A stretch of 64,000 nucleotides of DNA from an uncultured Lachnospiraceae bacterium. GTDB taxonomy: Bacteria; Bacillota; Clostridia; Lachnospirales; Lachnospiraceae. Below the pieces are notes generated by a model. It ran no database searches, was not told where the DNA came from, and worked only from the letters and a program-made list of their open reading frames with translations. Below, piece by piece: positions 1 to 64,000 of this stretch. Location: NCBI GenBank assembly GCA_947631505.1, contig CANRLR010000001.1, positions 124,001-188,000 of the forward strand, given 5' to 3'. The position numbers and the translations under genes were made by a program. Each line of letters begins with the position of its first letter. The stretch's first letter is position 1.

Positions 1-2486
1 ACTTTGTTATCTTTTTTAACAAATTCAACATTGGAATAAATCTCTTTAATTTTAAATGTATCGGAATTCAGGAAAAGGATTGTACCTGGATAAATTCTTC
101 CCGTCACCGCAATTCTTGCTCCTCTCTGTTTCGTCATCATATCCTTTTTCTCTTCCTGTTCCTTCATTAATTTCTTTTTCCTCAACTTCTGTGTATAAAC
201 TGCTTTTGTCAGCCGTTCACAAAGTGCTGTTACTTTTTCATCGCGGACCGGTTGCAGCATAAATTTGTTCAGAGCTGATTCACAGGTTCTGATCTCAGCA
301 TCTATCTTTTCTAATGTCTTCACCAGCTCCTGATAGACCATCATATCTTCTTTATCAATTCCCGTTTCAACAATAGTCTTAATCTCTGCGACATTCCCGA
401 TTCCAAAACAGTTCACACCTTGTTTGGCACAAATATATCCTCCCAGTATAACACCCTTACGCCCTTCTACCAAAAGTTTTCCGCCCGCCTTGACCTGACA
501 ATTCAAAAGGTAACTTGCCTCTACATTACAGCCGGCCTTTATTGTTGTGGATTCAAAAAACTGTCCGGTCACATTACCTTCCGCATGGAGTTCACCGATT
601 CCTCTTCCCTGACATCCCCTTTTTATTACAATGTCCTTTCCGGCATGAATACTACATCCTTCACAGTGTCCATCCACAACAACACTGCCGGCAGCCGTAA
701 TGGTAAAGCCCGGTTCTACATTGCCGGTGACATTCACATCACCATTGAAATTTATATTACCTGTCGATGCATCCACATTCCCCGGAACAGTATAAAGATT
801 ACGGATCGTAAGACTATGGCTTTCCTCCTTGAAATCAATAATACCGCTTATTGCTGCATAATATTTTTTCTTATCTTCTGTCATCTGAAATCCCTGACCG
901 CGAAGTGTTGGAAGGTCTTTTCCCCGTTTTGGCGCAATCAGTTGTCCTGTCACATCATATCCGAAAGTTCCACTGGCTGCATTATGATATTCCGCAACTA
1001 ACTGATCCTTTTTCACCGCCTGAAATAGTTCCATATTCTTATAATCCACCGAACCGTCTGTTAGAACCTTTGGTCTTCGATTTAATTCCTTTTTAAAATA
1101 ATAGACAAAATGTCCGTCCTCCCCATCAACAGGAGGCTTTCCCTCGGCGGCAACAATATCCTTATCAAAATGTTTTTTCTCCAGAATCTCCGCAATCCGC
1201 TCTTTCTTAATTCCCTGTTTTACGTTGTGTTGATTCAGAATCCGTATAACGTCAGAATAAGTAAGCTGTTCCAGCTCTTCCGGTATCAATTCTTTCAGTT
1301 GGGAAAAATAAATGATTGCCTTCATTTTATCCTCGGATATGCTCACTTGGGAATCAAACACATAATCACGGCTGTTCTCCTTTTTAGTTTCCTCCCATTC
1401 ATCCTCTTTATCTCCATCTGACAATGTATTACGAAGCATTTCCTCCATTTCATCACTGAGTGCTATCCCTTTTTCCTCTAATTGAATACGAAATTCTTCC
1501 ATTTGCTTCGGTTCATAGAAAACTTTCGCATATTCCGAGACATCCACACCGGATACCAGCCCTTTTCGGATTTCTCTCATCTGCCTGAATGAAAAATCCG
1601 GATCTGCATAAATACGGACATCTATCTTATCTTCCAGCCCCCGACGTAATTCCCTCATCTGAAACCAGTTAAATTCCTTTTTTGCATAAACCGATACATC
1701 TAAGCCTTTTTGAAGTCCTTTTATAATTTCCTGTAGCTGAACACCTTGAAAATCGAGATACAGATAAGGAAAAATATTGACATTTACTTCATATGCATTA
1801 TTAATCTGCTTTAATTGTTCGGCATCATATCCTTTCTCCAAATATGGAATTATCTCATTTCCCATCGAAATCCCCCGGCAGATCTCCATTAAAATTTTCC
1901 CTGAATATCCTTTTTCGACATATGGCACCAAATCAATCTTCTGACGAAGCCCCTCCCGAATCGCCCGCATTGTCAGATACTTATACTTTGGGGATGCATA
2001 TTTGGAAACATCCAGCTGCTCCTCTAAACCGCGGCGGATTTCACGCATCTGATACCAGTCATACTGTTGATTCGCATAATATTGCACGTTCAGCCCTTTT
2101 TCCATGCCAATCCGGATTTCTTTCATTTGTGCAACAAGAAAATAAGTATGGGCATAAACAGAAACATCCAGATTCTCCTTTATTCCCTTTCGGATTTCTG
2201 TACATTGAAACCAGTTGAATCCCTGTTTTATGTACGATTTCATATCAATGCCCGTTTCCAGTGTTGTTCGGATTGCCTCCATTTCCATCCAGCTCTTATT
2301 CGGATTCAAATAAGAGTCTACGTCAATTCCTGCTTCCAGTCCCAACCGAATCTGCTCTAATTGCAGAACATCAAAATGCAGACGACGATATTTCTCAATA
2401 TCGCCGCCTGCATTTTGACATAGTTGTAACTCATGCTCGTAGTTTTTCTGCTGAATTTCAGAATCAATTGCTTGCACATTTTTCAT
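1..2486 (-). CDS. FapA/DUF342-type protein with 26-residue repeats (3' end beyond window)
   Basis: An open frame runs from an ATG at 2486, preceded by AGGGGG, to the left edge without a stop, giving 828 residues so far. Residues 35-320 are eleven consecutive 26-residue repeats with the core pattern QMREIRxGLExxxDVSxYA. An acidic linker follows, then (about residues 540-700) a region with regularly spaced Gly, Val and Asn such as NVTGNVEPGFTI, the parallel beta-helix look of FapA/DUF342 proteins. A Lys/Glu-rich coiled-coil-like stretch follows near the edge. FapA family members are polymer-like cytoplasmic proteins, some linked to flagellar assembly or cell-surface signalling. The repeats may be a protein-binding rod. 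The gene lies 30 bp downstream of the lipoprotein gene and is probably co-transcribed with it. Family assignment is fairly sure; function is unknown. Confidence 0.8.
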   Translation of the reverse strand, partial: MKNVQAIDSEIQQKNYEHELQLCQNAGGDIEKYRRLHFDVLQLEQIRLGLEAGIDVDSYLNPNKSWMEMEAIRTTLETGIDMKSYIKQGFNWFQCTEIRKGIKENLDVSVYAHTYFLVAQMKEIRIGMEKGLNVQYYANQQYDWYQMREIRRGLEEQLDVSKYASPKYKYLTMRAIREGLRQKIDLVPYVEKGYSGKILMEICRGISMGNEIIPYLEKGYDAEQLKQINNAYEVNVNIFPYLYLDFQGVQLQEIIKGLQKGLDVSVYAKKEFNWFQMRELRRGLEDKIDVRIYADPDFSFRQMREIRKGLVSGVDVSEYAKVFYEPKQMEEFRIQLEEKGIALSDEMEEMLRNTLSDGDKEDEWEETKKENSRDYVFDSQVSISEDKMKAIIYFSQLKELIPEELEQLTYSDVIRILNQHNVKQGIKKERIAEILEKKHFDKDIVAAEGKPPVDGEDGHFVYYFKKELNRRPKVLTDGSVDYKNMELFQAVKKDQLVAEYHNAASGTFGYDVTGQLIAPKRGKDLPTLRGQGFQMTEDKKKYYAAISGIIDFKEESHSLTIRNLYTVPGNVDASTGNINFNGDVNVTGNVEPGFTITAAGSVVVDGHCEGCSIHAGKDIVIKRGCQGRGIGELHAEGNVTGQFFESTTIKAGCNVEASYLLNCQVKAGGKLLVEGRKGVILGGYICAKQGVNCFGIGNVAEIKTIVETGIDKEDMMVYQELVKTLEKIDAEIRTCESALNKFMLQPVRDEKVTALCERLTKAVYTQKLRKKKLMKEQEEKKDMMTKQRGARIAVTGRIYPGTILFLNSDTFKIKEIYSNVEFVKKDNK
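1527..2384 (-). repeat. Eleven tandem 26-residue (78-bp) coding repeats in the FapA-like gene
   Basis: Units are exactly 26 codons each, without gaps. The best conserved are units 3, 5, 10 and 11, which carry WxQMREIRxGLE and DVSxYA. Units 7 and 8 are the most diverged (EICRGI, QINNAY). Spacing is kept while DNA identity is low, so this is an old protein repeat rather than a recent DNA duplication. Confidence 0.85.
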
Positions 2487-2516
2487 AAAAAACCCCCTAT
2501 GTCGTATCACTAATCC

Positions 2517-3677
2517 TTATTTTCCCGATTTCGTAGAAGCATTTTTTACTTTCGCATTATCCTCCACTAATGCAGAAACTTTACTGTACAGGTAAGATGT
2601 TTTAATAAAGTCATCAAACGGAACGGCCGGACCATAATAATCTAAAAATGCCTCGCGGTATTTTTCCTCTGTTACATTAGCACTCTTAATATTCTGCTGA
2701 ATATAATCCTGAACTGCCTCATCGGTTGCCTCAATTCCCTCTTTCGCTGCAATTGCCTCAATAATCATCTGAACCTTAGCACTGCTTTCAGCACTGGAAT
2801 CCAACATCTGATCATAAGTTTCCTGATTCATTCCATACTGCGCCATCGCTGTTTCAAAAGATACTGAACTGCCGAACTGTGCGGCAATCGTTGCACGGTT
2901 CATAAAATCCTGCTGCTGTCTTAGTGCCTCCTTTAAAGTCGGCGGCATTTTCTTCACCGTCGATTTCTCAATTATGGTCGAGAAAGCAGTCGTTCCATAA
3001 TTGGCTTCTTTTTGCTTTTGAAGTTCTTCTTTTTTTGCTTTTTTAAATTCTGCAACTGTTTCGTATTCGGAATTCGAAGTTGACTTAACATAGGCATCGG
3101 TAAGTTTTGCTTCCGATAACTCAATAATATAGTTTACCGTTACGGTAAATACAACATCTTTACCGGATAAAGCTGTATTATTCTGATACGGATCCGGGAA
3201 TTTCAAATTCAGATCCTTAGTTTCCCCTACCTTCATACCAATCACGCCATCATCAAATCCATCAATATATCCGGAGGCACCTAACGTGATCTGCTGTCCC
3301 TCCTGTGAACCACCATCAAATTCTTTGCCATCCACTTTACCGACATAATCAATATTTACAACCGTTCCCATTTCACAGGTACCCTTTTTCACAATCTTCT
3401 CTAAAGGATTACTCTGCAAATATTCATCAATGGCATTTTGCAGTTCCTTATCCGTCACTTTGCAATCTACTTCAACACCTTTGTATTCTGCCAAGGTGAT
3501 ACATTCATTCACATCATAATCTTCAACATCCACTGCACTTCCGGACACGGCACTGCCGGATACCGTCGTCTCTTTATCATTTCCAACAAATTTTGCTTTA
3601 AAATCATCCCAGGAACATCCTGTAAGAACTGCTGCAGATACTGCTAATATTGCGACAACTAAATGCTGTTTCTTCAA
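2517..3677 (-). CDS. Trigger-factor-like peptidyl-prolyl isomerase lipoprotein
   Basis: About 386 aa. The chosen start is a TTG at 3677, eight bases after AAGGAGG; a longer frame from a TTG at 3701 would place that ribosome site inside the gene. The N-terminus is a lipoprotein signal (basic KK, hydrophobic stretch, LTGC lipobox). A FKBP-like domain follows at about residues 85-180 (VNIDYVGKVDGKEFDGG, VIGMKVGETKDLNLKFPDPY), then a helical C-terminal part like the chaperone domain of trigger factor. The N-terminal ribosome-binding domain of true Tig is missing. It probably acts outside the membrane as a foldase for exported proteins. It has its own extended -10 promoter and precedes the FapA-like gene. 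A housekeeping cytoplasmic trigger factor would be encoded elsewhere. Confidence 0.82.
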   Translation of the reverse strand: MKKQHLVVAILAVSAAVLTGCSWDDFKAKFVGNDKETTVSGSAVSGSAVDVEDYDVNECITLAEYKGVEVDCKVTDKELQNAIDEYLQSNPLEKIVKKGTCEMGTVVNIDYVGKVDGKEFDGGSQEGQQITLGASGYIDGFDDGVIGMKVGETKDLNLKFPDPYQNNTALSGKDVVFTVTVNYIIELSEAKLTDAYVKSTSNSEYETVAEFKKAKKEELQKQKEANYGTTAFSTIIEKSTVKKMPPTLKEALRQQQDFMNRATIAAQFGSSVSFETAMAQYGMNQETYDQMLDSSAESSAKVQMIIEAIAAKEGIEATDEAVQDYIQQNIKSANVTEEKYREAFLDYYGPAVPFDDFIKTSYLYSKVSALVEDNAKVKNASTKSGK

Positions 3678-3720
3678 TTTTGTTTCCTCCTTATTGCCCA
3701 AAGGGCATTTGTCTAAACTT

Positions 3721-3726
3721 AGTATA
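3721..3726 (-). promoter_or_regulatory. Extended -10 promoter for the PPIase lipoprotein operon
   Basis: On the minus strand, TGGTATACT gives a TATACT -10 box with the TGN extension. The -35 region (about 3744-3749, TTTTCT) is weak. It lies 44 bp upstream of the TTG start and just after trpA. Confidence 0.5.
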
Positions 3727-3798
3727 CCATAATTGGTCGGAAAAGAAAAGTGAAATTTCTATTTCTGCTATTGCTTGCTCACCCTTTGCTGAAATATG

Positions 3799-4575
3799 TC
3801 ATACCTGCATAACGGCATCTTTCATCGCTTTTACATAATCACGGACATAGGGAACACTGTTTTCACCGTGTTCTGCCACAATCTTTACAATCGCACTTCC
3901 TACAATCGCCCCATCCGAAACAGACGCCATTTCTTTTGCCTGTTCCGGCGTAGAAATACCGAAACCAATGGCACATGGAATATTTTTGACCGAACGCACC
4001 TCCTGAATCAGGGAAGCAATGTTTGTGCTGATTTCAGAACGAACACCTGTTACGCCCAAAGAACTGACACAATACACAAATCCCTCTGCTTCTTCTGCTA
4101 TCATTTTGACACGCTCCGAGCTTGTCGGTGCAATCATGGAAATTACCGTCATTCCATAATGGGCAAAAATAGTTTGAATTTCTTCTTTTTCCTCAAATGG
4201 AACATCCGGCACAATAACACCGGCCACACCACATTCACTGGCTTTTTGGGCAAATTTTTCCGTACCGTATACATAGATTGGGTTAATATAAGTCATAAAC
4301 ACAACAGGCACTGTGAGTTGTGCTTGAATCGACTTTACCATATCAAATATTTTATCCGTCGTTGTTCCGGCTTCCAGTGCACGCAGATCCGCTTCCTGAA
4401 TCACCGGTCCTTCGGCAACCGGATCCGAAAACGGGATACCGATTTCAATTAAATCGGCCCCTGCCTCCTGCATGGCAAGAATAATTTCCCTTGTTGTATC
4501 AAGCGTTGGATCTCCTGCCGTTATAAATGGAATAAAAGCTTTTTTGTTCTCAAATGCCTGTGCTATTTTATTCAT
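3799..4575 (-). CDS. trpA: Tryptophan synthase alpha chain
   Basis: 258 aa from the ATG at 4575, which overlaps the trpB stop by 8 bp (ATGAATAA); an AGGGGGA ribosome site lies inside the end of trpB. It cleaves indole-3-glycerol phosphate to indole and glyceraldehyde 3-phosphate in the alpha2beta2 complex. The TIM-barrel motifs are intact: FITAGDP near the N-terminus and [10 protein letters not shown] with the catalytic Glu (residue 44, equivalent to Glu49). The second catalytic acid, normally Asp60 in ADGP, is Glu55 here (AEGP). It is the last gene of the trp operon, and no clear terminator follows it. Confidence 0.96.
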
Positions 4576-5755
4576 GAATATCAATCCCCCTATATCTGGC
4601 AATGGCTGCCACATCCTTATCTCCGCGTCCGGATACATTCACTACAATCACTTTATCTTTTCCCATCGTCGGTGCTAACTTCTTCGCATAAGCTAGAGCA
4701 TGAGAGCTCTCAATTGCCGGTATGATCCCTTCCATTCGTGAAAGATATTCAAACGCTTCCACCGCCTCATCATCCGTAATGGCTACATACTGTGCCCGAC
4801 CTGTATCATACAGATTCGCATGCTCCGGTCCGATACCCGGATAGTCCAGACCGGCAGAAATCGAGTATACCGGTGCAATCTGTCCATATTCATCCTGACA
4901 AAAATAGGATTTCATTCCGTGGAACACACCAAGGCTTCCGGTTGCTATCGTAGCTGCCGTATCTGCCGTATTCACACCACGGCCCGCTGCCTCACATCCA
5001 ATAAGCTGCACACTTTCATCCGGTATGAATTCATAAAAAGCACCCATAGCATTGCTGCCGCCGCCAACACAGGCAAGTACCGCATCCGGCAGTTTGCCCT
5101 CTTTTTCTAATATCTGTGCTTTTATCTCCTTACCAATCACACTTTGGAAATCACGGACAATGGTCGGGAACGGATGTGGTCCCATCACAGAACCAATCAC
5201 ATAATGAGTGTCGTCGATCCGTCTCGTCCATTCCCGCAGTGTTTCGTTTACGGCATCCTTTAATGTCTGCGTTCCGCTCGTCACCGGATGAACCTTGGCC
5301 CCGAGCAGCTCCATACGATATACATTCAGAGCCTGCCGGTCGGTATCTACTTTACCCATATAAATCTCACACTCCAGACCAAGTAAAGCAGCAACCGTTG
5401 CGGTTGCCACCCCGTGCTGTCCGGCTCCGGTCTCTGCAATAATACGTTTTTTCCCCATTTTCTTAGCCAGAAGTGCCTGCCCCAGGGCATTATTTAATTT
5501 ATGGGAGCCGGTATGGTTCAAATCTTCTCTCTTTAAATATATTTTTGCTCCGCCCAAATCTTCTGTCATATGACCGGCATAATACAACCGGGATGGTCTC
5601 CCCACATAATTGTGGAGCAAATCCTCAAATTCCTTTACGAATTCGGGATCCTTTCTATAATGCTCATAGGCATTTTCCAATTCGATTACTGCATTCATAA
5701 GTGTTTCCGGTATATACTGTCCTCCATGAATACCAAATCTTCCCTTCGACATCAT
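4568..5755 (-). CDS. trpB: Tryptophan synthase beta chain
   Basis: 395 aa, the usual TrpB1 length. It condenses indole with serine using PLP. The PLP lysine is in [22 protein letters not shown] and the phosphate-binding [12 protein letters not shown] are present, and the C-terminal SGRGDKD is typical. The ATG at 5755 sits eight bases after AGGAGG, which overlaps the trpC stop region; a second ATG follows directly. Gene order C-B-A is tight, but trpF, often found between trpC and trpB, is absent. Confidence 0.97.
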
Positions 5756-5758
5756 ATT

Positions 5759-6556
5759 TTAATCCTCCTGATTTTGCTTTCCTTTCAGCTTATCTAACAT
5801 TGCTTTTTTATCCGAACTTCTCATCAAGGTTTCACCAATTAAAACGGCATTTACTTTTCCTTTTTCCAGCTCCACAATATCCTCTCTTGTTCTTATGCCG
5901 CTCTCTGCCACAAAAAGGATATCTGCCGGCACCTGTTCCCGCAGGCGGATTCCATTGTGAATATCTACCGTGAAATCTTTTAAATTCCGGTTGTTGACGC
6001 CAATAATCCTTGCACCGGCACGAACCGCCATCTGTATCTCCTGTTCGTCATGAGCCTCCACTAATGCTGATAATCCCAGACGGTCACATATTCCAATATA
6101 CCGCTGGATGGTTTCTCCGTCAAGAAGAGCACAAATCAAAAGAACCACACTGGCACCTGCTGCCTTTGCTTCATAAATCATATATTCATCAACAGTAAAG
6201 TCTTTCCGAAGCAGCGGAATACGCTTTACCTCTGCGGCAATTTCTCTCAGGTAATCGATGCTTCCGAGAAAATAATCCGGCTCTGTCAAAACGGACATGG
6301 CATCGGCTCCCGCACTATCATATTCTTTTGCTATGGCAACGGGATCAAAATCCGGTGCAATCACCCCTTTGGAAGGAGATGCTTTTTTTACCTCACAGAT
6401 AAAGGATATCCCCGGCTGTTTCAATCTCTCTTCAAAAGGAAATCCGGTACCGGCATTCAATGCCTCCGCTTTTGCTCTCATTTCTTCCGGAGAAATTCTT
6501 TGCTTGGATGCCTCTACACGAATTCTTGTTTTTGCTGCAATCTCGTCTAAAATCAT
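5759..6556 (-). CDS. trpC: Indole-3-glycerol phosphate synthase
   Basis: 265 aa. It closes the indole ring from carboxyphenylaminodeoxyribulose phosphate. The TIM-barrel signature CEVKKASPSKGVI carries the catalytic lysine; PLLRKDFTVDEYMIYEA and ESGIRTREDI with VLIGETLMR (phosphate site) follow. It is a stand-alone TrpC, with no PRA isomerase domain fused to it. Three bases separate its stop from the trpB start, so the two are translationally linked. Confidence 0.96.
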   Translation of the reverse strand: MILDEIAAKTRIRVEASKQRISPEEMRAKAEALNAGTGFPFEERLKQPGISFICEVKKASPSKGVIAPDFDPVAIAKEYDSAGADAMSVLTEPDYFLGSIDYLREIAAEVKRIPLLRKDFTVDEYMIYEAKAAGASVVLLICALLDGETIQRYIGICDRLGLSALVEAHDEQEIQMAVRAGARIIGVNNRNLKDFTVDIHNGIRLREQVPADILFVAESGIRTREDIVELEKGKVNAVLIGETLMRSSDKKAMLDKLKGKQNQED

Positions 6557-6586
6557 GCTGTTCCCTGCCTTTCAAAACATTTTCCC

Positions 6587-7597
6587 CTACTTCTGAGTTG
6601 CTTTTACGAACTGCTCCATCTTCTCATAGGCCTTGCCGCTGTCAATCAGCTCTGCCGCCAATTTTACGGAATCCTCCATGCTGATATTATCTTTTCCGAT
6701 AAAAATACCAAGACCGGCATTCAACAGTACAATTGCTCTTTTTGCCCCCTGCTCCTTTCCGGAAAGAATGTCCTTTGCAATCTGAGCATTTTCCTCCGGC
6801 GTTCCGCCAATGATATCTTTTAACTCGTACGTTTTCAATCCAAACTGCTGTGGAGTAATATCAAAAGAACGAAGTTTCCCATCACGGAGCTCACAGCAAT
6901 GAGTCGGTCCTGTTACCGTCACCTCATCCAGCCCGTCGCTTCCACATACGGATATGGCACGCTCTACCCCTAAATTTCCAAGAACTTCTGCCAGTTTTTC
7001 CACCAGTGCCTTATCATATACTCCAAGAAGCTGTCTCGTTGCATTCGCCGGATTCGTAAGTGGTCCAAGAATATTAAATACGGTACGCTCTTTCATTTCT
7101 TTGCGCACCGGACCGACATTTTTCATCGCCGCATGATACTTTTGTGCAAATAAGAACACCATATCGGTATCTTCCAGAACTCTCTTTGCCTCCTCTACAT
7201 CAAGGGAAATATTCACCCCCAGTTTTTCCAGTATATCGGCTGCTCCGCTCTTGCTGGACACACTGCGGTTTCCATGTTTGGCAACCGGAACTCCTGCTGC
7301 GGCAATAACAAAGGCGGATGTTGTGGAAATATTAAAGGTTCCTACTTCATCCCCACCGGTACCTACAATTTCAATCACTTCTTTCTCCGGTTCCAGATGT
7401 GTTCCCACACTCCGCATTCCCTGTGCACATGCCGTTATTTCTGTGATGGTCTCCCCTTTCATGCGAAGAGCAGTAAGAAAAGCCGCCATCTGAACCTGAG
7501 AGGCTTCTCCTGTCATAATCTCTTTCATCGTCTCCAATGCTTCCTCATAGGATAAATCTTCCCGGTTAATTACTTTATGAATTGCTTCCTGTATCAT
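6587..7597 (-). CDS. trpD: Anthranilate phosphoribosyltransferase
   Basis: 336 aa from the ATG at 7597, eight bases after GGAGG; an ATG two codons earlier (7603) is too close to that site. It transfers phosphoribose from PRPP to anthranilate. The nucleoside phosphoribosyltransferase motifs are clear: VGTGGDEVGTFNIST (PRPP diphosphate loop), KHGNRSVSSKSGAADILEKLG, and the late GLDEVTVTG. It is not fused to the TrpG amidotransferase, which is encoded separately just upstream. Confidence 0.96.
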   Translation of the reverse strand: MIQEAIHKVINREDLSYEEALETMKEIMTGEASQVQMAAFLTALRMKGETITEITACAQGMRSVGTHLEPEKEVIEIVGTGGDEVGTFNISTTSAFVIAAAGVPVAKHGNRSVSSKSGAADILEKLGVNISLDVEEAKRVLEDTDMVFLFAQKYHAAMKNVGPVRKEMKERTVFNILGPLTNPANATRQLLGVYDKALVEKLAEVLGNLGVERAISVCGSDGLDEVTVTGPTHCCELRDGKLRSFDITPQQFGLKTYELKDIIGGTPEENAQIAKDILSGKEQGAKRAIVLLNAGLGIFIGKDNISMEDSVKLAAELIDSGKAYEKMEQFVKATQK

Positions 7598-7633
7598 TTT
7601 CATTTCCTCCTGACTTTTCTATCTGATTTTTCT

Positions 7634-8200
7634 TTACATTTTCAAAAAATTTTCAATCATTTTTATTCCATCCGGTGTCAAAATGGATTCCGGATGAAAC
7701 TGTAATCCATACACATCATAATTTCGATGTTTCACTGCCATAACTTCATGATTGCTATCCATAGAAATCACTTCCAATTCTTCCGGTATCGTTTCGATAT
7801 CGGCAATAAGAGAATGGTATCTTGCCACTTTCAGTTCCTTTGGCAGCCCCGCAAAAATCGGCTTTTCCGTATCAATTGTTACCGTACTCTGCTTCCCGTG
7901 CATCAGCTGCTTTGCATGACAAATGGCTGCACCATACACCTCACAAATTGCCTGATGTCCCAAACACACACCGAGAATCGGAATCTTTCCCTGTAATTTC
8001 ATGACCACCTCCTCACAAATGCCGGCATCTTTTGGGTAACCCGGCCCCGGTGATAAAATGATGTGGCTCGGGGACAGTTCTTCAATCTCCGCTGCCGTGC
8101 ATTCATCATTTCGGATTACTCTGATGTCCGAATGGATTGTTCCCACGAGCTGCACCAGATTGTACGAAAAGCTATCATAATTATCAATCAGTAAAATCAT
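7634..8200 (-). CDS. trpG: Anthranilate synthase glutamine amidotransferase (TrpG/PabA)
   Basis: 188 aa, a class I glutamine amidotransferase. The nucleophile is in GVCLGHQAI, and the His-Glu pair is in LQFHPESI near the C-terminus. MILLIDNYDSFSYNLVQ is the usual N-terminus, and LSPGPGYPKDAG forms the oxyanion region. It supplies ammonia to TrpE. Its ATG overlaps the trpE stop by four bases (ATGA), so the two subunits are probably made in equal amounts. The protein could also serve folate synthesis as PabA; its position makes TrpG the primary role. Confidence 0.95.
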   Translation of the reverse strand: MILLIDNYDSFSYNLVQLVGTIHSDIRVIRNDECTAAEIEELSPSHIILSPGPGYPKDAGICEEVVMKLQGKIPILGVCLGHQAICEVYGAAICHAKQLMHGKQSTVTIDTEKPIFAGLPKELKVARYHSLIADIETIPEELEVISMDSNHEVMAVKHRNYDVYGLQFHPESILTPDGIKMIENFLKM

Positions 8201-9660
8201 GGTTCCAACGCCTCCTTTGCATTCTCAATGGCAAGCATAACTGCTTTTGCTTTATTTGCAGATTCCTCATATTCCATTTCTGCTTTGGAGTCTGCCACAA
8301 TTCCGCCCCCCGCCTGAACATATACTTTATTGTTTTTCTTTACTGCCATACGTATGGCAATGCAGGTATCTAAATTACCGCTGAAGTCGATATAGCCAAG
8401 TGCACCGCCATAAATCCCTCTTGGCTCCGGCTCCAGTTCATCAATAATTTCACAAGCACGTATTTTCGGTGCCCCGGATAAGGTTCCGGCCGGCAGCACG
8501 GCCTGAATGGCATCGAGTGCATCCTTTTCTTTTTGAATATCACCCTCTACCTGAGAACAGATATGCATAATCTTGGAATATTTGTGAATCATCTGGTATT
8601 TTGTCACTTCTACCGAGCCAAATCGGGAAATGCGTCCCAGATCATTTCTCCCCAGATCTACCAGCATATTGTGTTCCGAAAGTTCCTTTTCATCTGCCAT
8701 CAAGTCCCTAATCAGTTCTTGGTCTTCCTTGTCATTTTTTCCTCTTGGTCTGGAACCTGCCACCGGGAAGGTAACCAGTCTGCCTTCTTCTAACCGCACC
8801 AGTGTTTCCGGTGAGGTGCTCATAATCTCCACATCCTCCATCTTCATATATACCATATAAGGGGAAGGATTCGTTGTTCGGAGAACGCGGTACGGATGAA
8901 TCAGGCTTCCCTCATAATCACTGACGAACCGTCTGGAAATAACTGCCTGAAAAATGTCACCATCCAAAATATAATTCCTTGTCTTTTCAATCATGCCGGC
9001 ATATTCTTCTTTTGTCACATTACAATGAAAATCTACTTGATCATACACGGTTTCTTCCGGCAGCGGTGTGTTATCGCGAATAAGAGAAATCATTCCTTTA
9101 ATATCTGCACATGCCTTTTCATAATTTTTCTCAATGTCTCCCTCGGTTCTCACATTTGCCACAAGAACGATCTTTTGCTTTAGATGGTCATAGGCAATGA
9201 CCTTATCAAACAGCATCAAATCATAATCCGCAAATTCTCCCCGCTGAATCTTTAACTTTGGTTCTGCATGTGCAATCATCGCATAGGCAAAATATCCTAC
9301 GAACCCGCCGGCAAAGGGAGGCATCCCTTCTACCTTTGGTGCTTTGTAATCTTTTAAAATATCCCGCATTACTGACAGGGAATCGGTTGTGTAAATCCGT
9401 TCTTTTTCTCCCTTACTGTCAATCGTAACTTCCGTTTCCGAGCAAGTTACACGCATGACCGGATCATAGCCGAGAAAGGAATACCGTCCCCATTTTTCGC
9501 CCCCTTCTACGCTTTCTAAAAGATAATAATTTTTCTTACTGGCTGCAATCTTTCGAAGAAGAAGAATGGGTGTAACAACATCTGCATAGATTTCTTCCTG
9601 AATCGGAACAATATCATATCCCTCTGCTAATTGCTTTACTTCACTTATGCTTGGTTTCAT
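8197..9660 (-). CDS. trpE: Anthranilate synthase component I
   Basis: 487 aa. It converts chorismate to anthranilate. The N-terminal regulatory part has LLESVEGGEKWGRYSFLG, the LLES motif of tryptophan feedback sites. The chorismate-binding domain carries YMVYMKMEDVEIMSTSPE, PVAGSRPRG, LVDLGRNDLGRI and PAGTLSGAPKIRACEII. The ATG follows GGAGG by eight bases, downstream of the T-box leader. It is the first gene of trpEGDCBA. Feedback inhibition plus T-box control would give two layers of tryptophan regulation. Confidence 0.97.
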   Translation of the reverse strand: MKPSISEVKQLAEGYDIVPIQEEIYADVVTPILLLRKIAASKKNYYLLESVEGGEKWGRYSFLGYDPVMRVTCSETEVTIDSKGEKERIYTTDSLSVMRDILKDYKAPKVEGMPPFAGGFVGYFAYAMIAHAEPKLKIQRGEFADYDLMLFDKVIAYDHLKQKIVLVANVRTEGDIEKNYEKACADIKGMISLIRDNTPLPEETVYDQVDFHCNVTKEEYAGMIEKTRNYILDGDIFQAVISRRFVSDYEGSLIHPYRVLRTTNPSPYMVYMKMEDVEIMSTSPETLVRLEEGRLVTFPVAGSRPRGKNDKEDQELIRDLMADEKELSEHNMLVDLGRNDLGRISRFGSVEVTKYQMIHKYSKIMHICSQVEGDIQKEKDALDAIQAVLPAGTLSGAPKIRACEIIDELEPEPRGIYGGALGYIDFSGNLDTCIAIRMAVKKNNKVYVQAGGGIVADSKAEMEYEESANKAKAVMLAIENAKEALEP

Positions 9661-9706
9661 TTAACCTACCTCCATATATTTTTTTCTGATAGGCACGCCG
9701 CCCCGC

Positions 9707-9755
9707 AAAAAAAGCTCCTGTCCACAATCCTCTTTCGAGGAAAGGGACAAGAGCT
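9707..9755 (-). terminator. T-box-controlled terminator upstream of trpE
   Basis: An 11-bp stem, AGCTCTTGTCC with GGACAGGAGCT (one G-U), is closed by a loop and followed by seven T residues on the minus strand. It is mutually exclusive with the antiterminator. Confidence 0.88.
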
Positions 9756-10016
9756 GTTCATTCTCCTGCGGTACCACCCAAATTGACTATAAAGTATAAA
9801 TTTCGCTTTACAATCCACTCAATCATGCACTATCATGCATTCCTGTAGATAACGGTTCAGGTCTCCGTCAGCGTCTACTCTCATATTCCAAAATAAGATT
9901 TCAAGCTGCCCTCCCAAGTCCATTCACTATTCATCTGCTATCGTCTCGCACCAAACGACGACTCTCTGAAAACATAAATGAATACCTACTACTCTCGGTC
10001 AACGGTTTATTTTATA
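9707..10016 (-). promoter_or_regulatory. T-box leader (tRNA-Trp sensing) of the trp operon
   Basis: The intergenic stretch between trpE and gpsA reads as a T-box riboswitch on the minus strand. The conserved T-box GGGTGGTACCGC lies at 9768-9780. The distal Stem I motif GGTGCGAGAC lies near 9940-9955. The specifier region has the GAA-NNN-AC pattern with UGG at 9920-9922, a tryptophan codon. Downstream, CAGGAG can pair with CTCTTG as an antiterminator, or CTCTTGTCC can pair with GGACAGGAG as a terminator. Uncharged tRNA-Trp would favour read-through into trpE. T-box identity is sure; the specifier position follows the usual pattern and was not folded computationally. Confidence 0.93.
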
Positions 10017-10022
10017 TTGTCT

Positions 10023-10051
10023 AGTATACTCAGTTATCATTCATTTGTCAA
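10023..10051 (-). promoter_or_regulatory. Sigma-A promoter of the trp operon
   Basis: TTGACA (10046-10051) and TATACT (10023-10028) are separated by 17 bp on the minus strand. The -35 box starts nine bases after the gpsA stop. Transcription should start near 10016 and run into the T-box. Confidence 0.88.
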
Positions 10052-10059
10052 ACATTTTT

Positions 10060-11076
10060 TTAATTCCGTTGCCATGTAAGACTCTTATATTCCGAAACCT
10101 TATCACGGACCAACAAGTCCTTTACTGCCTGTCCGGCTGTTTTGCCCGCAAATAAAATGGCATTAATCTGTTCCACGATCGGCATTGTTACATGGTATTT
10201 ATTTGCCAGTGCCATTGCTGCTTTCGCACAGTTCACACCCTCAATTACCTGCTTGATCTCTTCTTTTGCTTCCTCCAGTGTCTTTCCTTTACCAAGAAGA
10301 TATCCACAATTATGATTTCGGCTATGGGTACTGGTACACGTTACAATTAAATCCCCAATACCGGATAATCCGCAAAAAGTCTCCATTTTGCCGCCAAGTT
10401 CTACTCCCAATCGGGAAATTTCGGTGATTCCCCTTGTCATAAGAGCTGCTTTTGTATTATCTCCCAGTCCCATACCATCTAAGATACCAGCAGCCAGAGC
10501 AATTACATTTTTCAAAGCTCCGCCTAACTCTATCCCGACCATATCCGGGCTTGTATACACACGGAAATTATCTCCCATAAATACATCTTGAACAAACATC
10601 GCTGTTTTTTCACTTTTTGCCCCCACAACAACCGTTGTCGGAACCCCTTTGGAAACCTCCTCTGCATGACTTGGACCGGACAATACGGTGACATCTGCCA
10701 TCGGAAGTTCATCTTCCAATATTTCACAAAGAGTCATAAGTGAATCATCTTCAATTCCCTTTCCCACATTTACAATGATCTGGTTTTTCTTAATAAATGG
10801 TTTTGCCAATTGTGCCGTAGAACGTACAAAAGGAGAGGCTACGGAAAAGACAATGATGTCCTGCTTCGTACAAGCCTTTTCCAGATCATCTTCAATTTTA
10901 ATGCTGTCCGGTAATTTAACCCCCGGCAAACGGTCTTTATGCTCCCGGTGCTCCCGAAGCATATCCGTCTCTGCCTTGATTTTCGACCAAATGGTAACCT
11001 GATGTCCATTGTTTGCACAGAGAATTGCCAGTGCAGTTCCCCAGCTTCCTGCTCCTAAAAAACTTACATGTTTCAT
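10060..11076 (-). CDS. gpsA: NAD(P)-dependent glycerol-3-phosphate dehydrogenase
   Basis: 338 aa, the usual length. It reduces dihydroxyacetone phosphate to sn-glycerol 3-phosphate for phospholipid synthesis. The Rossmann motif GAGSWGTALA is at the N-terminus, VSKGVPTTVV follows mid-protein, and ALKNVIALAAGILDGMGLGDNTKAAL carries the catalytic lysine region. It lies directly downstream of plsY, which uses its product, so the pair starts the phosphatidic acid pathway. AAGGAG precedes the ATG. No terminator separates it from the trp promoter. Confidence 0.97.
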   Translation of the reverse strand: MKHVSFLGAGSWGTALAILCANNGHQVTIWSKIKAETDMLREHREHKDRLPGVKLPDSIKIEDDLEKACTKQDIIVFSVASPFVRSTAQLAKPFIKKNQIIVNVGKGIEDDSLMTLCEILEDELPMADVTVLSGPSHAEEVSKGVPTTVVVGAKSEKTAMFVQDVFMGDNFRVYTSPDMVGIELGGALKNVIALAAGILDGMGLGDNTKAALMTRGITEISRLGVELGGKMETFCGLSGIGDLIVTCTSTHSRNHNCGYLLGKGKTLEEAKEEIKQVIEGVNCAKAAMALANKYHVTMPIVEQINAILFAGKTAGQAVKDLLVRDKVSEYKSLTWQRN

Positions 11077-11108
11077 TTATTTGTTCTCCTTCCGTGAACT
11101 ATTCTTAA

Positions 11109-11762
11109 TTATTTTTTCTCGCCCAGTTTCCGCTCCGTTCCATTTAACAGCCGCTTAATGTTACCGCTGTGCTTGATATAAGCAAGCATGGTAAACAACA
11201 ACGATAAAACTAATGTTACGAAATACAGAGATGTGTCCCAATACATTATCGTGGTAAAAACAGGAAAATACCATACAACAATCAGGGAACCCAGCGACAC
11301 ATACCGGGTAAGTGCCACCACCACGATAAAAATCAAAAGACCGGCTCCAATCATAAACCATCCGGTTACAGAATTGGAAAAGGCAGCAACAATGACTGCC
11401 GCTGAAACAGCAATTCCCTTTCCTCCTTTAAAGTGAAGATAAAACGGAAAATTGTGACCAATGACTACACCAAGTCCAATCACCAGCGTCATAAGATATG
11501 TCATTTCATTTGAATACCCCATCCATGGACAAAAAACAAAGCGAACAATCAAAGTCGGAATGAATGCCTTTAACAGATCTCCGCCAAAAGTCAATGCTCC
11601 GCCTTTTGCTCCCATCGTGCGGAGAGCATTGGTTGTACCAATATTTCCACTTCCTTCTGACTGAATGTCGTGACCACTCATTCTTCCCACGATATAGCCG
11701 GTGGAAAAACATCCAAAAAAGTATCCTATCACAAGAAAAATCATTCCAATTACTATATCCAT
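11109..11762 (-). CDS. plsY: Acyl-phosphate:glycerol-3-phosphate acyltransferase
   Basis: 217 aa from the ATG at 11762, six bases after GGAGG (a TTG directly before it is less likely). PlsY is an integral membrane enzyme that acylates glycerol 3-phosphate from acyl-phosphate. It has the three family motifs: SGNIGTTNALRTMG, the GDLLKA segment, and GHNFPFYLHFKGGKGIA. At least five hydrophobic segments are visible. It sits between der and gpsA with 12-33 bp gaps in an apparent operon. Confidence 0.96.
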   Translation of the reverse strand: MDIVIGMIFLVIGYFFGCFSTGYIVGRMSGHDIQSEGSGNIGTTNALRTMGAKGGALTFGGDLLKAFIPTLIVRFVFCPWMGYSNEMTYLMTLVIGLGVVIGHNFPFYLHFKGGKGIAVSAAVIVAAFSNSVTGWFMIGAGLLIFIVVVALTRYVSLGSLIVVWYFPVFTTIMYWDTSLYFVTLVLSLLFTMLAYIKHSGNIKRLLNGTERKLGEKK

Positions 11763-11774
11763 CAATTTCCTCCA

Positions 11775-13100
11775 CTACTCCTTTTCTTTTCTTTCCCTAA
11801 TGAATATACGTATCGGTGTTCCCATAAATCCGAAAGTATCCCGAATTCGATTCTCAATATACCGCTGATAAGAAAAATGCATCAGCTCTTTGCTGTTTAC
11901 AAACAGCACAAAAGTCGGTGGTTTCGTACTGACCTGTGTCATATAGAACAATTTTAACCGTTTTCCTTTGTCCGACGGCGGCTGCTGCATGGCAACTGCT
12001 TCCATAAGAATCTCATTTAATACACCGGTCTGAATCCTCATCGCATGATTTTGAATAACAGAATCCAATACGTCAAAGATTTTCAATGCACGCTGTCCGG
12101 TTCTTGCAGAAATAAACATGATTTCCGCATAGGAAACAAAAGATAATACATCCCGTACTCTTTTCGTAAATTCCTTCACCGTGGAATTGTCCTTTTCAAT
12201 CGCATCCCATTTATTTACTGCAATAATGAGACCTCTCCCCCTGTCATGGGCAACACCTGCAATTTTGGCATCCTGCTCCGTCACTCCCTCTGTCGCATCA
12301 ATCATCAGAATGACCACATCCGAGCGCTCAATCGCTGCTATGGTACGAATAATGCTGTAGCGCTCAATATCCTCCTTGATTTTGCTCTTTCGCCGCAGCC
12401 CTGCCGTATCAATAAAAATGTATTCCGTTTCATGATACACAATTTCCGTATCAATGGCATCACGGGTTGTTCCCGCCACATCCGAAACAATTACCCGGTT
12501 TTCACCGAGAAGCCGGTTAATAAGAGAGGACTTTCCCACATTCGGCTTTCCCACTACTGCAATTTTCGGGCGGTCATCTTCCTCTTGTTCCAATTTATCC
12601 AGATCCATAATCTCTAAGACCGCATCCAGCATATCACCTAATCCCAGCTTAGAACTTGCTGATACCGGATGGGGATCCCCAATGCCGAGATTATAAAATT
12701 CATAGACATCCGCCATATATTTTTCAAAATTATCAACTTTATTCACAACAAGAACCACTGGCTTTCCGGAACGCCGGAGTATATCTGCCACTTTATAATC
12801 CGCATCCACAAGTCCCTGCTTCACATCCACGAGAAATAAAATCACATCTGCTGTTTCAATCGCGATATTCGCCTGCTCTCTCATGTGCACCAGCATTTTA
12901 TCTTTGCTGCCCATCTCAATACCACCCGTGTCAATTAAGGAAAACGAATGATTCAGCCACGTTACGTCGGCATAGATCCGGTCTCTTGTCACACCGGGAT
13001 AGTCCTTTACGATAGAAATTTTTTCTCCTGCTAATGTATTAAATAAGGTCGATTTTCCAACATTCGGACGACCTACTATTGCTAGAATCGGTTTTCCCAT
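11775..13100 (-). CDS. der: Double-GTPase ribosome assembly factor Der (EngA)
   Basis: 441 aa, the normal length. Two GTPase domains are followed by a KH-like domain. The first has [12 protein letters not shown] and NKVD; the second has [24 protein letters not shown] and NKWD. The C-terminal part ([15 protein letters not shown]) is typical. It acts in 50S subunit maturation. GGAGGG precedes the ATG. Confidence 0.97.
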
Positions 13101-13164
13101 TTCTTCCCTCCGTATCTTTTTTCATCAATTCATCATACCATATATTTCCCTGCAAGACAAGAAA

Positions 13165-13521
13165 TTATCTTCGATATTCAAAGGCATTTTCGATATGGAT
13201 GACCTGTTTTCGAGAATTGATTGCGATAACATCGAAACGGCAGGGCGTATCTTCTCCCTGTGCTCTTGTCCCACAATAGAAAAAAGCCACACGGCTGATC
13301 TGCCGCTGCTTTTTCGCATCCACCGCCTCCAGCGGACTGCCGCTGTGATTATGGCTCCGGTATTTTACTTCAACAAAGACAAGCAGCTGTTCTTTCTTTG
13401 CCAGAATATCTATTTCCCCGTAATGGTTCCGGTAATTACGCTCCAGTATTTCATATCCCTTTTCTTTCAGATATGACACCGCATATTCTTCATACTTTGT
13501 CCCTGTCTGCCTTGTATTCAC
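13165..13521 (-). CDS. yraN: UPF0102 (YraN) endonuclease-like protein
   Basis: About 118 aa. The fold is the restriction-endonuclease-like YraN family: GTKYEEYAVSYLKEKGYEIL, YGEIDILAKKEQLLVFVEVKYR (the D...ExK catalytic pattern) and the C-terminal RFDVIAI. The GTG at 13521 is nine bases after AGGAG; another GTG at 13527 is closer but poorly spaced. The gene overlaps or abuts the stop of the flhB-like gene. yraN next to rnhB is a common Firmicutes arrangement. Its biological role is not settled. Confidence 0.93.
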   Translation of the reverse strand: MNTRQTGTKYEEYAVSYLKEKGYEILERNYRNHYGEIDILAKKEQLLVFVEVKYRSHNHSGSPLEAVDAKKQRQISRVAFFYCGTRAQGEDTPCRFDVIAINSRKQVIHIENAFEYRR

Positions 13522-13526
13522 TCCCA

Positions 13527-13814
13527 CTATCTCCTATCTTTGATTTTATTCTGAATGCGGTCCATACTGTCCACAAAAACAAGAATTTCAGCTACAATAG
13601 AATACAATTCCGGCGGAATATATTCTCCGATATCCAATATGGATAAGGAACGTGCTAATTTTGCATCTTTGTGTATCGGAACATTCGCTTCCTCCGCCAC
13701 ATCAATTATTTTTTCTGCCAGTATTCCCTGTCCGGTCGCAACCACTTTAGGAGCCTGGTCTCCCGGTTCATATTCCAGTGCAACGGCTGTCTTTTTTTCT
13801 TCACGCTTTGCCAT
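13527..13814 (-). CDS. FlhB C-terminal-domain-like orphan protein
   Basis: About 95 aa from the ATG at 13814 (a GTG at 13823 would add three residues). It matches the cytoplasmic C-terminal domain of FlhB/YscU export-switch proteins: AVALEYEPGDQAPKVVATGQG, AEKIIDVAEEANVPIHKDAKLARSL and IGEYIPPELYSIVAEIL. It lacks the transmembrane part. The autocleavage NPTH motif is not present; that segment reads EPGDQAP. Such stand-alone versions often sit between rnhB and yraN in Clostridia, even away from flagellar loci. Its function is unknown. Confidence 0.88.
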   Translation of the reverse strand: MAKREEKKTAVALEYEPGDQAPKVVATGQGILAEKIIDVAEEANVPIHKDAKLARSLSILDIGEYIPPELYSIVAEILVFVDSMDRIQNKIKDRR

Positions 13815-13838
13815 ATCTGCCACTTCCTTCCCCGTTCA

Positions 13839-14600
13839 TTAAGAAATCCAATTATGTATAAAAGTATTTCGGTGAATCGGACACGGACCATATTTCTTCA
13901 ATGCCTGCCGATGTTCCTCCGAGCCATAGCCTTTGTTTTTCTCAAAGCCGTATTCCGGATAGAGTTCCGCATACTCTTCCATTAACCGGTCTCTCGTCAC
14001 CTTCGCCACAATGCTGGCAGCTGCGATTGATAAGCTTCTGGCATCGCCCTTTACGATTCCCACTTGCCGAATTGGAAGTGCAGGAATCGTAACCGCATCG
14101 TTTAACAGTAGATCCGGTACCACGTCCAGATCTTCCACCGCATGCCGCATGGCTTCATACGTTGCCTGTAAAATATTAATCTCATCAATTCTAGCAGGGG
14201 AACTCATGCCGATTCCATAAGAAACAGCCTTCTCCTTAATTTCTTCAAAAAGTTCACCCCTTCTCTTAGCACTTACCTGCTTGGAATCATTCAGCCCCTC
14301 CGGCTTCCATCCGACCGGCAGAACCACCGCACCGGCAACTACCGGTCCGGCAAATGGTCCTCTCCCCGCTTCATCAATTCCACAGATACAAGTAAATTCA
14401 TCCCCATATTTTTTCTCAAATTCCAACATTCTTTCCAAACGCTGCATTTCTTTTTCATATGCCGCAATTTTCTTTTGATAACGGACAATCGTTTTTTTTA
14501 CCCCTGCCCTCTGGTCTCTCTCATATTTCTCACAAAGCTGCATCCACTGTTCTCTTCCCGACTGCTTGAAAATCTGCTGGATTTCTTTTATGCTTTCCAC
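13839..14600 (-). CDS. rnhB: Ribonuclease HII
   Basis: 253 aa starting at a GTG, eight to nine bases after AGGAGG. The catalytic acids are visible in CGIDEAGRGPFAGPVVAGA, and NDSKQVSAKRR and the later DGDARS-like region with IVAKVTRDR follow. It removes RNA from RNA-DNA hybrids and single ribonucleotides from DNA. About 70 residues precede the core (a helical KKTIVRYQKKIAAYEKEMQ segment), as in Bacillus RnhB. It is the first gene of a run with flhB-like, yraN and possibly der-plsY-gpsA. Confidence 0.96.
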   Translation of the reverse strand: MESIKEIQQIFKQSGREQWMQLCEKYERDQRAGVKKTIVRYQKKIAAYEKEMQRLERMLEFEKKYGDEFTCICGIDEAGRGPFAGPVVAGAVVLPVGWKPEGLNDSKQVSAKRRGELFEEIKEKAVSYGIGMSSPARIDEINILQATYEAMRHAVEDLDVVPDLLLNDAVTIPALPIRQVGIVKGDARSLSIAAASIVAKVTRDRLMEEYAELYPEYGFEKNKGYGSEEHRQALKKYGPCPIHRNTFIHNWIS

Positions 14601-14621
14601 TCGTATTTCCTCCTAATGTAA

Positions 14622-14650
14622 AGAGCAAAATCAAAATCGGATTTTGCTCT
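14622..14650. terminator. Perfect inverted repeat between the pilus locus and rnhB
   Basis: AGAGCAAAATC pairs with GATTTTGCTCT (11 bp, 7-base loop). It lies 11 bp downstream of the 940-aa gene and overlaps the rnhB leader. The following T content is low on both strands, so termination efficiency is uncertain. Confidence 0.5.
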
Positions 14651-14660
14651 TCATTCTTTA

Positions 14661-17483
14661 TTATTCAAGATTAAACAAGGTACGCTCCGTAATCATAATA
14701 TCCTGTGAGGTTTCAGCTCCCAAAACAGAATTGTATTTGTCCTTCTTCTTTCGGTATTTTCTACCTTGTAAAGTAAACCGAATGCTCTGATATCCCTTTT
14801 GCCAGTCGGATAAATGATAAGGAACGTAAAAAGTGATACTGCCTTGAGCCGGAACTTCATATCCTTTGATTCCATTACTGCCATTGATGTCAAGAACCGT
14901 TTTTTTAGTGAGCGCCGTTGTCTCATCCAATGTTGACTGAGGTATCAGTTCTCCGGAAAGAGATTGTTCATTTTCCTTCATCAACTGAATCTTCTTTATA
15001 ACACCCGGCTCATTATTGATATTGTTCACAGTCACTTTTACATATAATACTTTATCTTTTTTATACTTGGCACTGCTATTATAATCAATCATCACCGAAT
15101 CATCGGTCAATTTCTCATAAAATCTCTTTTGTTTGTCTACCGTAACAATCAACGGGTCAACAGTTGCCGTCTGTTTATTCATAATCTGGTAAGCCACATT
15201 TGAAAAGTCATTGACAATCCCCGAGGATTCTGTCGCGCCAAGTAACGTCGAATGATTGGTATCGGAATTACTTCCTCCATGCACAATACCTACGTTCTTA
15301 TCATCATAACCATTACTTCCGCTATGGTGGTCCGCCACCCCATCATGGAATACATCCGCATTGGAGTTAAAGAACGATTCCAGATATCCATATTTCATAT
15401 ATTCCTCTATCGGGGCTGCTATTTGATTGCCGGTACTCAATTTGATTTCTGAAGGATAAAAAGTCCACATATTCCACAAATAGTAACAGCTCTTCTTCGC
15501 TTCATTATCCAATGCCGTGCTGCCACAACGATCCTCCTGCACCAGTGTCCGCTCGTAATAACCGGTTGTTTTCGCTTTATTTTTCGCTGCATCCTTCATT
15601 GTCTCCGGATTCAGCTGAATCGTTTGCATTTTGGGCAGAAGATCCTCATAAAAAGTTCTTATAAAACCATCTTTATGTCTTGCTAACATATCAAATTGAA
15701 CGGTACACAGATAAAGCTTTGCCATATTATTCAAGCTTCCATTCGAATCCAAATGTTTGGATATCGTATCCTCTGTCACATACATATGAGTATCTGCATC
15801 AGAGGAATCCGGATTCACACCGACATTTACCATTTTCCCTAAATTCTGTGTCATCATCAATGGGAGATTCGCATTGTTGCACAACCGGTCCAGTATTTTA
15901 TATACCAAGGTCCAGTCCAAATCATTATCAGCAAAGGTCGCTACTTCAAACTTATCGTATTCTTCCGTGTCTTCTTCCGGATAATGATAATCTTTATCTC
16001 CTTTTATATACCGATAGTATGTTTCATATACATTGTCGATATTATCGGTTGATTTTGTATAAGCCCCCACATAGAACATATCGGCACGCTCAATCATATC
16101 TAATGTCTCCGGGGTATCCTTCTCTGCAATTTCATTTAATTCTGCCGGAGTCATCGCAATCGTTTCCATAACAAAATTGTCGCATTCCTCCTGGTCTTTA
16201 AAGGTAAACAAAGAACGTTTTAGAACATCATTTCCTTTTAGACCGGCATAATCAAATGTATAGGTATGTTCTGCCACTTCCGGGGTATCCGACAAAGTTA
16301 TTTTTGTACCCCAGTTCTCCGCCAACTTCATCATTGTTCCGGTTAAATCCGGATCACGGGAAGCTTCATAGAGAGTTTTATTTCCTCCCCATGTTGTCGA
16401 GGTTATTTTTGTTCCATCTGCACTGAAATAATAAAAACCACCACTCCAAATACCGCCGCCTTTGTTCCATTCCTGATTGTACTTTTCCCTATATTCTGCC
16501 GGAACATCTGCCTCGTTTTTATAATATTTCCACCGGTCTGCATCGGTTCCTGTCTTTGTGAGAATCCATTCATCACAGTCACTCTCACTGGCAAAACCAT
16601 AGTCACCTTTTCCCGGCTCTACTGCTACTAAAAAGCCCTCATTGGTATAGCTGTTGGACACACCTTCCTGCAGCACTTTTTTCTCATAAGAATAATTCCA
16701 GTTCTTGTAGTTCTTTAATACCTTTTTCGGAATCTCGGTGTTTTCAAAAAGCTTGGGATATTTTTCCATAAAATACTGCACCGTCTGTATCCGTCCGGAA
16801 TACTGATGTGCCTTATAGTCTTTCTGAAAAGCTCCGAAATCATACCCTGCTTCTTCAATGTCGTCAGCAGTAATCTCAACCTGATAAAGTTTTTTATCTA
16901 CTTCGACAAGAGGTACCGTTTCCTGCTCTTCTTCCGTGCCAACTTTATATACATTATACTGATAATTGCAGAACCACTGTCCAATCGCTGTTGGCAAATC
17001 AAAATATCCACCCAAATCCTGCTTATCGACAAAATTTTCATTCGCACCCTTTCTGTCACAGGCATCCATGCCGATCTGCACTAAATCCAGCGGATAATTT
17101 GGATTATCTGTATTCAGGTAAATCAATTGCTGCTGTGCGTGGTCCGGAACAATTTCTAATGCAACAAAAGGATTCTCTTTTGTACCCTTTTTGGCATTTG
17201 CCTTTGCCACCGGCACCTCTTTGGAGCATGGCTCTTTACCGGAGCCAAGAGAACCTTTTTGATTTCCGCCCTCTGCCGTAACCGTTGTCAGGGAAGATGT
17301 CAAGCCATCCGGCAACGGATCTCCTTTTGTCTCCCCCTCTTCTTCTACCTGCTTGACATAAGGTTTTTTCGGTATGAACTGACCAAATACATGATTCACC
17401 GTTCCGGCAAGCAGTCCTGCCGTACAAAGAATAGTCAATCCTATCGTCAAGCCGGCATATTTGTGAAAAATATTTTTCTTCAT
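14661..17483 (-). CDS. 940-aa membrane-anchored exoprotein of the pilus locus
   Basis: 940 aa. Residues 1-8 are basic, then a hydrophobic segment at about 9-33 forms a signal or anchor; the remainder is hydrophilic and probably outside the cell. A segment near residue 105 reads FVALEIVPDHAQQQLIYL, which recalls the start of the DUF5057 family of large Lachnospiraceae surface proteins (from memory, low certainty). Many Trp, Tyr and Asp residues and WNKGGGIWSGGFYYF-like segments suggest a ligand-binding or adhesive ectodomain. The C-terminal 150 residues look like beta-sandwich (VLYVKVTVNNINNEPGVIKK, GSITFYVPYHLSDW). It is the last gene of the pilus operon, 14 bp after a pilin-like gene, with a good AAGGGGG site. 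Candidate pilus-tip or pilus-associated adhesin. Confidence 0.75.
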   Translation of the reverse strand: MKKNIFHKYAGLTIGLTILCTAGLLAGTVNHVFGQFIPKKPYVKQVEEEGETKGDPLPDGLTSSLTTVTAEGGNQKGSLGSGKEPCSKEVPVAKANAKKGTKENPFVALEIVPDHAQQQLIYLNTDNPNYPLDLVQIGMDACDRKGANENFVDKQDLGGYFDLPTAIGQWFCNYQYNVYKVGTEEEQETVPLVEVDKKLYQVEITADDIEEAGYDFGAFQKDYKAHQYSGRIQTVQYFMEKYPKLFENTEIPKKVLKNYKNWNYSYEKKVLQEGVSNSYTNEGFLVAVEPGKGDYGFASESDCDEWILTKTGTDADRWKYYKNEADVPAEYREKYNQEWNKGGGIWSGGFYYFSADGTKITSTTWGGNKTLYEASRDPDLTGTMMKLAENWGTKITLSDTPEVAEHTYTFDYAGLKGNDVLKRSLFTFKDQEECDNFVMETIAMTPAELNEIAEKDTPETLDMIERADMFYVGAYTKSTDNIDNVYETYYRYIKGDKDYHYPEEDTEEYDKFEVATFADNDLDWTLVYKILDRLCNNANLPLMMTQNLGKMVNVGVNPDSSDADTHMYVTEDTISKHLDSNGSLNNMAKLYLCTVQFDMLARHKDGFIRTFYEDLLPKMQTIQLNPETMKDAAKNKAKTTGYYERTLVQEDRCGSTALDNEAKKSCYYLWNMWTFYPSEIKLSTGNQIAAPIEEYMKYGYLESFFNSNADVFHDGVADHHSGSNGYDDKNVGIVHGGSNSDTNHSTLLGATESSGIVNDFSNVAYQIMNKQTATVDPLIVTVDKQKRFYEKLTDDSVMIDYNSSAKYKKDKVLYVKVTVNNINNEPGVIKKIQLMKENEQSLSGELIPQSTLDETTALTKKTVLDINGSNGIKGYEVPAQGSITFYVPYHLSDWQKGYQSIRFTLQGRKYRKKKDKYNSVLGAETSQDIMITERTLFNLE

Positions 17484-17496
17484 ATCGGATGCCCCC

Positions 17497-18096
17497 TTAC
17501 TGGTTTCTCATATTTATATCTCTCTCACAATTATATTCTGAGACATCATCTTTCAACTTCATTGTAATATGCAAGGTTTCATTTTTCGTATCCTCATTCT
17601 CCACTACCTCGCCTTTAAAATCATCTACATCCTCTACCAACATATGTTTTTTATCATTCTTTAATAATACGACCGTAGTCTTATCATTATCCGGATCTGC
17701 GGCTCCCTGTTCTTCTAACAAAGTTTTTCGAGAGGCAAAATAAACCGTTTTGGCTGAATCCATATACCAGTAATAGTACACATCAGCCATGTTCAAAGTT
17801 TCTGTTGCCTTCGCATCACCGTCATTTTTAACTCCCTTTTTCACTAAGACAAGGAACTTACAATCCGTAAATTTCGTATCGTCCCATTTTGCCTCACTGC
17901 TCTCCTGTACATAAGTCGAGATATGATTGAGTGCATCTTTTGCCTGCTCCTGCAACGCTACTTTCGCCTGTGTCATTTTCATACTCTGGGAACCATAGCC
18001 AAGCAGGCCGATCACGGCCAGCATAACAATAGAAGAAACGGCAATCGCAATCAATAGTTCCACAAGGGAATAGCCTTCTTTCTTCATTTTTTTCAT
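17497..18096 (-). CDS. Type IV pilin-like minor pilin (PilW/PulJ position)
   Basis: 199 aa. A class III prepilin leader of eight residues ends in KKEG, followed by YSLVELLIAIAVSSIVMLAVI with Glu at +5. That would be cut by PilD before the Tyr. The rest (about 165 residues) is hydrophilic and not recognised. It lies between the GspH-like gene and the 940-aa gene. By analogy with other systems the minor pilins form the tip-initiation complex. Confidence 0.85.
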   Translation of the reverse strand: MKKMKKEGYSLVELLIAIAVSSIVMLAVIGLLGYGSQSMKMTQAKVALQEQAKDALNHISTYVQESSEAKWDDTKFTDCKFLVLVKKGVKNDGDAKATETLNMADVYYYWYMDSAKTVYFASRKTLLEEQGAADPDNDKTTVVLLKNDKKHMLVEDVDDFKGEVVENEDTKNETLHITMKLKDDVSEYNCERDINMRNQ

Positions 18097-18139
18097 TTTT
18101 ATCCCTCATTTCTGTATGTGCAAATACGATTCACACAGT

Positions 18140-18628
18140 CTAATCAATATAATGTCTTCCGGTCTCTTTCACCAACACAATTTTATACGTATAACTATCG
18201 GAAGAAACCTCAATTTCCGATGGCGGTTCATCACCATCCACCGCCTCGAAAGCACCATCTTTTTTTCTTATATGAAAGCTCTTTGTGCCGCCACTGCCCA
18301 GTTCTGTCCCATCCATTTTCACACTCATGGTACTGCTCCCTAAATTTTTCCCCTCTTTACTTGTATCGCAGGAAGAATCCTCCGAATAATATAGAATATA
18401 ACTTCCATCCTGTTCATATAAATGCATATATACCGGCTTATTCTTTGCCATACTCTCTGATTTAAGTTCAGACAGCCCACTGTTAATTCCATTTGCAAGA
18501 CCTTTGGCATCCGCCAGTTTCATGTATCCAAAACTATATGCCGCAGCACCGACAAGAATTCCCATGACAGCAATTACAATAATTAATTCAACAAGCGAAA
18601 ATCCTTCTTTGTCCTTCTGTTTTTTCAT
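18140..18628 (-). CDS. Type IV pilin-like minor pilin (GspH/FimT-like)
   Basis: 162 aa. The leader is nine residues, MKKQKDKEG, then FSLVELIIVIAVMGILVGAAAYSFGYMKLADAKGLANGI with Glu at +5. The body (LYEQDGSYILYYSEDSS, GTELGSGGTKSFHIRKKDG) resembles GspH-type minor pilins. GGAGGCGG precedes the ATG. Confidence 0.87.
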   Translation of the reverse strand: MKKQKDKEGFSLVELIIVIAVMGILVGAAAYSFGYMKLADAKGLANGINSGLSELKSESMAKNKPVYMHLYEQDGSYILYYSEDSSCDTSKEGKNLGSSTMSVKMDGTELGSGGTKSFHIRKKDGAFEAVDGDEPPSEIEVSSDSYTYKIVLVKETGRHYID

Positions 18629-18657
18629 TCCTGCCGCCTCCTTTCCTCTGGCATATA

Positions 18658-20955
18658 CTATTGTTCATTCTTTTTCCAATCCTGATAAGATACACACTTT
18701 TCCAATTTCGTAGAATCCTGTGCCGCCCCGCCATTTAATGCCTTAAATATTTTACACAGGTCTTCGTCCTTCTTTATGATTTCCAAAAGGTTTCCCACTA
18801 AAACCATATCTGCTTTCAAAGTATGATTTCCTGTTACCTTTACCTGTCCGGTCGACAAAATCAGACCTGTAAAATCAGCATCTACCGTTACGTCTCCAGT
18901 AGCAATTACAATACCCTTGGAATCACTGCTGATCGTATGAGCACCTTTCACAATCGTAATTCTTCCTCCCGTGGTACTGTCATCCTTCGTTGTAATCGTA
19001 TTCGTAAGATTATTTACTTCGGAGACATCAATGATTTTTCCAGACACCAGTTTATAAGGATCTGCAAAATCCATAGCATTCAGACGGATATCTTCTATCT
19101 CTGCGTCACTTTCATTCGTATCACTCTGTCGTTTTTTCCGTTCTTCGCTTCCGGAGGATAACAGGTTCAGACATCTTCCCAAATAACTCAACGCCATTTT
19201 CCTTCCGTCATCCAGCAGAACAGTCTGAGGTTTTCCTGAAGAATCATAGTAATTAGCAGACTGCATTCCTAAGTTTCCATTTGTTGCTTCATAATTGTAT
19301 ACAATATTTCCTGCAATTAAATAGAGGTTTCCGGAAAAACTGCTATTTCCCATATCCGAAGAAACAAGATAACTCTGTGCCTTTTCCGCAAGCTGTTCCC
19401 GGCTGTTAATGGCATTCCCATCTTCATCATTGACTGTCAGATTTTCTTCTCCTGTATAGAAATCTTTAAAATATTGATTCGCACTTGCCTCATTTTTAAA
19501 GTGTAAGAATAAAAACACATAGCCTGCACTATTGTAATTCGCTACATATGGCTCAGCAGCATCCAGATAATCCTTTAATCCATTACTGGAGTTTAATAAA
19601 TTTGCTTTGATAGATGCTTCTGCAGTATCTGTCAGCTCCGCTGTTGCCAACGGATTATGTTCTCCCGGAATAAAGGAATCCGGTACAAGATATGCCAGCT
19701 GATTGCTCTTCACCGACATCGATTCTCCTGTCATAATATCCGATTCTTCCGGTGTTAAAGATTTACCTGTTTTTTTGTTCTGCGATACAAAAGCACGGCC
19801 AGCCAATATCATTTTTTCCAGATTCGCAGCATCCAGTGTCGTATTGACACCATTTATCAAAATTGCACTGCTATAGTCAGCATTTGCCTTTTCGGAAGCA
19901 CTGCTAAGATTCTGTTTATTATAACTGTATCCGTAATATTTTCCCTCTAATGTTACATCCGTACTGTTATCTTCAATATTCAGATCATTGGAAATATAGG
20001 CGTTTTCGTTCATATGAAACTTCGTTTGATTGCCGTCGGAACCGCCATCCCCATATTTCTTTAACCGGATATTCTGAAGCCACAGATCTCCGGCTCCTGA
20101 TTCCCCTTGAACCTTGACCTGTGCTCCGGTAAAGACGTCCAAGCTTCCTCTGCTGATTATCGTCTTGCTGTTAAAATCCACCTTTGCTCCCGGTGCGATC
20201 TGAATACCGGAATCTTTTTGTCCACTATATACATTTCCGGTAAAAGAAGTTTTTATATTTGCCATACTGTCTACCGACAGCATATCATCCGAAATAGAAA
20301 TGTAATCTTTTAATTCATCAAAGGTAGAATCCCCCTCGAATTTATAGTCCGGTACCCGGAACACGATATCTGTGTTTATTGTAGAACGATATCCGGAAGA
20401 ATCCGTATAATCAATCAATAAATTTTTTAAAGTCAGCATATATCCCTTTTTACTGTCATAATTCGTTACGAGCTGAAGGTTACTTCCTGCTTTCACCTGA
20501 ACAGCATCGGGAACAGTAGAGAACTTTTTCAGCTTATCCAGCACAGAACTACTGCACGGAATCAGTTCTCCCGCCCTATTTTTTATATCCTCTTCTGTAT
20601 ATACTGTATGGTTATCATTAATCTTTTTGGCAAGCTCACTCAGATATTTTTTCGCATATACTTCTTTCATTGAGGCTTTCTCTGCCGTATAATTTTCCAA
20701 TACTTTTGTGTATGCCTCTTTACTGGCATCCCCGGCATATTCCAGTAATCCGGTACGGACTTCTTCTAAAATACCTTCTGTCTGATAAAAATTATCGGCA
20801 GAATTCCGGTCCACCAATACCGTAACAAGATATTTACTCGCCACGGTCAGTACAGTAAGTCCAATTGCCGAAAGAAATACAACACCAATGATTACTGAAA
20901 CCAAAGAGGAACCTTCCCTTTTATTTTGTTTTCGGCTTTTCAACTTCCGTACCAT
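18658..20955 (-). CDS. Very large (765 aa) PilX-like pilin-related protein
   Basis: 765 aa, several times the size of a usual minor pilin. The N-terminus MVRKLKSRKQNKREG is followed by SSLVSVIIGVVFLSAIGLTVLTVA, a PilX-type class III signal; Ser replaces Glu at +5. The long ectodomain has beta-solenoid-like stretches rich in Val, Asp, Gly and Asn (FTGNVYSGQKDSGIQI, GIVIATGDVTVDADFTGLI). These resemble bactofilin-like or polymer-forming repeats. It starts three bases after the PilV-like stop. It may be a tip-located or adhesive minor pilin. The prepilin reading is well supported; the ectodomain role is inferred. Confidence 0.8.
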   Translation of the reverse strand: MVRKLKSRKQNKREGSSLVSVIIGVVFLSAIGLTVLTVASKYLVTVLVDRNSADNFYQTEGILEEVRTGLLEYAGDASKEAYTKVLENYTAEKASMKEVYAKKYLSELAKKINDNHTVYTEEDIKNRAGELIPCSSSVLDKLKKFSTVPDAVQVKAGSNLQLVTNYDSKKGYMLTLKNLLIDYTDSSGYRSTINTDIVFRVPDYKFEGDSTFDELKDYISISDDMLSVDSMANIKTSFTGNVYSGQKDSGIQIAPGAKVDFNSKTIISRGSLDVFTGAQVKVQGESGAGDLWLQNIRLKKYGDGGSDGNQTKFHMNENAYISNDLNIEDNSTDVTLEGKYYGYSYNKQNLSSASEKANADYSSAILINGVNTTLDAANLEKMILAGRAFVSQNKKTGKSLTPEESDIMTGESMSVKSNQLAYLVPDSFIPGEHNPLATAELTDTAEASIKANLLNSSNGLKDYLDAAEPYVANYNSAGYVFLFLHFKNEASANQYFKDFYTGEENLTVNDEDGNAINSREQLAEKAQSYLVSSDMGNSSFSGNLYLIAGNIVYNYEATNGNLGMQSANYYDSSGKPQTVLLDDGRKMALSYLGRCLNLLSSGSEERKKRQSDTNESDAEIEDIRLNAMDFADPYKLVSGKIIDVSEVNNLTNTITTKDDSTTGGRITIVKGAHTISSDSKGIVIATGDVTVDADFTGLILSTGQVKVTGNHTLKADMVLVGNLLEIIKKDEDLCKIFKALNGGAAQDSTKLEKCVSYQDWKKNEQ

Positions 20956-20957
20956 AG

Positions 20958-22040
20958 CTATTCTCCTTTCGACGTTTCCAAATGGGTAATCCGATTCAAT
21001 TCTGTAAAACTTGTTTCCGATTCGTCATAAACATCGATTATTATCTTGGCAATTCTCTTACCGGATGAGTCATGTTGAATCATTTCAGAAGATGCCGCAA
21101 GATTCGTCGGTACACCATTTGTATAATAAGCTGCCCATGCAGCCTGCCCATGAGAGGTATCAAAATTCAGGGAATAGCCTGTTTTCGGTTTCTTTACTTC
21201 TTTCTGACAGACAAAATATACATGTATCTTTTCTGCCTCTGCCTGTGTAATCGAAGAATCAAAATCTACCTCCACACTTTCTGCTGCATTATCTTGGATA
21301 ATATTATAGAAAAAGTAAATGTTTTCCAGCTTGCTGATTTCAATTTCCGTATCCTCCACATCTGCCGAATAGGTATAGGTTTTGCCATTATTCGTATAAC
21401 GATACAAGTAATACCCTCTCACATTATACACATCCGCATTTTTTTTATGAACACTCAGACACAAGGTTCTCACCATATTATTTTTAATTTCTGTTTCCGA
21501 TTTTGTCGGATTACTATATAAAAAATTACTGAAAGCTGTATCTGCTTGATCCGTTTCGGACAGGACCACATTCGTATCTGCATACACTTCTTTCAGTTCC
21601 GGCATAGCATAACCATTATATTGGGCATCTATTTTATCCCCATTGACATCAATGTTATTCCCACTGGCATCCTTCGTCTCATAGTTATAGTCAATGGTTA
21701 CCTTTGCCTGATAGGTATAACCATCTTCGGTAACTTTTTTGGTAAGAGAAGTTTTTTTTGCCGAGGCATCATAAGGGGAATCTACGGTCCAGCTGCTCGC
21801 TGACACAGAACCTCCCGAAACAAGCTTCTCTTCAATCTGCTCAAAAGTTTCACATCCATTCAATTCTTCTGCTACAGACTGAGCAACAATCGTTGCCCTG
21901 TGAGTATCCTTCCCGTCCGAAGCAGCTACTGACGCATGGGCAAAATAAGCGAGAATGGGCATGGAAAGGACAGCTAGTATGGCAACTGCAATAATTACTT
22001 CAATCAAAGAAAATCCTTCTTTTGCATTGATCCGATTCAT
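20958..22040 (-). CDS. Type IV pilin-like minor pilin (PilV/PulI-like, 360 aa)
   Basis: 360 aa. The leader MNRINAKEG is followed by FSLIEVIIAVAILAVLSMPILAYFAHASVAASDGKDTHRATIVAQSVAEELNG, which is the PilV pattern including the AQSVAEEL helix. Glu is present at +5. The C-terminal half is not recognised. AAAGGAGAGG precedes the ATG. It belongs to the minor pilin set V-X-H-W. Confidence 0.86.
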   Translation of the reverse strand: MNRINAKEGFSLIEVIIAVAILAVLSMPILAYFAHASVAASDGKDTHRATIVAQSVAEELNGCETFEQIEEKLVSGGSVSASSWTVDSPYDASAKKTSLTKKVTEDGYTYQAKVTIDYNYETKDASGNNIDVNGDKIDAQYNGYAMPELKEVYADTNVVLSETDQADTAFSNFLYSNPTKSETEIKNNMVRTLCLSVHKKNADVYNVRGYYLYRYTNNGKTYTYSADVEDTEIEISKLENIYFFYNIIQDNAAESVEVDFDSSITQAEAEKIHVYFVCQKEVKKPKTGYSLNFDTSHGQAAWAAYYTNGVPTNLAASSEMIQHDSSGKRIAKIIIDVYDESETSFTELNRITHLETSKGE

Positions 22041-22065
22041 CCGATCCTCTCCTTTCGTCCCTGCA

Positions 22066-22806
22066 CTAATTTTTTAATACACCAAATATACTATCGGTTC
22101 CGATTGAGATTCCCTTAACATCCGGCTCCTTATATGGCTTGCCGTTTCCATTCAATTCAAAATAATTAATATTTATTGTACCGGTCAGTTTTCCGGTCTT
22201 CACATCATAATTCAAGTTTGTATTCGTTACAGCCATATGCTCCTTATTGTCGGAAACCCAGTCTAATGCTTTCATAATCTGTTTCATCGTACCCGTCATC
22301 TCAATTTCATAAGACGAATACTTTCCAACCATATGGTCAACAGTCGTCTGCTCCTCCGGTGATGCTTCAATCCCGGAAGGAGAGGCCGCTTCCGTTTCAC
22401 TCGTATTGGAAACCTGATTCTGCTGTTCTTCCGCGGAAATAATCTTACCCTCTTTTAAGAAATCTATCGCCTCACCCGGTTTAATTGCCGTGACACGGAC
22501 ACCACTCTTGACCATCATCAGATACACATTGTATATTGCTTTCTGCTGGGTCATCATACACGGAAATTCTTTTGTATACGTATCAACCGCCTTTTGGTGC
22601 TTTTCCGAGGTTTCCTGCAGCTCATTTACTTTTATCTGTAACTGGCTCAGATAATTGACCCGATTCCTGAACTGTCGTGTTTGATTTTCAATTTGTGTAA
22701 CCGTATCCTGATTACGCTGAAAGATAAAGAAGAAGGCACATAACAGCACAACTAATCCGGCACTGATAAGAATTGCTTTCTTTGCCGTCGTACTTAATTT
22801 TCCCAT
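22066..22806 (-). CDS. pilO: Type IV pilus alignment protein PilO-like
   Basis: 246 aa. A short cytoplasmic tail, one transmembrane helix at about residues 11-29 (ILISAGLVVLLCAFFFIF), a coiled-coil segment (QIENQTRQFRNRVNYLSQLQIKVNELQ) and a ferredoxin-like periplasmic-type domain match PilO architecture. It would pair with PilN in the inner-membrane assembly platform. Its ribosome site lies inside the end of the pilM-pilN gene, one base before its ATG. Sequence similarity to PilO is weak; position and topology carry the call. Confidence 0.8.
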   Translation of the reverse strand: MGKLSTTAKKAILISAGLVVLLCAFFFIFQRNQDTVTQIENQTRQFRNRVNYLSQLQIKVNELQETSEKHQKAVDTYTKEFPCMMTQQKAIYNVYLMMVKSGVRVTAIKPGEAIDFLKEGKIISAEEQQNQVSNTSETEAASPSGIEASPEEQTTVDHMVGKYSSYEIEMTGTMKQIMKALDWVSDNKEHMAVTNTNLNYDVKTGKLTGTININYFELNGNGKPYKEPDVKGISIGTDSIFGVLKN

Positions 22807-22807
22807 C

Positions 22808-24433
22808 TTACTGCACCTCCTGTTCGGAAGCTGAAACCAGCTTTTTATATTGGAACGTTAACGTATAGGTATACTGTTTCCGCCCTGTTACCTCGTCACT
22901 TGTTTCCGCAATTTCATCAATCCATACTTTCTCAATATTATCAATCTTATTCAACTGGATACGAAGCACCGGCAATGATGACAGCCGGTCTGTTGTTGTT
23001 GCACTGATCGTCACCTTTTCTTCATCGGACTGAATACTCTGAATCCGGAATGATTTTGGTACAATCGCTGAAATCTGTGTCAATAATTCATGAAAATGGT
23101 TATTATGCGTATCTGTATAATTTCTAATGATCTGTGTCAGTAAATAATTATTCTCAATGGATACCAAATCATTATACTGCTGTTCAATCGGAATCAGGGC
23201 ATTATATCTCGATTTCATGGCATCTCTTTCTTCTTTTGCCACAAAGAGCTGAATAAATGATAACCCTGCCAGAACAACACTTAACAGCATCAAGCCGGAA
23301 AAAATAAGAACTGCTCCTGTCAAAGAACCTTTTTTCGCTTCCCGGTTTGCAATTTCCCTTGGCACAAAACGTACCGGTTCAAATACAGAGCCAAAACAAT
23401 TCAAATACTGCAAAATCGCTGCATCAATCGTAATTTTGCGGTTAAAACGAATTCCTTGGATTTCATTTGGGGTGGTAACCGGAATTCCCAGTTCATTCGA
23501 CATGAGTTCATGAATACCCGCCACACTGCATCCCTGTCCGGTACAGATAATATTGAGAATCGGCTGTTCTTTATATTTCGTATTATAGTATTCAATCACA
23601 CGGGATATATTACTAATTAAAAACTCACCGCTGTCCGTCACTTCAATTCGCTTCTCTACCGAAAAATCATTTTCCGGATTGGAAGCATTCAAATTATGCA
23701 GTAACACCCGCTGCGTTGTGAGAATCTGATATGCCCTTTCATAATCATTGGCCTGAAAAACCTCTTCCTGTATCATTGCTTCCGTAAAGACATTTACACC
23801 ATACGGTACCACTCGCTGCAACAATAGTTTGTCGGATGTAATAACATTGATCAGTGTACTGTTCCGATTTACCTGAATTGCCATCGTAACGCCTTCCTTT
23901 ACCTGACGTCTCATCATCTGGAAGATACCGTTACCGTCCGCATCCACAGCAATCATATTAAAGCCACAGGCTTCTGCCAGTGCGTAATAGCTTTCAACAA
24001 GCTCCGAAGGTGCTGCAAAAACACGGACATCCTGTACTTTGCCATTCTCTCCGTCTTCCCACTCTTTTCCCTGAACCTGATAGGAAAATATATATTTTTC
24101 CATATCAACAGGGAACATATCCGGAACTTTTGCCATCACGACCTGCTGCTGTTTTGCCTTCTGCACAGCCGGTATCACCGTTTCACGGCTGGCAATTTTA
24201 GAAGAGGCAATGGTAAAAATCACATCTTTGGTACGAATTCCTTTTTCCTGACAAGCCTTTTTTATCCGGCGTGCCACTTCTATTACATCTATGATAACGC
24301 CTTCCTTCACCGCATTTTCCGGTGTGGGAACACGAACACAGCCATATACCGTCGGTGTACTGACACCGTTCTCCATATGAACGATATGAGTAGTCTTTTC
24401 CCCGACACGGACTACTACGACCTTCTTAGCCAT
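22808..24433 (-). CDS. pilM: PilM-PilN fusion protein
   Basis: 541 aa. Residues 1 to about 350 are an actin/FtsA-like PilM ATPase fold (VVVRVGEKTTHIVHMENG, VIFTIASSKIASRETVIPA, FNMIAVDADGNGIFQMMRR, GQGCSVAGIHELMSNELG). Residues 371-396 are a transmembrane helix. The remaining 145 residues are a PilN-like coiled coil and globular domain (PKSFRIQSIQSDEEKVTISATT). In most systems PilM and PilN are separate and PilN's N-terminal peptide binds PilM. Here the two are one chain. Followed at once by pilO. Confidence 0.88.
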   Translation of the reverse strand: MAKKVVVVRVGEKTTHIVHMENGVSTPTVYGCVRVPTPENAVKEGVIIDVIEVARRIKKACQEKGIRTKDVIFTIASSKIASRETVIPAVQKAKQQQVVMAKVPDMFPVDMEKYIFSYQVQGKEWEDGENGKVQDVRVFAAPSELVESYYALAEACGFNMIAVDADGNGIFQMMRRQVKEGVTMAIQVNRNSTLINVITSDKLLLQRVVPYGVNVFTEAMIQEEVFQANDYERAYQILTTQRVLLHNLNASNPENDFSVEKRIEVTDSGEFLISNISRVIEYYNTKYKEQPILNIICTGQGCSVAGIHELMSNELGIPVTTPNEIQGIRFNRKITIDAAILQYLNCFGSVFEPVRFVPREIANREAKKGSLTGAVLIFSGLMLLSVVLAGLSFIQLFVAKEERDAMKSRYNALIPIEQQYNDLVSIENNYLLTQIIRNYTDTHNNHFHELLTQISAIVPKSFRIQSIQSDEEKVTISATTTDRLSSLPVLRIQLNKIDNIEKVWIDEIAETSDEVTGRKQYTYTLTFQYKKLVSASEQEVQ

Positions 24434-24538
24434 CTACCTTTCCTCCCATAAAATAATTTCTTTTGTTGTTTTGAAAACACTCTTTCTCTTGCCTGTTATT
24501 GAACAATAATGCTTTCAAAGCAACAAAATCCGAAAACA

Positions 24539-25315
24539 CTACGATATCAAAAACATATTCAAATACCAGTTATAAATCTGATTCCCCCACAATACAGCAA
24601 TCAATACGCCAATGGACAAATACGGTCCAAACGGAAATCTCCCGTTTTCCTTTGTGATAAGAATTTTCATTCCCTGAACAATCACGCCAAGAACAGAACC
24701 AATCACAACAGCAAACAGACCATGTCCCCATCCAATACATAAACCGGCGCATGCCATCAATTCCACATCACCAAGTCCCAGTCCGCTCTTTCCGGTAACC
24801 GCCCGAAACAGGAATGCACATAATAGCAGAAAAAGGCTTACAAAAAAGAAGCCAATTACATAATAATACCACTGTTCCAAATGTAATAATAAATGTACAA
24901 TTCCAACTGCAAGAACAACCGCGTCCGCCCCTGTAGGAATCAACATCGTTCGATAATCAATGACACTGAGTACCAGTAGTGCAGATACCATAATACAATA
25001 TAACACACTATCCATATTCAGTCCATTTACAAAAAATACCAACAGATACAAAAGTCCATTCAGGCTTTCGATTATGGGGTATTGTGCTGAAATCTTTGTG
25101 CCGCAGTACCGGCATTTTCCCTTTAAGAACACCCAGCTGAAGAGCGGTACTAAATCGTACCACTTCAGCTTGTGCCCACATACCATACAATGAGAACCCA
25201 CTGTAATCAGGTTTTCCTCTTTCGGTATCCGGTATATACATACATTAAGAAAACTTCCTATCACGATACCGTATAAAAATATAATTATGTAGAGGATGAA
25301 GTGCTCCGGATTCAT
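24539..25315 (-). CDS. pilD: Prepilin peptidase (A24 family)
   Basis: 258 aa, polytopic. The N-terminal methylase-type domain has GSFLNVCIYRIP and two CxxC pairs (CMVC, CRYC). The catalytic aspartates are in VIDYRTMLIP and SGLGLGDVELMA (GxGD motif). It removes leaders from the pilin and the four minor pilin-like proteins in this operon. GGAGAACCCAC precedes the ATG. It follows the major pilin gene. Confidence 0.95.
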   Translation of the reverse strand: MNPEHFILYIIIFLYGIVIGSFLNVCIYRIPKEENLITVGSHCMVCGHKLKWYDLVPLFSWVFLKGKCRYCGTKISAQYPIIESLNGLLYLLVFFVNGLNMDSVLYCIMVSALLVLSVIDYRTMLIPTGADAVVLAVGIVHLLLHLEQWYYYVIGFFFVSLFLLLCAFLFRAVTGKSGLGLGDVELMACAGLCIGWGHGLFAVVIGSVLGVIVQGMKILITKENGRFPFGPYLSIGVLIAVLWGNQIYNWYLNMFLIS

Positions 25316-25358
25316 GTGGGTTCTCCTTAAATTCTTTTAATCGTACACAGCGTACCGA

Positions 25359-25862
25359 TTAGTTGCTTACAACAAATGCTTTTCCACCAGCTGTTTTTGA
25401 AAGAGTATCACCATATCCGGTTTCATTATACTCAGAAAGAACAGCTTTGTTACCATCTGTACTTGCAAAAGTCATAATCGTATTAGAGGCAGTGTCATAT
25501 TTACAATAAACCTTTGCCCCTTTGTTTTTGTCAGCCTGCAGTTCAGTATTACCATTGCCAAGGACCTTTTTCATTGCTTCGAAAACTTTCTTATCATTCG
25601 TATTAGCTGGCACCGTCGCACCATCATACAGGAATGTACCCGTACCGGATACTTTTGTGTCAGCAACACCTGTTACCAAGGCAGAATTAACAGCATCCAG
25701 TGTTGTCAAATCTTTACTTTCCTTACTCTTTGCCAAATAAGGAATAACGGCTAGTGCAACAACACCAATCAGAATAGCCATAATTGCGATTACGATAATC
25801 AATTCAACAAGGGAGAAGCCTTCTCTCTCGCCACTTAAATACTTCTGAAGTTTTTGTTTCAT
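25359..25862 (-). CDS. pilA: Major type IV pilin
   Basis: 167 aa from the ATG at 25862, after AGGAGAG; an upstream in-frame start would read through the 5' leader. The leader is 15 residues, ending EREG, then FSLVELIIVIAIMAILIGVVALAVIPYLAKSKESKD with Glu at +5. The mature protein is about 152 aa. It has its own promoter and long leader, as expected for an abundant subunit. The globular part (DAVNSALVTGVADTKVSGTG) is similar to Clostridium PilA proteins in size. Confidence 0.92.
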   Translation of the reverse strand: MKQKLQKYLSGEREGFSLVELIIVIAIMAILIGVVALAVIPYLAKSKESKDLTTLDAVNSALVTGVADTKVSGTGTFLYDGATVPANTNDKKVFEAMKKVLGNGNTELQADKNKGAKVYCKYDTASNTIMTFASTDGNKAVLSEYNETGYGDTLSKTAGGKAFVVSN

Positions 25863-25943
25863 AATTTTACTCTCCTTTTTTAATATTTTTTGCTTTATGG
25901 GAGAATTCCCCACTTCAAAAGAATTCACTCCACTCCACATTTT

Positions 25944-25968
25944 GTCTGAATCAGTATCCAATTCAGAC
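25944..25968 (-). promoter_or_regulatory. Hairpin in the pilA 5' leader
   Basis: GTCTGAAT pairs with ATTCAGAC (8 bp, 9-base loop) in the transcribed leader about 80-100 nt before the pilA ATG. No T-run follows, so it is more likely a stability or processing element than a terminator. Confidence 0.5.
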
Positions 25969-25978
25969 ATTTTACATT

Positions 25979-26007
25979 ATTATACCGTATTTATCCACTT
26001 TTTTCAA
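25979..26007 (-). promoter_or_regulatory. Strong internal promoter for pilA
   Basis: TTGAAA (26002-26007) and a perfect TATAAT (25979-25984) with a 17-bp spacer lie between pilC and pilA. The start site would be about 110 nt upstream of the pilA ATG. Confidence 0.87.
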
Positions 26008-26054
26008 GTCATCCATAAAAATTATTTTCTATTTTTTCCTTTTTCTATTCCTTT

Positions 26055-27272
26055 TTATGCATTTCCCGCATTTTGATAAATAGACAGCATCGGCATTAAT
26101 ACAGCACCGATAATTCCACCGACCAATACTGCCAGCACGATAATGATTGCCGGTTCCATTGCGGTGGTAAGATTTTTGGTAGCTTCTTCTACTTCCATTT
26201 CATAATACTCAGCTACCTTATCCAGCATCTGCTCTGTTGTACCGGTCTCCTCACCGATTCTTAACATATGGGTTACCATGGGCGGAAATACGCCAGAGGA
26301 CTGCAGCGGTTCCGACATCGGAATTCCCTCCATAACCTCTTGCCGGCATCCTTTAATCGCCTGACGGATGATCCGGTTCTCAATAACATCTGCCACAATT
26401 TCCAATGCCTGCACGAGCGGCACACCGGACATAATAAGGGTTGACATTGTCAAAGAAAATTTTGCGGACGCATTTTTAACCGAAAAGTTACGGAACATCG
26501 GGATTTTTAATGCAATAAAACTCGTCGTTTTTTTTCCCCATTCGGTTCCTTTTGCATAAATGATAAAACCAAAAAACAGAATAAGACCAATTGAGAGAGG
26601 CACAACATTTCCCGTCACAAATTTACTGGCAGCAATAACCGCTAACGTAAGTCCCGGGAGCTCCTCGTCCATAGAATCAAATGCCGACTGAAAATTCGGA
26701 ATCACCGTTGACAAGAGGATAATGACTACAATAATTGCCACAATTAATACCACGATCGGATAAATCATGGCAGAACGAACCATGGATACCAATTTCATAT
26801 CTTTATCAAACTGTTTACAAATACGGTCAAAAGAAATCTCCAAATTACCCGTTGCCTCTCCGGCCGCCACCATATGAATCAGCAAATCCGGAAACACCTT
26901 TCCCTCTGCTGCCATAGCATTCGCAAGAGTATCGCCCTTTTCCACATTTACCTGTACATTAAATAATGCCTTTTTCAAATATTTGTTTTCCGTCTGGTCC
27001 TGCACCATCCGGAGCCCGTCAATCACTGTTACACCTGCTGTCAAAATACTGTAGAACTGTTTACAAAAAATGGTAATATCCTTTTTCTTCACAGGATTAC
27101 CAATCGTAATATTCCAACTGGCGTCACTCAGTGCATTGGATTCTTTAATTTCAAGAACTACACTGCCATCTCCTTTTAACTTGGCAATTGCCGCTTCCTC
27201 CGAAGACGCCTCCGTAAAACCTTTTTTCTCTTTTCCATACTTGTCAGTAATCAGGTATTTGTATCTTGCCAC
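26055..27272 (-). CDS. pilC: Type IV pilus platform protein PilC
   Basis: 405 aa with two GspF domains. Cytoplasmic segments include DITIFCKQFYSILTAGVTVIDGLRMV and FSLTMSTLIMSGVPLVQALEIVADVIEN; MLRIGEETGTTEQMLDKVAEYYEMEVE is the second-domain signature. Three transmembrane helices are visible. PilC couples the PilB and PilT motors to pilin insertion or removal. It lies downstream of pilT and before the pilA promoter. Confidence 0.95.
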   Translation of the reverse strand: MARYKYLITDKYGKEKKGFTEASSEEAAIAKLKGDGSVVLEIKESNALSDASWNITIGNPVKKKDITIFCKQFYSILTAGVTVIDGLRMVQDQTENKYLKKALFNVQVNVEKGDTLANAMAAEGKVFPDLLIHMVAAGEATGNLEISFDRICKQFDKDMKLVSMVRSAMIYPIVVLIVAIIVVIILLSTVIPNFQSAFDSMDEELPGLTLAVIAASKFVTGNVVPLSIGLILFFGFIIYAKGTEWGKKTTSFIALKIPMFRNFSVKNASAKFSLTMSTLIMSGVPLVQALEIVADVIENRIIRQAIKGCRQEVMEGIPMSEPLQSSGVFPPMVTHMLRIGEETGTTEQMLDKVAEYYEMEVEEATKNLTTAMEPAIIIVLAVLVGGIIGAVLMPMLSIYQNAGNA

Positions 27273-27289
27273 CGCAAATCCCCCTTTTA

Positions 27290-28342
27290 TTAAATTAATT
27301 TTCTTATCAGGCTTCCCTTATCTTGTGCGAACAGAAGTGCGTCCTCCTTAGTTATTGCCCTTGCGCGGTATAATTCAAACAATGCATCATCCATTGTGAT
27401 CATTCCCATCTGACGGCTGGTCTGAATAATGGATGGAATCTGATGTGGCTTCGCTTCACGAATCAAATTACGGATGGCACTGTTCGCATACATAATTTCA
27501 AATGCTGCCACCCGGCCGCTCCGGTCTGCCGTCGGCAACAGCTGCTGCGATATAATTGCTTCGAGCAGAGTAGCCAGCTGAATCCGAATCTGAGCCTGCT
27601 GATGAGTCGGAAATACATCAATAATACGTTCCACTGTCGGCACAGCTCCGATCGTATGTAACGTAGAGAATACAAGATGTCCTGTCTCTGCTGCTGTAAC
27701 CGCTGTCGCGATGGTATCCAGATCTCTCATCTCTCCTACCAGAATCACATCCGGATCTTCACGAAGTGCAGCACGGAGAGCTGCTGCATAAGACTGTGTA
27801 TCAATTCCGATTTCACGCTGATTCACAACGGATTTTGCATGACTGTGCAAATACTCAATGGGATCTTCCAGCGTAATAATATGTTTGCTGTATTTTTGGT
27901 TAATAATATTAATAAGAGAGGCCAGTGTAGTAGATTTACCACTACCGGTCGGACCCGTTACGAGAACAAGCCCCCTCTTCTTTGTTGTCAGTTCCAAGAC
28001 CGAATCCGGGAGTCCTAAGCTCTCCGGTGTCGGAATTTCTGTATTTACAAGACGAATGACAAAGGATAATGTCCCTCGCTGTTTAAAAATATTAACACGG
28101 AACCGTCCTACCCCGCGAATGGCATAAGAAAAATCCACCTCACCATCTTTGTTGAACCGTTCAACCAGCCTTCCCGGAATCATCTGCTCTACTAATGACT
28201 TTGAATCCGGCGGCAGAATCCGGTCCTCTGTTAAATTTACCAATACGCCATTGACACGGCATTTGGGTGGAATTCCCACCGATACATGCAAATCGGATGC
28301 TCCTATCTGTCTTGCTCTTGTCAGTAATTCATCAATTTTCAT
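27290..28342 (-). CDS. pilT: Pilus retraction ATPase PilT
   Basis: 350 aa from the ATG at 28342, after AAGGGGAC; a longer frame starts in an unlikely acidic extension. Walker A GPTGSGKST is at residues 130-138, with Walker B VILVGEMRD and GHLVFSTLHT. The C-terminal AIRNLIRE motif, specific to PilT, is intact, so the pilus should retract (twitching or DNA uptake). The gene follows pilB closely. Confidence 0.95.
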   Translation of the reverse strand: MKIDELLTRARQIGASDLHVSVGIPPKCRVNGVLVNLTEDRILPPDSKSLVEQMIPGRLVERFNKDGEVDFSYAIRGVGRFRVNIFKQRGTLSFVIRLVNTEIPTPESLGLPDSVLELTTKKRGLVLVTGPTGSGKSTTLASLINIINQKYSKHIITLEDPIEYLHSHAKSVVNQREIGIDTQSYAAALRAALREDPDVILVGEMRDLDTIATAVTAAETGHLVFSTLHTIGAVPTVERIIDVFPTHQQAQIRIQLATLLEAIISQQLLPTADRSGRVAAFEIMYANSAIRNLIREAKPHQIPSIIQTSRQMGMITMDDALFELYRARAITKEDALLFAQDKGSLIRKLI

Positions 28343-28397
28343 GTTGTCCCCTTCTTCTCCTTCACAAAGTGCTGCGTTCATTTTTCAGTCAGCACTT

Positions 28398-30098
28398 TTA
28401 TTCTGTCGCGATTCTCTCTACCTCTGCAATTGAAGTAACACCATTCAACACTAATTTTGCCGCCCCGAGCCGAAGCGTTGTCATTCCCTGTCCCAGTGCC
28501 ACTTTCTGAATTTCTTCTGCTCCTCCGCCAGCGGAAATCACACGACGTATTTCCGCCGTAATCGGCATAATCTCATACACACCGATCCGCCCGCGATATC
28601 CGGTACCATTACAGAACGCACAGCCACCACCACCCGGTTCATAAATATCCGGAGTTGCAGCCCCCCGCAGACGCAGACGCTGCTTATCCATATCCGTAAT
28701 CGCATGCGGTTTCTTACATTTGGGGCACAGCCGGCGAACCAGTCGCTGTGCAATAATGCCGACCGTAGAATCCGCAATCAAATATGGTTCTACCCCCATA
28801 TCCTCCATACGGGTAATCGTACTTGCTGCACTGTTCGTATGCAGTGTGCTTACAACAAGATGTCCGGTTATCGCTGCCTTTACCGCAATATTGGCTGTTT
28901 CTTCATCTCGGATCTCTCCGATCATGATAATATCCGGATCCTGACGCAAAATAGAACGAAGTGCGGAGGCAAAGGTAAGTCCCGCTTTTTCATTCACCTG
29001 AACCTGATTAATACCATCGACATCTGCCTCTACCGGATCCTCTACCGTAACAATATTTACGTCACCGGAATTCAATTCACTGAGCACGGTATACAGCGTT
29101 GTCGATTTACCACTACCCGTCGGACCTGTTACCAAAATAATTCCATGAGGATTTTTTACTAAAGCCTCAAAACGTTTCAATTCTTCCTCCGGGAATCCCA
29201 AATCCTTTTTATCTCTTGTCAGTGCTGACTTAGAAGCCAGACGCATTACCACTTTCTCACCGAACACAGTCGGCAGGCTGGACACACGAATATCGTATTC
29301 CACACGGTTAAAACGCTGTGTCATACGTCCGTCCTGAGGAGCACGCTTCTCTGATATATTCATCCCGCTTATAATCTTAATACGTGCTACAATGGCATTC
29401 AGAAGTTCTTTCTCATACCGCATCATTTCCTGCATAACACCGTCAATACGGAAACGGACACGAACACTGTCCTCCAATGCTTCAATATGAATGTCGCTCG
29501 CACGCTCATTGACTGCCTGTTCAATAATTTTATTTACCAAAAGAACAATCGGAGCATTATCTACCTCATCATTTCCTTCTTCCTGCTTTTCTCTGGCGCT
29601 CTGCTGTTCTCTACGCTCCTTGGAATACGCATCTGCCATTTTCGCAACCTGCTCATTACCGTAGTAACGTTCAATACCAAAATGAATATCCGATGGTGTT
29701 GCAACCATAACATCAATCTGCATATTCGTTACAATGGATAAATCGTCTATGGCAATAATATCCAGCGGGTCTGACATTGCAACCCTCAAAATATTCGGAT
29801 TCTCTTCATCCAGTTCAAATGGCAGTACATTATGCTTGCGCACAATATTTTCCGGTACAAGTGCAATAATCTCCGGTGCCAGCTTTGCCTCACGGATCCT
29901 CGCCAAAGGCAGTCCCATCTGCTGATGAAGTGCCTCGGCAATCTCATTTTCATCCGTCATTTTCAATTCAATTAATGTTTCTCCCAAACGAAGGCCCAGC
30001 TCCCGCTGTTTTTTCAATGCCTGACCTAACTGCTCATCCGTAATAACACCGGCATCGACCAGCATATCGCCTAATCGTTTTTTCTTTCTACCTATCAT
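28398..30098 (-). CDS. pilB: Pilus extension ATPase PilB with tandem MshEN motif
   Basis: 566 aa. Residues 8-31 (starting RLGDMLVDAGVI) and 37-60 (starting RLGETLIELKM) fit the MshEN c-di-GMP motif RLGxxLLxxG...LxxxLxxQ, separated by the five-residue spacer expected for a tandem site; the second has Lys in place of its Gly. Walker A GPTGSGKSTT and Walker B IIMIGEIRDEETA are present. A zinc site uses CPKC and CAFC. It powers pilus extension. Its ribosome site AAGGTGAT overlaps the end of the small upstream ORF. Confidence 0.95.
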   Translation of the reverse strand: MIGRKKKRLGDMLVDAGVITDEQLGQALKKQRELGLRLGETLIELKMTDENEIAEALHQQMGLPLARIREAKLAPEIIALVPENIVRKHNVLPFELDEENPNILRVAMSDPLDIIAIDDLSIVTNMQIDVMVATPSDIHFGIERYYGNEQVAKMADAYSKERREQQSAREKQEEGNDEVDNAPIVLLVNKIIEQAVNERASDIHIEALEDSVRVRFRIDGVMQEMMRYEKELLNAIVARIKIISGMNISEKRAPQDGRMTQRFNRVEYDIRVSSLPTVFGEKVVMRLASKSALTRDKKDLGFPEEELKRFEALVKNPHGIILVTGPTGSGKSTTLYTVLSELNSGDVNIVTVEDPVEADVDGINQVQVNEKAGLTFASALRSILRQDPDIIMIGEIRDEETANIAVKAAITGHLVVSTLHTNSAASTITRMEDMGVEPYLIADSTVGIIAQRLVRRLCPKCKKPHAITDMDKQRLRLRGAATPDIYEPGGGGCAFCNGTGYRGRIGVYEIMPITAEIRRVISAGGGAEEIQKVALGQGMTTLRLGAAKLVLNGVTSIAEVERIATE

Positions 30099-30107
30099 GT
30101 AATCACC

Positions 30108-30251
30108 TTAGTTCTCCGATTCAATTTGCTGTTCCTTTTTATTTTTATTTTTACGCAATTTAATTCCCACAGCGATACCTGCAGCTGCGACCGCTGTAAA
30201 AACAATGATTTTTATTATATACTCACCGAATGCCATCATCACGGTAGCCAT
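30108..30251 (-). CDS. 47-aa membrane protein heading the pilus operon
   Basis: A short reading frame with an AAGGAGG site seven bases before its ATG. It has a short N-terminus (MATVMMAFGEY), one hydrophobic helix (about residues 12-30: IIKIIVFTAVAAAGIAVGI) and a Lys-rich tail (KLRKNKNKKEQQIESEN). Its stop lies ten bases before the pilB ATG. No family is recognised. The perfect ribosome site, hydrophobic helix and tight linkage to pilB make it a probable gene, perhaps a small partner of the assembly platform. Confidence 0.7.
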   Translation of the reverse strand: MATVMMAFGEYIIKIIVFTAVAAAGIAVGIKLRKNKNKKEQQIESEN

Positions 30252-30284
30252 CTCATTACCTCCTTACTTTTTTTCATTACTATA

Positions 30285-30320
30285 GTGTGAAAAATCTGCT
30301 TGATAGCATATTTTTCACAC
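30285..30320. repeat. Inverted repeat upstream of the pilus operon
   Basis: GTGTGAAAAAT pairs with ATTTTTCACAC (11 bp, 14-base loop). It lies 34 bp before the small ORF and downstream of the his genes. No T-run is evident. It may terminate the his transcript, be a regulator site, or belong to the repeat beside it. Confidence 0.45.
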
Positions 30321-30323
30321 GTG

Positions 30324-30358
30324 AATTTATTCACGTTGGCTATTTTGTTTCTGAGCGA
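30324..30358. repeat. Dispersed repeat R2, short copy
   Basis: About 35 bp are nearly identical to 57378-57410 on the opposite strand (shared core AGCCAACGTGAATAAATT). The adjacent ACGTGAAT/ATTCACGT palindrome adds to its structure. It lies between hisIE and the pilus operon. Confidence 0.65.
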
Positions 30359-30376
30359 TTAAAATGAAAAGACTGA

Positions 30377-31618
30377 CTATCTGCGGTTTGCTAACTCTTT
30401 TGTCACATCTTCCCATGTCAGCCCACACTCTGCCATAAGAACCATCATATGATACAAAAAATCTGCAATCTCATATTTCAGTTCTTCTGAATCCGGATTC
30501 TTCGCTGCTATTACAATCTCAGTTGCCTCTTCTCCGCATTTCTTTAATATCTTGTCAATACCCTTTGTAAATAAATAATTGGTATAGGAACCTTCTTTTG
30601 GATGATTTTTCCGCTCCATAATGGTAGCAAAATCTTCCTCTAATATGGTTAAAGGATTGGTGTCATTGTAATCCTTCTTTGCTAATTCTTTATAAAAGCA
30701 GCTATACGAACCGGTATGGCAAGCGGCCCCTACCTGATGTACTTTTGCTAGAATCGTATCATTGTCACAATCCAGAGCCAGTTCCTTCACATACTGATAA
30801 TGTCCGGAAGTATCTCCCTTACACCACAATTCCTGACGGCTTCTGCTGAAATAAGTCATCTTTCCGGTGGCACAGGTAGCATGGTAAGATTCCTCATTCA
30901 TATACCCCAGCATTAACACCTGATTTGTCCGATAATCCTGTACAATGCAGGGAACTAACCCTTTATCGTCTGTTTTAAACTCTGAAAATTCCATAGAACT
31001 CTCAAATGTATTCATCGCAATGCCATGGTCTCTCATAATATTTTTTACTTTAAATAAATCTTTATTCTCATAATAGTTGGTAGAAACGCCGTCCACCTTT
31101 GGCAGGGAAAGAAGCTCCTCCAGATCATTGCGCAGAAGACTGTCCCTTATTATTATATTCTTGCCGCAATTCATGATCTTCTTCTCTAAAACAGTCCCCA
31201 CATCTACATGTTTCAGTAAAAGTGTATCGACCGGAAACGAAATTTTTTCAAAGGGAAGTTCCTCATCAATCTCAATTAAGATCTTATCGCTTCCAAACCT
31301 TCCCACTGCCTCCTTCATGATAGTTTCATCCGGACAGATCTCATACTTAATTACGACCTTATCTGCCCCGGTATAAAATGCTTTTTTTACATCTTCAAAT
31401 CTTCCGGTATACATTCCCACCATAAATGGAATGTCTATTTTTCGTCCCACTTCTTTTAAGGTCGCGAGAAATTCTTCTCTCTCCTTCTCAATTTTTGAAT
31501 AGTTGTACAAAAAGATTTCATCCGCACCACTGAAACAATATTGCTCTGCCATGCAGATAACATTTGCTGCTAACTCATTTTCACCATTAATAAAAGGAAT
31601 TATTTTCTTATATGTCAT
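30377..31618 (-). CDS. hisIE: HisF-like/HisI/HisE fusion (histidine biosynthesis)
   Basis: 413 aa in three parts. Residues 1 to about 205 look like a degenerate HisA/HisF TIM barrel (FSGADEIFLYNYSK, IPFMVGMYTGRFEDVKKAFYTGADKVVIKYE) without the usual N-terminal catalytic Asp. Residues 212-312 are HisI, PRAMP cyclohydrolase (QVLMLGYMNEESYHAT, SRSRQELWCKGDTSGH, DCDNDTILAKVHQVGAACHTG with the metal Cys and Asp). Residues 318-410 are HisE, PRATP pyrophosphatase (GIDKILKKCGEEATEIVIAAKN, EIADFLYHMMVLM). The catalytic HisI and HisE parts are intact. The N-terminal part may be structural. Downstream of hisB; other his genes are not in the window. Confidence 0.93.
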   Translation of the reverse strand: MTYKKIIPFINGENELAANVICMAEQYCFSGADEIFLYNYSKIEKEREEFLATLKEVGRKIDIPFMVGMYTGRFEDVKKAFYTGADKVVIKYEICPDETIMKEAVGRFGSDKILIEIDEELPFEKISFPVDTLLLKHVDVGTVLEKKIMNCGKNIIIRDSLLRNDLEELLSLPKVDGVSTNYYENKDLFKVKNIMRDHGIAMNTFESSMEFSEFKTDDKGLVPCIVQDYRTNQVLMLGYMNEESYHATCATGKMTYFSRSRQELWCKGDTSGHYQYVKELALDCDNDTILAKVHQVGAACHTGSYSCFYKELAKKDYNDTNPLTILEEDFATIMERKNHPKEGSYTNYLFTKGIDKILKKCGEEATEIVIAAKNPDSEELKYEIADFLYHMMVLMAECGLTWEDVTKELANRR

Positions 31619-31635
31619 TTTCTCTACCTGCTTTC

Positions 31636-32223
31636 TTAAAGTACGCCTTTTGTTGATAACACACCATCAATCCGCCCATCAATCCGGGATGCCATGTCCA
31701 TGGACTTGGCAACCGCTTTAAACATTGCTTCTACCACATGATGTGTATTTTCTCCCGCTAATTGCTTTATATGTAAATTCATCCCGACACCGCTTGCAAG
31801 GCCCATAAAAAATTCTCTGACAACTTCAGTCTCCATCGTCCCGAGACGTTCCGCTTTCAGGTCTGCATCATAGGAAAAATACATACGCCCTGAAAAATCC
31901 AGTGCCGATAACACTAACGCATCATCCATCGGCAAAATGAAATATCCAAATCTGGCAATTCCATCTTTATCCCCCAGTGCTTCTGAAAATGCCCTGCCAA
32001 GGACAATTCCGGTGTCCTCTACCGTATGATGTGCATCCACGTGAGTATCTCCGTGAACAGCGATGGACAGATCAAAAAGGCCATGTCTGGCAAACCCTTC
32101 TAACATATGGTCAAAAAAACCAATTCCGGTATCGATATCATATTCTCCTGTTCCATCCAAATTCAACTCAATCTCAATCTGCGTCTCCTTTGTAGTTCTT
32201 TCACACCGTGCAAAACGCGCCAT
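31636..32223 (-). CDS. hisB: Imidazoleglycerol-phosphate dehydratase
   Basis: 195 aa, monofunctional (no HisN domain). The manganese-binding motifs FFDHML, DTHVDAHHTVEDTGI and ENTHHVVEA are complete. It makes imidazole acetol phosphate. GGAGGAC precedes the ATG. A promoter upstream overlaps the terminator of the trmD operon. No his attenuator or T-box is seen in the short leader. Confidence 0.97.
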   Translation of the reverse strand: MARFARCERTTKETQIEIELNLDGTGEYDIDTGIGFFDHMLEGFARHGLFDLSIAVHGDTHVDAHHTVEDTGIVLGRAFSEALGDKDGIARFGYFILPMDDALVLSALDFSGRMYFSYDADLKAERLGTMETEVVREFFMGLASGVGMNLHIKQLAGENTHHVVEAMFKAVAKSMDMASRIDGRIDGVLSTKGVL

Positions 32224-32294
32224 GACATTTGTCCTCCTCTTTCACTGGATTCCATATAATGGGCATAATACCCCAACATTACATGATTACCTTT

Positions 32295-32323
32295 ATTATA
32301 CCTTTTTATATAGAAAAAAGCAA
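32295..32323 (-). promoter_or_regulatory. Promoter of hisB-hisIE
   Basis: TTGCTT (32318-32323) and TATAAT (32295-32300) with a 17-bp spacer. The -35 box uses bases of the trmD terminator stem and T-run. Confidence 0.75.
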
Positions 32324-32347
32324 GCACAACAAATCGGTTGTGCCTGC
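32314..32347 (-). terminator. Terminator of the ylxM-ffh-...-trmD operon
   Basis: GCAGGCACAAC pairs with GTTGTGCTTGC (one G-U), six-base loop, followed by TTTTTTC on the minus strand, 22 bp after the trmD stop. Confidence 0.9.
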
Positions 32348-32369
32348 TCACATAGAACGCTTCTTTTTT

Positions 32370-33068
32370 CTATTCTTTTCTTTCCAGCCATGCCTGATAC
32401 AAATCCGGTCTTCGCTCTTTCGTTCTCAGTTCTGACTGCTCCTGCCGCCATTTCCGAATATTTTCATGATGGCCGCTCATAAGAACATCCGGTACTTTTC
32501 GCCCAAGAATTTCAAGAGGTCTTGTATACTGGGGATACTCTAATAAACCATCCGAAAAACTCTCCGTCTCAGCAGATTCTCCATTGTTCAACACTCCCGG
32601 AACAAATCTTGCAATCGCATCCATCAGAACCATAGCAGGAAGTTCTCCGCCCGTTAAAACATAATCACCAATGGATACGTAGTCTGTAACAATTTCTTCT
32701 AATACCCTTTCATCAATCCCTTCATAATGTCCGCAAAGGAAAACAACGGCCTCTTCCTTAGAAAAATCCAGCACCATCTTTTGGGAGAATACATCCCCCT
32801 GCGGGGTCAGATATATAACACGTGGTATTTTCCCCAATTCAGAACAAATCGCCTCATAGCAGCGGTATACCGGTTCTGCCTCAATAACCATACCGGCGCC
32901 GCCTCCATAAGGGTAATCATCTACTTTGTTGTGTCTGTCCAATGTGTAATCCCTTATATTTTTCGTCACTAATTCTATCGTTCCACTTTCGATTGCCCGT
33001 CCGAGAATGCTCGTATTCATTCCCTGTTCAATCATATCCGGAAATAATGTCATTACATAATATTTCAT
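32370..33068 (-). CDS. trmD: tRNA (guanine37-N1)-methyltransferase
   Basis: 232 aa from the ATG at 33068 after AGGAAG; a GTG two codons upstream is too close to that site. It methylates G37 in tRNAs reading CNN codons. The trefoil-knot SPOUT motifs are intact: MTLFPDMI, DDYPYGGGAGMV, LCGHYEGIDERV, and SIGDYVLTGGELPAMVLMDAIARFVPGVL. It is the last gene of the operon. Confidence 0.96.
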   Translation of the reverse strand: MKYYVMTLFPDMIEQGMNTSILGRAIESGTIELVTKNIRDYTLDRHNKVDDYPYGGGAGMVIEAEPVYRCYEAICSELGKIPRVIYLTPQGDVFSQKMVLDFSKEEAVVFLCGHYEGIDERVLEEIVTDYVSIGDYVLTGGELPAMVLMDAIARFVPGVLNNGESAETESFSDGLLEYPQYTRPLEILGRKVPDVLMSGHHENIRKWRQEQSELRTKERRPDLYQAWLERKE

Positions 33069-33077
33069 ACTCACTTC

Positions 33078-33593
33078 CTAGTCCATAAGTCCTTTCATCA
33101 CATGTGCTCGTATCAACCTTTCTTCCGTATTTACCTCTTTGATACAATCTGGAATTACCGGAAATAATACTTCCTCCCCATCCCTTGTGCGAACAGCAAA
33201 TACATGATTCGCTCCCGTCTCGATCACATCTATGACTTCCCCTATTTCTGTCTCTTCTTTATCTGCATCCAGCACCTTGCAGCCAACTACATCACATAAA
33301 TAATATTCGCCTTCTTTTAACGGAAGGGCATTGTCTCTTGTCACCATGATATCACATTTACGAAAACATTCTACTTCACTGATATCATGAAATTCCTTAA
33401 ACTTTACAATTACTATATTTTTAAAAAATCTGGCACTTTCCACATGAAGAGTCAGATTTCCATTTTTCGTAACCAAAATCACTTCATCTGTTCTCTTATA
33501 TCGGGTTACATCATCCGTTGTCGGGAACACCTTTACCTCTCCCCGTAACCCATGTGTCGTTGTCACAACACCAATACGAAGCATATCTTCCAT
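33078..33593 (-). CDS. rimM: 16S rRNA processing protein RimM
   Basis: 171 aa from the ATG at 33593, after AGGAAGG. The N-terminal RimM domain (MLRIGVVTTTHGLRGEVKVFPTTD) and the PRC-barrel (GEYYLCDVVGCKV, GANHVFAVRTRDGEEVLFPVI) are clear. It binds S19 and helps 30S maturation. It sits between khpA and trmD, as in many Firmicutes. Confidence 0.95.
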   Translation of the reverse strand: MEDMLRIGVVTTTHGLRGEVKVFPTTDDVTRYKRTDEVILVTKNGNLTLHVESARFFKNIVIVKFKEFHDISEVECFRKCDIMVTRDNALPLKEGEYYLCDVVGCKVLDADKEETEIGEVIDVIETGANHVFAVRTRDGEEVLFPVIPDCIKEVNTEERLIRAHVMKGLMD

Positions 33594-33624
33594 TTTTTCC
33601 TTCCTTTCAAATAGCAGAACGGCA

Positions 33625-33654
33625 AAACCCTGCAAGAATTTTCTTACAGGGTTT
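33625..33654 (-). terminator. Terminator-like hairpin between khpA and rimM
   Basis: AAACCCTGTAAG pairs with CTTGCAGGGTTT (12 bp with one G-U), followed by TTTTGCC on the minus strand. It is inside the operon, so partial termination or mRNA processing is more likely than a full stop. Confidence 0.55.
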
Positions 33655-33662
33655 ACTGCCTA

Positions 33663-33890
33663 TTACTGAATGTCTACCATAATTTTTTTGTCTCCCTTTG
33701 AGCCGGCAGCACGGACAACAGTACGAATCGCTTTTGCAATTCTTCCCTGCTTCCCGATTACCTTGCCCATATCATCAGGAGCAACTTTAAGGCTCAGAAC
33801 AATACCATTTTCATCTTCTGTTTCTGTTACAACAACTTCATCCGGATTGTCCACCAATGCACTAGCAATTACTTCTACTAACTCTTTCAT
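33663..33890 (-). CDS. khpA: KH-domain RNA-binding protein KhpA (YlqC)
   Basis: 75 aa. A single KH domain with the GxxG loop in DDMGKVIGKQGRIAKAIRTVVRAA. KhpA, usually with KhpB, binds small RNAs and mRNAs and affects cell-wall growth in other Firmicutes. GGAGGATTCGT precedes the ATG. Its place between rpsP and rimM is conserved. Confidence 0.94.
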   Translation of the reverse strand: MKELVEVIASALVDNPDEVVVTETEDENGIVLSLKVAPDDMGKVIGKQGRIAKAIRTVVRAAGSKGDKKIMVDIQ

Positions 33891-33946
33891 ACGAATCCTC
33901 CATTCATAAGAGCCTATTGCTTATTTTTTACACCAGCCTCGCATTC

Positions 33947-34192
33947 TTACTTCTCAATTCCTGCCTGTTTGAACAAACGGGCAACAACATCCGTAGGCTG
34001 AGCACCATTAGCCAGCCATTTTTTAGCTGCCTCCTCATCTACCTTGATTACACTAGGTTCCTGATTTGGATCATAAGTACCAATCTCATCGATGTTCTTA
34101 CCGTCTCTAGGAGCTCTTTCATCAGCTACCACGATTCTATAAAATGGTGACTTTTTCTGTCCTAATCTTTTCAATCTGATTTTTACTGCCAT
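33947..34192 (-). CDS. rpsP: 30S ribosomal protein S16
   Basis: 81 aa from the ATG at 34192, eight bases after [37 protein letters not shown] is the S16 signature, and [10 protein letters not shown] follows. The gene lies after ffh and before khpA. Confidence 0.98.
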
Positions 34193-34232
34193 GTCTTTCA
34201 CCTCCTTCGTCTATTTCTAAAGTAATATATAG

Positions 34233-34257
34233 CCAAAAATGTGTATTCACATTTTGG
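34233..34257. promoter_or_regulatory. Hairpin between ffh and rpsP
   Basis: CCAAAATGTG pairs with CACATTTTGG (one bulged A). It sits between the ffh stop and the rpsP ribosome site. A weak T content follows. Likely a processing or partial-termination element. Confidence 0.4.
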
Positions 34258-34278
34258 TATGCTGTTTCTATTTGGTAA

Positions 34279-35631
34279 TTACATACCGAATGGGAATTTG
34301 AAACCTCCCAAACCGCCTTTTCGCCGTCCTTTTCCAGACATCATCCCAGACATTTGCTTCATCATTTTACGGCTCTGTTCAAATTGTTTTATCAAGCGGT
34401 TCACTTCACTAATATCCACACCGGCACCATTCGCAATTCTTCTCTTGCGGGAAGGATTTATGATGCTTGGATTTGTGCGTTCTTCCAGAGTCATGGAATA
34501 AATAATTGCTTCTGTTCCCTTTAACGCATCATCATCAATATCCAAATTATCCGGCAGTCCCATTCCCGGCAGCATGCTGAGAATACTGGACAAGCCTCCC
34601 ATTTTTTTCATCTGCTGCATCTGTTCCAGAAAATCATTAAAATCAAATTCCGCTTTCTTGATTTTCTTTGCCATCTCAGCAGCTTTTTCTTCATCTATTT
34701 CTGCCTCTGCCTTTTCAATAAGGGAAAGCACATCTCCCATTCCGAGAATCCGGGATGCCATCCGGTCAGGGTAAAACTGTTCCAAATCAGAAAGCTTCTC
34801 ACCCATACCAACATAATAAATCGGTCTGCCGGTAACTGCCCGAATCGAAAGAGCAGCACCTCCTCGGGTATCTCCATCCAATTTCGTAAGCACCACACCA
34901 TCTACTGATAACTTCTCATGAAAGACAGATGCTACATTAACGGCATCCTGTCCGGTCATGGAATCCACCACAAGGATGGTCTGATGAACATCCACTTTCT
35001 TTTTTATATTCTCAAGCTCCTCCATCATATCTTCATCCACATGAAGACGTCCGGCGGTATCTAAAATAACAACATTATTACCATTTGCTTTCGCATGCTC
35101 AACCGAAGCCTTGGCAATATCGACCGGATCGTGTCCGGTTCCCATCGAGAACACTGGCACATTTTGTTTCTCACCATTTATCTGCAGCTGTTCAATAGCA
35201 GCCGGGCGATAGACATCACAAGCCACCAGCAATGGGCGTTTGCCCTTTTGTTTCAACTTTCCCGCTATTTTGGCAGTCGTTGTTGTTTTACCGGCACCCT
35301 GCAGACCGCACATCATAATGACAGTAATCTCATTTCCCGGCAGCAGATCGATTTCTGCTGTAGATTCTCCCATCATCCGTACCAGTTCTTCATTTACATA
35401 CTTAATAACAGTCTGCCCCGGTGTCAGACTATTCAGCACATCCTCTCCGGTTGCCTTCTCCTGTACAGCTTTAATAAACTGTTTTACTACTTTAAAATTA
35501 ACGTCTGCTTCCAGCAATGCCATTTTAACTTCCCGCAGAGCCGCCTTTACATCTGCTTCCGTAAGTCGCCCCTTGCTTTTCAAATTTTTAAATACATTCT
35601 GAAGTTTTGTTGTCAGACTGTCAAATGCCAT
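34279..35631 (-). CDS. ffh: Signal recognition particle GTPase Ffh
   Basis: 450 aa from the ATG at 35631, after AAAGGTGG; a longer frame upstream only reads through repeat R1 copy A. The N domain is followed by the G domain (GLQGAGKTTTTAKIA, DTAGRLHVDEDMMEEL, TKLDGDTRGGAAL). The Met-rich M domain ends MMSGKGRRKGGLGGF and binds SRP RNA and signal peptides. Paired with ylxM as usual. Confidence 0.97.
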   Translation of the reverse strand: MAFDSLTTKLQNVFKNLKSKGRLTEADVKAALREVKMALLEADVNFKVVKQFIKAVQEKATGEDVLNSLTPGQTVIKYVNEELVRMMGESTAEIDLLPGNEITVIMMCGLQGAGKTTTTAKIAGKLKQKGKRPLLVACDVYRPAAIEQLQINGEKQNVPVFSMGTGHDPVDIAKASVEHAKANGNNVVILDTAGRLHVDEDMMEELENIKKKVDVHQTILVVDSMTGQDAVNVASVFHEKLSVDGVVLTKLDGDTRGGAALSIRAVTGRPIYYVGMGEKLSDLEQFYPDRMASRILGMGDVLSLIEKAEAEIDEEKAAEMAKKIKKAEFDFNDFLEQMQQMKKMGGLSSILSMLPGMGLPDNLDIDDDALKGTEAIIYSMTLEERTNPSIINPSRKRRIANGAGVDISEVNRLIKQFEQSRKMMKQMSGMMSGKGRRKGGLGGFKFPFGM

Positions 35632-35664
35632 GGTACGACCACCTTTCCTGTTATCTCTTATACT

Positions 35665-35767
35665 ATGATGTCCACGGATTGCTCCACTGCTTCGCAATTC
35701 CCGCAATCCTGCAAACATTGCTTTCGTGCAAGCACGTGCAATGCTGACCTTTTGACTCTGGCATCAT
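35665..35767. repeat. Dispersed palindromic repeat R1, copy A
   Basis: 103 bp filling the ffh-ylxM gap and ending on the ylxM stop codon. It begins ATGATGTCC and ends GGCATCAT. An inner hairpin has GCATTG-like arms around CGTGCAAGCACGTG. It shares long stretches with copy B (39542-39619) and copy C (50913-50979). Confidence 0.8.
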
Positions 35768-36111
35768 CAAATCATTTCATATATCTCTTCAGCCAGTCTT
35801 GCAATTGCATGGGCAATTTGCTGATCTGCACTTTCTTCTGCGATTTTTTCAATTTGCTGTAATCGGATTTTGGTTTCCTGAAACTTCCGTACCAGCTGTA
35901 ATTTTTCTTCATACTCTTTTAAGCGAATCCGGCATCGTCGAACAACATCATATACACCCTGTCTTGTAATATTATACTCTCTGGCGATTTCTGCTAATGA
36001 AAGATTATTCAGCACATAGTCTTCAAAAATAATTCGATGTTTCTCTTTCAGCAGGTTTCCGTAAAAGTCATACAAATAGGATAATTCTACGATTTCGTCC
36101 AATTCCGGCAC
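35767..36111 (-). CDS. ylxM: YlxM/p13-like helix-turn-helix SRP-associated protein
   Basis: About 114 aa from the GTG at 36111, after AAAAGGAAAATTCT. A longer frame upstream would read through a terminator hairpin and is rejected. The sequence LSYLYDFYGNLLKEKHRIIF and LSLAEIAREYNITRQGVYDVVRRC matches YlxM. It modulates Ffh in streptococci. The last codons touch repeat R1 copy A. Confidence 0.93.
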   Translation of the reverse strand: MPELDEIVELSYLYDFYGNLLKEKHRIIFEDYVLNNLSLAEIAREYNITRQGVYDVVRRCRIRLKEYEEKLQLVRKFQETKIRLQQIEKIAEESADQQIAHAIARLAEEIYEMI

Positions 36112-36128
36112 AGAATTTTCCTTTTCCA

Positions 36129-36168
36129 CAAAAAACACCACCTGTAAAGTTTTTTTCTTTACAGGTGG
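36129..36168 (-). terminator. Hairpin terminator after the GGDEF gene, at the ylxM promoter
   Basis: CCACCTGTAAAG pairs perfectly with CTTTACAGGTGG around seven bases, followed by TGTTTTTTG. It terminates the GGDEF gene. It lies just downstream of the ylxM promoter, so its 3' part would also start the ylxM transcript. Confidence 0.85.
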
Positions 36169-36169
36169 T

Positions 36170-36198
36170 AGTATAACTGATATTCCATTTGCTGTCAA
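36170..36198 (-). promoter_or_regulatory. Sigma-A promoter of the ylxM-ffh-rpsP-khpA-rimM-trmD operon
   Basis: TTGACA (36193-36198) and TATACT (36170-36175) with a 17-bp spacer. The start site (near 36163) falls within the 5' arm of the hairpin at 36138-36168. Confidence 0.85.
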
Positions 36199-36203
36199 GT
36201 ATT

Positions 36204-38291
36204 TTATTTGACATTCTCTTCTGAATCCTGCTCGTCTGTTGTTATATTCTGAAATTCTTTCGCCGGAACTTCCCGAATTTCATAAGTAACACCCAGTGCT
36301 TTTGGTCCTGCCAGATCATTGTATTTATTGATGATCCGCTCTGCCACCAAAACTCCGTTTTCCTTATTGGCATTCATTAATATTACAATTTGCTGCATCG
36401 GACTAAATTGTGTTGTCACATCTCCCCTTCGCAAAGAATGAATAATCGCTGTCTCCAGCAGCATCAAGGAATCCTCCAATTGTGCTTCGTTTTTATTTCC
36501 AACAATCTCCTCAACATGGAACATAATAATCTGAACGTGCTGCTTGCTGCGCTCCATATTTCTTGCGATAAATTGATAAATATAGGAAAAGCGTCCATAT
36601 TCTACGGCATATGCCCCCTGATGATATTTTCGCTCTGAAATCTTTCTCATCAGCTGCTGAAGGTCTAACTGTTTTTCTTCATGATTCAGTTTTGTTTCTG
36701 AATGAGTCATATTCTTGTACATATAATAGGAATCTTTTCCATTATTCTTCACATGATATAATGCTTTATCCGCATCCCGGTACAATGTATCACAATCAAC
36801 CTCTTCTGTCTCCGCATACTTTGTCATAATTCCAATCGAAACGGAACAGCAGTGATACCCTAATTTTTCTTTCATGTCCGAAAACATCTGAAGAATCGAT
36901 TCTGCACGTCTCTTAATTACAGGCTCCTTATCCAGTTCCGGGAAAAAGATAGCAAATTCATCCCCGCCGATACGGCAGACAAAATCATTCTCCCGAACAT
37001 TCTTCTTTAATATTCCGGCAAATTTCATCAGCAGTTCATCTCCTGCTGCATGACCGTAAGTATCATTGACTTCTTTAAAGTTATCTACATCCATCATAAA
37101 GAAAGTTCCTGATACCTGCGGCCTTAACAAATAATTATTTACTTTTTCTTCAAAATAACGGCGGTTCAAAAATCCTGTCAAAGAGTCCTTTTCCAATTCA
37201 CTCTGGATTTCTTTCGCATTTTCAGAAAATACCTGATGGAGAAGAGCACCGGCTTCCTCTGCATTATTTCCTGCCCTTAATTCCCGCTCTACCATTTTCT
37301 CATCAATTGTAAATCCTTCTTCGAGCATCTGCATGAACACATCTACAATATTCGGATCAAATTGTGTACCGCGGTTCAATATCAATTCATTCTTAATATT
37401 TTCCTGAGATAATCTGCGCCGGAATGAACGGTCTGAACTCATGGCCTCATAAGCATCTGCCACCGCAATAATACGTGCCGCCAGCGGGATTTTTTCCCCG
37501 GCAAGTCCAAAATACCCCTTTCCGTCATAATGTTCATGATGATAATACACACCATTTGCCACTCCCGGTATAAATGTTGTATTTCGGACAATTTCCGCAC
37601 CGATCGAAGTATGCTGCTTTACTGCTTCGTACTCTTCCTCAGTAAGGGATCCTGCTTTGTTCAAAATGGAATCTTCCACCGCAATTTTTCCGATATCATG
37701 AAGAAGTGCCGTATAATACAGATCTTCAATTTCTGTATCGCTCCAATTCAGTCTTTTCGCTATTGCCTTGGCACAAATTGCTACGCCAATCGAATGTCCT
37801 TTCGCATAACGGTCCTTTGCATCGACCATCTGTGCTGTTGTCATCATCGACTGTAAAGACATATTACTGATTTGCTGCTTTTGCCTTTCTATTGTGCCTT
37901 CCAATTTACGCCGCAGCGAACTCAGTTCCATAATATGACTCACTCTGGTTTTTAAAATATCCGGAGCAAACGGCATGATAATAAAATCCATAGCACCTGC
38001 CTGCAATCCCCTTAACTCACTCTCATTATCTTTGTCATCCATCATAAGAACAACAGGGATATCCTCTGTATCAATATCTTTTCGCAGCTCCTCCATCACT
38101 TCAAAACCATCCATGCCAGACATATTGACATTTAGAATAATAAGCTCCGGCTGTTCCGCTTTGGCAGCATCTAATGCCTCTAATCCACTCTGAGCAAAAC
38201 TAATATAGTATGTATCTCCTAATATGCTTTCCATATACCGGAGTGTTGCTCTCGTTGAATCTACGACTAAAATTAATGGTTTTGCCCTCAT
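36204..38291 (-). CDS. Pseudo-receiver/HD-GYP/GGDEF c-di-GMP protein
   Basis: 695 aa from the ATG at 38291; an ATG two codons upstream is too near the ribosome site. Residues 1-125 are a receiver fold in which the phosphoacceptor is Asn54 (LIILNVNMSG), the Thr/Ser is Met and the Lys is Met (DFIIMPF). Residues about 145-330 are HD-GYP (LLHDIGK, HHEHYDGKGYF, with Phe in place of the motif Pro). Residues about 370-540 are GGDEF with RIGGDEF intact and an RxxD inhibition site five residues before it. A C-terminal region (about 545-690) looks like a decayed second GGDEF (RRGDVTTQFSPMQQIVIL). It may both make and break c-di-GMP. Confidence 0.92.
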   Translation of the reverse strand: MRAKPLILVVDSTRATLRYMESILGDTYYISFAQSGLEALDAAKAEQPELIILNVNMSGMDGFEVMEELRKDIDTEDIPVVLMMDDKDNESELRGLQAGAMDFIIMPFAPDILKTRVSHIMELSSLRRKLEGTIERQKQQISNMSLQSMMTTAQMVDAKDRYAKGHSIGVAICAKAIAKRLNWSDTEIEDLYYTALLHDIGKIAVEDSILNKAGSLTEEEYEAVKQHTSIGAEIVRNTTFIPGVANGVYYHHEHYDGKGYFGLAGEKIPLAARIIAVADAYEAMSSDRSFRRRLSQENIKNELILNRGTQFDPNIVDVFMQMLEEGFTIDEKMVERELRAGNNAEEAGALLHQVFSENAKEIQSELEKDSLTGFLNRRYFEEKVNNYLLRPQVSGTFFMMDVDNFKEVNDTYGHAAGDELLMKFAGILKKNVRENDFVCRIGGDEFAIFFPELDKEPVIKRRAESILQMFSDMKEKLGYHCCSVSIGIMTKYAETEEVDCDTLYRDADKALYHVKNNGKDSYYMYKNMTHSETKLNHEEKQLDLQQLMRKISERKYHQGAYAVEYGRFSYIYQFIARNMERSKQHVQIIMFHVEEIVGNKNEAQLEDSLMLLETAIIHSLRRGDVTTQFSPMQQIVILMNANKENGVLVAERIINKYNDLAGPKALGVTYEIREVPAKEFQNITTDEQDSEENVK

Positions 38292-38401
38292 ACACATTAC
38301 CTCTTCTTATTCTTTCAATAAATGTTCCAATGTTCCCCGAAAATGTATCTGTTCACACAAGTTATTGTATAATTGTATATCATTTTGCTTGTCATTGTGT
38401 C

Positions 38402-39460
38402 TTATCTTTTTTTCTTTACTCCCCGAATCAAAAGATTTTTTGGTGTATGTTCTAAATCTATAAATTCTAGTATCTGTACCTCATAACCTTCCTGCTCCAA
38501 AAGATTCGCACGCAATCCATCTGTCATAAGAGCAGATATCCTCTCTTTTAATATACCGTATTTTAATACAGGTTGCAAGAGATTACTTGAAATCTGCTGA
38601 TTCATTTCGTGCTGACAGCAGGGAACTGATAAAATTACTTTTGCTCCCCAGCGCACTGCCTTGTCCAGCGCATAGTCCGTCGCTGTATCACATGCATGCA
38701 GCGTCATGACCATATCCACTTTCTCAACCCCTTCATAGGAGCTGATATCTCCCTGAAGAAAGACCAGATCCTGATAACCAAATTGTTCTGCCAGTTTATT
38801 ACAGTGCTCAATAACATCCTTTTTCAAATCCAGACCTATCATTTTCACATCATAATCGTGTATTATTTTCAAAAAATAATACACCGCAAAAGTCAGATAG
38901 GATTTTCCACAGCCAAAGTCTATAATTGTTAATTGCCGATTTTTCGGCAGCTCCGGCAGCACATCCTGAATAAACTCCAAAAAGCGGTTGATCTGACGAA
39001 ACTTTTTATATTTCTTGTCTACTATTTTCCCCTCTTTTGTCTGCACTCCAAGTTCTATAAGAAAGGGAATGGGTTCTCCCGGCTGTAAAATAGATTCTTT
39101 TTTCCGGTTATGGGATAATTCGATTTTTACTCCGGCAGGATTTATCTTTTCTTTTACCGTTACTTTTCCCTTTTTACTTACAAGGACTTGAATCCATTTT
39201 TTGTCGTGCCAGATTTCCATTTGTTTATAGGTTTCCTTCAAATACTCTGACACCTGCCGCTCTGCAGATTTTGTGTCATAATTGCTATGAAACACCTGAT
39301 TATTCCGGCAAAACGAAAATTGGAACATGATCTGGCCCTTTTCTTCAAAGGGACGTATCTCAATTTTTTTCACATCCGCCGCTTTTCTTGGATTACTAAT
39401 AATAATACGTATCAATTTGCAATCCAAAACTCCGGCTAAAATGTCGTTTATCTGTTCCAT
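38402..39460 (-). CDS. Class I SAM-dependent methyltransferase
   Basis: 352 aa from the ATG at 39460, after GGAGGATGCG; the longer frame begins across a hairpin and repeat R1 copy B. The SAM motif is IIDFGCGKSYLTF, followed by MIGLDLKKD, GDIS and VMTLHACDTATDYAL. CCQHEMNQQ is a conserved segment of this methyltransferase group (GSTCD/Methyltransf_32 type, from memory). The N-terminal 150 residues are not recognised. Substrate unknown; a nucleic acid is possible. It precedes the GGDEF gene on the same strand with 110 bp between. Confidence 0.85.
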   Translation of the reverse strand: MEQINDILAGVLDCKLIRIIISNPRKAADVKKIEIRPFEEKGQIMFQFSFCRNNQVFHSNYDTKSAERQVSEYLKETYKQMEIWHDKKWIQVLVSKKGKVTVKEKINPAGVKIELSHNRKKESILQPGEPIPFLIELGVQTKEGKIVDKKYKKFRQINRFLEFIQDVLPELPKNRQLTIIDFGCGKSYLTFAVYYFLKIIHDYDVKMIGLDLKKDVIEHCNKLAEQFGYQDLVFLQGDISSYEGVEKVDMVMTLHACDTATDYALDKAVRWGAKVILSVPCCQHEMNQQISSNLLQPVLKYGILKERISALMTDGLRANLLEQEGYEVQILEFIDLEHTPKNLLIRGVKKKR

Positions 39461-39491
39461 CGCATCCTCCGCGTCACATTTTCCTATTAGA

Positions 39492-39524
39492 TAAAGAAAA
39501 GGGCAGTCAAAAATCTGCCCCTTT
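39492..39524 (-). terminator. Terminator after the decarboxylase operon
   Basis: GGGCAG pairs with CTGCCC, extended by AAA/TTT with a one-base bulge; on the minus strand TTTTCTTT follows. It lies between repeat R1 copy B and the methyltransferase start. Confidence 0.65.
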
Positions 39525-39541
39525 CCCGATGTCAACATAAA

Positions 39542-39619
39542 ATGATGTTGGGGTCAATAAGGTCAAACATTGCTTTCGTGCAAGCACGTGCAATGTTGAC
39601 CTTTTGACCCTGACATCAT
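39542..39619. repeat. Dispersed palindromic repeat R1, copy B
   Basis: 78 bp forming an almost complete palindrome: ATGATGTTGGGGTCA at one end mirrors TGACCCTGACATCAT at the other. The centre GCTTTCGTGCAAGCACGTGC is shared exactly with copy A. It lies 17 bp after the oadA stop. Confidence 0.82.
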
Positions 39620-39635
39620 AAAATCAGAATATTTA

Positions 39636-41048
39636 CTAGCAAGGATATACCTGATTTTCCTTATCTGCCAAAGTAGAATCTACTTTAGTTCTCTGTGCTT
39701 CACGATATTTAAAGAAATCCGTTGCCACCTGTGGGAACAAGGCATAGGACAATACATCCTCATCCTGTTCTTTCCACTGCGACATTTCTGCTTCCAATTT
39801 TTCCAACTGTGGTTCAATCAGGTCAGCAGGACGGCAGGTAATCGGCTCAATATCTCCGATACACTTTTTCTGCACTTCCGGATCAAATGGTTTTACCGTC
39901 TGCCCAAACTCACCCGAAAGCAGCTTTTTGGATTCCTTAGTCACCATTTTATATCGTTCACCAGATACCACATTCAGTACCGCCTGAGTACCAACGATCT
40001 GTGACGACGGGGTAACCAATGGCGGCTCACCGAAATCTTTACGAACACGCGGCACTTCTTCCAGCACTTCCTCATACTTATCTTCCTGTCCCATTTCCTT
40101 TAACTGGGATACAAGATTTGAAAGCATACCGCCCGGCACCTGATACATTAACGTCTTAATATTTACGCCAAGAACTTTTGTATTCATCAGACCGCTCTCC
40201 AATGCCTCTTCTCTCATCGGGCGGAAATATTCAGCAATTTCAGCAAGAAGATTCTGATCCAGACCGGTATCATATGGCGTTCCACGGAATGTTTCCACCA
40301 TTACTTCTGTAGCCGGCTGGCTGGTTCCCAGAGCAAACGGACTCATGGCAGTATCAATAATATCACATCCTGCCTCTACTGCTTTTAAATATGTCATGGA
40401 AGCCACACCGGAAGTATAGTGGGTATGGAGGTCAATTGGAATACTTACCGAATCTTTCAATGTCGATACAAGTTCCGTAGCCTCATATGGTGTAAGCAGA
40501 CCGGCCATATCCTTAATACACAGAGACTTTGCCCCCATGTCTTCGATCTTCTTTGCAATATCTTTCCAATAATTCATGGTGTAAGCGTCACCAAGTGTAT
40601 AAGAAAGAGCAATCTGTGCATGTCCGTTTTCTTTATTGGCTGCTTTCACAGCTGTTTCCAAATTACGAATATCATTCAAGCAATCGAAAATACGAATAAT
40701 ATCAATACCGTTCGCAATGGATTTCTGAACAAAATATTCTACCACATCATCTGCATAGTGATTATAGCCCAAAATATTCTGTCCACGGAACAGCATCTGC
40801 AATTTTGTATTTTTAAATCCCTCTCTCAGCTTGCGAAGCCGCTCCCATGGATCTTCTTTCAGGAAACGAAGAGACGCATCAAACGTAGCTCCTCCCCAGC
40901 ACTCAACTGCGTGATAGCCGACTTTATCCATCTTATCAATAATCGGCAGCATCTGCTCCGTAGTCATACGGGTTGCAATTAAAGACTGATGAGCATCACG
41001 TAAAATTGTTTCCGTTATTTTAATCGGTTTTTTCTGAATTTCAGCCAT
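39636..41048 (-). CDS. oadA: OadA/5S-type carboxyltransferase subunit
   Basis: 470 aa. The conserved TIM-barrel segment TETILRDAHQSLIATRMTTEQML, GATFDASLRFLKEDPWERL and the carboxylated-Lys region LCIKDMAGLLTP are intact, with DLHTHYTSG and ALGTSQPATE for metal binding. It moves CO2 between biotin and oxaloacetate/pyruvate. The C-terminal biotin domain of classic OadA is absent; biotin is on a separate protein. It is the last gene of the operon. Confidence 0.94.
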   Translation of the reverse strand: MAEIQKKPIKITETILRDAHQSLIATRMTTEQMLPIIDKMDKVGYHAVECWGGATFDASLRFLKEDPWERLRKLREGFKNTKLQMLFRGQNILGYNHYADDVVEYFVQKSIANGIDIIRIFDCLNDIRNLETAVKAANKENGHAQIALSYTLGDAYTMNYWKDIAKKIEDMGAKSLCIKDMAGLLTPYEATELVSTLKDSVSIPIDLHTHYTSGVASMTYLKAVEAGCDIIDTAMSPFALGTSQPATEVMVETFRGTPYDTGLDQNLLAEIAEYFRPMREEALESGLMNTKVLGVNIKTLMYQVPGGMLSNLVSQLKEMGQEDKYEEVLEEVPRVRKDFGEPPLVTPSSQIVGTQAVLNVVSGERYKMVTKESKKLLSGEFGQTVKPFDPEVQKKCIGDIEPITCRPADLIEPQLEKLEAEMSQWKEQDEDVLSYALFPQVATDFFKYREAQRTKVDSTLADKENQVYPC

Positions 41049-41060
41049 TTATCTATCCTC

Positions 41061-42179
41061 CTATACTCCAAATATTGCCATAAATACACCAGCCGCTACA
41101 GCTGTTCCAATAACTCCTGCTACATTCGGTCCCATCGCATGCATAAGCAGGAAATTGGTCGGATCCGCCTCCGAACCAACTTTCTGTGATACTCGTGCTG
41201 CCATAGGCACAGCCGATACACCAGCTGAACCAATCAGAGGATTTACTTTTCCCTTTGTAAGGAAACACATGAGTTTTCCGAAAAGGACACCGGCTGCTGT
41301 ACCGATTGCAAAAGCAACCAGTCCAAGTACTACAATTTTCAAAGTAGTAGGCACTAAGAAATTTGCTCCACTTGTCTTTGCACCTACCGATGTACCAAGC
41401 AAAATAACAACGATATACATCATCGCATTGGATGCTGTCTCTGCAAGCTGTTTTACTACTCCTGACTCTTTGAACAAGTTACCAAGCATCAGCATACCAA
41501 CTAACGGTGCTGTACTCGGAAGAAGCAGACAAACAACGGTCGTAACAACGATCGGGAATAAAATGCGCTCCAATTTCGATACCGGACGAAGCTGTTCCAT
41601 TTTAATTTCCCGCTCTTTCTTTGTTGTCAGAAGTTTCATAATCGGTGGCTGAATAATCGGAACCAGTGACATATAGGAATATGCTGCCACCGCAATCGGT
41701 CCCATCAGTTCTGTCTGTCCCAATTTCCCCGCAAGGAAAATAGAAGTCGGTCCATCTGCTCCTCCAATAATGGATATGGCTGCTGCTTCTGCACCATTGA
41801 AGCCCATTACAATCGCTAGCAGATATGCTGCAAAAATACCAAACTGCGCCGCAGCTCCCAGCAGGAAGCTTTTGGGGTTGGCAATCAGCGGCCCAAAGTC
41901 TGTCATTGCACCAACTCCGAGGAAAATCAGAGACGGTAAAATACTCCATTCATCCAGTTTAAAGAAATATTCAAGTAATCCGCCCTCTTCCATAATTTGC
42001 GGATAGATATTTACCAAAAGCATTCCCATGGCAATCGGGACAAGCAAAAGCGGCTCATAACCCTTTTTAATTGCCAAGTATAAAAATACAAAGGCAACAA
42101 AAATCATGACATAACTTCGCCAATCCATCGTACCGTTAAAAAATGCTGTCTGGTCAATAAGATTTTGTAAAACTTCCAT
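41061..42179 (-). CDS. oadB: Sodium-pumping decarboxylase beta subunit
   Basis: 372 aa, about nine to eleven hydrophobic segments. The family motifs [15 protein letters not shown] and [12 protein letters not shown] are intact, and [47 protein letters not shown] is the C-terminal signature. It releases CO2 from carboxybiotin and exports sodium ions. It works with all other genes of the operon and lies between the biotin carrier and oadA. Confidence 0.96.
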
Positions 42180-42210
42180 CTTAATTACCTCCGGTCATTT
42201 TTTATGATTG

Positions 42211-42594
42211 TTATTCATCCATTGTAGCCAATACATCACCGGATTCAACCATATCACCGGAGTCTACATTAATGCTGGCAACTGTTCCATCCTGTGGAGC
42301 AACCACCTCATTTTCCATCTTCATTGCCTCAAGAAGAAGAAGAACCTCTCCTTTCTTTACTGCCTGTCCCGGATCTGCCTTTACAGCCAGAATTTTACCA
42401 GGCATTGGTGCTGTCACCTCAATCGAACCCGCATTTCCTGACGGTGCCGCCTTTGGGGCCGGTGCTGCCGGTGCCGGTTTCGGGGCCACCGGTGCAGCAG
42501 GTGCTGCAGAAGGCGCACTTAAAGCAGCTCCTGTTTTTTCTTCTACTGTTACATCATATACGCTACCATTAACTGTAATTGTATAACTTTTCAT
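42211..42594 (-). CDS. Biotin carrier protein of the decarboxylase
   Basis: 127 aa. An N-terminal segment (about 1-25) and a Pro/Ala hinge (about 28-52) are followed by a biotinyl domain with EAMKMEN, the biotin lysine motif. It carries CO2 between the carboxyltransferases and OadB. The long Ala/Pro linker allows movement. Similar to the MmdC or 1.3S transcarboxylase subunit. Confidence 0.95.
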   Translation of the reverse strand: MKSYTITVNGSVYDVTVEEKTGAALSAPSAAPAAPVAPKPAPAAPAPKAAPSGNAGSIEVTAPMPGKILAVKADPGQAVKKGEVLLLLEAMKMENEVVAPQDGTVASINVDSGDMVESGDVLATMDE

Positions 42595-42611
42595 GAGTTA
42601 TATCCTCCTTC

Positions 42612-42998
42612 TTATAATGAAAATGTACGTTTTTTAATCGAACGAATCATAAATCCATCCGTCGGCACAGGCATGCCGGTCTCTTCTTCCATCTGTGCGG
42701 CAATTGCTGCAGCAATAACGGCTGCTATCTGGGCATTCTCCGACCGGCTCTCCTCATTGACAGGAGAAACCTCTTTCTGTTCGGATGGAACTTCGTTTAC
42801 CGTTTTTTCCGGAATTTTCACCGAAGTATCGGATTTCTTTCTATTATCACGATAGAGCAGTGTCGGAATAAATCCAAGGAGATAAATGATAAAGGAAATC
42901 AATATCAGTACCAGAAATACAGTTCCCATTCCAAGCCCGGTATTCACAAGTGCCTCTGGAATAGTAGTATTCACATCAACTGTTGCATTCAAAACCAT
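42612..42998 (-). CDS. OadG-family membrane subunit
   Basis: 128 aa. One hydrophobic helix at about 25-47 (GTVFLVLILISFIIYLLGF) is followed by a charged tail (KKSDTSVKIPEKTVNEVPSEQKEV). A cytoplasmic segment near the C-terminus (AAVIAAAIAAQMEEETG) is typical of OadG/MmdD subunits, which hold the complex together and may bind zinc. It starts five bases after the mmdA stop. Confidence 0.88.
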   Translation of the reverse strand: MVLNATVDVNTTIPEALVNTGLGMGTVFLVLILISFIIYLLGFIPTLLYRDNRKKSDTSVKIPEKTVNEVPSEQKEVSPVNEESRSENAQIAAVIAAAIAAQMEEETGMPVPTDGFMIRSIKKRTFSL

Positions 42999-43002
42999 TC
43001 TA

Positions 43003-44379
43003 TCACCTCATTCCAAACATCTGCATTGCATAAATTAAATGCTTGCGTACAGATTCGCCCTCGATTACATTATCCACATAACCTCTTCTTGCAGCACCTT
43101 CTGCACCCGCCTGAAGTTTATCAAATTCTTTTGCTTTGGCATCCAGTGCAGACTTTGTATCTGCCTCTTTTTTAATCTCATCTTCACACATAATCTGTGC
43201 CGCTGCTTTCGCATCCATCACACCTACATTGGCACTATCCAGAGCGAGGACGAGGTCAGCACCAATATGTTTGGAATTCATCGCCACGTAAGCACTTCCA
43301 TATGCTTTTCCGGTAATCACATTTACCTTTGGAACCCCTGCACTGGCAAAGGCATACGTCATATCTGCCACTGCCTGTGAAATCGTCTTTTCCTCTTCCA
43401 TTGTCGCTGCATATCCGGTCACATTTGTCAATGTAATAATCGGAAGTCCGAACGAGTCACAGAAATAGATAAACTGCTCTGCCTTCTTGCAGCCATCCGT
43501 TGACAGTACAGCTTCTTCTGTATTGGCAATTGCCCCTACTGTCATGCCATCCAAAGTCATAAGTCCGGTTACCATTTCCTTACCATAAGCTGCCTTTAAC
43601 TCGATAAATTTTTCACTATCGGCAATTTTTGTGAGTGCGGCAGCAGCATCTCTGGCATATCCGTCAAATCCAGCAAGAATGCGATTCTTATCATCTGTAC
43701 TCTCCATACCGGCTGTTACCCCTGCATTTGCCGGAAGAATCGTTATTAATTCACGAATTTCAGCCAATACATCTGCCTCAGAATCACAAACAACATCAAC
43801 ATTTCCTGCCGCCGCCTGATACTCTGCCGCTGCTGTATCACATTTCTCCACGCGGTTTCCCGCAATTGCATTCGGAGAATTTACAAATAACTTTCCATTC
43901 TGAGCATCCATAATTGTGATATCACTCAATTTAGAAGAAATTGCAACTCCACCACCACAGGAACCCAGAACAGCACTAATCTGAGGAATTACACCCGATG
44001 CCTTTACCTTAGCCATATAAATATCACCAAAACCAGCCAGAGCATCCAGTGCCTCCTGAACACGGATTCCCGCACAGTCAATCAGCCCAATTATCGGTGC
44101 ACCTGCTTTTATTGCCATCTCATAAAGGTTCGCAATCTTTTTCGCATTCATTTCGCCGATTGCACCATTCATCGCTGATACATCCTGACTGTAGACATAT
44201 ACTAAATTATCCTCTACGACACCATAACCGGTAATTACGCCATCGGCCGGTACTGCTTTTTCCTGCATATTAAAATCGGTATTCCGCTTGGTAATTAACC
44301 CGCCGATTTCAACAAAACTGTTTGCATCAACAAGGTTATCAATGCGTTCTCTTGCTGACATGATAGCTGTGTTACTCAT
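43003..44379 (-). CDS. mmdA: Carboxyltransferase (MmdA/12S-like)
   Basis: 458 aa, about 50 shorter than typical MmdA because the N-terminal helical arm is missing. Carboxyltransferase-fold motifs: TARERID-like SARERIDNL, SQDVSAMNGAIGEMNAKKI, DCAGIRVQEAL, GSCGGGVAISSKLSD, TNVTGYAATMEEEKTI and GKAYGSAYVAMNSKHIGADLV. It probably transfers CO2 from methylmalonyl-CoA (or a similar CoA ester) to biotin. First gene of the operon mmdA-oadG-biotin carrier-oadB-oadA, with its own promoter and GGAGGG site. Confidence 0.93.
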   Translation of the reverse strand: MSNTAIMSARERIDNLVDANSFVEIGGLITKRNTDFNMQEKAVPADGVITGYGVVEDNLVYVYSQDVSAMNGAIGEMNAKKIANLYEMAIKAGAPIIGLIDCAGIRVQEALDALAGFGDIYMAKVKASGVIPQISAVLGSCGGGVAISSKLSDITIMDAQNGKLFVNSPNAIAGNRVEKCDTAAAEYQAAAGNVDVVCDSEADVLAEIRELITILPANAGVTAGMESTDDKNRILAGFDGYARDAAAALTKIADSEKFIELKAAYGKEMVTGLMTLDGMTVGAIANTEEAVLSTDGCKKAEQFIYFCDSFGLPIITLTNVTGYAATMEEEKTISQAVADMTYAFASAGVPKVNVITGKAYGSAYVAMNSKHIGADLVLALDSANVGVMDAKAAAQIMCEDEIKKEADTKSALDAKAKEFDKLQAGAEGAARRGYVDNVIEGESVRKHLIYAMQMFGMR

Positions 44380-44439
44380 TTGCAGCCCTCCACTTTCTTT
44401 AATTTATTTTATGTAAAACTCAAATTTTATCCGATTATA

Positions 44440-44468
44440 ATTGTAACGCTTTTAATCGAGATTAGCAA
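44440..44468 (-). promoter_or_regulatory. Promoter of the decarboxylase operon
   Basis: TTGCTA (44463-44468) and TACAAT (44440-44445) with a 17-bp spacer on the minus strand, about 60 bp before the mmdA ATG. An overlapping TATAAT lies next to it with poorer -35 match. The rest of the 187-bp divergent gap to dacF shows no other clear element. Confidence 0.65.
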
Positions 44469-44566
44469 CCATTATTTTGGAAAATTTTATTTAAATTTAC
44501 CAATAATCTTCATAGAAAAAAAGATTCTTTCATATATTGTGATGAGAATAATACCAGAGGCATTTT

Positions 44567-45802
44567 ATGAAACTTTCCAGACTGTCCGCTCTCCTTCTTT
44601 TAATTGCACTGATCGGGGCTGGCATTTATCTTTCTTTCCCCTCCGGTTCCGCCAATCTTTCCTCGGAACCCGTTCACCTGCCGGAAACAAAGATTCAGAT
44701 CCCTGCTACGGCAGACGTACCCGCTTCTCCTAAATTATATGCCAGATACTCCTGTGTTATGGATGGTGATAACGGAAGAATTCTGCTGGCAAAGGATGCC
44801 AGCCAAAAGGTACCGATGGCAAGCACTACCAAAATCATGACTGCACTTTTGGTTTTGGAATCCGGACGGACGGAAGAAACGGTAAAGGCTTCTTCTTATG
44901 CCGCTTCCATGCCAAAAGTACATCTCGGTATGCGGGCAGGCTACGAATACAAATTAAAAGACCTACTCTATTCTCTTATGCTGGAATCCCACAATGACAC
45001 AGCGGTTGCCATTGCCGAGCATATGAGTGGCTCAGTTCCGAATTTTGCAAACGAAATGAACCAAAAAGCAAAAGAACTCGGAATGACGAACACCCATTTT
45101 GTAACCCCGAACGGATTGGATGCCGCCGAACACTACAGCACGGCTTCCGACATGTGCCGTCTGGCAGCGTACGCCATAAAAAATACAGCCTTTTGCCAGC
45201 TGGTTGCCACCCGTTCTCATTCCTTTTCAACCATCGATGGAACTCACTCCTATACGGTTTCCAATAAAGATGCCTTTCTCTCCTATTATGACGGAGCATT
45301 GGGAATAAAAACCGGATTCACAGGAAAGGCCGGATATTGTTTTGTAGGAGCAGCCAAAAGAAATAATATGACACTTACCAGTTGTGTTCTTGCCTGTGGC
45401 TGGCCGCCAAATAAAAGTTATAAATGGGCCGATACAAAAGCACTGATGGATTATGGATTTCAACATTTTTCTAAAACAGAACTTCCCATTCAAAATCTGG
45501 CGTCCCTAAAAATTCCTGTTGAGGACGGAGAAAAAAATACCGTTTCCTGTCTCCAGCCGGAGACTCCGGAAGCATTGACCGGTCGTTTTGATACCATAAC
45601 CGTTTTGTATGATTTACCACATAAATTATGTGCCCCTGTCCGGGAGAATATACCAATTGGGAGTGTTTCCTTCTATATTAATGACACGCTTCTTAAAAAA
45701 GAAGAAATTTTCCCGGCAGAAAGCATTGAAAAATCTTACTTTTCTGATACAATAAGGAATGTGTTAAAATTATGGGACGAAACCTTTTGTCATACGAAGT
45801 AA
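44567..45802 (+). CDS. dacF: D-alanyl-D-alanine carboxypeptidase (DacF type)
   Basis: 411 aa. A hydrophobic signal segment at 7-25 is followed by a low-molecular-weight PBP domain. The catalytic motifs are complete: SxxK in MASTTKIMTALL, SxN in ESHNDTA and KTG in GIKTGFTGKAG. A C-terminal beta domain follows from about residue 300. It trims pentapeptide in cell-wall or spore peptidoglycan. AGAGGC precedes the ATG. No clear promoter was found. Divergent from the decarboxylase operon. Confidence 0.94.
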   Translation: MKLSRLSALLLLIALIGAGIYLSFPSGSANLSSEPVHLPETKIQIPATADVPASPKLYARYSCVMDGDNGRILLAKDASQKVPMASTTKIMTALLVLESGRTEETVKASSYAASMPKVHLGMRAGYEYKLKDLLYSLMLESHNDTAVAIAEHMSGSVPNFANEMNQKAKELGMTNTHFVTPNGLDAAEHYSTASDMCRLAAYAIKNTAFCQLVATRSHSFSTIDGTHSYTVSNKDAFLSYYDGALGIKTGFTGKAGYCFVGAAKRNNMTLTSCVLACGWPPNKSYKWADTKALMDYGFQHFSKTELPIQNLASLKIPVEDGEKNTVSCLQPETPEALTGRFDTITVLYDLPHKLCAPVRENIPIGSVSFYINDTLLKKEEIFPAESIEKSYFSDTIRNVLKLWDETFCHTK

Positions 45803-45833
45803 GGTATTTTTCTGATTTTTTTCAAAAAAACAC

Positions 45834-45862
45834 TTTACTTTTTCATTCAAAAGTGCTATTGT
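45834..45862 (+). promoter_or_regulatory. Promoter of glnN
   Basis: TTTACT (45834-45839) and TATTGT (45857-45862) with a 17-bp spacer, followed by a leader of about 105 nt. Confidence 0.55.
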
Positions 45863-45887
45863 ATACACATAGTACGTTAGACAGGAC

Positions 45888-45926
45888 AAAGGTGTTCTCA
45901 TTTCGAGGACACCTTTTTCTATTTTT
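45888..45926 (+). terminator. Terminator-like hairpin in the glnN leader
   Basis: AAAGGTGTTCTC pairs with GAGGACACCTTT (one T-G), five-base loop, followed by TTCTATTTTT. It can end dacF transcripts. If the glnN promoter at 45834 is real, it also lies in the glnN leader and could be an attenuator. The loop does not show the AxxGxx pattern of ANTAR targets. Confidence 0.7.
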
Positions 45927-45974
45927 AACGAATTTCGAATACTATTAAAAAAATGGGAAGGATGGATTTTAACT

Positions 45975-48086
45975 ATGCAGAAAAATGTGATTGAAACTGT
46001 TTTTGGAACGAAAGTTTTCAACGACGATGTGATGCAGCAATATTTACCAAAGAAAACTTATGCAGCACTTCGAAGCACCATTGAAAACGGAGAAGAACTG
46101 ACTCCTGATGTAGCAAATGTCGTTGCTCATGCCATGAAAGAATGGGCTTTAGAGAATGGTGCTACCCATTATACTCACTGGTTCCAGCCAATGACTGGCT
46201 TTACCGCTGAGAAACATGACTCTTTCCTAAGTGCAGAATCGGATGCACATGCCGTTTTAGAGTTCTCCGGTAAAGAGTTGATTAAAGGTGAACCGGATGC
46301 TTCATCATTCCCATCTGGTGGTCTTCGTGCAACATTTGAAGCGAGAGGATATACCGCATGGGATTGTACATCACCGGCTTTTCTCCGTGAAGATGCGATT
46401 GGTATTGTACTTTGTATCCCAACGGCTTTCTGTTCTTACACCGGCGAAGCTTTGGACAAAAAAACTCCTCTTCTTCGTTCCATGGAAGCAATCAGCAAGC
46501 AGGCAGTACGTATCTTAAAATTATTTGGAGACGAAGAGGTAACCAATGTAAACTGTTCCGTAGGACCGGAACAGGAGTATTTCCTCATTGACCGCGACCA
46601 GTTCTTACAGCGTGAAGACCTTATTTTTACCGGTCGTACTTTATTCGGCTGCATGCCGCCAAAGGGGCAGGAATTGGATGACCACTATTTTGGAACAATC
46701 CGCGAACGTCAGGCTTCTTATATGAAAGAATTAAACGAAGAGCTCTGGAAACTGGGAATTCTTTCTAAGACACAGCATAATGAGGTTGCACCGGCCCAGC
46801 ATGAAATGGCACCGATTTACAGCACCGCCAATATTGCTGCAGACCACAACCAGCTGGTTATGGAAACAATGAAAAAAATTGCCCGTCGTCATAATTTAGA
46901 ATGTCTGCTTCATGAAAAACCATTTGCAGGTGTCAATGGCTCCGGCAAACATGACAACTGGTCACTGGTTACAAACACAGGCAAAAATCTGTTGAGTCCG
47001 GGCAAAGCTCCTTATGAGAACAAACAATTCTTATTATTCTTATCTGCTGTTATCGCAGCTGTAGATGATAATGCGGCATTGCTCCGTATGTCTGCTTCTA
47101 ACCCAGGAAATGACCACCGTCTGGGTGCAGACGAGGCACCTCCGGCAATTATCTCCATTTTCCTCGGAGAACAATTAGAAGATATTGTTGATCAGATTTT
47201 AGCAACCGGTACAGCAACTCACAGCAACCGGGGTGAAAAAATGGATATTGGTGTTCATACCATTCCACCAATCAAGAAAGATGCTACGGACCGCAACCGT
47301 ACTTCACCATTTGCCTTTACCGGAAACAAATTTGAATTCCGTATGGTGGCATCTTCCCTGTCCATCTCCGGCGCTAATACGGTATTGAATGCAACCGTTG
47401 CAGATGTTCTTCAGAAAATGGCTGATAAACTGGAAAACAGTGATGATTTTGATAAAGCAGTAGATGAATTGATATATGAAACATTAAAAACTCACCAAAA
47501 AGTTATTTTCAATGGTGATGGTTATTCCGATGACTGGATTTCAGAGGCAGAAAAGAGAGGACTTCCGAATGTTAAAACTATGGTAGATGCGATAGCTTCT
47601 CTTACCGAAGAAAAAACAATTGAAATGTTCGAGAGACAGCATGTTTATACCCGTACAGAATTGGAATCCCGTGCTGAAATTAACTACGAGGCTTATTCAA
47701 AAGCAATTAATATTGAAGCAAAGACTATGATTCATATGGCATCAAAACAGTATATCCCTACGGTAATCCATTATGTTACAAGTCTTGCTGATTCCATTAA
47801 CAGCATTACCGCCGCTTGTGCAGAAGCCGATTTGTCTGTCCAGAAAAATCTTTTGACAAAATGTTCCTCTCTCCTTGCTGATGCCCAGAATGCTCTCAAT
47901 GATTTGAAAGCAGCCGATGTGGAAGCAAACCACATGGGAGAAGGAAAAGCACAGGCTGAGTTCTTCCGCGATGTTGTATGTAAGGCAATGACTGCTCTTC
48001 GAGCTCCGATTGATGAATTGGAAATGATAGTAGATAAAGAATACTGGCCGGTTCCATCTTACGGTGATATGCTTTTTGAGGTTTAA
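45975..48086 (+). CDS. glnN: Type III glutamine synthetase
   Basis: 703 aa, the length of GSIII. The N-terminal part [17 protein letters not shown] and the GSIII signature [19 protein letters not shown] are clear. The active-site segments [25 protein letters not shown] and the Asn/Gly-rich [13 protein letters not shown] are intact. It makes glutamine from glutamate, ammonia and ATP as a dodecamer. It is a single-gene unit between a leader hairpin and a strong terminator. No regulator gene lies beside it. Confidence 0.96.
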
Positions 48087-48095
48087 GATGCAAAT

Positions 48096-48129
48096 AAAAA
48101 AAGCGTCGGTTTTTCACGACGCTTTTTTT
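48096..48129. terminator. Bidirectional terminator between glnN and the zinc-ribbon gene
   Basis: A7-GCGTCG pairs with CGACGC-T7 around an eight-base loop. It gives a T-run on both strands, so it ends glnN (plus) and the zinc-ribbon gene (minus). Confidence 0.93.
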
Positions 48130-48131
48130 AT

Positions 48132-48710
48132 TTACTGCCTATTATAGTAATCAATACCGTCTTCTGGTTTAAAATAAGTTCGTATAAAACCATCCGTTGA
48201 CAGCACCACAAATTCTCCGGTCGATTCCATAAAATATATATCATCATTATCTTCTGCTTCTTTTTTATGCAGAGATTCTTGATTCAAAATCACCCGGTTC
48301 GCTCCCACCAGATATTCTTCTTCGCTTTTATATCCCATCGAAATTCCATGCTTCTTATAATGTTCTTCCAAATATTCAAAGCTTCGGAACGCATAGACAG
48401 CATCCTTCGATGTAAATTTTTGTTCTGTCTGTTTCTCTGTGTCCGAAAACAGATTTCCAAATACATTTTTTCCGGTATCACTTGACCAGAAAGCGATAAA
48501 TGCAAACGCTATCGCAAGGGCAATCCCTAAAAATCTCGTAGATTTTTTACTATTATTTCTCACATTGCTCTCATTACATCTGGCCCTTCGGTTTTCTTTT
48601 CGGCACTTTACACATCTTTTTGGCACTTCTAAGCCGTTTTCCTTAAAATAATCCAATTCCCTATCGGAAATATTAAATTCTTCTCCGCACTGTACACAAG
48701 TCGCTCTCAA
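48132..48710 (-). CDS. Zinc-ribbon membrane protein with toxin-like C-terminal domain
   Basis: 192 aa. Residues 5-36 are a zinc ribbon (CVQC and CVKC around YFKENGLEVPKR). A transmembrane helix spans about 60-75, preceded by Lys/Arg. Residues 108-192 contain EYLEEHYKKHGISMGYKSEEEYL, HKKEAEDNDDIYF and STDGFIRTYFKPEDGIDYYNRQ. That pattern recalls BECR-fold nuclease domains of polymorphic toxins (from memory). The topology would place it outside the cell. Last gene before the glnN terminator. Function unknown. Confidence 0.8.
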   Translation of the reverse strand: MRATCVQCGEEFNISDRELDYFKENGLEVPKRCVKCRKENRRARCNESNVRNNSKKSTRFLGIALAIAFAFIAFWSSDTGKNVFGNLFSDTEKQTEQKFTSKDAVYAFRSFEYLEEHYKKHGISMGYKSEEEYLVGANRVILNQESLHKKEAEDNDDIYFMESTGEFVVLSTDGFIRTYFKPEDGIDYYNRQ

Positions 48711-48747
48711 TCTATTTTCCTCCTCACAAATGCAGCCTGCCGTCTTA

Positions 48748-50118
48748 TTATCCGGCTTCTACAATACTGCTTATCCATATTCCCTTTTTAATCAGTACAT
48801 ACCCAACAACAATTTTCATCAGGTCCAATGCCTGCACAATTGTATAAATTGCAAATATCGATAAACCGGTAAAATTACATAAGACAAAAGCTATGGACAG
48901 CGTTACGACCCACGAATACACGCTGTCGAACAAAAATGTAATAAAGGTTTTTCCCCCGGAACGAATCGTAAAATACAGGGAGTTCAGTAAGCCCTGCACC
49001 GGGAAGAATAATGCTGTAATGATAATAAAATATTTTCCGTAATTTCGTACTTCTTCCGTAGTATCATAAAAGCGCGGAAAAATATTGGACAGCAGTACAA
49101 GAACGACCGTTAGAATAACACAGATTCCAGCCGAGAACCACATTAACTGAAATGCACTTTTCTTTGCCTTTTCATATTTTTGTGCACCAAGCATCTGACC
49201 GATTAAAATTCCTACTGCCGAACCTAGTGCCACAAAGACTACATTCAGCAAATTGCAGATTGCATTAGAAATATTAAGGCCTGCTATAATTTCTAATCCC
49301 CTTCTGGAATAGCATTGAGTCAGGGCAGCAATTCCTCCTGACCATAAAAATTCATTAAAGAAAATAGGAATCCCCTTTTTTAGCATAGCACCTGCAATTT
49401 TCCCCGGTACAAATAAGGTTTTATACAGGCCTTTTAAAAATGTATGCTCATCACTTCGGATATGTGCCCAGAGCACTACTACAATCATCTCTACCACCTT
49501 TGCCATAACGGTTGCAATTGCAGCTCCCTGTACACCCAATTCAGGAAAATAAAATTTTCCATAGATCAATAGATAATTGAACACAACGTCTACCACTACG
49601 GATACAATTCCTGCCACCATTGGTTTCAGACTATCCCCTGTTTCTCTCAGACTGCTGGCATAAATCTGTGTAATCGAAAAAGGAACTAGAGTAAATAGCA
49701 TAATTTTCAAATATTGCATCGCATATTTCATGGTAAGTGCGGCATCCACAGTTGCACTTTCCCCTTGAAGATACAAGTGAATCAAATTACTTCCAGAACT
49801 TATAAATACAATTAGACCGAGCAGTGCACATACAGCACAAATCCACATCTTCATACGGACACTGTTCCGAAATCCCTCTTCATTTCCCTGTCCATAATAC
49901 TGGGCACCATATATGCCTGGTCCTGAAATCCCTCCAAAAATGGAAAGATTAAAAACAAAAATAAGCTGTCCTACTATGGATACTGCTGTCATTTCCTCTG
50001 TTCCCAGTTTTCCCACCATAAGATTATCTACCAACAATACCATGTTAGTAATTCCGTTCTGTATCATCATCGGTACTGCTAACCGCAGTGCCCGTTTGTA
50101 AATATCTGTCCTGCTCAT
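48748..50118 (-). CDS. MATE-family efflux transporter
   Basis: 456 aa with about 12 hydrophobic segments. The MATE fold is recognisable from RLAVPMMIQNGITNMVLLVDNLMVGKLG at the N-terminus, the mid-protein repeat PIFFNEFLWSGGIAAL and GQMLGAQKYEKAKKSA. It would export cationic compounds using Na+ or H+. Its start overlaps the stop of the upstream 251-aa gene (ATGA). Confidence 0.95.
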   Translation of the reverse strand: MSRTDIYKRALRLAVPMMIQNGITNMVLLVDNLMVGKLGTEEMTAVSIVGQLIFVFNLSIFGGISGPGIYGAQYYGQGNEEGFRNSVRMKMWICAVCALLGLIVFISSGSNLIHLYLQGESATVDAALTMKYAMQYLKIMLFTLVPFSITQIYASSLRETGDSLKPMVAGIVSVVVDVVFNYLLIYGKFYFPELGVQGAAIATVMAKVVEMIVVVLWAHIRSDEHTFLKGLYKTLFVPGKIAGAMLKKGIPIFFNEFLWSGGIAALTQCYSRRGLEIIAGLNISNAICNLLNVVFVALGSAVGILIGQMLGAQKYEKAKKSAFQLMWFSAGICVILTVVLVLLSNIFPRFYDTTEEVRNYGKYFIIITALFFPVQGLLNSLYFTIRSGGKTFITFLFDSVYSWVVTLSIAFVLCNFTGLSIFAIYTIVQALDLMKIVVGYVLIKKGIWISSIVEAG

Positions 50119-50870
50119 CGCTGCTCTGCTTCCTTCTCCAATTTATAATATTTGGTACACAACTGCTTCTGATACACATACAGCGGCATTGCTTCTGTAC
50201 CATCATCTTTTTTCCTCTTAATCAATTTACCATCTTTTTCATAAGTTCCGCTCATAGCATCCTCGGTATCACTGCCATCCAGACCTGCCGAATACCGCAC
50301 AATATTTTGTGTAAAAGTACCATCCTTCTTAAAGACAATTTCTACTTTGCTTTCTCCGTCGACCACATTCGTAAATGTCTTGTCAAAAACTTTTTGATTC
50401 GGTACTTTTCCATCATACAGACCATTGCCGGAAACCAGATATTTTCCATCATAGTACAGCATATTTTCCTTCTTGTCTTTATTCACGGTCTTAATTCCTT
50501 TTTCAAGTTTTTCAAAGGTGCCATGGCTCAGCACACTGCTGGAACTTCCGGCATTCAGTAATTCTTCATAAGTCCCTGTCCTTTCATTGAACTCCAGACA
50601 AAAAGCACTCCCACTGTTCTCATCTTCTCCTTTTTCCGCAATAATACAGTTATATCTGGTAATATCTTCCTCATTTTTCACAGGCGTTGACGTCGGTTCT
50701 GCGGTTACTGCCGGTGCTTCTGTAGCAGATGCCGCTTCTTCTTCCGCTTTTTTTACTACATTGGTCCGAATTATTGCAACAATCATAACAACAATACCAA
50801 CGGCAAAAGCAATCAGTACAATTGTCATTCCTAAATCTAATAATTTGCCTTTTTTTCTATTTTTACTCAT
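50115..50870 (-). CDS. Membrane-anchored protein of unknown function
   Basis: 251 aa. A basic N-terminus (MSKNRKKGK), one transmembrane helix at about 15-35 and a Ala/Thr/Glu/Pro-rich linker (about 42-65) lead to a soluble domain. It contains MLYYDGKYLVSGNGLYDG and GTYEKDGKLIKRKKDDG, which look like a lipocalin-like or META-type beta barrel. Four-base overlap with the MATE gene suggests co-translation. Not recognised. Confidence 0.75.
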   Translation of the reverse strand: MSKNRKKGKLLDLGMTIVLIAFAVGIVVMIVAIIRTNVVKKAEEEAASATEAPAVTAEPTSTPVKNEEDITRYNCIIAEKGEDENSGSAFCLEFNERTGTYEELLNAGSSSSVLSHGTFEKLEKGIKTVNKDKKENMLYYDGKYLVSGNGLYDGKVPNQKVFDKTFTNVVDGESKVEIVFKKDGTFTQNIVRYSAGLDGSDTEDAMSGTYEKDGKLIKRKKDDGTEAMPLYVYQKQLCTKYYKLEKEAEQR

Positions 50871-50912
50871 ATTGTATCAACATCCTTTTCTCGTAATGAT
50901 CGTTTCCTATTT

Positions 50913-50979
50913 ATAATGTCAGGGTCAAAAGGTCAGGATTGCGGGAATTGTGAAGCAATGGAGCAATCCGTGGACATCA
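50913..50979. repeat. Dispersed palindromic repeat R1, copy C
   Basis: 67 bp in the opposite orientation to copy A. It has both ends of copy A (ATAATGTCAGGGTCAAAAGG and TCCGTGGACATCA) and the GGATTGCGGGAATTG inner arm, but lacks the GCTTTCGTGCAAGC centre. It lies nine bases after the Nudix stop. Confidence 0.75.
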
Positions 50980-50988
50980 GTCCGGTTG

Positions 50989-51549
50989 TCATGTTCTGCT
51001 CCACATATAACAATATGCCTGTGTTCTTCCCGCAAAACGCTCTGTTTTCAGCATCTCTGAAATTTCCGCTTTCGTAAACCATCCTGCTTCAATTTCTTCT
51101 ACATCGGATGTGCTAAAGTGAATTTCCCCCTGTGCTCTTCCAATCACACAGATATTCATTTCGTTACTGAATCCGACGGCACTGTAGCTGGTTCCTAAAA
51201 CATCATCTACAGCATATAAGTCTAATCCGGTTTCCTCCCAAAGTTCACGCTTTGCAGCTTCTTCCGGCGTCTCTCCCTCATCAATCAGTCCGGCAGGAAA
51301 ATTATAGACCCATGTTCCCGGAGCAAGACGAAATTCTTTATTAAGAAGGATTTTTTCTCCCTCATCGTCCGTTACAACAATAACAACAGCATCCGGTCTG
51401 TCTCCATGTAATTCCTCATAAGACAAAATGTTCGGATTACGACTTATCATTTCATAAATCTTTTTTCTCTTCTCCTTTGTTTGATAGGTTATATCATATC
51501 TTGTAATAAACTTTCCCGAATCCCTTTTTTCTATTTTCTGAAATTTCAT
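50989..51549 (-). CDS. Nudix hydrolase (ADP-ribose pyrophosphatase-like)
   Basis: 186 aa from the ATG at 51549, after GGAGGTTGTC. The Nudix box [23 protein letters not shown] fits GX5EX7REUXEEXGU. An N-terminal beta domain ([17 protein letters not shown]) precedes it. The length suits an ADP-sugar or NADH-type pyrophosphatase. Follows the HAD gene and the 80-aa gene. Confidence 0.92.
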
Positions 51550-51578
51550 GACAACCTCCATTCCATAAACAGCAATAT

Positions 51579-51821
51579 TCAGAATCCTGTCACATTATTC
51601 TGATGATGATAATTTTTCATCTTATCCTTCCACATCATTCCCTGTGCCTCGTATCTGGCATATCCTTTATCCGATAATTCTCCACTCTCATGGAGCTCTT
51701 CCAGCCGTTTCCAAAACAGCTCATAATCTTCTTTTGCCGCATCTTTATAATTATTGGCACTATTCATTCTGAGAGATTCCAAGAGTGCGTCTAATTCCTT
51801 ACTTGTCCTTTTCTTAAACAT
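51579..51821 (-). CDS. Small conserved-looking hypothetical protein
   Basis: About 80 aa from the ATG at 51821 (a GTG eight codons earlier is also open). It is highly charged and probably all helical ([42 protein letters not shown]). No transmembrane segment, no family recognised. It sits between HAD and Nudix genes. Confidence 0.65.
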
Positions 51822-51866
51822 ATCCCTTTTCCTTTTCTTCCTCACTGATCAAATTTTGATCTGCTG

Positions 51867-52538
51867 TCATTCCGTCCATCTCCTATCATGATTGCTGGCA
51901 AGGAATTTTCTTACCTGTATTAAATCCTCAAAAATTTCATCTGCCAGCTCTTTCATTTCTTCATCTGGCTCAAGAATGTCCGGCACATGCAATACTTTTA
52001 ATCCTGCTGCCTTTGCAGATAGGATTCCATTTTTGGAATCTTCAATGGCATAACTCTCTTCCGGTTCCACCAGCATTTGTTCGCAGGCTTTCTGATAAAT
52101 ATCCGGCTCCGGTTTGCCCCTCTTTACCATGTCTCCGCCTACAATCACTTCAAAAAAATTGCGAAGTCCCGCATCTGTAAGTTCCTGCTCCACCACTTCT
52201 CTTCTCGTGGAGGATGCAAGCCCTGTCCGATAGCCATTCACCTTTAAAAAGCTTAGTATTTCCCTTACTCCGCGCTTCACCGGAATTCCATTTTTTTCTA
52301 TTTTTCGATAAAATAAATCCCGGTATTCGGTGCGGAATTTATCGTAGGGAAAATCTTTTCCATAGGTGTCGAACAAAATCCGTCTCGTTGTATCAACATC
52401 CGTTCCGATACATGCCTTAAATGTATTCTCAATATTCGGAATATCATATTTTACCGCCTCGATCTGCCAGCAGCTAAGGATAAGCCGTTCTGTATCAAAT
52501 ATAACACCATCCATATCAAATATAATTGTCTTATTCAT
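51867..52538 (-). CDS. HAD-superfamily phosphatase (beta-phosphoglucomutase-like)
   Basis: 223 aa. Motif I is IIFDMDGVIFDTE, then a cap domain, motif II LASSTRREVV, motif III (VKRGKPEPDIYQKA) and motif IV YAIEDSKNGILSAKAAGLKV. Likely a sugar-phosphate phosphatase or mutase; substrate not readable from sequence. Its own promoter faces the MocR gene. Confidence 0.92.
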   Translation of the reverse strand: MNKTIIFDMDGVIFDTERLILSCWQIEAVKYDIPNIENTFKACIGTDVDTTRRILFDTYGKDFPYDKFRTEYRDLFYRKIEKNGIPVKRGVREILSFLKVNGYRTGLASSTRREVVEQELTDAGLRNFFEVIVGGDMVKRGKPEPDIYQKACEQMLVEPEESYAIEDSKNGILSAKAAGLKVLHVPDILEPDEEMKELADEIFEDLIQVRKFLASNHDRRWTE

Positions 52539-52594
52539 AATTCCGTCTTAAGCCTCCATTTTCGATTCATTTATGTGAAACAGAAACTAATTCC

Positions 52595-52623
52595 ATTATA
52601 AATAGTATTCATCTCATTTGCAA
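52595..52623 (-). promoter_or_regulatory. Promoter of the HAD-Nudix gene group
   Basis: TTGCAA (52618-52623) and TATAAT (52595-52600), 17-bp spacer, minus strand. Divergent with the MocR promoter. Confidence 0.82.
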
Positions 52624-52645
52624 CAGGAAAAGCCCTCCGGCATCA

Positions 52646-52674
52646 TTGACAGATCCGATTCCATGAACTATAAT
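52646..52674 (+). promoter_or_regulatory. Promoter of the MocR-type regulator
   Basis: Consensus TTGACA (52646-52651) and TATAAT (52669-52674) with 17 bp between, 27 bp before the ATG. The -35 regions of the two divergent promoters are only 22 bp apart, so one regulator could affect both. Confidence 0.9.
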
Positions 52675-52700
52675 AATCAAAAATTGAAAGGAAGCAGCCT

Positions 52701-54128
52701 ATGATTACCATATCTCTGAATCCGGATTCCAAAGAACCGATGTACCAGCAAATTTATGAATATATCAAAAAAGAGATCCTTTCCGGCAGACTTTCTCATC
52801 CGGATAAACTTCCTTCGGCACGCTCTCTTGCAAATTTTTTGCAGGTGAGCCGCAGCACAGTTGATACTGCTTATGACCAGTTAGTAGCAGAAGGATATGT
52901 TGAGCCAAAAGAAAAAAGAGGATATTTCGTAAATTCCATGACACATATACAAAATTTCACTCCTGTCTCTCCCGTTCCCATAACAAAAGCTTATCAGCCG
53001 AAGCACGAGAGCAGTGAAAAGGAATCGGCTGGCAGAATGCATTTCGATTTTAATCCCGATGCGGTCGATACCACCCACTTTCCCTATTCCATTTGGAAAT
53101 CCATCGGGAAAAATGAGTTGGATAATTCTGATAATTTTGTTGCCGGTAACCATTTTGGAGAGACTGAACTACGCAAGTCCATTGCTGCCTATCTGCATGG
53201 TTCCCGTGGTGTACAATGCACCCCGGAACAAATTATATTAGGTGCGGGACTTGACCATTTATTGCAAATGCTCTGTGTCCTCTTCCAGCGGAAAAAAACG
53301 GTTGCCATGGAAAACCCCGGTTACCGGAGTGCAAGAAAGGTACTTCTTGCCAGCGGATATACCGTCCGGGATATCCCATTAAAAAATAACACCTTCGACC
53401 TGACTTCCCTGAATCAGTCCGATGCGGATATCTGCTATGTCACACCTACCCATCAATTTCCGTTAGGTACCGTAATGCCTGTTCCAGTGAGACAGGCTCT
53501 TCTTACATGGGCAATCGAACAGAAAGGACGATATATTATTGAAGATGACCATGATAGTGAATTCCGGTATGTAGGAAGACCAATTCCTGCCCTCCAGAGT
53601 CTTGACACAAGCGGTAACGTTATCTATATTGGTACTTTTTCCAAAGCGATTTCTCCTGCCCTTCGTGTCGGATACATGGTTCTTCCCCCTGTTCTATTAG
53701 AACAATACCAAGCGATCTGCGGAAGTTTTTCCTGTCCGGTCTCCCGTATCAATCAAGCAATTCTTACAAAATTTATAAAGGATGGATATTTTGAAAAACA
53801 CTTGAACCGTATGCGAAAGCTCTACAAGAGTAAGCATGATTTTATGGTATCCTGCATTCGGGAATTTTTTCCCAAAGAAACATTCCGCATTTCCGGTGAT
53901 AATGCAGGACTTTATGTTCTTCTCCATTATCTCGGAAACGAAACGGCTGAACAGATAGAAAAAAGAGCTGAAAAAAACGACATAAAACTCTATTCCCTGA
54001 AGAAATATTATGCAAGTCTTCCTGCCGGTTTTCATCCTACCTATTTACTTGGATTTGCTAATGTAACAGACGAAAACATCAGAACGGGGCTGCATCTCCT
54101 TGCAAAAGAAGTATTTCTTTTGCCTTGA
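52701..54128 (+). CDS. MocR/GntR-type transcription regulator with aminotransferase domain
   Basis: 475 aa. Residues about 10-78 are a GntR winged helix (PMYQQIYEYIKKEILSGRL, LPSARSLANFLQVSRSTVDTAYDQL). The rest is a fold-type I aminotransferase with the PLP lysine in GTFSKAISPALRVGYMVLP. Such proteins, for example PdxR, bind PLP and regulate vitamin B6 or amino-acid genes. No pdx genes are near. Its 3' end overlaps ribF by 50 bp, convergently. Confidence 0.93.
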   Translation: MITISLNPDSKEPMYQQIYEYIKKEILSGRLSHPDKLPSARSLANFLQVSRSTVDTAYDQLVAEGYVEPKEKRGYFVNSMTHIQNFTPVSPVPITKAYQPKHESSEKESAGRMHFDFNPDAVDTTHFPYSIWKSIGKNELDNSDNFVAGNHFGETELRKSIAAYLHGSRGVQCTPEQIILGAGLDHLLQMLCVLFQRKKTVAMENPGYRSARKVLLASGYTVRDIPLKNNTFDLTSLNQSDADICYVTPTHQFPLGTVMPVPVRQALLTWAIEQKGRYIIEDDHDSEFRYVGRPIPALQSLDTSGNVIYIGTFSKAISPALRVGYMVLPPVLLEQYQAICGSFSCPVSRINQAILTKFIKDGYFEKHLNRMRKLYKSKHDFMVSCIREFFPKETFRISGDNAGLYVLLHYLGNETAEQIEKRAEKNDIKLYSLKKYYASLPAGFHPTYLLGFANVTDENIRTGLHLLAKEVFLLP

Positions 54129-54978
54129 CCGTATCCTTTCTGATCTGCTGTTTCAGCTCTTCCATCGAAGAAAATTTTTTCTCTGGCCGTTGAAATTCAT
54201 AAAAGTAAACGGTCAGCCCCTCCCCATACAGATTTCCATCATAATCAAAAAGCCAAACTTCGAGCCCAACCGGATTCATGCCAGAAACCGTTGGCTTCAC
54301 TCCCAGATTCCCTACTGCTTTATACCAATTATTTTTTACTTGTACCATTACAGCATAAACCCCGAAAGGAGGCAGTACCTTCACTTCCTCAGGAATCAGA
54401 TTCGCAGTCGGCACCGTCAGTTTCCTTCCCAGCTTATTTCCGCTTGTTACAATTCCCTGTAAAAAATAGGGAGTTTCCAAAAGTTCATTTACTTCCCGGA
54501 TATTTCCTTTTTCCAGCAGCCTGCGTATTCTTGTACTGCTGATAATTTCGCCTTTTTGTTTTACCTTTTCAATCACATCAACCGAAAAATTATCTCCCGC
54601 CATTTTCTGTAAAAGACTTACATCCCCTCTTCTCTGATATCCAAATTTAAAATCAGAACCCACACAGATTTTTCTGGCGTCACAACGGCGGATAAGCACC
54701 TCTTGTATAAAGACTTCCGGCTGCATATGCATGAACTCTTCCGTAATGGGAATAGCAATCAGAACATCAATGCCTAATTTCTCCGCTAAAAATTTCTTTT
54801 CCTTATAACTGTATAAAGTTCTACTCTCCGGAATCAGAAACGTAAAGAGCACAACGGTAAGACCTGTTCTTTTCGCAGCCTCAATTAAAGTCCGGTGTCC
54901 TTTATGAAGGCCATCGAACTTTCCGATACATACTGCCGTATTATTCAATTTAAAATCCAAGTCTTTTATTACCTTCAT
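54079..54978 (-). CDS. ribF: Bifunctional riboflavin kinase/FAD synthetase
   Basis: 299 aa. The FAD synthetase domain has CIGKFDGLHKGHRTLIEAA, VGSDFKFGYQRRGDV and SSTRIRRLLEKG. The riboflavin kinase domain begins near residue 180 (KLGRKLTVPTANLIPEE, PFGVYAVMVQVKNNWYKAVGNLGVKPT). It makes FMN and FAD. It ends inside the convergent MocR gene. It starts six bases after the truB stop. Confidence 0.95.
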   Translation of the reverse strand: MKVIKDLDFKLNNTAVCIGKFDGLHKGHRTLIEAAKRTGLTVVLFTFLIPESRTLYSYKEKKFLAEKLGIDVLIAIPITEEFMHMQPEVFIQEVLIRRCDARKICVGSDFKFGYQRRGDVSLLQKMAGDNFSVDVIEKVKQKGEIISSTRIRRLLEKGNIREVNELLETPYFLQGIVTSGNKLGRKLTVPTANLIPEEVKVLPPFGVYAVMVQVKNNWYKAVGNLGVKPTVSGMNPVGLEVWLFDYDGNLYGEGLTVYFYEFQRPEKKFSSMEELKQQIRKDTVKAKEILLLQGDAAPF

Positions 54979-54984
54979 CGTATA

Positions 54985-55914
54985 TCAATTCCTCGATTCG
55001 TGAAACATTTTTACAATATGAAACATTTTTTCTTTGGCATCATATTGATAGATTGCATAAAAATCACCCTCTGCTCCATAAGCCCGAACATACATATCCG
55101 GTTTTGGAACAAATATTTCTCCCTCCGCACTATAGACGGTTCCCTGTGATAATTTCAGCTTATTCCCATTTTCCAGCATCTTCATACCGGATTGTTGTAC
55201 CTCCAGCCTTGCGTACTGTGAAAATACGGAATCTACCGGCTTCATCCATACAATTCCGCCCTGCTTTTTCACCTGTTCCTCAATTTCCGAAAGTTTTAAT
55301 GCATCTTCTAAATAGAATTGTCCTACTTTCGTACGAACAAGGCTCTTCATGGCAGCACCACATCCTAACCGTTCACCGATATCTGCACATAGAGTACGGA
55401 TATAAGTCCCCTTGGAGCAGTTTACCTCAATGGAAAATTCTCCTTCTGTCAAATTTACACTTCGCAATATCAGGGAATGAATCGTAACGGGACGAGGTTT
55501 TCTTTCAACCTCCTGTCCCTTTCTCGCCAATTCATATAATCTTTTGCCGTTTACCTTTATTGCAGAATACATGGGAGGAATCTGCATAATCGTTCCCGTA
55601 AATTCCGGTATTATATGCTGTAATTCCTCTTCTGTAACCGATACTTCCCGTTCGGACAGGACTTCTCCTGACAAATCAAGAGTATCTGTTGTCACACCTA
55701 ATTTGACTTCTGCAAGATAAGTCTTATCTTTATCCATAAGCAAGTCACATACCTTGGTTGCCTTTCCTACACATACCGGCAATACACCAACTGCATCCGG
55801 ATCCAGTGTTCCGGTATGACCGATTTTTTTCATATGGAGAATTCCGCGGAGCTTTGCCACCACATCATGGGAGGTAAATCCCTTTTCTTTATAGACATTG
55901 ATTATTCCATTCAT
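54985..55914 (-). CDS. truB: tRNA pseudouridine-55 synthase
   Basis: 309 aa from the ATG at 55914, which lies inside the end of nrnA. The catalytic Asp is in GHTGTLDPDAVGVLPVCVG; KTYLAEVKLGVTTDTLD and CSKGTYIRTLCADIG follow. The C-terminal 60 residues form a PUA-like domain. It makes pseudouridine 55 in the T arm of tRNA. Confidence 0.96.
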   Translation of the reverse strand: MNGIINVYKEKGFTSHDVVAKLRGILHMKKIGHTGTLDPDAVGVLPVCVGKATKVCDLLMDKDKTYLAEVKLGVTTDTLDLSGEVLSEREVSVTEEELQHIIPEFTGTIMQIPPMYSAIKVNGKRLYELARKGQEVERKPRPVTIHSLILRSVNLTEGEFSIEVNCSKGTYIRTLCADIGERLGCGAAMKSLVRTKVGQFYLEDALKLSEIEEQVKKQGGIVWMKPVDSVFSQYARLEVQQSGMKMLENGNKLKLSQGTVYSAEGEIFVPKPDMYVRAYGAEGDFYAIYQYDAKEKMFHIVKMFHESRN

Positions 55915-56890
55915 TCTTTGCCTCATTCTCCGCTTCTTCAAATTGCTTTTCAATATGCAGGGTCAGGTTATTAATGACGTCAAATGCCGCCCCCTTAATG
56001 GTACAGCCTGCTGCTTTTACATGACCGCCACCACCAAAATAGGTACAAATTTTGCTGACATCCACAAAATCATTGGAACGCATACTGACTTTGTACTCAC
56101 CCGGTTCTCTCTCATCTAAAAGAATTGCTACTTCAATCCCCTCTGTTGTTCGCAGCTCATCAATAATACCATCTAAGTCAGAAGGTTCTGCCTCATACAG
56201 TGACATAATATTTTTTCTTATAACAGAAAAAATACAACGTCCCTCCATAATGCGGACACTCTCCATCAGACATCTTCCCATGATCTGTAACTGCTTATAT
56301 GATTTCATATAAAAACTGCCATCAATAATTTTGCCGAAAGGGATTCCCTTTTCCATCAAATTTGCTGCAATTCTCATTGTATCCGGTGACGTATTGGAAT
56401 GTTTGAACACTCCGGTATCGTGAACAATTCCCGTATACAAAGCACATGCCACCTCATAAGAAATTTTTTCATTCTCCATTTGAGTATAGATAATCTGAGA
56501 AGTTGAACTGGCTTCCGGTACAACCAGATTCTTCTCCGCAAACTTTGTATTTGTCACATGATGGTCAACACAAAAGGTCGCCCCTGCTGCCCGCAGAATT
56601 GGCTCTGCCTTGCCTAACCGTTCCGCATCTCCACAATCCAGCGAAATAAATAGCTCGTACTCTTCCCCGTTTTTCGTATCACACACTTCTTCAAAAGCTT
56701 CTTCATCTTTCAAATAATGAAACGCTTCTGGAAAACTTTCTAAATAAACGGTTACTTTTTTCTTTGGATAATTATCCCGTATGTAACCATAAAGTCCCAT
56801 ACAGGAACCGACACAGTCGCCATCAGGACGGATATGACCGCCGATTGCGATGGTCGTCGCTCCTGTAATCGCCTGTATCAATTCACTCAT
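55889..56890 (-). CDS. nrnA: Bifunctional oligoribonuclease/pAp phosphatase NrnA
   Basis: 333 aa from the ATG at 56890, after GGAGAGAATCG; a longer start at 56935 is possible. DHH-family motifs: GGHIRPDGDCVGS, SLDCGDAERLG, CVDHHVTN and TGIVHDTGVF. The DHHA1 domain has GGGGHVKAAGCTIKG. It degrades nanoRNA and pAp. The truB start overlaps its end by 26 bp. Confidence 0.94.
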   Translation of the reverse strand: MSELIQAITGATTIAIGGHIRPDGDCVGSCMGLYGYIRDNYPKKKVTVYLESFPEAFHYLKDEEAFEEVCDTKNGEEYELFISLDCGDAERLGKAEPILRAAGATFCVDHHVTNTKFAEKNLVVPEASSTSQIIYTQMENEKISYEVACALYTGIVHDTGVFKHSNTSPDTMRIAANLMEKGIPFGKIIDGSFYMKSYKQLQIMGRCLMESVRIMEGRCIFSVIRKNIMSLYEAEPSDLDGIIDELRTTEGIEVAILLDEREPGEYKVSMRSNDFVDVSKICTYFGGGGHVKAAGCTIKGAAFDVINNLTLHIEKQFEEAENEAKNEWNNQCL

Positions 56891-56924
56891 CGATTCTCTC
56901 CATTCTTCTGCCAATCTCCTCTTA

Positions 56925-57287
56925 TTATTCTTCATTCCGGTGATTGACTTCATCAATTTTTTTTGACATCGTAACACCATATTCGATGGAATGATCCAAT
57001 ACAAAGGTCAGCTCTGGCGTATTTCGTAAATTCATACGGGATGCCAGTTGATGTCTGGCAAAAGAAGCACTCTTTTTCAGACCTTCCATCGTCTTTTCCT
57101 TTGCTTCATCATCTCCCATTACACTGACAAAAATTTTGGCATATTTCAAATCTGGTGTTACTTCCACCGCCATGACCGATGTCATGGGGTGAATTCTCGG
57201 ATCTTTCAGATCCTCTCGGATAATCATACTCATCTCCCGGAGGACTTCACTATTTACCCGAACATTCTTTACACTGTTTTTTTTCAT
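56925..57287 (-). CDS. rbfA: Ribosome-binding factor A
   Basis: 120 aa. VNSEVLREMSMIIREDLKDPRIH and VTPDLKYAKIFVSVMGD are RbfA signatures, with LASRMNLRNTPELTFVLDHSIEYG. It helps 30S maturation and cold adaptation. Separated from infB by repeat R2. Confidence 0.96.
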   Translation of the reverse strand: MKKNSVKNVRVNSEVLREMSMIIREDLKDPRIHPMTSVMAVEVTPDLKYAKIFVSVMGDDEAKEKTMEGLKKSASFARHQLASRMNLRNTPELTFVLDHSIEYGVTMSKKIDEVNHRNEE

Positions 57288-57294
57288 TCTGATC

Positions 57295-57410
57295 TCTCAT
57301 TTCTGAGCGATTTATCGCGAAGAACCGCACGAGAAATCTCGAAGAGTTTCTCGTGTCGGATCAAAGCTATTTGTTTTCGCTCCGAAACAAATAGCCAACG
57401 TGAATAAATT
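57295..57410. repeat. Dispersed repeat R2, long copy with three hairpins
   Basis: About 116 bp between infB and rbfA. Hairpins: GCTATTTGTTT with AAACAAATAGC (11 bp), CACGAGAAA with TTTCTCGTG (9 bp) and a short GCGAT/ATCGC. The last 33 bp match 30324-30358. The element ends on the infB stop codon. It would be transcribed as part of the operon. Confidence 0.7.
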
Positions 57411-60006
57411 AACGGGGAACCTCAACCATCTTATAGCATTCTACCTGATCCGCTTCCTGTACATCATTAAATCCTGCAAACACAAGACCACACTCATATC
57501 CTGCATTTACTTCCTTTACATCATCTTTGAAACGCTTCAAGCTGGCAACATCACCCTCGAAAATCTGTTCTCCGTCACGGGTTATACGGGCACGGCAGCC
57601 ACGCTCCACTTTACCATCCAGCACGTAAGAACCTGCAATTGTTCCAACACCGGATGCCTTGAAGGTCTGACGAACCTCGACATGGGCAATCACCTGTTCT
57701 TCGTAAATCGGTTCGAGCATTCCTTTCATCGCCGTTTCAATATCCTCAATCGCATCGTAAATAACACGGTACAGACGGACATCGACATTTTCACGGTCTG
57801 CTGTCTCCTTCGCCATATTGTCAAGACGGATATTGAATCCAATGATAATCGCATTTGAGGCACTCGCCAATGTGACATCCGATTCATTAATGGCACCAAC
57901 ACCACCATGAATGACCCGGACAGCAACTTCTTCATTACTCAGTTTTACAAGGCTCTGTTTTACGGCTTCCACCGAACCCTGCACATCCGCTTTGATAATC
58001 AGATTCAGATCTTTAACATTTCCTGCCTGAATCTGGCTGAACAGACCATCCAAAGACAACTTCTTCGCTTTTGTTTCCTCTAATAGTTTATCCTTACCCT
58101 GGTCTACATATGCCTGTGAGATCTGTTTTGCCTCTTTATCACTGTCAGTAGCCAAAAATATTTCACCTGCATCCGGAACACCATTTAATCCAAGAATTTC
58201 AACCGGAGTAGATGGCGTTGCGATTTTTACACGTTCCCCCTTATGGTTCAGCATGGCACGAACCTTACCATAAGCAGTTCCGATAGCAATGTGGTCACCA
58301 ACATTTAATGTACCCTTTTGTACCAGTATCGTAGCCACAGGTCCACGGCCCTTATCCAGCTTCGCCTCAATAACAATACCTCGTGCCCGACGTTTTGGAT
58401 TTGCTTTTAATTCCATTACCTCTGATGTCAGAACAATCATTTCCAAAAGGTTGTCAATACCTTCTTTTGTATGTGCAGAAACCGGACAAAAGACTGTGCT
58501 GCCGCCCCAATCTTCCGGAATCAGTTCATACTCAGAAAGCTCCTGTTTCACTCTCTCAATATTGGCGCCTTCCTTATCAATTTTATTGACGGCAACAATA
58601 ATTTCTACACCAGCAGCCTTTGCATGGTTTATCGCCTCTACTGTCTGTGGCATAACACCATCATCGGCTGCTACAACCAATACGGCAATATCTGTTGACT
58701 GGGCACCACGCATACGCATAGAGGTAAAAGCCTCATGTCCCGGTGTGTCCAAAAATGTAATCTTTTCGCCATTGATACGAACAACATAAGCACCAATATG
58801 CTGCGTAATACCACCTGCTTCGTGTTCTGACACATCAGTCTGCCGGATAGCATCCAGAAGAGACGTTTTTCCATGGTCAACGTGACCCATAACACAGACG
58901 ACCGGTGGCCGTTTCTTCATCTTGCTCTCGTCTTCTTCCTCTTCCTTTAGAAGCTCTGCTACCATATCTACTTTTTCTTCCATTTCTGCAATGATATCAA
59001 AGCTTAATGCAATTTCTTCTGCCTCTTCAAATGAAATCTCCTGATTGAGAGAAACCATTTGTCCCTGTAAAAATAATTTCTTTACAAGTGCCGCAGCAGG
59101 CATTTTCATCTTATCTGCCAATTCACGGATGGTAAGGGACTCTGAAATCGTAATCTGCTTAATATCTTCCTCTGGCTCCTGTTTTACCGGTTCCGGTTTA
59201 ATAAATGCACCCTTTCTGTTCGGATCTTTCTTTGAACGAATACGGCTCATTTCTTCTTTACTGCTCTTGCGGTATCCACCTTGTTTATTGCGCTCTTCTT
59301 TCTTATTATTTCGTTTACGGGAACTTTTCTGCTCCTGCTTTATACCATCAAAACCATTCTGTGCTTTTTCAAAACGTTCCAGCACGCGGTCACCGCCACG
59401 ATTATTACCATTTCTTCGGTCATTCCCGCCACGGTTGTCGTTTCTTCCCGCACGGTTACCATTATGATCACTGCGGTTTCCACGATTGTCATCCCGGCTG
59501 TTGCCACTATTATCTCTTCCCGGACGACGCTCTTTGCGGTTATCACTTTTATGGTCATTTTTTACTTCCTTGGAAGCACTTTTTTTCCTTGTCGTCTGTT
59601 CCGTCTTTACAGAACCTGCCTTTTCCTTGTTCGGCTCTTTTGCAGCAGATTCTTTTTTAACCGGCTCTTTTTTTACAGGCTCCTTTACAGCCGCTTCCTT
59701 TTTAACAGGTTTTTCCTCTGTCTTAACTTCTTTTTTTTCTACTTCCTTTTTTGGCTCTTTCTTTTTGACTTCTTTCTTTTCCGAAACCTCTTTTACCGGT
59801 TTTTCCTCTGTCTTTGCCACTGTCGCTGCTTTTTTCTGCATAAAAGATTTCATCAGAAAAGCAATCGCATCATCTTCAATGTTACTGTTTGCTCCTTTTA
59901 CTTCAAAGCCATTTTCATTTAGTAATTTTACCAAATCACTGCTTTTAATATTTTTATCTTGTTGCTGCATACTTCGCGCAATTTCAAATATCTTCATTTT
60001 TGCCAT
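57409..60006 (-). CDS. infB: Translation initiation factor IF-2
   Basis: 865 aa. The N-terminal 250 residues carry an IF2_N domain ([23 protein letters not shown]) and then long Lys/Glu and Arg/Asn/Gly-rich low-complexity tracts. The GTPase core has [19 protein letters not shown] and NKID. Domains II-IV follow. GGAGGG precedes the ATG by eight bases. It brings fMet-tRNA to the 30S subunit. The tracts are longer than in Bacillus IF-2 and may be flexible. Confidence 0.97.
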
Positions 60007-60325
60007 ACTTTGTTCCCTCCAAATTCAAATTTTTACCGATTGATGTTGCAAATCCTTTATCCGTAACTGCCAAAGATGCCCGAAACTGCTTTCCTATCGC
60101 ATTTCCCAATGTATCCTTATCTCCAAATTCCAAATAAGGAATCTGATAAAATTTACAAGAATCCGAAAAATTCTTTTTCGTATTTGCCGATGCATCTTCT
60201 GCAACTATGACCAAATATGCGGAGCCATCACGAATCGCCTTTTCTGTCATAAATTCACCGCTTACTACATCTCCGGCTTTCATTGCCAGTCCAAGTGTAC
60301 CAAGGACTTTATGATTATTTTTCAT
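59984..60325 (-). CDS. ylxQ: L7Ae-family protein YlxQ
   Basis: 113 aa. [36 protein letters not shown] is typical L7Ae/L30e-like. It is a small RNA-binding (possibly K-turn-binding) protein between ylxR and infB. It overlaps infB by 23 bp and ylxR by 11 bp. Confidence 0.93.
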
Positions 60326-60581
60326 TTAACTGCCTCTCTAATTCATCATATACTTCTTCCGGTACAGCCATCTTAAAAGAACGACTCAGTGCATTGGATC
60401 TGCGGGCTTTTTTCAAGCATTCTTCACTGTCACAAAGATAAGCGCCTCTTCCATTCAGACGACCTGTACAATCAAGCTGAATCTCACCCTCCGGTGTTTT
60501 TACAATACGAATCAGTTCTTTCTTTTCCTTGCTTTCCCGACAGCCAATGCATTGTCTTTCCGGTTTTTTCTTCGCCTGCAT
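60315..60581 (-). CDS. ylxR: YlxR (RnpM-type) RNA-binding protein
   Basis: 88 aa from the ATG at 60581, eight bases after AGGAGG; upstream in-frame codons overlap nusA. QCIGCRESKEKKELIRIVKTPEG and GRGAYLCDSEECLKKARRSNALSRSF are YlxR signatures, including the CxxC pair. It is reported to modulate RNase P in Bacillus. It lies between nusA and ylxQ. Confidence 0.94.
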   Translation of the reverse strand: MQAKKKPERQCIGCRESKEKKELIRIVKTPEGEIQLDCTGRLNGRGAYLCDSEECLKKARRSNALSRSFKMAVPEEVYDELERQLNEK

Positions 60582-60612
60582 CCTGTACACCTCCTCTTCT
60601 TCTAACGGACTG

Positions 60613-61674
60613 TCACGCAAGACTCTGTGTTTCACTCTTAATGTCTATTTTATATCCCGTCAGTCTTGCCGCCAATCTTGCATTCTGTCCTTCTTTTCCG
60701 ATTGCCAGCGATAATTGATAATCTGGAACAATTACCTGTGCACTCTTTTCTTCCGTGTCTACCTCAACTGAAACGACCTTTGACGGACTAAGCGCATGTT
60801 CGATAAAAATTGCCGGATTCTCATCCCACTCAACAATATCAATTTTTTCACCACGCAGTTCCTCTACGACCGCATTGACTCTCACGCCATTAATTCCTAC
60901 GCAGGAACCTACCGCATCCACATCTGGGTTATTACTGTATACAGCGATTTTAGAACGGGACCCCGCCTCACGGGATACGTTCTTTATTTCTACTACACCA
61001 CTTTGAATCTCTGCCACTTCTGCCTCGAAAAGCCTTTTTACTAATTCTGGATGGGTACGTGAAATAATAATTCTTGGTCCTCTCGTTGTGTCCTTCACTT
61101 CTGTCACATAAAGTTTAATTCTCTCATGCGGAGCAAACTGCTCGGTATCCACCTGCTCCTGTGGAGTGAGTATCGCATCAATTTTACCAAGATTAATATT
61201 ATAATTTCCGTTGCTATAGCGCTGTACCATACCCGTTACAATATCACGCTCTTTTGTATAATACTGGTCATAAAGAACTTTTCTTTCTTCCTCACGGATT
61301 TTCTGTACGACAACCTGTTTTGCCTTTTGTGCAGCAATACGTCCAAAGTTCTTTGGTGTCACTTCTATACTGATCGTATCACCGGCCTTGCTTCCCGGAT
61401 ATTTTACTTCAGCCTCAGTAAGTGACATCTGTAAAGAAGAGTCTTCTACTTCTTCTACAACCTCCTTATCCTGAAACACATGAAATTCCCCTGTCTCACG
61501 GTCAAGATTTACACGAATGTTATCTGATTTGCCGAACTGGTTCTTACAAGCTGCCAATAAAGAATTTTCAATTGCTTCCAGTAATATTTCCTTACTAATA
61601 TCTTTTTCTTTCTCAATGGCATTCAAAGCCTCAATTAATTCCGGATTTCCTTTCTGTGTTGTTGTCTTTTTCAT
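60613..61674 (-). CDS. nusA: Transcription termination/antitermination factor NusA
   Basis: 353 aa from the ATG at 61674, eight bases after GGAGG. The N-terminal RNAP-binding domain (ELIEALNAIEKEKDISKEILLEAIENSL), S1 domain (DIVTGMVQRYSNGNYNINLG), KH1 (PRIIISRTHPELVKRLFEAEV) and KH2 (SLAIGKEGQNARLAARLTGYKIDI) are present. It lacks C-terminal acidic repeats, as in other Firmicutes. Confidence 0.97.
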   Translation of the reverse strand: MKKTTTQKGNPELIEALNAIEKEKDISKEILLEAIENSLLAACKNQFGKSDNIRVNLDRETGEFHVFQDKEVVEEVEDSSLQMSLTEAEVKYPGSKAGDTISIEVTPKNFGRIAAQKAKQVVVQKIREEERKVLYDQYYTKERDIVTGMVQRYSNGNYNINLGKIDAILTPQEQVDTEQFAPHERIKLYVTEVKDTTRGPRIIISRTHPELVKRLFEAEVAEIQSGVVEIKNVSREAGSRSKIAVYSNNPDVDAVGSCVGINGVRVNAVVEELRGEKIDIVEWDENPAIFIEHALSPSKVVSVEVDTEEKSAQVIVPDYQLSLAIGKEGQNARLAARLTGYKIDIKSETQSLA

Positions 61675-61773
61675 TTTCTGATCCTCCTTATTTTTAAGCA
61701 AAACCCAGCCCCCTCAGCAAGGAGAGGATTTTTCTCCTATTTTTTTATTTAAATATGTCAATTTGCAATCCTG

Positions 61774-62268
61774 TTAAAAATCGATAGACTTGCGAATCAA
61801 CGCAATATCTTTCACGGATAGTTCCAATTCCTGTTCATCCATTTTCAAAATTATAGTTCCAGTCTCTTCGTTATATGCATCCAGTACCCCGATAAATTCC
61901 TTGTCCGAATACTTCTTTCCCTGTTCCTCCCATGTTACAGGAGAAAATAGTTTGACCTCTACATCTTCACCAATGTTTCTTATATAATCCTTCGGCTTTT
62001 TAAACGGCCGCAGCAATCCCGGTGAACTGACTTCCAAAATATAAGATTCTTCAATAAAGTCATTCTCATCTAAAAGGGCACTTAATTCATGATTTACCGT
62101 TGTCAGATCATCAATGGTAATCCCGCCTTCTTTGTCAATGTAAGCACGCAGATGCCAGCTGCCTGCCTCTTTCACGAACTCAATATCCACCAATTCATAA
62201 TTATATTTTTCTACGATCGGTGTAATGAGCTCCTCTGTCTTTTCTTCATAAATCTGATGTTTTCCCAA
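61774..62268 (-). CDS. rimP: Ribosome maturation factor RimP
   Basis: 164 aa starting at a TTG at 62268, after AGAGG. VDIEFVKEAGSWHLRAYIDKEGGITIDDLTTVNHELSALLDE and SYILEVSSPGLLRPFKKPKDY are RimP signatures. It helps 30S assembly. First gene of the rimP-nusA-ylxR-ylxQ-infB-rbfA-nrnA-truB-ribF run. A TTG start and a leader hairpin suggest limited expression. Confidence 0.95.
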   Translation of the reverse strand: MGKHQIYEEKTEELITPIVEKYNYELVDIEFVKEAGSWHLRAYIDKEGGITIDDLTTVNHELSALLDENDFIEESYILEVSSPGLLRPFKKPKDYIRNIGEDVEVKLFSPVTWEEQGKKYSDKEFIGVLDAYNEETGTIILKMDEQELELSVKDIALIRKSIDF

Positions 62269-62304
62269 TTAAAAACCTCTTTTCATCTGGTGCTGATTCT
62301 TATA

Positions 62305-62342
62305 TCAACACAAAAACAATGAGTGGACTTTTGTCCACTCAT
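62305..62342 (-). terminator. Terminator-like hairpin in the rimP-nusA leader
   Basis: ATGAGTGGAC pairs with GTCCACTCAT (10 bp, four-base loop), followed by TGTTTTTGTG on the minus strand. It lies 18 nt after the likely start site and 36 bp before the rimP start. Confidence 0.7.
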
Positions 62343-62366
62343 CCCATTAACAGTATCAATATTGGT

Positions 62367-62395
62367 AGTATAGCACCATTTTTCGGATATTGCAA
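62367..62395 (-). promoter_or_regulatory. Promoter of the rimP-nusA-infB operon
   Basis: TTGCAA (62390-62395) and TATACT (62367-62372) with a 17-bp spacer, minus strand. Confidence 0.82.
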
Positions 62396-62452
62396 GGCTT
62401 TTTTGGAAATATTTCTCTTTTTTCTTCCTATTACAATATTTTTTCAGGTGCA

Positions 62453-62674
62453 TTATTCTTCTTCCTTTAATTGCTTTGCTTTCATCACGGCACGAATCCC
62501 CATACAGATCAAAATTATATACAGAACATAGGACAGTCCTAATTTCCAGTTAAAAAATATCCGTCCCGCCAGAACAAAGCTTCGTATATCTATACCAATA
62601 CAAACTGCGGTACAGAGAAAGCTTAATAAAGCATTGCGGATGTATATATGTTTCTGTCTTTCTTTTGAGTTCAT
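62453..62674 (-). CDS. Small membrane protein (73 aa)
   Basis: From the ATG at 62674, after GGAGGAATTT; longer in-frame starts overlap the upstream ORF. Basic N-terminus (MNSKERQKHIYIR), two hydrophobic segments (ALLSFLCTAVCIGIDI and GLSYVLYIILICMGI), charged tail. The layout resembles DUF6442-type two-helix proteins seen near small regulators, but no family is recognised with confidence. Confidence 0.65.
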   Translation of the reverse strand: MNSKERQKHIYIRNALLSFLCTAVCIGIDIRSFVLAGRIFFNWKLGLSYVLYIILICMGIRAVMKAKQLKEEE

Positions 62675-62688
62675 AAATTCCTCCATAA

Positions 62689-62847
62689 TCATGCAAAAAA
62701 ACCTGCCATATTCATCCATACCTCAAAAAGATTCCACATGAGCAAGACAATTGCGATTGTCAGACAGACAAAGGCGATTGCTGTACGGTCCTTACTTAAT
62801 TCATCCCCAAATAGGAAAAAAAATATGATTGAAGCTAGTAGTTTCAT
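62689..62847 (-). CDS. Small membrane protein (52 aa)
   Basis: ATG at 62847, after AGGTGAGG. Sequence is MKLLASIIFFFLFGDELSKD followed by a second hydrophobic stretch (AFVCLTIAIVLLMWNLF). It overlaps the stop of the toxin fragment upstream by four bases (ATGA) and is 14 bp before the 73-aa gene. Not recognised. Confidence 0.5.
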   Translation of the reverse strand: MKLLASIIFFFLFGDELSKDRTAIAFVCLTIAIVLLMWNLFEVWMNMAGFFA

Positions 62848-62918
62848 TTTGGTAAATCCTCACCTTTTACATCCAATTTTCCACTTTGAGCAATTACTAC
62901 CTTGTACCTTTTTACCAT
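62844..62918 (-). pseudogene. RelE/ParE-like toxin fragment
   Basis: A 24-codon frame beginning MVKRYKVVIAQSGKLDVK, like the first strand and helix of RelE/ParE toxins, then a stop. It has a GGAG site. Full-length toxins are about 90-110 aa, so this is a remnant. Confidence 0.5.
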
Positions 62919-62927
62919 TTGTACTCC

Positions 62928-63029
62928 TTATACTCTGTCAATTTCTTCCCATGCTTCATCCAGTGTCTGAACTCTACCATTTTCCATATCATCAATGGCT
63001 TCATCCAATTTACCTAGTAATACATCCAT
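62928..63029 (-). pseudogene. RelB/Phd-like antitoxin C-terminal remnant
   Basis: 33 codons reading LDEAIDDMENGRVQTLDEAW, the C-terminal toxin-wrapping helix of type II antitoxins. No DNA-binding N-terminus precedes it; an in-frame stop lies six codons upstream of the ATG. It comes nine bases before the toxin fragment, in normal antitoxin-toxin order. Confidence 0.55.
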
Positions 63030-63119
63030 CGCATCATCTTAAAGGTATACAAAAATTCTAATAAAAAAGAAAACCCAAGAAACAACGTAAATACGAAATC
63101 TCTTAAAGGTTCTACAAAA

Positions 63120-63191
63120 TAGTCCGTAGGGGAATCGAACCCCTGTTTCTGCCGTGAGAGGGCAGCGTCTTAGCCGCTTGACCAACGGACC
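63120..63191 (-). tRNA. tRNA-Glu (anticodon CUC)
   Basis: 72 nt. The anticodon arm is CTGCC-CTCTCAC-GGCAG, anticodon CTC, decoding GAG. The T arm is AGGGG-TTCGATT-CCCCT. The acceptor stem is GGTCCGT with ACGGACT, so position 1-72 is a G-U pair; discriminator A. The 3' CCA is not encoded. Confidence 0.96.
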
Positions 63192-63204
63192 GCTAACAAA
63201 GAAT

Positions 63205-63233
63205 ACTATACTACATCCTTCCAAAGAATGCAA
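63205..63233 (-). promoter_or_regulatory. Promoter of tRNA-Glu
   Basis: TTGCAT (63228-63233) and TATAGT (63205-63210) with a 17-bp spacer; the -10 box is 13 bp before the mature tRNA 5' end. Confidence 0.75.
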
Positions 63234-63309
63234 GTATTTTTTTTACTTTTTTCATTTTCCTTTCATATTCTGTAGCTTTTCATTTCTGTTTTCCTAATGA
63301 CCTCCTATA

Positions 63310-64000
63310 TTACCTATCATATTTTGGTCTTCTCAGGCTTCCCTTTTCAAATGTATACTCCGGTGTCTCAAGAGGATACGAGCATTCTGAAACATAATAC
63401 CATGGGTTTTCGACATGAAGCGGATTTTTTAACACATGAAACTGTTGTGCCGGCATAAACCCCTGTCCGAGCAAAAACGCCTTTTCTCCCTTTTCGTTCT
63501 CACATACATCCAGCACCATTACAACATGCCCCGGGCTTCCCCCATGAATAAAAATATCCCCTGCCTGTATATCCTTTTTCTTAATCACTTCCGACTCCTC
63601 TTCCAGTGACAAGGTACTGGCATAGGCAAATACAAAATGAAGGTACTGGTAAAAGGTTTGTTCCGAATTAGAGGGACTTTTACTGGAGACCCATGAAGCA
63701 TGGTCTCCGTTCATGGAAACTCTCATTCCCTGTTTCCACTTTTCATACTCCACAGGAAAGCCGCCTACCAGTTGAAAATTCATTTTATGATATTGTTTCG
63801 TTTCATAAAAATATTCTCCGTATAACCGAATTACCGAATCTGCACATTGCTGCAAATCCCCATCCACCAATTTCATTTTCAGGACTGCCGCATGAGCACT
63901 CTGATTTCCCTTTTCGGTTCCATCATATAACTTCACTTTTGCTCCCTCTTTATACAATGGATAATTCTCTAAAAACGAAGCAAAACTATGTTTCTTTACC
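63310..64000 (-). CDS. DUF4846-like protein, 5' end beyond window
   Basis: The frame is open to the right edge, so at least 229 residues are present and the start is missing. CADSVIRLYGEYFYETKQYHKMNFQL, GDIFIHGGSPGHVVMVLDV and LLGQGFMPAQQFHVLKNP are characteristic of the DUF4846 family (from memory). The HGGSPGHVVMVLD block, with its His residues, recalls NlpC/P60-like or related hydrolase folds. Such proteins are usually secreted or lipoprotein-like. The gene ends 76 bp upstream of the tRNA-Glu promoter. Confidence 0.82.
   Translation of the reverse strand, partial: VKKHSFASFLENYPLYKEGAKVKLYDGTEKGNQSAHAAVLKMKLVDGDLQQCADSVIRLYGEYFYETKQYHKMNFQLVGGFPVEYEKWKQGMRVSMNGDHASWVSSKSPSNSEQTFYQYLHFVFAYASTLSLEEESEVIKKKDIQAGDIFIHGGSPGHVVMVLDVCENEKGEKAFLLGQGFMPAQQFHVLKNPLHVENPWYYVSECSYPLETPEYTFEKGSLRRPKYDR

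Follow-up and report, generated by a model that had tools for sequence, protein, structure and literature searches.

Tapirins, the cellulose adhesins of Caldicellulosiruptor, were reportedly described in the first paper on them as being encoded beside an operon for type IV pili and as specific to that thermophilic genus. In the passages of PMC7142884 that deal with them, tapirins are placed directly upstream of the glucan degradation locus. The longest pilin in the curated set of the PilFind survey, going by the relevant part of that paper, had 333 aa (PMC3244431). For monoderm type IV pili, sections of a Streptococcus sanguinis pilin study state that PilY1 is absent, and the minor pilins PilB and PilC of that species were modelled there at the tip of the pilus (PMC9934059). 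In the portion of a Paenibacillus study devoted to the pil locus, the hypothetical proteins of the operon are marked as being of unknown function, with no DUF mentioned (PMC9765702). Here, a pil locus with two outsized genes, called X and EXO, was analysed in a stretch of 64,000 nucleotides (the window) from an uncultured Lachnospiraceae bacterium; the pairing of X with EXO makes this a new version of the type IV pilus.

Every gene named in the first-pass annotation was recovered as an open frame where it had been placed, all on the minus strand, and its Gram-positive type IVa pilus gene set was supported by Pfam (PilB, PilT, PilC, PilD, PilM_2 and four N_methyl pilins). The core of the locus, X and EXO excepted, is thus backed by Pfam, with PilO, for which no Pfam family exceeded the cut-off, named by position and length only. 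PilB, PilC, PilD, PilM/N and a GFxxxE major pilin occur all together, which places the locus in type IVa, and a second T2SSE protein, the retraction ATPase, is encoded between pilB and pilC. The genes are as follows:

28398..30098, minus strand: pilB, extension ATPase (Pfam T2SSE 7.6e-139; MshEN 3.1e-19, of the c-di-GMP-binding type)
27290..28381, minus strand: pilT, retraction ATPase (Pfam T2SSE 9.9e-47), told from PilB by order and size
26055..27272, minus strand: pilC, platform protein (Pfam T2SSF 2.2e-60)
25359..25970, minus strand: pilA, major pilin (N_methyl 4.3e-6 at residues 50-71)
24539..25315, minus strand: pilD, prepilin peptidase (A24_N_bact 9.9e-36; Peptidase_A24 4e-14)
22808..24433, minus strand: pilM-pilN fusion (PilM_2 2.4e-14; PilN 6e-4, below the cut-off)
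22066..22806, minus strand: pilO-like gene
20958..22040, minus strand: V, minor pilin, PilV/GspI-like (N_methyl 2e-6)
18658..20955, minus strand: X, 765 aa, PilX/GspK-type minor pilin with a predicted tapirin-like ectodomain
18140..18628, minus strand: H, GspH-like minor pilin (N_methyl 1.6e-7)
17497..18096, minus strand: W, minor pilin, PilW/GspJ-like by position (N_methyl 4e-7)
14661..17483, minus strand: EXO, 940 aa, probably secreted non-pilin, the last gene of the locus

The listed start of pilA probably lies too far upstream. Intergenic gaps were short (V to X, 2 bp; W to EXO, 13 bp), and EXO was followed by a hairpin and then by one further frame, presumably rnhB. The MshEN domain of PilB may place pilus extension under second-messenger control. 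Elsewhere in the window, a T-box leader RNA (9740-10011, minus strand) was noted upstream of a 487-aa frame.

The N-terminus of X had been called PilX-type, and two features speak for this: it is prepilin-like while lacking Glu5, and it belongs to a protein encoded among four minor pilins (V-X-H-W). Glu5 was present in none of 94 X proteins, as against 80 of 81 V proteins. X matched nothing in Pfam or NCBIfam above the cut-off of the family; the Pfam family PilX_N was absent from the window protein, weak in 2 of 28 close relatives and over the cut-off in the relative from L165. The beta-solenoid stretches suspected from the sequence were seen in the AlphaFold2 model, in which two parts were distinguished:

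20695..20910, minus strand: X residues 16-87, long N-terminal helix, predicted in the AlphaFold2 model
18736..20334, minus strand: X residues 208-740, the part that matches the C-terminal domains of tapirins

The predicted fold of the ectodomain was thus a tapirin-type beta-helix, and X, far from being an unrelated extra, has solved relatives. Identity to the tapirins was 13%, so cellulose binding cannot be transferred from them to X. Foldseek's own E-values for the match were poor (0.15-0.45), and the relation was missed by profile-to-sequence searches of the PDB. The X profile matched the tapirin profile at 97.4% over 108 columns and that of atypical forms at 99.9% over 617 columns, the atypical forms in turn matching the tapirin profile at 99.2% over 339 columns; the X HMM also matched 9 of 11 tapirin-slot genes (exceptions, L172 and L174). 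X is therefore related to the tapirins by predicted fold, profile and locus, and it is likely a tapirin-type PilX pilin.

The tapirin-slot genes came from a family (f92) to which a search with a vWA slot protein had led (3 of 299 genomes). A pilM-like gene was present in all 13 f92 genomes searched, and the locus of each of the 13 was read. Seven loci (L166-L171 and L173) have a nearby gene that starts like a cellulase, with a start that we take to be that of CelA. Behind V, six of these (L167-L171 and L173) carry two X-like genes, one of 642 aa and one of about 650 aa; the second copy is truncated in L171 and lies apart in L173. The 642-aa gene of L170 matched 4wa0 (4.3e-217 over 358 residues) and the 649-aa gene of L168 matched 6n2b (3e-82), which together with the cellulase-like neighbour indicates that f92 is the Caldicellulosiruptor family. 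The mature N-termini encoded by the 11 tapirin-slot genes lack Glu5. In these classical loci the X slot is taken by one or two tapirins, which are not followed by a large non-pilin. In L167, L168, L169 and L171 a 307-aa exported frame, the repeats of which look NHL/propeller-like by eye, separates the tapirins from the cellulase-like gene.

EXO had been described as an anchored exoprotein; it does have one hydrophobic N-terminal segment, which may be cleaved, so that anchoring is uncertain. By a home-made signal-peptide rule, 84 of 87 EXOs had such a hydrophobic N-terminus and 44 of the 87 a clear A-x-A; none of the 87 had an LPxTG end, and no cell-wall-binding family was among the Pfam families listed for 26 of them. 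Complete EXOs ranged from 802 to 2417 aa, and the genome of the window holds a single one, in which no Pfam or NCBIfam family exceeded its cut-off. Pfam DUF5057 (PF16480) was detected in 9 of 11 and 24 of 26 EXOs scanned, not in the window EXO nor in its relatives L036 and L037. Longer EXOs contain three alpha/beta domains that are internal repeats of one another, the second being DUF5057 (R1-R2, 95.6%; R2-R3, 94.6% over a short stretch). Two domains were delimited in the window EXO:

15444..16241, minus strand: EXO R1, single alpha/beta domain, residues about 415-680, homologous to the first of the three alpha/beta domains in DUF5057 proteins (hhalign 99.2%)
14682..15170, minus strand: EXO C-terminal Ig-like beta-sandwich, residues 772-934

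AlphaFold2 gave a weak to modest model for EXO (mean pLDDT 58), in which the Ig-like C-terminal domain was seen. By homology outside the PF16480 domain, together with the same slot and tail, EXO belongs to the DUF5057 family, so this outsized gene too is no unrelated extra; it is a member of an unstudied family whose longer proteins carry Pfam DUF5057. That EXO might be PilY1 by sequence was ruled out, since the C-terminal PF05567 beta-propeller was matched neither by the window EXO nor in any of 37 additional scans of its relatives, in which one or more genes were scanned twice. Near residues 206-262, the window EXO carries an 'A-KYP-LF--D--G' repeat, whose copy number, judged by eye against the EXOs of L098 and L100, seems variable.

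Among 250 genomes of the family, protein searches detected X in 62 and EXO in 3. Gene order was read in a first set of 60 regions around X matches, where the order pilB-T-C-A-D-MN-O-V-X-H-W followed by a large frame (about 800-2400 aa) recurred, with genes missing or moved in some loci. The same order was found in a second set of 48 named loci, several of them from the same genomes as the first set, from Lachnospiraceae, Anaerocolumna, Mobilisporobacter, Anaerosporobacter, Haloimpatiens, Clostridium and others. As the order recurs across the family, the observation goes beyond chance. In the first set, the slot for the large frame was filled by the EXO family in 54 regions, met a contig end in 2 (L060, L061), held another large frame in 2 (L069, 935 aa with the EXO N-terminal motif and a DLD end; L070, ended by the contig) and was scored as empty in 2 (L064, which has the EXO motif in a frame that the contig truncates after 455 aa; L082, where the absence is real). 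The corresponding numbers in the second set were 39, 3 (L120, L125, L137), 4 (L130, L131, L140, L141) and 2 (L135, L138). X loci with downstream room and no large slot protein were thus L082, L135 and L138. Two tandem minor-pilin sets about 18 kb apart, each with X and a large frame behind W, were seen on one contig of G068 (L083, L084).

DUF5057 was found in 53 of the 250 family genomes and in none of 14 controls. Its best match lay in the fetched X region in 44 of the 53 genomes and on the same contig as the X match in G092 and G233. The remaining seven cases comprised one gene behind X-H-W (L145), one locus remnant (L144), three loci cut by contig ends (L150, L152, L153) and two whole genes with one frame between gene and contig end, which stayed unplaced (L146, L151). 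In the L144 remnant, a 652-aa fragment of EXO comes straight after pilB-T-C, and the intervening pilin genes are missing. Weak second DUF5057-like matches occurred outside pil loci in three genomes, L147 with its neighbours being just over the cut-off and L148 and L149 below it. Phylum-wide, DUF5057 was present in 6 of 398 genomes; five were fetched and all five matches lay in pil loci, the sixth (G180) being region L086. Three of the five belonged to family f33 (genomes of 5.6-6.8 Mb), in which a divergent DUF5057 gene is found between X and pilB; in these loci (L158, L160, L162) it is transcribed against the pil genes. The homologues of X and EXO are therefore mostly found in pil loci and not away from them, as the first-pass annotation had expected, and its picture of large genes added to the core of one locus gives way to one in which both are regular parts of the pil locus in the family.

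Other proteins were also found in these slots. The slot proteins of L130, L141, L164, L165 and L166 carry vWA, and those of L131 and L140 (Lachnospiraceae) PA14; L157 has a 1234-aa NPCBM protein ahead of its DUF5057 EXO, the L158 EXO (f33) combines DUF5057 with an ice-binding-like adhesive domain, and in L175 DUF5057 comes directly behind X. A slot filled in so many ways points to a role in contact. The place of W is held in several loci by an enlarged frame of 591-1075 aa (for example, L116:12145-14853 and L111:4861-6633), which in L116 combines N_methyl with a galactose-binding-like domain of the F5/F8 type C.

The C-terminus of EXOs is formed by a short motif, for example LFDLD, of which the window holds one case:

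14664..14684, minus strand: EXO conserved tail RTLFNLE, the loose tail pattern of the EXO family

Of 76 distinct EXOs, 66 fit this loose pattern, whereas among 1110 other frames with 150 aa or more in the same loci only 8 did; Leu stood at position -2 in 74 of the 76. A degenerate search for tail DNA in the window's own genome gave 4 places, equal to the reversed control; one was EXO itself, and two ended in TGG and were thus not stops. Similar ends occur on unrelated slot proteins (PLPDLD on the vWA proteins of L130 and L141, PLKDLT on the PA14 proteins of L131 and L140), while no common C-terminal domain was seen by hhalign. In f92, a KKxxLR end is shared by the vWA proteins of L165, L166, L176 and L177 and the DUF5057 protein of L175. 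The LFxL tail is absent from the L164 vWA protein and from the f33 DUF5057 proteins, which end in DRY or NRY (L158, L160, L162). Conservation within one homologous family may be plain homology, and few independent swaps were sampled; docking by the tail is accordingly put forward as a hypothesis.

The suggestion that the large ectodomains form a tip adhesin or substrate-binding device was, with the homologues lying in pil loci, the best-supported reading, although the outsized genes are not the extras that it assumed. We consider it more likely than not that X and EXO together form an elaborate pilus tip, and the evidence leans to a similar degree towards EXO as the tip effector; our confidence in the joint model was slightly lowered by the classical tapirin loci lacking a large non-pilin and by the two unplaced DUF5057 genes. 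The X loci without a large slot protein (L082, L135, L138), the weak EXO model and the weak DUF5057-like matches outside pil loci also count against it. The machine would be a retractable monoderm type IVa pilus, capped by X as a K-type (PilX/GspK-like) minor pilin in which a long tapirin-type beta-helix, probably gripping polysaccharide, replaces the small head. EXO would be an exported non-pilin borne at the tip by the V-X-H-W complex and may do there the job of PilY1 in diderms, priming assembly and making the first surface contact. Its variable N-terminal part would point outward, while docking on the minor pilins would fall to the conserved sandwich at the C-terminus and to the LFxL-acid tail; cycles of PilB and PilT could then extend the tip and draw the cell to the bound surface.

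An alternative that we regard as unlikely is that EXO is part of the cell envelope, a gate or collar of the pilus machine in the thick wall. Its near-constant presence in the locus (54 of 60 regions) would suit such a part, and the N-terminal segments, with a clear A-x-A in only about half of the EXOs, may keep it anchored in the membrane; on the other hand, the lack of LPxTG ends and of listed cell-wall-binding families speaks against it, and the unrelated adhesion-type architectures that fill the slot elsewhere fit a contact device better than a fixed channel. It is improbable that X is the sole adhesin and EXO a folding or assembly partner without a contact role. Classical Caldicellulosiruptor loci do manage with one or two tapirins and no large non-pilin behind, L167, L168, L169 and L171 having only the 307-aa exported frame before the cellulase-like gene, but neither the length range of complete EXOs nor the adhesive domain added in the f33 relative resembles a chaperone. 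That EXO is a substrate released by a pilus acting like a type II secretion pseudopilus is improbable as well: the PilT-type ATPase points to a dynamic pilus, and a Sec product in a monoderm should require no pseudopilus for its release. What favours this is that X is GspK-like and that GspK, in the pertinent passages of one paper, is proposed to touch T2SS substrates (PMC7541494).

With the tip model preferred, a wider reading, possible but not one that we would favour on balance, is that the tip across Bacillota is one modular device, made of a giant tapirin-like PilX pilin and a swappable non-pilin effector (DUF5057, vWA or PA14) that docks through a short C-terminal tail; tapirins would be its best-studied case and DUF5057 the monoderm counterpart of PilY1. 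The tip model would give a functional context to Pfam DUF5057, a family of unknown function, and fill the PilY1 gap noted for monoderm pili, and it would link the Caldicellulosiruptor cellulose adhesins with a group of pilins present in 62 of the 250 genomes sampled from a bacterial family that is prominent in gut and rumen.

Compared with known proteins, X shares with PilX/GspK-type minor pilins the missing Glu5 and the place among four minor pilins, whereas the usual members are far shorter and the PilX_N match is weak even in the few close relatives that have one. From the tapirins (PDB 4wa0, 6n2b, 6n2c) it differs in length and sequence, and in being followed by H, W and EXO. The modular pilins PilB and PilC of S. 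sanguinis are, as X would be, minor pilins with adhesive modules; their vWA and lectin modules sit on the pilins themselves, with no separate large non-pilin in the sections concerned (PMC9934059). DUF5057 proteins share with the window EXO the slot, the N-terminal EIVP motif, the first alpha/beta domain and the tail, and differ from it in that the window EXO has no detectable DUF5057 domain and no third alpha/beta domain. PilY1 of diderm type IVa pili is an exported non-pilin of very large size, as EXO probably is, and the genes of both accompany those of minor pilins; vWA versions occupy the EXO slot in other Bacillota; the domains of the two are different, PF05567 being without a match in EXO. 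EXO thus fits the place and logic of PilY1, not its family.
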